Virus record (IMG/VR): IMGVR_UViG_3300037963_003384 | Coordinates: 1 to 25,479 of that record | DNA from: a virus | DNA: 25,479 bases | Direction: 5' to 3' (one strand) | Part shown: piece by piece, positions 1 to 25,479 of the stretch | Position numbering within the stretch: the first letter of the stretch is position 1 | Layout: each line of letters opens with the position of its first letter | Notes under the pieces: generated by a model | The model's database searches: none | Told to the model about the DNA's origin: nothing | What the model saw: the letters and a program-made list of their open reading frames with translations, nothing else | Translations under genes and position numbers: made by a program

Positions 1-22
1 TGACTTTAACTCCGCTAGCCAT
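1..22 (-). CDS. 5' end of a leftward gene, cut by the window edge
   Basis: On the minus strand an ATG at 22-20 follows an AGGAG about 7 bases upstream, and the frame stays open to the window edge (M-A-S-G-V-K-V). A TATAATAG element lies about 25 bases upstream of the start. Start, ribosome binding site and promoter together make a real gene start likely. Seven residues are too few to name the product. By position it is probably another virion gene. Confidence 0.5.
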
Positions 23-44
23 GGTTACACTCCTATGTTTGTTT

Positions 45-52
45 CTATTATA
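45..52 (-). promoter_or_regulatory. Possible late promoter for the gene leaving the left edge
   Basis: TATAATAG on the minus strand matches the T4-type late element TATAAATA at most positions and lies about 25 bases before the ATG at 22. The rightward element at 82-89 makes this gap a divergent promoter region. Confidence 0.35.
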
Positions 53-81
53 GTAACATACACTAGTTAGTTTTGTCAATC

Positions 82-89
82 GGTAAATA
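82..89 (+). promoter_or_regulatory. Possible late promoter for the 110-3750 operon
   Basis: GGTAAATA differs from NATAAATA at one position and lies 20 bases before the first ATG of the rightward operon. The same GGTAAATA variant occurs at 10771-10778 before a fibre gene, which supports its being a used form of the promoter. A GGAGA ribosome binding site follows at 98-102. Confidence 0.4.
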
Positions 90-109
90 CAGTATATGGA
101 GATCTATAG

Positions 110-868
110 ATGAAACTTGGTGCTATTGTTTGGGGATTACCCGAAATTAACATTGATACACACAACAAACTAGGTGCTATTTTAAAATCGTACACACAAA
201 ACCAGTTAGCAAAGTTGGGTATTGAAAAAGCAGACACATTGTGGATTGGATCGTGTTTTAATACTTCTTTGATTCCAATGGGTGAAAAGTCGTCCAGTCT
301 TGATTTACAAGATGCAGGAGATGGGCTTAATGCAATAGGCAGTAAAGATCCAAGAGATTACCTAGCAATTTTTAAACAAAAAGGTTTCACACATTTGTTA
401 ATGGTAAACATGCCTTTTATGGTTGGAAGTGATATGCTACAAGATAAACATGTAAGCGAAGATGCAATGCATAATCTTTTATTGTTAATGGAAGCCAAAG
501 AAAATATACATTTTATAGCACAGCCTAATTTTGATGATGATGAATTTGATGATTGGGATATATCACCAATCATTGTAGATGTAAACTGTGCAAACGCAGA
601 ATTCATGTTGTACAATAAACCACTGGCAAATGTAAATGTAGATAATATAAAATCATATGATTTTACCAGTGTAGGTTTGTATGCTGGCAATTTATCTTGG
701 GTAGATGAAATAGGCAGTGAAACTTTCCTTAGAGTATTAGAAGCAGATATACCTGCAGACAAAGACATACAATTTTTAACAGGCAGTGACATGGGTCCAG
801 AAAATCCGCACCATATAGATATTCTAGAATCAATGCTAGAAGAAATAAAGGACAGCAAAGATGCCTAG
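110..868 (+). CDS. Unrecognised 252-aa protein upstream of gp14
   Basis: I do not recognise this protein. It is 252 residues, acidic towards the C terminus (an FDDDEFDDWD run near residues 140-150), with alternating hydrophobic strands and helices that suggest a soluble alpha/beta fold. There is no signal peptide or membrane segment. The ATG at 110 has GGAGA seven bases upstream and a late-type promoter 20 bases upstream, so the start is well supported. Its end overlaps the gp14 start by 8 bases (861-868), so the two are translationally coupled. In T4 the gene before gp14 is gp13, the other neck protein. I see no clear gp13 similarity, so a diverged gp13 or an unrelated virion or maturation protein are both possible. 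Confidence 0.85.
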   Translation: MKLGAIVWGLPEINIDTHNKLGAILKSYTQNQLAKLGIEKADTLWIGSCFNTSLIPMGEKSSSLDLQDAGDGLNAIGSKDPRDYLAIFKQKGFTHLLMVNMPFMVGSDMLQDKHVSEDAMHNLLLLMEAKENIHFIAQPNFDDDEFDDWDISPIIVDVNCANAEFMLYNKPLANVNVDNIKSYDFTSVGLYAGNLSWVDEIGSETFLRVLEADIPADKDIQFLTGSDMGPENPHHIDILESMLEEIKDSKDA

Positions 869-1931
869 ATTAACGCTTTACAAACCAACAAAGACAAATG
901 ATTTCTATTTTATGGATAAAACAATTCGCGAACAATTCGACATTGGTGGAGTGGGTGTAATAGTACACAAGTACATTGGGCCACAAGATGTAGCGGATCA
1001 AGACGACAAAACCCAGCCTAAGTATACTGATAGTAGTGCCACGGATGCCAATGGTAACCTTACTAACGTAGAGCCAGATATCAGTGAGCTAGATGTACAG
1101 GATATACTGTTTTTAGAAAACAGAGATCGTGTGTATGATCCAGACATATATGAATTACGTGGTGTATACAATGTTGCTGACACAGACTTTGATCTATCAC
1201 AGTTTGGACTATTCTTAACCAATGATACTCTGTTTATGACATTCCACATGAATGATATGGTTTCAAAATTAGGTCGTAGATTGATGGCAGGTGATGTTGT
1301 TGAATTACCACATCTATTAGATGAATTAGCACTTGATCAAAGCAAAGCACCAATACCAAAATTTTATAGTGTAACAGATGCCGCTCGTGGCAGTGAAGGA
1401 TTTTCACAAACATGGTATCCACACATTTGGAGAGTTAAACTAGCACCATTGAATGATGCACAAGAATACAGTAATCTACTTGGTAGCAACGAAGATGAAA
1501 ACAGTCTAGCAAGTCTTGTAAGCACATACAATGCAGAAATGGATGTCAACAAAAAGATAGTTGAAGAAGCTGAAGCATCAGGTGGTGGTAATTATGATAC
1601 CAGTCATCTATATACCACATCAGATAATGCCAATCCTAACACTGATTGGGCTTACGGCGAAAGCCTAGCAAGTGGATTAAGTTTTCCAGCAAACCCAAAT
1701 CAAGGCGATTATTTCTTACGTACAGATTTTGATCCAAACAGATTGTTTGTAAGACGTGGTGCAAAATGGGTTAGACTTTATGATAACATAAATGAAAACA
1801 CATGGGATAGAAACACTTTTGGATCAGTTGATGAATTTGTAAATCAACTAGGCAAAGATAGTGTAAACAATGAAGAGTTTGATGTAAGGCAATCATTGAA
1901 CACAGTAGCAAAAACTAAGAAGACAACGTAA
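861..1931 (+). CDS. 14: Neck protein, gp14-like
   Basis: Likely neck protein acting after DNA packaging, where gp13/gp14 seal the portal and prepare tail attachment. Residues about 85-155 follow the T4 gp14 pattern: an ELRGVY segment, then SQFGLFLTNDTLFMTFHMND, then a GDVVELPHLLDE segment. These resemble the FSNFG...DEVTLSIN...GDLIYFP order of T4 gp14 as I remember it. It has 356 residues against about 256 in T4. The extra length is a Gly-rich linker (about 237-241) and a C-terminal module with GDYFLRTDFDPNRLFVRRG...WVRLYD, a pattern of small beta modules in phage surface proteins. It overlaps the previous gene by 8 bases and the gp15 start by 1 base (TAATG), as expected for a neck operon. 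The gp14 assignment is inferred from pattern and neighbours, not from a search. Confidence 0.7.
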   Translation: MPRLTLYKPTKTNDFYFMDKTIREQFDIGGVGVIVHKYIGPQDVADQDDKTQPKYTDSSATDANGNLTNVEPDISELDVQDILFLENRDRVYDPDIYELRGVYNVADTDFDLSQFGLFLTNDTLFMTFHMNDMVSKLGRRLMAGDVVELPHLLDELALDQSKAPIPKFYSVTDAARGSEGFSQTWYPHIWRVKLAPLNDAQEYSNLLGSNEDENSLASLVSTYNAEMDVNKKIVEEAEASGGGNYDTSHLYTTSDNANPNTDWAYGESLASGLSFPANPNQGDYFLRTDFDPNRLFVRRGAKWVRLYDNINENTWDRNTFGSVDEFVNQLGKDSVNNEEFDVRQSLNTVAKTKKTT

Positions 1932-3292
1932 TGAACTATTTTTATGACAAACAAATGAGAAGACACTTGATTCAATTCGTACGAATGTTTTCTAACTTTA
2001 GTGTACAAATTGGCGAAGGCGATAATGGCGATCCAATATATAGAACGGTGCCAGCAAAATACGGAGATCCAACACGCATGGCGGCGGCAATAATGCGTGA
2101 GAATTCAGAAAACAAAATGTTGAGTGTTCCGCAAATCACATGTTATATCACTGGAATGCAACAGGATCCAACACGCAGAATGCATTCCGGGTTTCAGAAA
2201 AGTGAAACAATATATGAAAAAGATTTCAATGAAGCAACCGGAGATTACACCACTAATCCTGGTAACACATATCAAATTACAAAACATGCACCTGTGCCTT
2301 ACATGTTAGATATTAATGTAGATGTTTGGACCAGTAACACAGATCAAAAACTACAGTTATTAGAACAGTTGCTCATACTGTTTGATCCACTCATTGATCT
2401 GCATAGCAGTAAAAATCCGTTTGATTGGACAGCTCTAAGTTATAATGAATTAACAAACATACAATTTACAAGCAGGCAACAACCTGTTGGAACAGAAGAT
2501 GTAATTGAAATTGCTACTTTACAATTTAGAAGTTTGGTGTATCTAACACCTCCTGCAAAATTCAACAGAAGCAAACTTATACACACTATTCTAACAAAAC
2601 TTTACACAATGGACGAAGACCAAGTGGATCTATTTGAACAAAAGAAAAGTTACACTTATGATAGTTTATCATACACAGTAATTACTCCAAGTCAATATTG
2701 GATTGAAATCACAGATGCAACCACAGTAAAATTACAAAACCAAAATACAACCACTGTGGACAGCGAAGGTGAAACACTTGATTGGGAAAAAACATTGTCG
2801 CCTATAGGAAGAATCAATGATGGGTACAGTCAACTTAGATTGCGTTTAGCAGGTACACCAGACGATGATGACAGTGATGTTATTGGTACTATCGCATATG
2901 ATCCAGGCAATGTCAACCATTTAACCTTTACTATAGATACTAACACACTACCAGCAACCACACAATCCACAGTAGATAGAATTGTAAATCCTCAAGCAAA
3001 TTATCCAGGAGATGGAATATTGCCGGCGGCGGCCGCAGGACAACGATATATATTAACTGATAAAACAACCAATGACAATTCATCAGTTTGGGCCAGCGTT
3101 GCCGGAAAAGGTGATATCATCGAGTATAATGGATTTGGTTGGGTAGTCAGCTTTGACGCCAGTGCAAACGGTTCAACTGCACAATATGTAACCAATACAG
3201 CCGACAATCAGTTGTATTACTTCAATGGCGAAGATTGGGTACATGCTTGGCAATCTAGACATAAACCAGGATTTTGGAGAATCTACATTTGA
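1931..3292 (+). CDS. 15: Tail completion / sheath stabiliser protein, gp15-like
   Basis: Likely forms the terminal hexamer that caps the tail tube and sheath and docks onto the neck. The N terminus, NYFYDKQMRRHLIQFVRMFS, matches the T4 gp15 start (YFYNSSFRRYATLMGDLFSN) in residue pattern. A conserved-looking VDVWTSNTDQKLQLLEQLL segment and LTPPAKF follow, as in T4 gp15. At 453 residues it is much longer than T4 gp15 (272). The added C terminus (from about residue 225) ends in a Trp/Gly-rich region (about 355-453) with AAGQRYILTD, GDIIEYNGFGWVV and NQLYYFNGEDWV. This looks like a DUF2793-type module known from phage surface proteins. The start ATG overlaps the gp14 stop by one base. Gene order gp14-gp15 supports the call. 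Confidence 0.78.
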   Translation: MNYFYDKQMRRHLIQFVRMFSNFSVQIGEGDNGDPIYRTVPAKYGDPTRMAAAIMRENSENKMLSVPQITCYITGMQQDPTRRMHSGFQKSETIYEKDFNEATGDYTTNPGNTYQITKHAPVPYMLDINVDVWTSNTDQKLQLLEQLLILFDPLIDLHSSKNPFDWTALSYNELTNIQFTSRQQPVGTEDVIEIATLQFRSLVYLTPPAKFNRSKLIHTILTKLYTMDEDQVDLFEQKKSYTYDSLSYTVITPSQYWIEITDATTVKLQNQNTTTVDSEGETLDWEKTLSPIGRINDGYSQLRLRLAGTPDDDDSDVIGTIAYDPGNVNHLTFTIDTNTLPATTQSTVDRIVNPQANYPGDGILPAAAAGQRYILTDKTTNDNSSVWASVAGKGDIIEYNGFGWVVSFDASANGSTAQYVTNTADNQLYYFNGEDWVHAWQSRHKPGFWRIYI

Positions 3293-3750
3293 TACAAGCA
3301 TCTGGTTGTTTGATACTTGCATTAGACACAGGTAGAATTTGTTTACAGCAAAGAAGTCAAAACAACACACATCCTAGAACATGGGCATTTTGGGGAGGCA
3401 AAGCTGAACCAGATGAAAGACCCATTGAAACTCTGTTACGTGAATTAGAAGAAGAAATAGGCATGTTGCCTGATGTACAAAAAGTACATCCTTTGCATAT
3501 TTTTACCAGCAAAAACAAAGAGTTTACCTACAACACATTTGTGGTTGCAGTATACGAAGAATTTGTTCCGTTGTTGAACAACGAAAGCGATGGTTATTGT
3601 TGGGTTAAAATAGGTAACTGGCCTAGACCATTACATCCAGGTAGCAAGAATATTCTGTATGATAAAACTATGGTCAAAAAAATTGGGACCATCTATAAAA
3701 GAAATTCTAATACAAATGGCCCCGATTGGATCTCTAGCTTAAACAGTTAG
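3289..3750 (+). CDS. Nudix hydrolase
   Basis: A small pyrophosphohydrolase that probably cleaves a nucleoside-diphosphate-linked substrate (X) in the host cytoplasm. The full Nudix box is present at residues 37-59: G-x5-E-x7-R-E-L-E-E-E-I-G-M, with all metal-binding glutamates intact. There is no ATG near the N terminus. I choose the TTG at 3289 because GGAGA (3276-3280) lies eight bases before it and TTGA overlaps the gp15 stop, giving coupled translation. A TTG at 3274 would add five residues but has a poorer site. T4 carries a Nudix enzyme (NudE, about the same size) acting on ADP-ribose and related compounds. This is a different genomic place, so orthology is not claimed. The 3' end overlaps the converging gene at 3739 by 12 bases. 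Confidence 0.88.
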   Translation: MIQASGCLILALDTGRICLQQRSQNNTHPRTWAFWGGKAEPDERPIETLLRELEEEIGMLPDVQKVHPLHIFTSKNKEFTYNTFVVAVYEEFVPLLNNESDGYCWVKIGNWPRPLHPGSKNILYDKTMVKKIGTIYKRNSNTNGPDWISSLNS

Positions 3751-4863
3751 TTTCTTTTTCATCGACTGTAAAAATTCCTTTTTAAGCCAATCAAAGTCGT
3801 TGATCATTGCGAGTTGGTCTGGACTTCCTGCATGTTTCTTTCCATAATCAGCACCTTCTTTGGCTCCACGCAATGCGTATCTGCCAAAACGAGCACCATT
3901 ATCGATGTTCATCCAAGTATCTAACCGTTCAGTATTTTCGTCAACTTTACTGTTGGAGATAATGTTACTTGAGAGTTTAGCACATTCTCTAAAAGCTGAT
4001 CTCCATGTACGATATGGATCTTTGTTAAATGCAGTTATATTACTAACCTGATCAATTGGTTGAAAAAACGCTACGCTGGTACTAAAATCGGGCATTTTGT
4101 TACCTAGTTTCATCAACTGTTGTCTTGGAAATAATTTTACTGCACCAAAGCCGTATTCCAATCCGTTGATAGGATTACGGGCACGCCAGCAATATGTTGT
4201 GTTCTTTCGTTTGCTTTTAGGAGGCACAAAATCAAAACGAAAGTGATCCATTATTACTGCATCTGCGTCTACTATCCATACCATTTCACTTTGGCTGGTT
4301 GCTCCAGCTTCTTTGTATGCATTTCCAATTCCTCGTATGTTTCTAATATGCCGAGCTTCCGGATATTTTTCTGCTAGTCTTTGGAAATTTCTGTCTGCTT
4401 CAGGTTCATGATAACTTATGAAGCAAATATCAAATTCTGAGTCAACATATCCAGCAATAATTCTACTGCGAATAACACTTTTTGGATTACCGCTAGTAGG
4501 TACTAAACGTACCACGTCCCAACCTAGTGGGCGTTTGCTTCTATAACTGACTACAGGAAATTCATAAACATAATTTGTGTCTGTACCTTCTGGTCTCCAA
4601 TGCCAAGGAAAATCATCAGCAATAGGATAATTTTCATTGATTACCCAAATGTGACTGACTTCGTTTGCATATCCTTCTGCCATAACATTGACAGTTTCCA
4701 TGTCATTGATGTCTTCAACATACAGTTTTGGAAAAGGAGAAATACATCTTGCAAGTACTCGTTGCCAAGGTGATACCGGTGTTTCTCCGCGAATTTCTTT
4801 TAAATGTTTTATATCAAACTGTTTGTTCCAGTTTGGTCTCCACATTAATTGTTCAGTTTCCAT
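3739..4863 (-). CDS. Glycosyltransferase-like protein (GT-A type)
   Basis: Probably transfers a sugar from a nucleotide sugar to a protein, a glycan or another acceptor; the substrate is not readable. Residues 145-215 have the GT-A layout: an FDICFISYHEPEADRNF strand-helix start, RNIRGIGNAYKEA, then MVWIVDADAVI with a D-A-D metal motif at 199-201. The 374-residue protein has no membrane segment. I use the ATG at 4863, not the TTG at 4869, because AAAGGA lies eight bases before the ATG. The ATG overlaps the upstream glycosyltransferase gene by 11 bases, so both are made together. Proteins with this EPxADxNF...VDxDA pattern are familiar from marine T4-like phages, usually without a proven role. 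The stop overlaps the converging Nudix gene. Confidence 0.65.
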   Translation of the reverse strand: METEQLMWRPNWNKQFDIKHLKEIRGETPVSPWQRVLARCISPFPKLYVEDINDMETVNVMAEGYANEVSHIWVINENYPIADDFPWHWRPEGTDTNYVYEFPVVSYRSKRPLGWDVVRLVPTSGNPKSVIRSRIIAGYVDSEFDICFISYHEPEADRNFQRLAEKYPEARHIRNIRGIGNAYKEAGATSQSEMVWIVDADAVIMDHFRFDFVPPKSKRKNTTYCWRARNPINGLEYGFGAVKLFPRQQLMKLGNKMPDFSTSVAFFQPIDQVSNITAFNKDPYRTWRSAFRECAKLSSNIISNSKVDENTERLDTWMNIDNGARFGRYALRGAKEGADYGKKHAGSPDQLAMINDFDWLKKEFLQSMKKKLTV

Positions 4864-5575
4864 CTTCAATGTCCTTTAAAGTATAAACTTTACTTCCTAC
4901 ATGTGCAATACTTTGAGCAAGTTCAAAATCTGCATATGCTTGAAATCCGGCCTTAGATGCTTTTTCAAAAAAGTAAATGTCTTCGCCCATCATTGTCTCA
5001 GACTTACTATCGTATTTAACACCGAACCATGGAGGATCTGAATAATCATGTACGACTGCATCTACCACATCTAATTTACGCATTACATTAGGATCTTGCT
5101 TGTTCATTGTTTCGAACACTTCTCTGTGAATTAACACACAACCAAACCCTAAGGCCGCAACTTTTTCAATACCGCCATCTACAGATCTATTCAATCTTGC
5201 ATCATAGTCCATGGCACTTTTAAATGCAGTACTTCTAATTGGTTTTACTCTTGTGGTATAAGGAGCTCCAACAATTTTTGCTTTCCTGTTCAATAACCTA
5301 TCAATGGTATCACTAGGAAAATGCATGTCGCTGTCTAGCCACATCAAAAAATCAGCTGATGTTTCTAGTGCCTCTCTTGCAAGAGCATCTCTCTGCATTG
5401 TTACGTTACTGCCATACTGCATGTGAATAGAAACTGACTTTCTATCCTGTCCGCATTTATGCATAAGATTGGCTAAACTTCTAGTAAACATTGTACTGCA
5501 TTGATCCATTACAGGAATACATATTGCAATCCTATAACCATCATTGTTTACATATGTAGAAGGTACACTTACCAT
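4853..5575 (-). CDS. Family 2-like glycosyltransferase
   Basis: A 240-residue GT-A fold protein. Visible landmarks are the N-terminal strand YRIAICIPVMDQ (14-25), the metal-binding D-S-D at 81-83 in FLMWLDSDMHFP, the acceptor-side ALGFGCVLIHREVFE (141-155), and the catalytic-region MGEDIYFFEKASKAGF (196-211) followed by HVG (225-227). This set is typical of family-2-like transferases, so a nucleotide-sugar-dependent transfer is likely. The acceptor could be virion protein, host surface glycan or DNA; nothing here decides. The ATG at 5575 has AGGTGA five bases before it. It begins 7 bases after the end of the upstream 164-aa gene and overlaps the next transferase gene by 11 bases. Confidence 0.75.
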   Translation of the reverse strand: MVSVPSTYVNNDGYRIAICIPVMDQCSTMFTRSLANLMHKCGQDRKSVSIHMQYGSNVTMQRDALAREALETSADFLMWLDSDMHFPSDTIDRLLNRKAKIVGAPYTTRVKPIRSTAFKSAMDYDARLNRSVDGGIEKVAALGFGCVLIHREVFETMNKQDPNVMRKLDVVDAVVHDYSDPPWFGVKYDSKSETMMGEDIYFFEKASKAGFQAYADFELAQSIAHVGSKVYTLKDIEDGN

Positions 5576-5582
5576 GTATCAC

Positions 5583-6077
5583 CTACATCATATCTTGTGG
5601 AACCATGTCCTGTGAAAGTTGGCGTTCTGCTTGTACAACACCATCATTTAACAGTTTGGCAAGATTTGCAGTTGTTTTCACACAGTTTGCAAAGGCTGTA
5701 TCATTAAGAGCCGCAATACGATTCATATGATCAGGTTGAATTTTGCCAATGGTCAAAATATCAATTGCCGCCATTCGGGCAAGTCTGTCTACCCAATATT
5801 GCTCTTCATATGTTTCAATGTTTTCAAGCAATGCTGGAACATCATGTTTTTGACTCATATCTGCTAGAATATCTTCTAAAATTTTAAGCTCAGCTTCTAA
5901 ACCGGCTTTTGCATGTTCTCCGCTTTCAATAACTACTCCTGCACGTACTCTACGTATTTCATTGATAAGCAGTTGTGCCTGTCTTGCAGGATGCGGATGT
6001 TCGCCTAACACGAACGTTTCTATTTCATATCTTGTACGATGAATAATCGCAGTATCTACGATATTTTTCTCTGCCAT
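5583..6077 (-). CDS. Helical protein of unknown function, 164 aa
   Basis: I do not recognise this protein. It is nearly all predicted helix, with heptad-like stretches (about 60-90 and 95-125), many Ala, Glu and Ile residues, and no membrane segment or cysteine cluster. The ATG at 6077 is preceded by a perfect AGGAGG, the strongest ribosome binding site in this part of the window, which implies high expression. It sits directly after the fibre module and before two glycosyltransferase genes. A structural role, or a fibre-assembly helper as gp57A and gp38 are in T4, would fit, but that is only inferred from position. Confidence 0.8.
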   Translation of the reverse strand: MAEKNIVDTAIIHRTRYEIETFVLGEHPHPARQAQLLINEIRRVRAGVVIESGEHAKAGLEAELKILEDILADMSQKHDVPALLENIETYEEQYWVDRLARMAAIDILTIGKIQPDHMNRIAALNDTAFANCVKTTANLAKLLNDGVVQAERQLSQDMVPQDMM

Positions 6078-6142
6078 GTTTTACCTCCTAAGGTTTTACA
6101 TTTCTTAGTATATATCTGTACACACCAAGGGTGAGATGTTTA

Positions 6143-6352
6143 TTATGGACTTGCACCAGTGGAATTACCATTTTGCCAACCGCCAAATGTAGCACTGAGT
6201 TTTGTATTTGTTGTAACACTAGGTGTAATAAATGCACCAAATGTTGCACTCAATAACAAATTAGAATTCGAACCAGGAATGCCTGATTGTCCGTTAAAAA
6301 AAGTACGAACTGTACTCATTGATATCTGGGCGCCTGTTGCCGGTAGTGCCAT
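6143..6352 (-). CDS. Small tail-type protein with LPATGAQISMSTV motif
   Basis: This 69-aa protein starts MALPATGAQISMSTVRTFF. Short phage tail or fibre-tip proteins often open with M-A-L-P-x-S/T-G-x-I-S-(L/M)-S-x-(V/I), so it is probably a small virion protein at the fibre or baseplate tip. The rest is Ser/Thr/Gly-rich and holds two similar units, LSATFGAFITP and LSATFGGWQNG, suggesting a beta-rich repeat. It begins 3 bases after the end of the S74 fibre gene, so it is co-translated with it. Exact place in the virion is unknown. Confidence 0.75.
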   Translation of the reverse strand: MALPATGAQISMSTVRTFFNGQSGIPGSNSNLLLSATFGAFITPSVTTNTKLSATFGGWQNGNSTGASP

Positions 6353-6355
6353 AGT

Positions 6356-9300
6356 TTATTTCTCGCTACTATTAGTTATAATAGAATTTACCTGTTCTGT
6401 CAAGGCTTTTATTTGTTCTTGTTGTTCTTTCATACCTTCTATGAGTAGTGCAACCATTTTCTGATAGTCAACTGCTTTGGTTCCGTCATCTCTTTCACGT
6501 ACCACTTCTGGTAGTATTTCTTCAACTTCTTGAGCAATAACACCAATGTCATGTTTACGTACAAAATAACCATCTTCTCCACCTCTTGACTGAATATGTT
6601 CGTCGGTCCAATCAAACATTACACCACGCATTGCAGTAATTTTTCCAATTGGATCTGCAATAACTTCTATGTTTTCTTTTAAATTTCTATCAGATGAATA
6701 AAACGCAGTAACATCATTGGATGCACGTATTTCACCAGTAACATCCAATGGACAAGTTGGAGCAGTATTACCAATACCAACTGCGCCATCTTCTTGCCAT
6801 ACCATACATTGTGTACCGCCAGATATACCAAATGATACATAGTCTACTGCACCTGCTCCAGAGGCGCCTTTAAATGCCCATGCTTCGTTTCCTGTTATTG
6901 TTGCTTTTAAAAATTCAGTGTTATCAGCAACCTCAATATGTAACTTGGCAGTAGGAGTTACACCAATACCAACATTACCAGCACTATCGATTCTCATTTT
7001 TTCAGTTAAATTTCCACCATTTGCTCTTGTGGTGAATCGTAATGCTGTGTCGTAATTTCCATCTGTAGCGTTTTCTTTTATGCCTTGTATAGTTGCAGTA
7101 CTAACAGTAGAAGAACCACCAGAATTATAAAGAGATCTAAAAGCAATACCACCACCAGGGTTTGTACCATTATAAGCTGTATCTGTATCATAAAGTGATA
7201 GAAGTGCTTTTTCATTTGCAGATGATATAGGAGTTCCTGCTACATTTAAAGGGTAGTCTGGAGCCTGTATACCAATACCTAATCTACCATTGCTATCTAC
7301 TCTCATTGCTTCAGCGGAGGCAGTTGCAAATCTTATATCTGTACCACGCATACCAATTGAAGTTAATGCACTACCGGCGTCATTGGTACCTTGAAAACCT
7401 GGAACACTACCAATTTCACCTATACCACCTGTGAATGCTATATTTTTATCAGTGCCCATTTTAATTGATACACCGGTAGTTGTAGTTTCAAATGCTTGAG
7501 TATTACTATTATGATATAAAGTTACTCCACCACCATCAACAAATTTTGCAATGTTTGTATTTCCAGCGGCATTTTGGATATACATGTCATCAACTTTCAT
7601 GATTAAACTACCAGCACCAGATTCTTCCATATAAGTGGTATCATTTGAACTATCGTGTCTAATTGTGAAATCAGCACCAGTACCAAATGTTGCTTTGGCA
7701 TTATCGCCCCATTCCATTGCATCATCTGATTTGTCCCAAACCACATTGTAGTTGTCACCTGTGAATGTAACATCACCTGTGAATGAACCTCCAGTATCAC
7801 TAACAAAGTTGTTAAGTTGACTGGTAAGTGCCACAGTACCCGATGAGTCTGGTAGAGTGATTGTGTTGTTTGCTGTTGGATCTGTTGCTGTTAACAGCGT
7901 GTCGTTTGTGTTGTCTGTTGCACCTTCAAAGTAAACACCAGTTGATCCTGATACTTGAAATGAAGTTGCTATTGCTTGTCCTGACACAGTAAGATTATTA
8001 CTGCTTGGATTGTATGACAATCCAGCATCTGTGTACACTTGGTTAACTGCCATCGATGAATCATCACTGTCAACAATGTTTACATAATGAGCGGCATCTA
8101 CGGCACCTCTTTGTATTGTGTGTATGGTTTGTGCTTCTGCGGCCGTTGATGCTGAACCTACTAGGTTACCAGTGAATGTTGTTGCTTCCATTGTATCAGC
8201 AACCAGCGTACCCAAACTAAAACTTGAATCTGCTGTGTTAACGTTGCCTGTCAATACAGGATCATATTCATCAAATATTCTAAACTTTTGATCTGTAACA
8301 TCAAAGAATAAACCAACCTGTGTAAATCCTACACCAGACGCACCTGTGTTTCTAAATCCAACCACACCAAGGTCAATGTTTGTTGGAGCGGCGACACCGT
8401 TCCATGTATCATTGCTTGTGTGTCCTGATGTTGCATTAAATTTAACTTTGATACCATTGTCTAGTGTTTGTTCTGCTCCAGTAATGTTTACACCAGTTGC
8501 TTCTGTGGATGAAAAGTTATCTTTACTCCAACTAAATGTATCTGGAGAACCAGTACCATCAATTTTTACATAATATGTTGTACTTGCTGTACCTTCAAAC
8601 AATCCATGGAATGTTGCGTCATTGAGTCCACTACCTGAAAAGTTAACTGTACCAATACTGTCACCAGCACCCAAGAACACATAAGGATCTTCCACGTTCA
8701 ACGAGTTAACATCAGTACTAGCACTGGTACCCAAAATAGTTAAGTTACCACCAATAACAACATCACCATCAAAACGTGCATTACCTGTGGTTCTAAAACT
8801 TGCCGCCATGTTGTTGATCATATCAACATAAACAACACCTGTACTTGCATGTTGTTTTGTAGTTTTACAAACTTCAACACTAAAGTTAGGATAGGTTGGT
8901 GAAGTTGCTGTTAGACTTCCTGCTGTATCAACATACAGCGGAGCACCAACGGCAAACGCACTTGTATCTAAGTTAAAATACAAACCTTGTATCATAACAT
9001 AACCATAACCTGTGTTGGCAATACTGCCAAATGTTAAACCTATTGTGTGTTGTACATCAGTTGAACTTTTATCTGAAAGTGAAATCTTCATACCACCAGC
9101 TGTGAGTCCACCGCTGTATCGCACAGCCTTACCGGCACCAATTGTTGCACCTGTATCGTTATAAACATATTGGAATGTGTTCTGTCCAATTCTAATAATC
9201 TGTGATTGATCGCCTGTGTAGTATGCTAGAGCATCAAAGTTATTTTCGTAAAATATTCTACCTTCGGCGGCACTACCAGGAGTACCTGCACCAGTGTCAA

Positions 9301-10723
9301 TGTCCATATAATCAACACCATCAATGTAACCTTGTGCTTTGATATTATCTGTATGTGTGTTTAGCCAACGCAATGAAGCTGAGCCAAGTTCCCTTGTGCC
9401 GTCTTGGTCAGGTAAAATACTACTGTCAACCTTGGCTGTTATAGTGAGTGTATCTGTGTTTGCATCACCAATGTCTATGTTACCATTGAGTGTACTTGCA
9501 CCTGTTACAGTTAGTCCGCCACCTACGTTTAGGTTTTCAGCAACACCAACACCGCCATCTACAATAAGAGCACCTGATGTTGTGTTTGTGCTTGAGGTTG
9601 TAGCATTTAGGTTTACTGCACTTGTAACATCAAGTGTACCTGCAATAACTGTGTTACCAGTTGCGGCCGCTATGGTTACTTTGTTTAAACTATCACCGTA
9701 TGTGATATCACCAGTGGCACCTATTGTCATTCTTACTGTGCCAGCAGTTTTAAAATCTAATTCATCATTGTCTGCACCTGCACTATCTTCTGCTAAAATA
9801 GTTGTGTCACCATCTCCGTCTTTAACTCCGCCTAATGAGCCCCATGCTGATCCATCATAACCTTCAAATGAACTATCATCTGTGTTATAACGTAATTGTC
9901 CTTGAACGGCAGTTGGTCTTTGTGCAGTACTACCAACTGGAATTTGCACAGAACCAGTTGTTGCAATCTTCATGTTAGTGCCATCAAATGTAAAGTTTGC
10001 ATCATCTTCAAGTACACCTGATGCACCTGCAATCGTAATTCTATTATCTGTAAGAGCAGAGTTTGTTAAACCAGTTACATCTACAGCACCAAATTTTGCT
10101 CCACCAACAGAACCTGACATAACTTCACTGGTGTTAGATGCTTGAGGGATAAACATAAATTTGTTGTCTGAGTCGTCCATACCAAAGAAACCAACTTTGG
10201 GATTTGAACCATCATGCCAACGAAATTCAACACCTCTGTCTTTGTTATCATCTGAGCCAGGAGGAGTATCGCCACCTAGTGTCATAATAGGATCATCCAC
10301 AGTCATTGTGGTACTGTTAACAGTTGTGGTTGTTCCATTAACTGTTAGATTACCTGTGATTGTAACATTGGTAGGCAAACCAACTGTGACTGTGCCAGAT
10401 GATTCTGCTACTGCTACTTCATTGGCAGTACCTTGTACTGTGAGTGTACCACCACCTGCTATGGCAGATGAATTAGAACCATCACTGATTGTAAATGCTG
10501 TTGGTAAGTTTGTAATGGTTTGTCCACCAAAGTCAACTGATTTGTTGAACGCAATTTTTTCTGCACCATTACTTGTGTCAAATGTAAGAAAGGCTGTACT
10601 GCCTTCTTTAATTACTAGTGCGGTAGCTGATGCATCTTTGAGTACAATTTCGCTATCGTTACCAGCTGAGTTTTCTACTGTAAGGCCGTTCTTGACCTTA
10701 AAATTATGTTGAAAAGTTGCCAT
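6356..10723 (-). CDS. Long tail fibre with C-terminal S74 chaperone domain
   Basis: A 1455-residue fibre-like protein, likely trimeric and part of host recognition. The N-terminal two thirds is low-complexity beta repeat: VGLPTNVTITGNLTVNGTTT near 110-135, STAQRPTAVQGQLRYNTDD...FEGYDGSAWGSL near 270-300, TSGALIVDGGVGVAENLNVG near 385-405 and LTATDPTANNTITLPDSSGT near 930-950. The last 112 residues are a Peptidase_S74 intramolecular chaperone: SDRNLKENI starts at Ser1344 with Lys1349, then a GVIAQEVEEILPEVV segment and VDYQKMVALLIEG, ending in a short coiled coil. In known members this domain trimerises, folds the fibre and cuts itself off just before that Ser. Cleavage here is inferred. The ATG has GGAGAGGGA about 8 bases upstream. 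Confidence 0.88.
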   Translation of the reverse strand: MATFQHNFKVKNGLTVENSAGNDSEIVLKDASATALVIKEGSTAFLTFDTSNGAEKIAFNKSVDFGGQTITNLPTAFTISDGSNSSAIAGGGTLTVQGTANEVAVAESSGTVTVGLPTNVTITGNLTVNGTTTTVNSTTMTVDDPIMTLGGDTPPGSDDNKDRGVEFRWHDGSNPKVGFFGMDDSDNKFMFIPQASNTSEVMSGSVGGAKFGAVDVTGLTNSALTDNRITIAGASGVLEDDANFTFDGTNMKIATTGSVQIPVGSTAQRPTAVQGQLRYNTDDSSFEGYDGSAWGSLGGVKDGDGDTTILAEDSAGADNDELDFKTAGTVRMTIGATGDITYGDSLNKVTIAAATGNTVIAGTLDVTSAVNLNATTSSTNTTSGALIVDGGVGVAENLNVGGGLTVTGASTLNGNIDIGDANTDTLTITAKVDSSILPDQDGTRELGSASLRWLNTHTDNIKAQGYIDGVDYMDIDTGAGTPGSAAEGRIFYENNFDALAYYTGDQSQIIRIGQNTFQYVYNDTGATIGAGKAVRYSGGLTAGGMKISLSDKSSTDVQHTIGLTFGSIANTGYGYVMIQGLYFNLDTSAFAVGAPLYVDTAGSLTATSPTYPNFSVEVCKTTKQHASTGVVYVDMINNMAASFRTTGNARFDGDVVIGGNLTILGTSASTDVNSLNVEDPYVFLGAGDSIGTVNFSGSGLNDATFHGLFEGTASTTYYVKIDGTGSPDTFSWSKDNFSSTEATGVNITGAEQTLDNGIKVKFNATSGHTSNDTWNGVAAPTNIDLGVVGFRNTGASGVGFTQVGLFFDVTDQKFRIFDEYDPVLTGNVNTADSSFSLGTLVADTMEATTFTGNLVGSASTAAEAQTIHTIQRGAVDAAHYVNIVDSDDSSMAVNQVYTDAGLSYNPSSNNLTVSGQAIATSFQVSGSTGVYFEGATDNTNDTLLTATDPTANNTITLPDSSGTVALTSQLNNFVSDTGGSFTGDVTFTGDNYNVVWDKSDDAMEWGDNAKATFGTGADFTIRHDSSNDTTYMEESGAGSLIMKVDDMYIQNAAGNTNIAKFVDGGGVTLYHNSNTQAFETTTTGVSIKMGTDKNIAFTGGIGEIGSVPGFQGTNDAGSALTSIGMRGTDIRFATASAEAMRVDSNGRLGIGIQAPDYPLNVAGTPISSANEKALLSLYDTDTAYNGTNPGGGIAFRSLYNSGGSSTVSTATIQGIKENATDGNYDTALRFTTRANGGNLTEKMRIDSAGNVGIGVTPTAKLHIEVADNTEFLKATITGNEAWAFKGASGAGAVDYVSFGISGGTQCMVWQEDGAVGIGNTAPTCPLDVTGEIRASNDVTAFYSSDRNLKENIEVIADPIGKITAMRGVMFDWTDEHIQSRGGEDGYFVRKHDIGVIAQEVEEILPEVVRERDDGTKAVDYQKMVALLIEGMKEQQEQIKALTEQVNSIITNSSEK

Positions 10724-10770
10724 ATCGCTTCCCTCTCCACGGTTAAGGCTACACTATTGTATATTGTTAT

Positions 10771-10778
10771 TATTTACC
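10771..10778 (-). promoter_or_regulatory. Possible late promoter for the long fibre gene
   Basis: GGTAAATA on the minus strand lies 48 bases before the ATG at 10723, in the 59-base gap between two fibre genes. It is the same one-off variant of NATAAATA as at 82-89. Confidence 0.35.
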
Positions 10779-10782
10779 TATT

Positions 10783-13074
10783 TTAGATTAAGTGTTTCTC
10801 AGCAATGAATCTGTAATTCATATTATTAGTGTTGGCAGGAGTAAGTCTTAATCTTACATTACCACCATTAATATCTGCTGAAATTGTAAACTGATTTGCA
10901 CCACTCAACAATGAACCATAAGTTGTCATGTATACATTTGATCCGTCATGCAATACCAGTATCTGTGTGATTTGATATATTGAACTTGTGGTGTTTTCAC
11001 ATGATATAAAATATTTTGCACTTCTATATGTTGCTATGGGCCATTGATCTACATTAAATTCTGCTGTGGATGAACTGGTTGCTGTACTGGCATGACTGTG
11101 ATATGCATTGTGCATTGTGATGTTGTTAGTAAAGACTGTGCCAACTTGATTGGCTTGGCTACCAATATTTTGTGCATAAAGTGTGCCAATTTGATTAGAT
11201 CCTGTACCAATATCACTTTGACCATTGGTTGCTATTGTGATATCTTTGTCATTTAAATCTAATGCACCTCCAAGTTGTGGTGTTGTATCTTCAACAACAT
11301 TTAACATTACAGTACCAGATGCATCTGGTAAAGTTATAGTATTGTCTTGACCAGGATCTGTGGCTGTAAGTTTTGTTTCATTTCCGTCGTCTGTGGAACC
11401 TTCAAATATAAGGTCTGCATCTTTACCAATGCGTACACCTTCTCTGTCAAACTCAGCAACGATTGTGTTTACACTATCTTTCAGTACACTTATTCTAATT
11501 GCACCATCTTCATTGGTTGCTGTTATATCTCTTAGGTATCCATATATTTGTGCATAGGTTTTTGTAGCAGGAGTGCCTGCACTATTGTAAGCATCAAATT
11601 TAATAACACCAATTCCGTCTCCTCCGCTTGGTGTTGCACTCTGTCTATCAAGTGTAATGCTAGGGCCAACTGCATTAGTGTCATCATCACTGTTAATGTT
11701 GATATTACCTTTACCAGTAATATCTTTGCCGTTCATGTCTAGGTTACCACCTAGCTGTGGAGATAGGTCATCTACAACGTCAGCGGCCGAATCCACAAAC
11801 TCAACTTCTGTACCTCCTGCGTTTACTCGTAAAAACTTACCAGGATCAAATGATGCAGGTGTATCTGTTAGTTCTAAGAAATTAGTGGCAGAAAGTCTAT
11901 TCCATGCACCGCCTATGTAACCTTCAAATTCTAAATCATTGGTATTGTAACGTATCATACCAACAGTTGGTGTTCCTGGTCTTTGTGCAGTACTTCCGCC
12001 TGGTATTTGTAAAGCACCATTTGTATCAAACTTTACATTGGTACCATCAAACAATATTGCGTTGTCAGTTGTAAGCCTACCACTGGCTCCAGCAATAATA
12101 AATTTTTGATTGTTTAGATCACCTACTGTCATTTCAGTGAATGTTGCTGTACCCTGTGATGTTAAATTACCAGTGAGTGATGTAATACCTTTGACAGTTA
12201 AATTATCTTCTGCTTCTAATTCACCTAGGTGTACTTTGATATAATCTACAATGTTTACATTACCAGAAGTTTGTCCATCTTCTGTAGGACATGAAATAAA
12301 AGCAACTTCATCTTCGCTTTCGTCATATATGGCACCCACGTTATTTGTGTTTGTAGATACGCCATCGCCTCGAGTAACAATAAACCCTTGGTCAACTGAT
12401 TGTGTTGTAGTGCCTTCGCCTAATTTAATGAGTGCTTGGTTAATAGATGTGCTGACAAGTGTTGTTTGTGTACCACTTACTTGAAAGTTTCCTGTCATAG
12501 TAACTGTTCCACCAACGTTCATGTCTCCACCAACGTTTAATGCACCGCCAATACCAGCACCACCTGATACAACCAATGCACCTGTAGAAGTACTAGAACT
12601 TGTGGTACCATCATTGATATCAACTCTTGCATCAAAATCTGCAATACCACCTACCAGCAAAGTAGAATCTAGTGTTGCATCACCTGTTGCTTTAAAAGAT
12701 CCGCCAACATCTAACAGTTTTGTAGGAGCGGCCTGATTTATACCTATGTTACCATCTGAATGGATAACCATACGTTGTGATCCAGCAGTAAAAAAATCAA
12801 TTTGATCGTTATCTGTGCCATCACTATCTTCAACAGTGACATACGTATCTTTGTCAATATCCTGCATAATGGTAGTAAATGTTTTCCATGCACTACCAGT
12901 ATAGCCTTCAAATCTAGTTGTAGTTGTATTGAATCTTATATCACCTGTGTTAGGTGATCCTGATCTATCCGAAGTTGCACCTGACGGTAAAGTCAGCGAA
13001 CCGGTGATATCTAGTTTCAATTCATTGGTTTGAGTTTTTAACAGATTTTGCTGGTGATCTATTTTAATTGCCAT
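10783..13074 (-). CDS. Tail fibre-like structural protein, 763 aa
   Basis: A repetitive beta-structured fibre protein. It carries the same building blocks as its neighbours: LPSGATSDRSGSPNTGDIRFN with FEGYTGSAWKTF at the N terminus, a second copy (IPGGSTAQRPGTPTVGMIRYN ... FEGYIGGAWNRL) near 355-390, SGALVVSGGAGIGGALNVGG near 160-180, and two PQLGGxLDxNxKDIT units (near 440 and 600). The last 95 residues (from about 669) match the C terminus of the 305-aa protein in pattern: an FxIAxxRxxxYFI segment, HDGxNxYxTxYGxLxSG and a final NGGNVxLxxT strand. There is no S74 domain, so it must fold by another route. A late promoter lies just upstream at 13099-13106. Confidence 0.82.
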   Translation of the reverse strand: MAIKIDHQQNLLKTQTNELKLDITGSLTLPSGATSDRSGSPNTGDIRFNTTTTRFEGYTGSAWKTFTTIMQDIDKDTYVTVEDSDGTDNDQIDFFTAGSQRMVIHSDGNIGINQAAPTKLLDVGGSFKATGDATLDSTLLVGGIADFDARVDINDGTTSSSTSTGALVVSGGAGIGGALNVGGDMNVGGTVTMTGNFQVSGTQTTLVSTSINQALIKLGEGTTTQSVDQGFIVTRGDGVSTNTNNVGAIYDESEDEVAFISCPTEDGQTSGNVNIVDYIKVHLGELEAEDNLTVKGITSLTGNLTSQGTATFTEMTVGDLNNQKFIIAGASGRLTTDNAILFDGTNVKFDTNGALQIPGGSTAQRPGTPTVGMIRYNTNDLEFEGYIGGAWNRLSATNFLELTDTPASFDPGKFLRVNAGGTEVEFVDSAADVVDDLSPQLGGNLDMNGKDITGKGNININSDDDTNAVGPSITLDRQSATPSGGDGIGVIKFDAYNSAGTPATKTYAQIYGYLRDITATNEDGAIRISVLKDSVNTIVAEFDREGVRIGKDADLIFEGSTDDGNETKLTATDPGQDNTITLPDASGTVMLNVVEDTTPQLGGALDLNDKDITIATNGQSDIGTGSNQIGTLYAQNIGSQANQVGTVFTNNITMHNAYHSHASTATSSSTAEFNVDQWPIATYRSAKYFISCENTTSSIYQITQILVLHDGSNVYMTTYGSLLSGANQFTISADINGGNVRLRLTPANTNNMNYRFIAEKHLI

Positions 13075-13098
13075 ACCTACACTCTCTTATTGTGCAAG

Positions 13099-13106
13099 TA
13101 TTTATA
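13099..13106 (-). promoter_or_regulatory. T4-type late promoter for the 763-aa fibre gene
   Basis: A perfect TATAAATA on the minus strand, 25 bases before the ATG at 13074. It overlaps the stop codon of the upstream 305-aa gene (GTA TAA ATA), so the promoter is built into the end of the coding sequence. Confidence 0.65.
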
Positions 13107-14019
13107 CGTTTACTGTCTGGCGTATAACTTTCAAAGATGCACTGGTGGCTGAACCCATTGTGACCTTAAGTTCTACGTTTGCTCCATTTACTGCCGCAGT
13201 AAACGTGCCTAGAGTAGATCCACTTACTAGTGTGCCGTATTGTGTAATATAAGCATTTGTACCATCATGGCCTACCATAACTTTACTGCTTTGAAAAGCA
13301 GAGCCTTGTGTGATTGCAATAAAATATTCACTGGCTCTAAAATTTGCTATAGCAAATGTATCTAGCACAGTTAATGCTGTAGAGGCTATGGTTGCTCCAG
13401 CACTTGTGATATGACTGTCATTTGCACCACTTCCGCTGATCTTGTATGTTGGTGTCATTACAGAAGTTGTTACTGTAACATCAGCTGGTAAACCAACTGT
13501 TACTGTATCTGTTGCACCTACAACAACTTCAACTTCGTTGGTAGTTCCATTAAATGTAAGAGTATCAGCACCTAAATTTACAGCCTGTGTGTTTGAAGCA
13601 CCATCAACTATATTAAGAATTGCACCACCGGCCGCAGTATCAACATAAGATTTTGTAGCGGCATCTTGAGCATTAGTAGGATCGCCTAAGTTTTCTATTT
13701 TGCCTGTGCCTAGGTCTGCACTTTTTAACCATGCTTTGCTCCAAGTTGCACCAGTTGTTCCTAATGAATATGTGTTATCACCATTTGGTCTAATGTTAGA
13801 ACCTATGTCCGCGGCAAGATTAAGTGTGTCTGTGTCAGCATCACCTAAACTAAGTGTACCGCCATCTGCTGTGATATTACCTTTAACGTATAATGCTTTC
13901 TCTACTAGAACTCCGCCTTTGAGTTGTAAAGCACCTGTAGACGCAGTTGAATCTGTTGTGTCTTCAACTACTGTAATTGTTGCTCCACTACCTGAAGCTG
14001 TTTTTCTGAAACTTGGCAT
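13102..14019 (-). CDS. Short fibre-like structural protein, 305 aa
   Basis: The shortest of three related fibre proteins. Residues about 20-50 hold the TASTGALQLKGGVLVEKALYVKG unit in parts (a version of the SGALVVxGGxGI unit of the other two), followed by GDADTDTLNLAADIGSNIRP and LGDPTNAQDAATKSYVD near 108-125, a segment common in phage fibres. The C-terminal 93 residues match the end of the 763-aa fibre, with YFIAIT, VGHDGTNAYITQYGTLVSG and NGANVELKVT. The two genes thus carry the same tip domain on shafts of different length. The ATG at 14019 follows AGGAG by six bases. A weak late-type element (CTAAATAG, 14037-14044) lies upstream. Confidence 0.82.
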   Translation of the reverse strand: MPSFRKTASGSGATITVVEDTTDSTASTGALQLKGGVLVEKALYVKGNITADGGTLSLGDADTDTLNLAADIGSNIRPNGDNTYSLGTTGATWSKAWLKSADLGTGKIENLGDPTNAQDAATKSYVDTAAGGAILNIVDGASNTQAVNLGADTLTFNGTTNEVEVVVGATDTVTVGLPADVTVTTSVMTPTYKISGSGANDSHITSAGATIASTALTVLDTFAIANFRASEYFIAITQGSAFQSSKVMVGHDGTNAYITQYGTLVSGSTLGTFTAAVNGANVELKVTMGSATSASLKVIRQTVNV

Positions 14020-14046
14020 TGCATTCTCCTACTAGACTATTTAGTC

Positions 14047-14073
14047 AAAAAGGAAGACGCCAAAGGCGCCTTC
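14047..14073 (-). terminator. Rho-independent terminator ending the 14.1-14.3 kb RNA
   Basis: Minus-strand hairpin GAAGGCGCC-UUU-GGCGUCUUC, a 9-bp stem with one G-U pair, followed by CUUUUU (14047-14052). The G-U pair is present only in leftward RNA (the other strand has an A/C mismatch), which sets the direction. It closes the gene-free interval after gp23. Confidence 0.75.
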
Positions 14074-14315
14074 GCAAACTAAAAAAAGGAGTTATTAGTG
14101 AGTAGGGAGGACTTGGGTTTCACCTCCAACCAGGTCGACCGAGATACCATTCTCAAAATCCCCTGGAACTTACTTCCGCCCGGGAGGGCGATGTGATTCT
14201 TGGTCGCTAAACTTCGAACCTGGCTACCACGCCTAAGCAATCAAGTTATGCCTCTTGGTCAGACACGTTTCCTTGCACTACTCTAGTAAGACCGTCGTCT
14301 TGCTATAGTTATTAA
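14047..14315 (-). ncRNA. Candidate structured RNA downstream of gp23
   Basis: About 270 bases with no credible gene, lying between the gp23 terminator (14362-14396) and a second leftward terminator (14047-14073). The interval is richer in G+C than the genes around it. Its ends can pair: GAGTAG at 14100-14105 with CTACTC at 14278-14283, enclosing other stems such as GGAGG/CCTCC (14106-14127), CCAGG/CCTGG (14130-14166), CGCCC-GGGA-GGGCG (14177-14190) and AAGAC/GTCTT (14288-14301). TCTTGGTC occurs twice, near 14198 and 14252. A TATAAGAA element at 14324-14331 could start the transcript. It does not fold as a tRNA or show tmRNA landmarks. I infer an independent small RNA; the class is unknown. 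Transcription has not been shown. Confidence 0.55.
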
Positions 14316-14323
14316 TATAGTAC

Positions 14324-14331
14324 TTCTTATA
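14324..14331 (-). promoter_or_regulatory. Weak late-type promoter candidate before the structured RNA
   Basis: TATAAGAA on the minus strand, two positions off TATAAATA. It lies within an ACTTCT...AGAAGT inverted repeat and just downstream of the gp23 terminator, where a new promoter would be needed to make the RNA. Confidence 0.3.
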
Positions 14332-14361
14332 CCAGAAGTCAACCTTTTTTTGCATCTTTTT

Positions 14362-14396
14362 TCAAAAAAAAATGGGCCACCGAAGTGACCCATTTT
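14362..14396 (-). terminator. Rho-independent terminator of the capsid operon
   Basis: Leftward RNA would form AAAAUGGGUCAC-UUCG-GUGGCCCAUUUU, a 12-bp stem with one U-G pair and a C(UUCG)G tetraloop, followed by more U residues. It starts 22 bases after the gp23 stop. C(UUCG)G hairpins are characteristic of T4 transcripts. Confidence 0.88.
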
Positions 14397-14418
14397 GTAA
14401 TTCTGGTAAAACCAAAAC

Positions 14419-15576
14419 TTATGTAAAGCTAAGGTTACCGCTGTTGATTGTGATGCCTTCAACATAGTCTGCCGCATTACCGAGCGATGAAGCTTGGTTG
14501 GACAATTCAGTGTAACCATATCGTGTCATAAATGAAACTACTGGTTCGAATGTTGATGGATCCATAACAACACCACTGCTCATCAATGGAATGTATGGGC
14601 AGTAGTACGCTGGTGCGTCCATTTCGCCTGAGCCTTTGTAGCCTACCAATGCAACAGTTGAATCTGATGCATACTGGTCTGCGTACACTCTCATTGTACC
14701 ATTCAATGTACCAACAAATTTAGTGTTAGTTGGTGCTTCAAAAGGTCCTTCAGTTGTTCTTGCGAATGCTGAAGTTGTAGCTGACTGAAGAACAGTAAGC
14801 ATTGCTGGTGATACTACCAAGTAGTTACCTGCGCCTCTTCTTGTTCTTGCGGCGATTAGATTTGCGGCTCTATTTACTAGAACAGCAAATGCGGCATGTT
14901 CGTCACCAACAAATGTTGCAGTACCTGATACACCGGCCTGGTTATATGTTAATGATGGTGTGCCTGCCAAGCTTCTAAGTGAAGCAAGGATTTCTTGGTC
15001 GATTTCAGCAGTAATTTCTTGTGCTAGTGCCGCCATTACTTCTGCTTCGACGTCAATGCCATGCATTGAGTTTGCGTCTTGAGCCGCTTCAAAAGTCCAG
15101 CGAGCTGATAGCTTTCTGGTTTTTGCTTCGACTGTTTGCTTGAGGATCTGGATGCTTAACTTTTTACCAGCAGTAGCTTCAAGAGTTGAAGTTGTGTCTG
15201 CTGTGTTAGATGTTGCATTACCAGAATATCCAGTAGCAATTGAGAATGGACTTAGAGCCTCATCACCAGCAGTAGCTGAGTCAAAAGTTTCAGCATATCT
15301 TACTCTGAGTGTGTGGATCTGTCCGACTGGGCCTGTCATAGGCTGAACACCAACCAGCTCGTTAGCGATAACTGTTGGCATAACACGTCTGATGACTGGT
15401 AGGATAACTTTATTCAAAGTTGCAATATTACCGGCCATAGTAGTGCCAGCGGCGGCAGTCTCTGTCAAATACGTTTTTGCATTTTCAAGGACTTGCTCCA
15501 TAACAACTTTTTTGTTACCTTCAAGACCATCAACCAGTGCTGTTTTGGTTTCATTCCAATTTTCTGTAAGGTTCAT
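14419..15576 (-). CDS. 23: Major capsid protein, gp23
   Basis: Forms the hexamers of the prohead shell with an HK97-like fold. Signature segments are ILPVIRRVMPTVIANELVG (58-76), QPMTGPVGQIHTLRVRY (78-94), KTRKLSARWTFEAAQDANSM (about 150-170), AEVMAALAQEITAEIDQEIL, and near the C terminus APAYYCPYIPL and FMTRYGYTEL. These are standard gp23 landmarks. At 385 residues it is much shorter than T4 gp23 (521) and shorter than cyanophage versions, suggesting a reduced or missing insertion domain. Residues 1-50 are probably the delta segment removed by gp21. The ATG at 15576 has AGGAG eight bases before it. It is the last gene of the capsid operon and has its own strong terminator. Confidence 0.96.
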   Translation of the reverse strand: MNLTENWNETKTALVDGLEGNKKVVMEQVLENAKTYLTETAAAGTTMAGNIATLNKVILPVIRRVMPTVIANELVGVQPMTGPVGQIHTLRVRYAETFDSATAGDEALSPFSIATGYSGNATSNTADTTSTLEATAGKKLSIQILKQTVEAKTRKLSARWTFEAAQDANSMHGIDVEAEVMAALAQEITAEIDQEILASLRSLAGTPSLTYNQAGVSGTATFVGDEHAAFAVLVNRAANLIAARTRRGAGNYLVVSPAMLTVLQSATTSAFARTTEGPFEAPTNTKFVGTLNGTMRVYADQYASDSTVALVGYKGSGEMDAPAYYCPYIPLMSSGVVMDPSTFEPVVSFMTRYGYTELSNQASSLGNAADYVEGITINSGNLSFT

Positions 15577-15591
15577 TGGATCTACTCCTAA

Positions 15592-16698
15592 TTAATTGCG
15601 GATACCCGCTAGTTTGCGAAGGTTGATAATTTCAGCCTGTGTTCCGCTGTTTCCAGCATCACTTTGGGCCTTGTTACCTGTAAACTCAGTCTTCTGAGTT
15701 TCATTAAGTATGTTTTTGTCAGTTGGTTTAGCATCTTCCTTAATTACGCTAGGTAGATACTTTTTAAACTGGCGTTGCAATCTATCAGTTTGTGTACCTT
15801 CTAGAAGGTCTGACATGATTTCACGCTTGTCTTTTGCCAACGGAGCCATTAGCTCGTCAAGGATTTGTTTTCTTTCTGTTGATTGTTCCATTACTTTAAC
15901 AGCCTTCTTGCCTTCTGCTATCATAACGTCTTTTTCATTCAGCTTATCTTCAGCTTCTTTCAACAGTCCCGACATTTCCTCAATAGTTTTAGAAAGTTTT
16001 TTAACCTCAGTGCCTTCTGCTAGGTAACTTGTCATAAACTCACCTGCAAATGTTTCGAATATTTTACGTCCGAATTCATTTTCACGTGCTGACTTAATAT
16101 CTTCCTTCAGTGTTGCCAATTCCTTGACAAAACCTTCTGATACGATGCCATGCACTTTTTCAGATGCTTGTTTAACAAACTTGCTTCTGGCTTCTTCGAT
16201 TACTTTCTTTCCTTCTTTAATCATTTTGACTTTTTGTTCAACTAGTGAACGCTTGTCTTCATGAAATTCATTTAACTCCTTAGTGAGTTGCTCGATCGCA
16301 AAGCCTTCTAGCTTAGAAATTTTATCTTCGCCAGCTTGTCGATCGGCTCTCAATTCGGAAATTTCCTTACTGAGAGTTTCCATGATGAATTTGTTAAGAA
16401 CTTCAGCATGTTCGGCAATCGCTTTTTTGTACGTTACACGTTCTTCTGCTACTTTTTTCTTGTCTTCATTGAACTCTGTGAGTTCTTTGACTACAACATC
16501 ACGTAGCATTTTATCCGCGGCTTCAATGATCTGTGATTTATCATGATCATATCGCTGTGCAAATTCTTCTCTTAGTTCACTCGTAATATCTTTACGTGCT
16601 TCTTCGAGCTTTTTATCAAATGCTTCACTAATGCTAGTTCTAACTTCTTCGGAAAGCACCTCGGAGCCTAGAAGTTCTTCAATCGCTGTAAGAGCCAT
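15592..16698 (-). CDS. 22: Prohead core scaffolding protein, gp22
   Basis: The internal scaffold on which gp23 assembles; in T4 it is destroyed by gp21 protease during maturation. It lies exactly between gp21 and gp23. The 368 residues are highly charged (Lys/Glu), almost entirely helical, and show long heptad patterns (about 15-290), for example LTEFNEDKKKVAEERVTYKK and LTKELNEFHEDKRSLVEQK, which look like internal duplicates. A Gly/Asn/Gln-rich linker (about 335-355) leads to a short C-terminal segment IINLRKLAGIRN that may contact the shell. T4 gp22 is 269 residues, so this one is longer. The start is 3 bases after the gp21 stop. Confidence 0.88.
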   Translation of the reverse strand: MALTAIEELLGSEVLSEEVRTSISEAFDKKLEEARKDITSELREEFAQRYDHDKSQIIEAADKMLRDVVVKELTEFNEDKKKVAEERVTYKKAIAEHAEVLNKFIMETLSKEISELRADRQAGEDKISKLEGFAIEQLTKELNEFHEDKRSLVEQKVKMIKEGKKVIEEARSKFVKQASEKVHGIVSEGFVKELATLKEDIKSARENEFGRKIFETFAGEFMTSYLAEGTEVKKLSKTIEEMSGLLKEAEDKLNEKDVMIAEGKKAVKVMEQSTERKQILDELMAPLAKDKREIMSDLLEGTQTDRLQRQFKKYLPSVIKEDAKPTDKNILNETQKTEFTGNKAQSDAGNSGTQAEIINLRKLAGIRN

Positions 16699-16700
16699 TA

Positions 16701-17333
16701 TTATCTCCTATATCCAAGGTCGTTAATGAACCGTAGGATCTCTTCCTTGAGATACTTTTGGGCTTTCTTGTCGTGTTCAGTAGCTCTAGCAACATCCATA
16801 AGCACATTTCCCTTACGACCATGGTTCATTAGCTGTTCGTAAATGGGATCTGGATACGCCTCTGGAGCACTCGGATTGGCAACGATATCGACTGTGACTA
16901 TTTCAAAGTCGCTAACATGACCGCTCTCTGTAACGTTACCGCTACCTCGACTAGATACGCCTAGTTTTACACCACTCTCTATCAGGGTAGTACATATGTT
17001 ACCCATCGGAGTTGGTAATAATTTTAGCTTGCCAATTCCATCTGATCCATTCATTTGAATATTTTCAATCACATGACTGACTCTATCCAAGTTAATGTTT
17101 AGATCATCTGGATGATCGGCTTCGCCTAGAACACTAAATCCACCTTCAATTTTTTCTTGCAGAGTTTTAACTGCTTTATTAATCTCATTAAGTGGATAAA
17201 CTCTTCCGTTATGATTCTGCTTTTCACCTTGTATGAATATGCCCTTCATATACAGGTCTTTGCCCTCGTCGTCTCTTTCAGCAACGAGAGCCGCCTGTGA
17301 TGGTGACATCTTTTCAATTAAAGTTTGCATCAT
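16701..17333 (-). CDS. 21: Prohead core protease, gp21
   Basis: Serine protease that cuts the core and capsid precursors before DNA packaging. It has 210 residues (T4 gp21: 212). The fold markers are DLYMKGIFIQGEKQNHNGRV (27-45), the catalytic His74 in LGEADHPDD, and the Ser127/Ser128 pair in KLGVSSRGSGNV, matching GELNHPP and GVSSRGLGS in T4. The C terminus (about 155 on) has VDIVANPSAPEAYPD, as in relatives. Two ATGs lie in tandem; the first (17333) is used here, 3 bases after the upstream stop. The gene sits between the acidic core protein and gp22. Confidence 0.93.
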   Translation of the reverse strand: MMQTLIEKMSPSQAALVAERDDEGKDLYMKGIFIQGEKQNHNGRVYPLNEINKAVKTLQEKIEGGFSVLGEADHPDDLNINLDRVSHVIENIQMNGSDGIGKLKLLPTPMGNICTTLIESGVKLGVSSRGSGNVTESGHVSDFEIVTVDIVANPSAPEAYPDPIYEQLMNHGRKGNVLMDVARATEHDKKAQKYLKEEILRFINDLGYRR

Positions 17334-17336
17334 CTC

Positions 17337-18176
17337 TTACTTCTTTGCTCTTTTTGTTTCAGTCATCTTTGGTTTAGGTGCTGAACTCAATTTCGCATCT
17401 TGTGTAGTGCCACCAATGTCTTGTGCCTTTGGTGCAGGTCGGCCTTTTTCGTCGCCACCCTTGGACATATCTACAGCTTCACCGCCCATATCATCGCCAG
17501 GTCCTACAGGACTAGCTTTGTTATCAGCATGATCGGCATTGTCCGCACTTTTCTTTTCTGTATATTCACGTAGCTCTTCGTCTAGATCTTCGCTTTTTGC
17601 TTCTTCAACTGATTCATCTTCTTCAACTGTTTCGTCTTTTGCTTCTTCCACAGCTTCATCTGTTTCTTCAGTTTTTTCTGCAACAGGCTCTTCTACACTT
17701 TCTTCAGGCATTTCTGGCATTTCCATGTCCATATCGCCTTCAGCTTCGTCACCGGCTTCGTCGCCCATGATTTCTGCAAATGTTGCCTTTAGTTCTGCTA
17801 GAGCGTCTTCTACGTTCATAATAGCATCTTCGGCCTTTTCAGCATCGCCTGATGGTGCTTCTTCGTCGCCCATTTCAGCTTCGCCTTCTTCTTCGCCGTC
17901 TTCGCCAAAGTATTCTTCAGCTTCAATTTCTTGTTTGTCTGTTTCGACATCGTCAAGGAAGTCAGCTTCGTCGTCTTCACTACCGAAGTCTTCATCGAGT
18001 TCTTCCTCGTTAGCTTCGTCTACGATTTTTTCTTCTTCAATCTCATCCGATTCAACAAGGTCTGACCATACTTGACGGGCGAGTCCGACATAATATTCAT
18101 GCAGAAGCTCTTCTGCCTGCTCTTTGTCCTCATTAATGAGGTGTTCCAGAGCTTTTTCTAGTTTTTCTCGACTCAT
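17337..18176 (-). CDS. Acidic prohead core-type protein
   Basis: A 279-residue, very acidic protein. Residues about 45-210 are dominated by Glu, Asp and Ala (runs such as EEEGEAEMGDEEAPSGD); the N-terminal 40 residues form a helix (LEKALEHLINEDKEQAEELL) and the C-terminal 65 residues are basic with Lys/Arg/Ala. It lies between gp20 and gp21, where T4 has the small core proteins gp67 and gp68. I infer an internal core or scaffold protein degraded or packaged during head maturation. I cannot align it with gp67 or gp68 by eye, because composition bias hides homology. The ATG follows GGGAGA by 7 bases. Confidence 0.7.
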   Translation of the reverse strand: MSREKLEKALEHLINEDKEQAEELLHEYYVGLARQVWSDLVESDEIEEEKIVDEANEEELDEDFGSEDDEADFLDDVETDKQEIEAEEYFGEDGEEEGEAEMGDEEAPSGDAEKAEDAIMNVEDALAELKATFAEIMGDEAGDEAEGDMDMEMPEMPEESVEEPVAEKTEETDEAVEEAKDETVEEDESVEEAKSEDLDEELREYTEKKSADNADHADNKASPVGPGDDMGGEAVDMSKGGDEKGRPAPKAQDIGGTTQDAKLSSAPKPKMTETKRAKK

Positions 18177-18218
18177 TATAAATCTCCCGTTAGTAGAGTT
18201 ATTACGTTCTTATTTAAG

Positions 18219-18271
18219 ACGTCTTGGTAATACGTCTTGGTAAACACCTGTCAAAACCGTCTTTTTGACAG
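18219..18271 (-). repeat. Tandem 12-base repeat and hairpin before the acidic core gene
   Basis: ACGTCTTGGTAA occurs twice in tandem (18219-18230 and 18232-18243). Next to it CTGTCAAAA and TTTTGACAG (18248-18256 and 18263-18271) form a perfect 9-bp hairpin with a 6-base loop. It lies between the 66-aa gene and the acidic protein gene. There is no U-run after it, so it is not a standard terminator; an mRNA processing or stability element is possible. Confidence 0.5.
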
Positions 18272-18306
18272 AATATGCCTATTCGTTGCCATGAATGCCT
18301 GGATTG

Positions 18307-18507
18307 TTAAGTAGATTCGCCTTGAAATCTTGTGCCGTAAATCTGCTTGTATAGTTTAATGCGTTCAAGTTCTTCTATCTTTTTACTTGCATTAAAACTT
18401 TTTAATTTATTGAGATGCCTTAGTGTAAGCCTAGGGCGTCTAGCTTGATCAATATCAATTTTACTGAATTCATCTCTTGAACTGTCTTTGAACTCTACTA
18501 AACGCAT
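18307..18507 (-). CDS. Small basic protein between gp20 and the core genes
   Basis: A 66-residue Lys/Arg-rich protein with RRPRLTLRHLNKLKSFNASK in the middle and a helical second half (KKIEELERIKLYKQIYG). Short proteins with an RLTLRHLNxLK pattern occur between the portal and prohead genes of other marine T4-like phages, so it is likely a genuine head-assembly protein rather than a chance frame. In T4 this position is occupied by gp67, a core protein. Any equivalence is positional only. The start is 40 bases after the gp20 stop. Confidence 0.75.
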   Translation of the reverse strand: MRLVEFKDSSRDEFSKIDIDQARRPRLTLRHLNKLKSFNASKKIEELERIKLYKQIYGTRFQGEST

Positions 18508-18547
18508 GTTTTAATTCCTGTTGTACTATATATGCCTAGACGTCTTA

Positions 18548-20230
18548 CTATGTTGGAGAATCGGCGTCAGAACCTTGGTTTTCGTCGCCACCTAGTGGTG
18601 AACCTTCTCCTGTTGTGTCGTCAAGTTCGGCATCTGGGGCAATATCCACGGCTGTGTCTGTGTTGATCTCTTCTGGTCGCATACCAACTGCACTTAATCC
18701 GCCACTTGTATTGCTGTTTCCACCCAACTCATCAATAGTACCCATTTCTTCTTTCCACATTCTTTCGTTCTCAATGATCTCGTCTTCATTGAGTCCAAGA
18801 TACTTGCTGAGTATAAAACGTCTACTTAGATAAGGAACACCTTCAAGATTGTTAAACAATCCAGAACGTTGTGTATCTAGTTCAATGCTTCTATAATCAC
18901 TGAAGCTCTGTGGTTCTAAGAAACGCACTTCGAATGTTTGTGCTGGTACTTCAATGCCTTTGTGTTTACAGTACATTTTAAATTCTTTGTCAAACACATC
19001 TTGCATGATGTTTTGTAATCGTAAACAGTACCTATTGAATCTGTATTCTTGAATAAATGCTGTGCCAACTCTGCCATCATTGTATGAGGAAGTTCCATCA
19101 TCTGGTCCTGTTGGTAGATAACTGCTGGGCACACGCAATGCTCTCAGCATTTTGTTTGTGAAGTATTTCAAGTCATCAATTTGACCTAGGTTTTCACCAC
19201 CTGGCAACACTTCAACTTTGGAACCTCTACCTTCGGCAGTTTGTGCAAAGAAGTAGTCTTCCATGATGGATAATGGATTATAACTGCTATCCATAATGTT
19301 AGCACCACCACCTGTTTTAGAAGGAATACGTCTTTGATGAATTTCGTTTTTAACTCGCTCAACAAAACTGATTGCTTTGTGTGTTGGCATGTCGCCAACG
19401 TCTACATAAAACACTCTGCGTTCTGGAGCTCTTTGTACTCTGTATATAATAATAGAATCTTCAAGCAGTTCTTTTTGCTTGTATGTTTTAAAGATAGGAT
19501 CCAGTATACTGTTACCAAATGGATAGTTTGTGTCCATTCCTTCGCTTAATGCAACATGCACAATATGTTCGGCATCAACGGCAAACTCTTGTATCTGTCC
19601 TGAATTGTTTTGAAACACACCACCAGGTCCAGTCATGCCAGGTTGATTACCACCTTTGGCTAGATTGTCTATGGTGTTGTAGCTGTCTTTGTGTTGTTTA
19701 ATTTCTGTTGCTACAAGTGTTTGTAGATTCAAATCAATGTTTTTAAGAATGTACTGCTCTGGTTCTTTGCCTTTGCTGTCATTCAAAATAACTTTGGATA
19801 CGTCAACTGGATTGGCCCATATAAGTTTGTAAGTTTCAGGATCACGTATAAAGATTTGATCTCCGTACTTGATGGTGTTTCTGAATATTCTAAACAAACG
19901 TCTATCAAATTCATTGATGTTACACCATTGACGCAGAGCTGTGTTAAGTACTTCTACTTCACTCTCTGTGCTATCGTCTTTGTAATTGATTTCAAATGGT
20001 AGATTGTCGTCATCTGTGACCTGTGTGCTGAATTCACTGATTGTGTCCAAGGCCGCATTTATTTCGCTGTCCATGTCCATTGCGTCATATTGCATGTAAC
20101 GTTCGACACGATTTGGATGACCACTGTATAACTCAGGCAGATAACTTTGCCATCTGTTGGCACTAGGAGATGCTTTGTCGCTTCTTCCACCACCGCCTTG
20201 ATATACTGTAAAATGTTTTTTCCAACTCAT
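18548..20230 (-). CDS. 20: Portal vertex protein, gp20
   Basis: Forms the dodecameric ring at the packaging vertex, through which DNA enters and to which the neck binds. Its landmarks are RWQSYLPELYSGHPNRVERY (27-46), IKYGDQIFIRDPETYKLIW (near 118-136), a central VQRAPERRVFYVDVGDMP (near 260), LPGGENLGQIDDLKYF (near 335), RALRVPSSYLP (near 358) and the FNRYCLRLQNIMQDVFDKEF stretch. At 560 residues it is close to T4 gp20 (524). The last 60 residues are acidic and Gly/Ser-rich. The ATG at 20230 is preceded by a GGAAAA stretch, and a late promoter sits at 20266-20273. It opens the capsid operon. Confidence 0.95.
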   Translation of the reverse strand: MSWKKHFTVYQGGGGRSDKASPSANRWQSYLPELYSGHPNRVERYMQYDAMDMDSEINAALDTISEFSTQVTDDDNLPFEINYKDDSTESEVEVLNTALRQWCNINEFDRRLFRIFRNTIKYGDQIFIRDPETYKLIWANPVDVSKVILNDSKGKEPEQYILKNIDLNLQTLVATEIKQHKDSYNTIDNLAKGGNQPGMTGPGGVFQNNSGQIQEFAVDAEHIVHVALSEGMDTNYPFGNSILDPIFKTYKQKELLEDSIIIYRVQRAPERRVFYVDVGDMPTHKAISFVERVKNEIHQRRIPSKTGGGANIMDSSYNPLSIMEDYFFAQTAEGRGSKVEVLPGGENLGQIDDLKYFTNKMLRALRVPSSYLPTGPDDGTSSYNDGRVGTAFIQEYRFNRYCLRLQNIMQDVFDKEFKMYCKHKGIEVPAQTFEVRFLEPQSFSDYRSIELDTQRSGLFNNLEGVPYLSRRFILSKYLGLNEDEIIENERMWKEEMGTIDELGGNSNTSGGLSAVGMRPEEINTDTAVDIAPDAELDDTTGEGSPLGGDENQGSDADSPT

Positions 20231-20265
20231 ATAATTTTCCGTATCTGTATCGTTCTATTGTATGT

Positions 20266-20273
20266 TATTTATG
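20266..20273 (-). promoter_or_regulatory. T4-type late promoter for gp20
   Basis: CATAAATA on the minus strand, an exact NATAAATA match, 36 bases before the gp20 ATG in the 59-base gap behind the tape-measure gene. Confidence 0.6.
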
Positions 20274-20289
20274 GTAACCTGTCAACCTA

Positions 20290-22581
20290 TTAAGATTGTG
20301 ATGTCATTTCCACATAGAACTTTTTATCTTCATCAAGTTGTTGTCTTTTCAATCCATTTGCAAAGAAGGTATTATTTTGAATCTCTTTTAAAGCCAATAC
20401 ACTTTCTTTTCCTGATTTTTCCATAATCACACCTAGTCTAACCATTAAATCTGCCTGCCCATTTGATGGATCAAAGCCTTCCATAATACTGCCTAAATTG
20501 GTTCGTTTAATAGAATTAATTGATGTAAGGGCTTGATTGTTTGCTTGAATAATTTCTTGTTTTTCAGGTCCTGTTTCATCACCGGTAAGAGCTTTATATC
20601 CAAGATATGCTCCTCCGGCAAGAGCCGCAACTCCTACTGCCGCGGCTATAAAAGGTGCCATGGAAGATGCCGCTATGGCACCAATACCTGCTCCGGCGGC
20701 ACTCAATAACATTCTACCGCCTACGAAAGAGAATAATAATCCTCCTGCAGTTTTTAATCCCCCCATGACTGCTTTAGCACTTTTTTTGAAGAAGCCAGGT
20801 TTATTAGTTCCAGGTTTATTGCCTTTCTTATCAACCTCTGCAAAGTAATCAATACTTCCACCACCGCCACTACCAGGATCAGCATTCATCTGAGATGAAG
20901 CCATCTGTTGAGCACTAAACAGAGCCATGGCGGCAACAACCTGTGCGGCATCGTAACCTTCACCTAAATCTCCATCTAGTCCTAAAGTTCCTCTGGTAGA
21001 ATCAATAAATGAATTTACAAAGGCGGCCATTTCAGTAGTATCACCTGGTTTGACTCCTATACCAGGCACTTCTGTGTTGATCAGTTTAGTTAACAACTGA
21101 CTCGTTAATGTTTGTATATTTCTATCTTTGGTACCAAGCTGTTCAGCCTGACCGCCAGGCTGTGCGTCTAGTTGTAAGTTATCCAAATCTTGATTACGTA
21201 ACCTTTGCATTGATTGATTTAATTGCATTATTGAATTAAGCACAGTAGTAGCACCTTGTCCAGAGGCACCTCCGTCTGCCATTGCTATTGCAGATAGACT
21301 TCGTATACCAGCTTGATTACCCATTATCCCTTGTAATTGATCTCCCATGCCTGCTATAGCACCTACATCACCGGCTATGTATGCCCTCATGATATCTGCC
21401 AATCCAACTCCAGCATTACTTTGAAGGAATGCATTAGCCGCCGTCATTCCTTGACCGCCTTGCAGTTCTAGTGCCGCCTCCATGCCCATACCACTCTGCA
21501 TGGCAAAATTTGCTATTTTTGTTAATTGTGGACCTAATTCATCACCTAGCATAGCCTGTACAACATTTGCCGAATTGTCTAATCGTGTTTGTTCTTCTGT
21601 TGATAAACCTGCCCTATATAAACCGCCTAGAGCATCAGTTCTTTCAGCCATTCTAGCTCTAATCATTTCTCTTCTGTCAGAACCTGTGAGCTGTGCCATT
21701 GCTGTGGTTTCATACAGCATCATTTGTAATCCGCCACTGGTATCTCTCAAACGCCTGGTAACTTCTTCTTGACTCAATCCCATTCTTTGCATGATTTCAA
21801 TTTCTTGCAACATCACTGAATTTAATTCTGCAACGCTGAAACCAAAATCACCATATTGTTTTGTACCTAAGGCAAATTCTTTACTCAACTTAGTAAAATT
21901 TCTCATTCCATCATCAACATCACTACCCAACGTTGCAACACTTCTACTGCTTTGTTCTAATGCATTGGTAAGATCCTTAAGGTATAATCCAGCTTCACCG
22001 GCCGATGTTCTAAGTGATAACATGTTATCATACAATCCACCACCTGTTATCTGAGTCATTGCTTTGGCTTGAGCCGCAAATTCATCTGTAACACCTAGTG
22101 CAAATCCTACTGTTGCCGTAGTAGCTTTTGTTAAAGCACCGATGGCGCCTTCGGCATATTTTCCCACTTTAGGAATCATTTTAGCAAATCCTTCTGCACC
22201 TGCTGTTACCCCTTGAATCATAGGGCCTAATGTGCCTTGCAATGATGTATTACCTTTTGCTAGAGCATTGAATCCTTGTTTAAGATTCTGACTCATATTA
22301 TCCATTGCTTGTTTTCGTTGAGCGGCGGCCTTAGCCGCGGCCTCTTTTGCGTCTTTGTTTCCTCTTTTGGTATCGTTATTGTTTGTCTTGGTATCTTGTT
22401 TAATTACAGTAAGATGTTTCTCCATGTTCTTCAAACCTGCGGCAGATATTTTGTTACCACGCATGATTGAAGTTAATATGCCCTGTGACATACCGGTCGC
22501 AGTGGCTACTCTCTGCAGAGTGGCCTCCATTGCAAAGTCAGGAATGTTTACGCTTTCGCCGTTTATAGTAATTGTTGCCAT
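20290..22581 (-). CDS. Probable tail tape-measure protein
   Basis: A 763-residue, Ala/Gly/Gln-rich, helical protein. Residues 70-95 are a charged helix, 100-170 contain Gly/Ala-rich helices (GAEGFAKMIPKVG), the centre is a long helical region with many Met and Gln, and about 610-675 is strongly hydrophobic (GGLLFSFVGGRMLLS, then IAASSMAPFIAAAVGVAALA). A helical body with a late hydrophobic stretch is typical of tape-measure proteins, which set tail length and enter the host membrane during injection. The N terminus (LQRVATATGMSQGILTSIM) resembles a helix-turn-helix. It faces the baseplate hub gene gp26 across a shared promoter region, which fits a tail-tube role. No named homolog was recognised, so a different internal virion protein remains possible. 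Confidence 0.6.
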   Translation of the reverse strand: MATITINGESVNIPDFAMEATLQRVATATGMSQGILTSIMRGNKISAAGLKNMEKHLTVIKQDTKTNNNDTKRGNKDAKEAAAKAAAQRKQAMDNMSQNLKQGFNALAKGNTSLQGTLGPMIQGVTAGAEGFAKMIPKVGKYAEGAIGALTKATTATVGFALGVTDEFAAQAKAMTQITGGGLYDNMLSLRTSAGEAGLYLKDLTNALEQSSRSVATLGSDVDDGMRNFTKLSKEFALGTKQYGDFGFSVAELNSVMLQEIEIMQRMGLSQEEVTRRLRDTSGGLQMMLYETTAMAQLTGSDRREMIRARMAERTDALGGLYRAGLSTEEQTRLDNSANVVQAMLGDELGPQLTKIANFAMQSGMGMEAALELQGGQGMTAANAFLQSNAGVGLADIMRAYIAGDVGAIAGMGDQLQGIMGNQAGIRSLSAIAMADGGASGQGATTVLNSIMQLNQSMQRLRNQDLDNLQLDAQPGGQAEQLGTKDRNIQTLTSQLLTKLINTEVPGIGVKPGDTTEMAAFVNSFIDSTRGTLGLDGDLGEGYDAAQVVAAMALFSAQQMASSQMNADPGSGGGGSIDYFAEVDKKGNKPGTNKPGFFKKSAKAVMGGLKTAGGLLFSFVGGRMLLSAAGAGIGAIAASSMAPFIAAAVGVAALAGGAYLGYKALTGDETGPEKQEIIQANNQALTSINSIKRTNLGSIMEGFDPSNGQADLMVRLGVIMEKSGKESVLALKEIQNNTFFANGLKRQQLDEDKKFYVEMTSQS

Positions 22582-22591
22582 TAAACACCTA

Positions 22592-22599
22592 TATAAATA
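22592..22599 (+). promoter_or_regulatory. T4-type late promoter for the gp26 operon
   Basis: Perfect TATAAATA, 47 bases before the ATG at 22646. It lies inside the leader of the opposite transcript. Confidence 0.7.
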
Positions 22600-22601
22600 A
22601 C

Positions 22602-22623
22602 TGTGTATAACCGAAGATACACA
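22602..22623. promoter_or_regulatory. Hairpin shared by two opposed late transcripts
   Basis: TGTGTAT and ATACACA form a perfect 7-bp stem around AACCGAAG, which reads CUUCGGUU in the leftward RNA. It lies between the rightward promoter (22592-22599) and the leftward one (22627-22634), so it would be at or near both transcript starts. Confidence 0.55.
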
Positions 22624-22626
22624 ATG

Positions 22627-22634
22627 TATTTATT
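22627..22634 (-). promoter_or_regulatory. T4-type late promoter for the tape-measure gene
   Basis: AATAAATA on the minus strand, an exact NATAAATA match, 45 bases before the ATG at 22581. Confidence 0.65.
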
Positions 22635-22645
22635 AGAGGAAAATC

Positions 22646-23476
22646 ATGTCGAATAACCCATTAATGTCGCATATGCGACAAGAGAATGTTTTTGTTAGAT
22701 TGCCCAGCAAAGGAAATTTCTATAAACAAAGGCCAGATCTAACAGATGATGGCGAAATTGGTGTGCGAGCAATGACCAGTGCAGATGAAATTGCATTGAA
22801 AGTTCCTGATGCACTATTCAATGGCGAAGCCACATACAGAGTATTAGAAAGTTGTTGTCCACGCATCAAAGATCCTAGAGAAATGCCTTACAATGATGTT
22901 GATGTTGTACTCATGGCAATACGTAGAGCCACATACGGCAATGATCTTCAAGTGCCTGTGAAATGCAAAAATAAAGAATGTAACCATGAACAAGAATACA
23001 TAAAAGAAATTGATCCTGTACTTGCACAGATTCCTATGCTCGATGATACATACACAGTTGATCATAATGGCTTAACAATTTATCTCAAGCCCATAGATTT
23101 GCAATCTACAACAAAATTACAAATGCAGGCAGTAGAACAAATAAAAATCAATGACACACTTTCAAATTTTGAAGGCAGTCAGGAACAAATCACATCATTT
23201 CAAGAAAGCATGAAAGCCATTGCAGATAGTAACTCAGATATTATTGCAAGATGTGTTTACATTGTAGAACTGCCAGACAAAACCAGAGTAGAAGAACCTG
23301 AACATATTGCTGAATGGATTAGTAATATTGATGTTGTTACTTACAACACCATAATGGAAAAATTGTTAGAAGTACAGTCCATTGTAATGAAAGTGGTAGT
23401 CAATGGTGAATGTGCAAAATGTGGCACACCATTTGAACAACCACTGATAGTGGATCAATCACATTTTTTCGCATGA
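22646..23476 (+). CDS. 26: Baseplate hub protein, gp26-like
   Basis: Likely baseplate hub subunit. T4 gp26-family features are the N-terminal VFVRLPSKGNFYK (15-27), a middle DLQVPVKCKNKECNHEQEYI segment (100-119), TIYLKPIDLQSTTKLQ and a closing CAKCGTPFEQPLIVD...FF. Cys107/Cys112 and Cys256/Cys259 may bind a zinc ion. With 276 residues it is longer than T4 gp26 (208). The ATG at 22646 follows GAGGAAAA. The stop overlaps the next gene by four bases (ATGA). The assignment rests on residue pattern and on adjacency to a tape-measure-like gene; I am fairly but not fully sure it is gp26 rather than another hub protein. Confidence 0.68.
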   Translation: MSNNPLMSHMRQENVFVRLPSKGNFYKQRPDLTDDGEIGVRAMTSADEIALKVPDALFNGEATYRVLESCCPRIKDPREMPYNDVDVVLMAIRRATYGNDLQVPVKCKNKECNHEQEYIKEIDPVLAQIPMLDDTYTVDHNGLTIYLKPIDLQSTTKLQMQAVEQIKINDTLSNFEGSQEQITSFQESMKAIADSNSDIIARCVYIVELPDKTRVEEPEHIAEWISNIDVVTYNTIMEKLLEVQSIVMKVVVNGECAKCGTPFEQPLIVDQSHFFA

Positions 23477-23721
23477 GCGTCGCACAGAGTGACTACCAGC
23501 AGGTCAGGGCGGCGCAGGAAAAAATGGATGCTGAAAAAGATGATTTGATTGCAAGTTTAATGGATTCTGTGTTGTTCACACAGGGTGCATTTTCTTATCA
23601 CGATCTATTGGCCATGGAGCCTCATGATATACAAATCATGATTGATAGATTTACTAATAAATTAGAAATGGAACAAAATGCTAGGCAGGCCGCGTCTGGT
23701 AAAAAATCTGTGAGCTTATAA
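23473..23721 (+). CDS. Small tail/baseplate assembly protein
   Basis: An 82-residue protein, acidic and helical at the N terminus, with LMDSVLFTQGAFSYHDLLAM (about 29-48) and a final helix IQIMIDRFTNKLEMEQNAR. It starts inside the gp26 stop (ATGA overlap), so the two are co-translated and probably act together. The FSYxDLLxM...IxxMIxRF pattern is shared by small proteins that follow gp26-like genes in marine T4-like phages, which suggests a hub assembly chaperone. T4 gp51 is three times longer, so I do not use that name. The stop overlaps the converging gene by 6 bases. Confidence 0.75.
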   Translation: MSVAQSDYQQVRAAQEKMDAEKDDLIASLMDSVLFTQGAFSYHDLLAMEPHDIQIMIDRFTNKLEMEQNARQAASGKKSVSL

Positions 23722-24183
23722 TCTGTTGCGTCTATGCACAAACGCTCTATCGTCATCACTCCAACTGTTATAATAACCCTGTCGTTCAAGTGTTTTACTT
23801 GCATCAACCAAAGCACTATATCTCTGTAACAGCAACAAACCAGCAATACCAAAATTCATTTCAACACCACTTACCAATTCATAATGATCTGGATGATCCA
23901 TCAACAGCCACATGTCATGTGGTTGCCACACATCATTGAATTGCAGTTTGGTCTTCAACATGGTTTCCAATGGTTTGTCATAGAACCACCATATGGCAAC
24001 ATCTAAACTGTCGTCCCAATCTGCCGCCACATGACTGAGTTCGTCCCAATTGGTAAATTTTTGTATGCTTACTCGTTCATCTAACAGAGCCTTTTTTGCA
24101 AAAGGACATGGAGGAAAGTTGTTCAGTAATGGATTTGGTTTGCTTACAAATTTAGTGATCCAAGAACGGATCTGTTCATCCAT
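23716..24183 (-). CDS. PCPFA-motif protein coupled to the ATP-grasp gene
   Basis: A 155-residue protein I cannot name. It begins MDEQIRSWITKFVSKPNP, followed by FPPCPFAKKALLDERVSI (23-40), a Trp-rich middle (WDDSLDVAIWWFYDKP), WQPHDMWLLMDHPD and a basic C-terminal end. The PPCPFAxxA segment recalls the LCPFA motif of DUF1415 proteins, where the cysteine is conserved, but that similarity is from memory and weak. I start at the ATG at 24183, not at 24252, because it overlaps the upstream stop by 8 bases (ATGGATGA). Strong coupling with the ATP-grasp-like gene suggests a joint reaction, for example one supplying or receiving an activated carboxylate. That is a guess. Confidence 0.75.
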   Translation of the reverse strand: MDEQIRSWITKFVSKPNPLLNNFPPCPFAKKALLDERVSIQKFTNWDELSHVAADWDDSLDVAIWWFYDKPLETMLKTKLQFNDVWQPHDMWLLMDHPDHYELVSGVEMNFGIAGLLLLQRYSALVDASKTLERQGYYNSWSDDDRAFVHRRNRL

Positions 24184-25078
24184 TGAAGTAATCACTAAGT
24201 TTTTGTGCATGTTCTCTACATTTTTCATAATCATTGCCTGCCACAAAGGCAAGTCGTTGACCTCCTGGAGGATTAGAATCTTCTATGTTGTCGATATCAT
24301 AGTACACGAAATTTACGCCATCTGCAACCGAAAACTTGACTCTATCTGCCAATTTCATTTTGTATTTTTTGTTCAGTTTACCCCAAACAGGAACAGTACA
24401 ACCTTCTTTGAAGTCTTTGATAGCATGCCAGGTGCCCAGTTCATAAAAGTATTTAACCTGTTTGATATACTGTGGTCCCCACGCACACATCATTTCTGTG
24501 TTACAACGAGGATGTACTTCTATGCACTTGTCTCCTATAAATTCAAAATTCAACATGCCTGTATACTCTTGCAGATGATTATCTACAAATTCTAGAATGA
24601 ATCTTCTTCTGTTGAATGTTGCAACTTCATTGGGTGATTCATGTATTGGTATGCTTTGCCAGTGCGAAAATCTACCATCGCCCATTGAATATCCAACTGT
24701 GCATCTCCAATCCAATACCTTTGTTTTATCCAGAGCAATATCAAATGTACTGTGTTCACCTGTTAACACTTCCATACAAATGTGTGCTGGGTAGTAGTTT
24801 TTTAGATAATCTTCTTTGTCCACACAATGTGAAGTGTTTATGCCCATGCCCCATATGTTCTGCAAAGGCTTTGAAAAGCAAGGTAAAAAGTCAGGAGTAA
24901 GTTTTCCATGCGGAAACCATTTCATGTTCTGTATATCCAGAATACGCCTTTTGTCAAACATCCATTCAAGAGTAGGATTTAACTCTAAAGCATCAGGATC
25001 GTGCAAAGGAATATCGACAGAAGGAATTAGTTCCAAGTTCTCGCAATGATGCGAAAACTGTTCATCGCCTAACCACAT
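24176..25078 (-). CDS. ATP-grasp-like protein
   Basis: Probably an ATP-dependent carboxylate-amine or carboxylate-thiol ligase. The clearest evidence is GMLNFEFIGDKCIEVHPR (174-191), which follows the ATP-grasp pattern of an acidic strand (Glu179) then E-x-(N)-x-R, here Glu187, His189 and Arg191. The usual Asn is His, which may alter metal binding. The C terminus (LAFVAGNDYEKCREHAQKL) resembles the end of biotin-carboxylase-type enzymes. The first 120 residues hold HDPDALELNPTLEWMFDKR and are not recognised. No membrane segment is present. The ATG follows AGGAG by 9 bases, and a long structured leader lies upstream, so expression is probably regulated. It is co-translated with the PCPFA-motif gene. 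The substrate is unknown. Confidence 0.6.
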   Translation of the reverse strand: MWLGDEQFSHHCENLELIPSVDIPLHDPDALELNPTLEWMFDKRRILDIQNMKWFPHGKLTPDFLPCFSKPLQNIWGMGINTSHCVDKEDYLKNYYPAHICMEVLTGEHSTFDIALDKTKVLDWRCTVGYSMGDGRFSHWQSIPIHESPNEVATFNRRRFILEFVDNHLQEYTGMLNFEFIGDKCIEVHPRCNTEMMCAWGPQYIKQVKYFYELGTWHAIKDFKEGCTVPVWGKLNKKYKMKLADRVKFSVADGVNFVYYDIDNIEDSNPPGGQRLAFVAGNDYEKCREHAQKLSDYFNG

Positions 25079-25425
25079 TTATTAAATCTCCTAAACGATG
25101 AACAAGTTCATCGGATTCTTCGTCTAAAGACTCGAATCATTTGTTATACTTAGTCTATTTGGCTTTGGTTCAGTCGCACTTAGCCTGTTACGGCAAAGCA
25201 CAACTGGTCCATTTGTCTCGGAACCGACGCATCATCATTGTACAACCTTACGGCAGAGGCGGTTGAGCGATACCCCTTTACGTACATCTTTATCAACGCA
25301 AGACCACCCTAAGCCATGATGACGACATTCGGGCTACTTCCAGGTTACAATGGCGCAGTAGAGCCTGGTCATTTGGTTTGCTTTCCTCAAGCAAGGTCCG
25401 ACGGTATAGCTTGTATACAATCTCA
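25079..25425 (-). ncRNA. Long structured leader RNA of the ATP-grasp gene (candidate)
   Basis: About 345 bases with no gene on either strand that I would accept. Read leftward it holds many stems: TTGCTT-GAGGA-AAGCAA (25378-25394), CCAGG/CCTGG (25340-25368), GTT..GATA/TATC..AAC (25262-25297), and CGAUGAA-CUUG-UUCAUCG (25096-25113) just before the AGGAG ribosome binding site. TGCCGTAA occurs twice (near 25189 and 25248), each next to CU-rich bases. A TATAAAAA element at 25430-25437 could start it. The last hairpin ends 4 bases upstream of the AGGAG, which would suit control of translation. A riboswitch or a separate RNA are both possible. I see no match to a class I know, and it is not a tRNA or tmRNA. 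Confidence 0.5.
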
Positions 25426-25429
25426 ATGC

Positions 25430-25437
25430 TTTTTATA
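25430..25437 (-). promoter_or_regulatory. Late-type promoter candidate for the leader RNA
   Basis: TATAAAAA on the minus strand, one position off TATAAATA. A palindromic TTGTATACAA (25411-25420) lies just downstream, near the expected start point. It is the only late-type element I see in this gap. Confidence 0.4.
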
Positions 25438-25479
25438 GAGAGGATATGTTTTTGTGTTTTTGGAGATTTTCTTTAAGGG

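Follow-up and report, generated by a model that had tools for sequence, protein, structure and literature searches.

Between two divergent virion genes of the DNA studied here, two putative late promoters of the T4 type point toward each other across a spacer of 64 nt. The facing geometry at this hub-gene junction is a well-supported sequence feature, and it is a real, conserved regulatory arrangement made from a known promoter type. The arrangement probably serves to save space. In the reading that we favor with reasonable confidence, two T4-type late promoters are interdigitated, so that space is saved and the leaders are not shortened. The window, meaning the whole stretch of DNA that was analyzed, is a record of 25,479 bases, which is less than a whole genome, and we regard it as part of a giant T4-like phage of the RaK2 type, presumably a marine one. 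The features that matter here are the following:

22582 to 22645: divergent spacer of 64 nt, holding both candidate promoters and both ribosome-binding regions
22592 to 22599, + strand: putative T4-type late-promoter box TATAAATA, rightward, for the hub gene; core ATAAATA intact in 6 of 6 distinct clade spacers
22627 to 22634, - strand: putative late-promoter box AATAAATA, leftward, for the virion structural/tape-measure-like gene; core intact in 6 of 6 distinct clade spacers
22602 to 22623: inverted repeat, arms 22602-22608 and 22617-22623, loop 22609-22616, 7 bp, perfect
22605 to 22621: predicted overlap of both 5' ends, 17 nt complementary, derived from a box at -13 to -6
22646 to 23476, + strand: gp26-like baseplate hub protein, 276 aa; phrog_150 (E 2.6e-18) and PF12322 (E 2.6e-14, above cut-off)
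20290 to 22581, - strand: virion structural/tape-measure-like protein, 763 aa; weak match to phrog_14121, profile match to the neighbors of RaK2-type hub genes

By tblastn the hub gene matched 61 phage records, with Agrobacterium phage Atu_ph07 at the top (35.7%), and among those listed the records are mostly jumbo-phage genomes of 280-490 kb with a few shorter fragments. The 763-aa ORF had no tblastn match in the phage collection and its homology came from profile comparison, in which it matched the hub-gene neighbor in RaK2, CBB, GAP32, BF, Munch, XaC1 and 121Q (E 4.9e-10). Its relatives are annotated as 'virion structural protein' or similar, and as 'putative tape measure protein' in pEa_SNUABM_12. 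An earlier note on this DNA had called it the tape-measure gene. The homology to virion structural proteins stands, but there was no Pfam match and the PHROG match, to 'virion structural protein', was weak, so the narrower name is only likely.

Both boxes that the earlier note had singled out, TATAAATA on the + strand and AATAAATA on the - strand, were found where it had placed them. Their ATAAATA cores are 27 nt apart, and the spacer carries the TATAAATA / NATAAATA box by which T4-type late promoters are recognized. Over the whole window such boxes are no more frequent than chance (2 copies of TATAAATA against 1.72 expected from shuffled sequence, and 3 of WATAAATA against 4.43), and perfect 7-bp inverted repeats are not very rare either, with 969 in 20000 dinucleotide shuffles of the spacer and 39 start positions in the window. 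Because of this, the case rests on position and conservation. A facing pair was rare in dinucleotide shuffles of the window spacer (11 of 20000).

The late box is placed at -13 to -6 relative to the start in a passage of PMC1524935. On this basis the starts would lie at about 22605 (+) and 22621 (-), with predicted leaders of 41 nt (+) and 40 nt (-), which are short leaders ahead of virion genes. Each box falls inside the predicted leader of the other transcript, as had been proposed, and this is conserved in relatives. In T4 late promoters the -10 box is sufficient and there is no -35 element, and for that reason the DNA behind each start may be occupied by the leader and coding sequence of the other gene. 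The spacer would then be a compact divergent control region in which two T4-type (gp55-class, ATAAATA) late promoters point at each other and each immediately precedes the ribosome-binding region of the opposite gene, and both genes would retain a leader of about 40 nt inside 64 nt. Back-to-back promoters with ordinary leaders (the median for single late boxes is 29 nt, n=180) would take about 2 x (29 + 13) = 84 nt, and facing promoters about 60 nt. Initiation on one DNA copy would be mutually exclusive, since the polymerase footprints would overlap. Many genome copies feed late transcription, so both genes could be served.

Conservation was examined first among close relatives. There are six distinct clade spacers (the window, which is identical to L001, L002, L003, L004, L009, and L010, which is identical to L011), and both ATAAATA cores are present in all of them. 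The spacer is under selection, with 80-98% identity compared to 53-79% at hub-gene four-fold sites, and it was the more conserved in 5 of 5 comparisons. In the comparison of cores and loops and in the gap measurements, the clade spacers reach one base into the leftward start codon, which makes the leftward clade leaders measured there one nucleotide too long. Such a comparison of spacers had been suggested as a check on both the promoter pair and the stem between the boxes; it upholds the pair but only the core of the stem, as the loop and the outer pairs are not kept. The inner 5 stem pairs persist in 6 of 6 clade spacers, with one G-U (L009), whereas the outer pairs are lost in L003, L004 and L010.

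At greater distances, a profile search gave 61 IMG/VR loci, which derive from two peptide patterns, and the facing pair was found at the hub junction of 30 of them (29 called by script and L042 recognized separately). The remaining 31 lack a complete facing pair: 13 have a long divergent ORF upstream but not both of the facing ATAAATA boxes (L012, L016, L030 plus its copy, the seven members of the L021 group, L029 and L037), three (the L049 group) have an upstream ORF of 131 codons only, and 15 have no divergent upstream ORF. Named jumbo-phage records were also examined, and 12 of 19, a chosen and non-random set out of the 61 tblastn-matched records, have the facing pair. These are PA5oct, Munch, RaK2, BF, CBB, GAP32, XaC1, Hallingskeid, SNUABM_19, SNUABM_12, XbC2 and fENko-Kae01, and not all of their spacers are distinct (SNUABM_12 and SNUABM_19 share that of BF, and fENko-Kae01 that of Munch). 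The pair is conserved at hub-protein identities as low as about 25-30%. Seven named records lack the complete pair: 121Q and SCTP-2 have back-to-back boxes at the hub junction, XacN1 (L190) and RAS14 (L195) have one ATAAATA box and CTAAATA on the opposite strand, Phosso has no box, Atu_ph07 has one box and another neighbor, and the junction in Vibrio 2.275.O is not divergent. CTAAATA-type boxes were observed at the hub junctions of XacN1, RAS14 and the L021 group, where relatives carry ATAAATA, and a part of PMC1524935 reports CTAAATA as the late motif of Aeh1.

Facing pairs also occur at other junctions. T4 itself has them at 4/53 and at inh/segE, with gaps of 7 and 6 nt and no inverted repeat, in contrast to the 27 nt and the inverted repeat of the window. 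Of five other T4-like phages examined at 4/53, three have a facing pair (Dhakavirus EcWhh-1, Proteus phage phiP4-3 and Acinetobacter phage MD-2021a) and two do not: Aes508, where the neighbor differs, and leE. The stretch of X14845 that was examined carries no T4 promoter annotation, and a section of PMC2988022 mentions a late promoter of inh singly and says that the segE promoter lies in the non-coding region ahead. A second facing junction, where a small hypothetical gene adjoins one for a virion structural protein, is conserved in RaK2 (116132-116191; L203 1633-1692), CBB (210022-210078), GAP32 (214262-214318) and XaC1 (247121-247182). In five genomes, 109 divergent junctions were called by a simple, crude script that overlooked the hub junction in both RaK2 and PA5oct; 7 were facing, 6 were back-to-back, 22 had boxes on a single strand and 74 had none. 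When 20 other A5T2 motifs were placed on the same 109 junctions, each gave at most 2 facing pairs, compared to 7 for ATAAATA. When genes were ignored and pairs within 30 nt were counted in 15 records, 30 were facing and 24 back-to-back. Facing pairs per se are thus not in excess, and position is what stands out.

The recurrence is mostly at short spacers. Facing spacers are mostly 45-79 nt long, whereas back-to-back spacers mostly reach at least 104 nt. In the five genomes the facing spacers measured 47-63 nt, and two hub junctions that the script missed add values of 69 and 70 nt; the back-to-back spacers were 50, 104, 107, 109, 116 and 176 nt. The difference in length there gave p = 0.018 in a rank test. 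The rank test of 33 against 8 spacers, the rows of which are not independent, did not include L042, L047, identical copies, the second junctions of CBB, BF and Munch, the 4/53 homologs, or XacN1 and RAS14, in which the second box is CTAAATA. Exceptions to the length rule among facing spacers are L015 and L018 at 106 nt and L047 at 149 nt, where the start is uncertain, and the back-to-back exception is T4 26/51 at 50 nt. That spacer (L186 16430-16479) has overlapping back-to-back late boxes, TATTTATAAATA, and an extra leftward GATAAATA, so the overlapping boxes of the gp26 gene in T4 solve the short spacer in another way.

The perfect 7-bp hairpin that had been noticed between the boxes is present (arms TGTGTAT at 22602-22608 and ATACACA at 22617-22623, with a loop of 8 nt). 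The 64-nt spacer folds to -11.9 kcal/mol on the + strand (z -3.5; 0 of 200 shuffles as good) and -13.5 on the - strand (z -3.1; 1 of 200), and no Rfam family was found in it, with one sub-threshold match outside the spacer. However, the claim of the earlier note that the two transcripts share a C(UUCG)G hairpin did not hold. C(UUCG)G hairpins occur in T4 mRNAs, and the window shares the letters CUUCGG on the - strand, but they fall within a loop, CUUCGGUU, that is open in the minimum-energy fold; closure of UUCG by C-G would require a 2-nt bulge, and there is no closed UUCG atop a continuous stem. UUCG is also confined to the window and L001, whose spacer is identical. The loop on the + strand is AACCGAAG in the window and AACCAAAG in L002, and L003, L004, L009 and L010 diverge more. 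Because the 8-nt loop is open and relatives have other loops, the tetraloop was rejected as a shared element.

The likeliest role of the repeat in wide-gap spacers is perhaps a short 5'-terminal hairpin on each mRNA, and a 5'-stem role of this kind is possible. That the repeat is the whole point of the arrangement, giving both mRNAs a 5' stem-loop against 5'-end-dependent decay or mutual pairing of 5' ends, is doubtful. One palindrome would suffice for both mRNAs because the complement of a hairpin is also a hairpin. Consistent with this, the repeat spans both predicted starts in BF, XbC2 and the clade of the window, where the gap at the hub junction is 25-28 nt, nucleotide 1 is paired at 9 of 10 predicted 5' ends in five clade spacers (without L002) and at 2 of 2 in both BF and XbC2, and L003 and L010 have gained an inward C-G pair. 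However, when the window stem is cut at the predicted starts, the transcribed part is worth just -1.3 and -1.2 kcal/mol. CBB and GAP32, which have wide gaps, carry an imperfect repeat across the predicted starts, and nucleotide 1 is paired at 0 of 2 and 1 of 2 ends, respectively. Structure on the + strand is missing in 16 of 16 narrower facing spacers, though the room for one is small, and there is no 5' hairpin at either of the remaining ATAAATA sites in the window (20266-20272 and 13099-13105, both on the - strand). No stem pair was altered on both sides among the six clade sequences, which are few and make this a weak negative, and shuffled columns of the same six scored at least as high as the real ones for covariation in 500 of 500 trials. 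Such repeats are also frequent by chance. Among 170 non-facing late boxes in five genomes, 23 are followed by a 5' structure of <= -2.5 kcal/mol in which one of nucleotides 1-3 is paired. As to decay, a passage of PMC3014915 gives the action of RppH on T4 mRNA as undetermined.

It is unlikely that the facing promoters are kept for regulation, in which exclusive initiation or head-on interference would balance the two virion proteins. The pair is held at the orthologous junction across great distances, and polymerase footprints are predicted to overlap at every gap observed between facing boxes. However, the gap ranges from 6 to 28 nt and the boxes of 121Q and SCTP-2 are back-to-back at the hub junction, so no fixed interference geometry is kept, and the arrangement also links unrelated gene pairs (4/53, inh/segE and RaK2 ORF125w/126). 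A combined form, in which an ancient T4-like module balances the two virion proteins through per-copy exclusive initiation and through pairing between mirror-image 5' hairpins with complementary loops, is decidedly improbable. We give little credence to the palindrome being the DNA site through which a dimeric regulator would act on the two promoters. Symmetric bases do lie outside what would be transcribed (22602-22604 and 22622-22623), and in the clade the right half hardly varies, but the left half drifts and the outer pairs are broken in three clade spacers. Additionally, when the conserved right arm was used as a query, 7 of 45 matches had a facing box, all of them at the hub junction of contigs already known. 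That there is no promoter pair at all, just A+T-rich boxes that arose by chance or a hairpin terminating transcription in both directions, fits the chance-level box counts and the frequency of 7-bp repeats but is very improbable given the conservation of the pair, the selection on the spacer, the lack of any intrinsic terminator (G+C-rich stem and U run) in 22400-22800, and a site that adjoins the 5' rather than the 3' ends of two genes.

The preferred reading, interdigitated late promoters, can be set beside known systems. T4 late promoters, which depend on gp55, gp33 and gp45, place the same TATAAATA box ahead of virion genes; late-factor dependence is known for them, and the boxes of the window are putative counterparts judged from sequence. 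The closest likeness is to the RaK2-type jumbo phages (CBB, GAP32, BF, XbC2, RaK2, Munch, XaC1 and PA5oct), which have a facing ATAAATA pair at the orthologous junction. BF and XbC2 share an inner inverted repeat of other sequence, whereas RaK2, Munch, XaC1 and PA5oct have a narrower gap than the window and no repeat. Coliphages 186 and P2 have face-to-face promoters with overlapping transcripts in an early lysis-lysogeny switch with repressors. In the window, too, the putative promoters are opposed and their predicted transcripts overlap, but both appear to belong to a single, late class and are not known to have a repressor. For CBB, a portion of PMC5259590 predicts 35 ATAAATA sites as the late promoter from structure-related genes and reports a gp55-like gene, with gp33 and gp45 not detected, and the late motif of cyanophage S-PM2 is given as NATAAATA in a part of PMC2984593. 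Face-to-face late promoters in T4-like phages were not found described in the open PMC literature, a weak negative as few subscription papers are covered there.

These results suggest a rule for the packing of divergent virion operons in T4-like phages, with facing late promoters in short spacers and back-to-back promoters in most long ones. They also carry a warning for annotation, as a late box may fall within the leader of another gene. If exclusivity has consequences, such junctions would offer a natural system for the study of head-on initiation by a clamp-activated polymerase.

Other features of the window were observed on the - strand. The two further ATAAATA sites lie ahead of a portal ORF (20266-20272) and ahead of ORF 10783-13074 (13099-13105). 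A strong G+C-rich hairpin flanked on either side by T runs, which looks like a terminator, lies at about 14047-14082, upstream of ORF 13102-14019. Positions 6356-10723 encode a tail-fiber-like protein of 1455 aa, the C-terminal end of which is a Peptidase_S74 chaperone domain.
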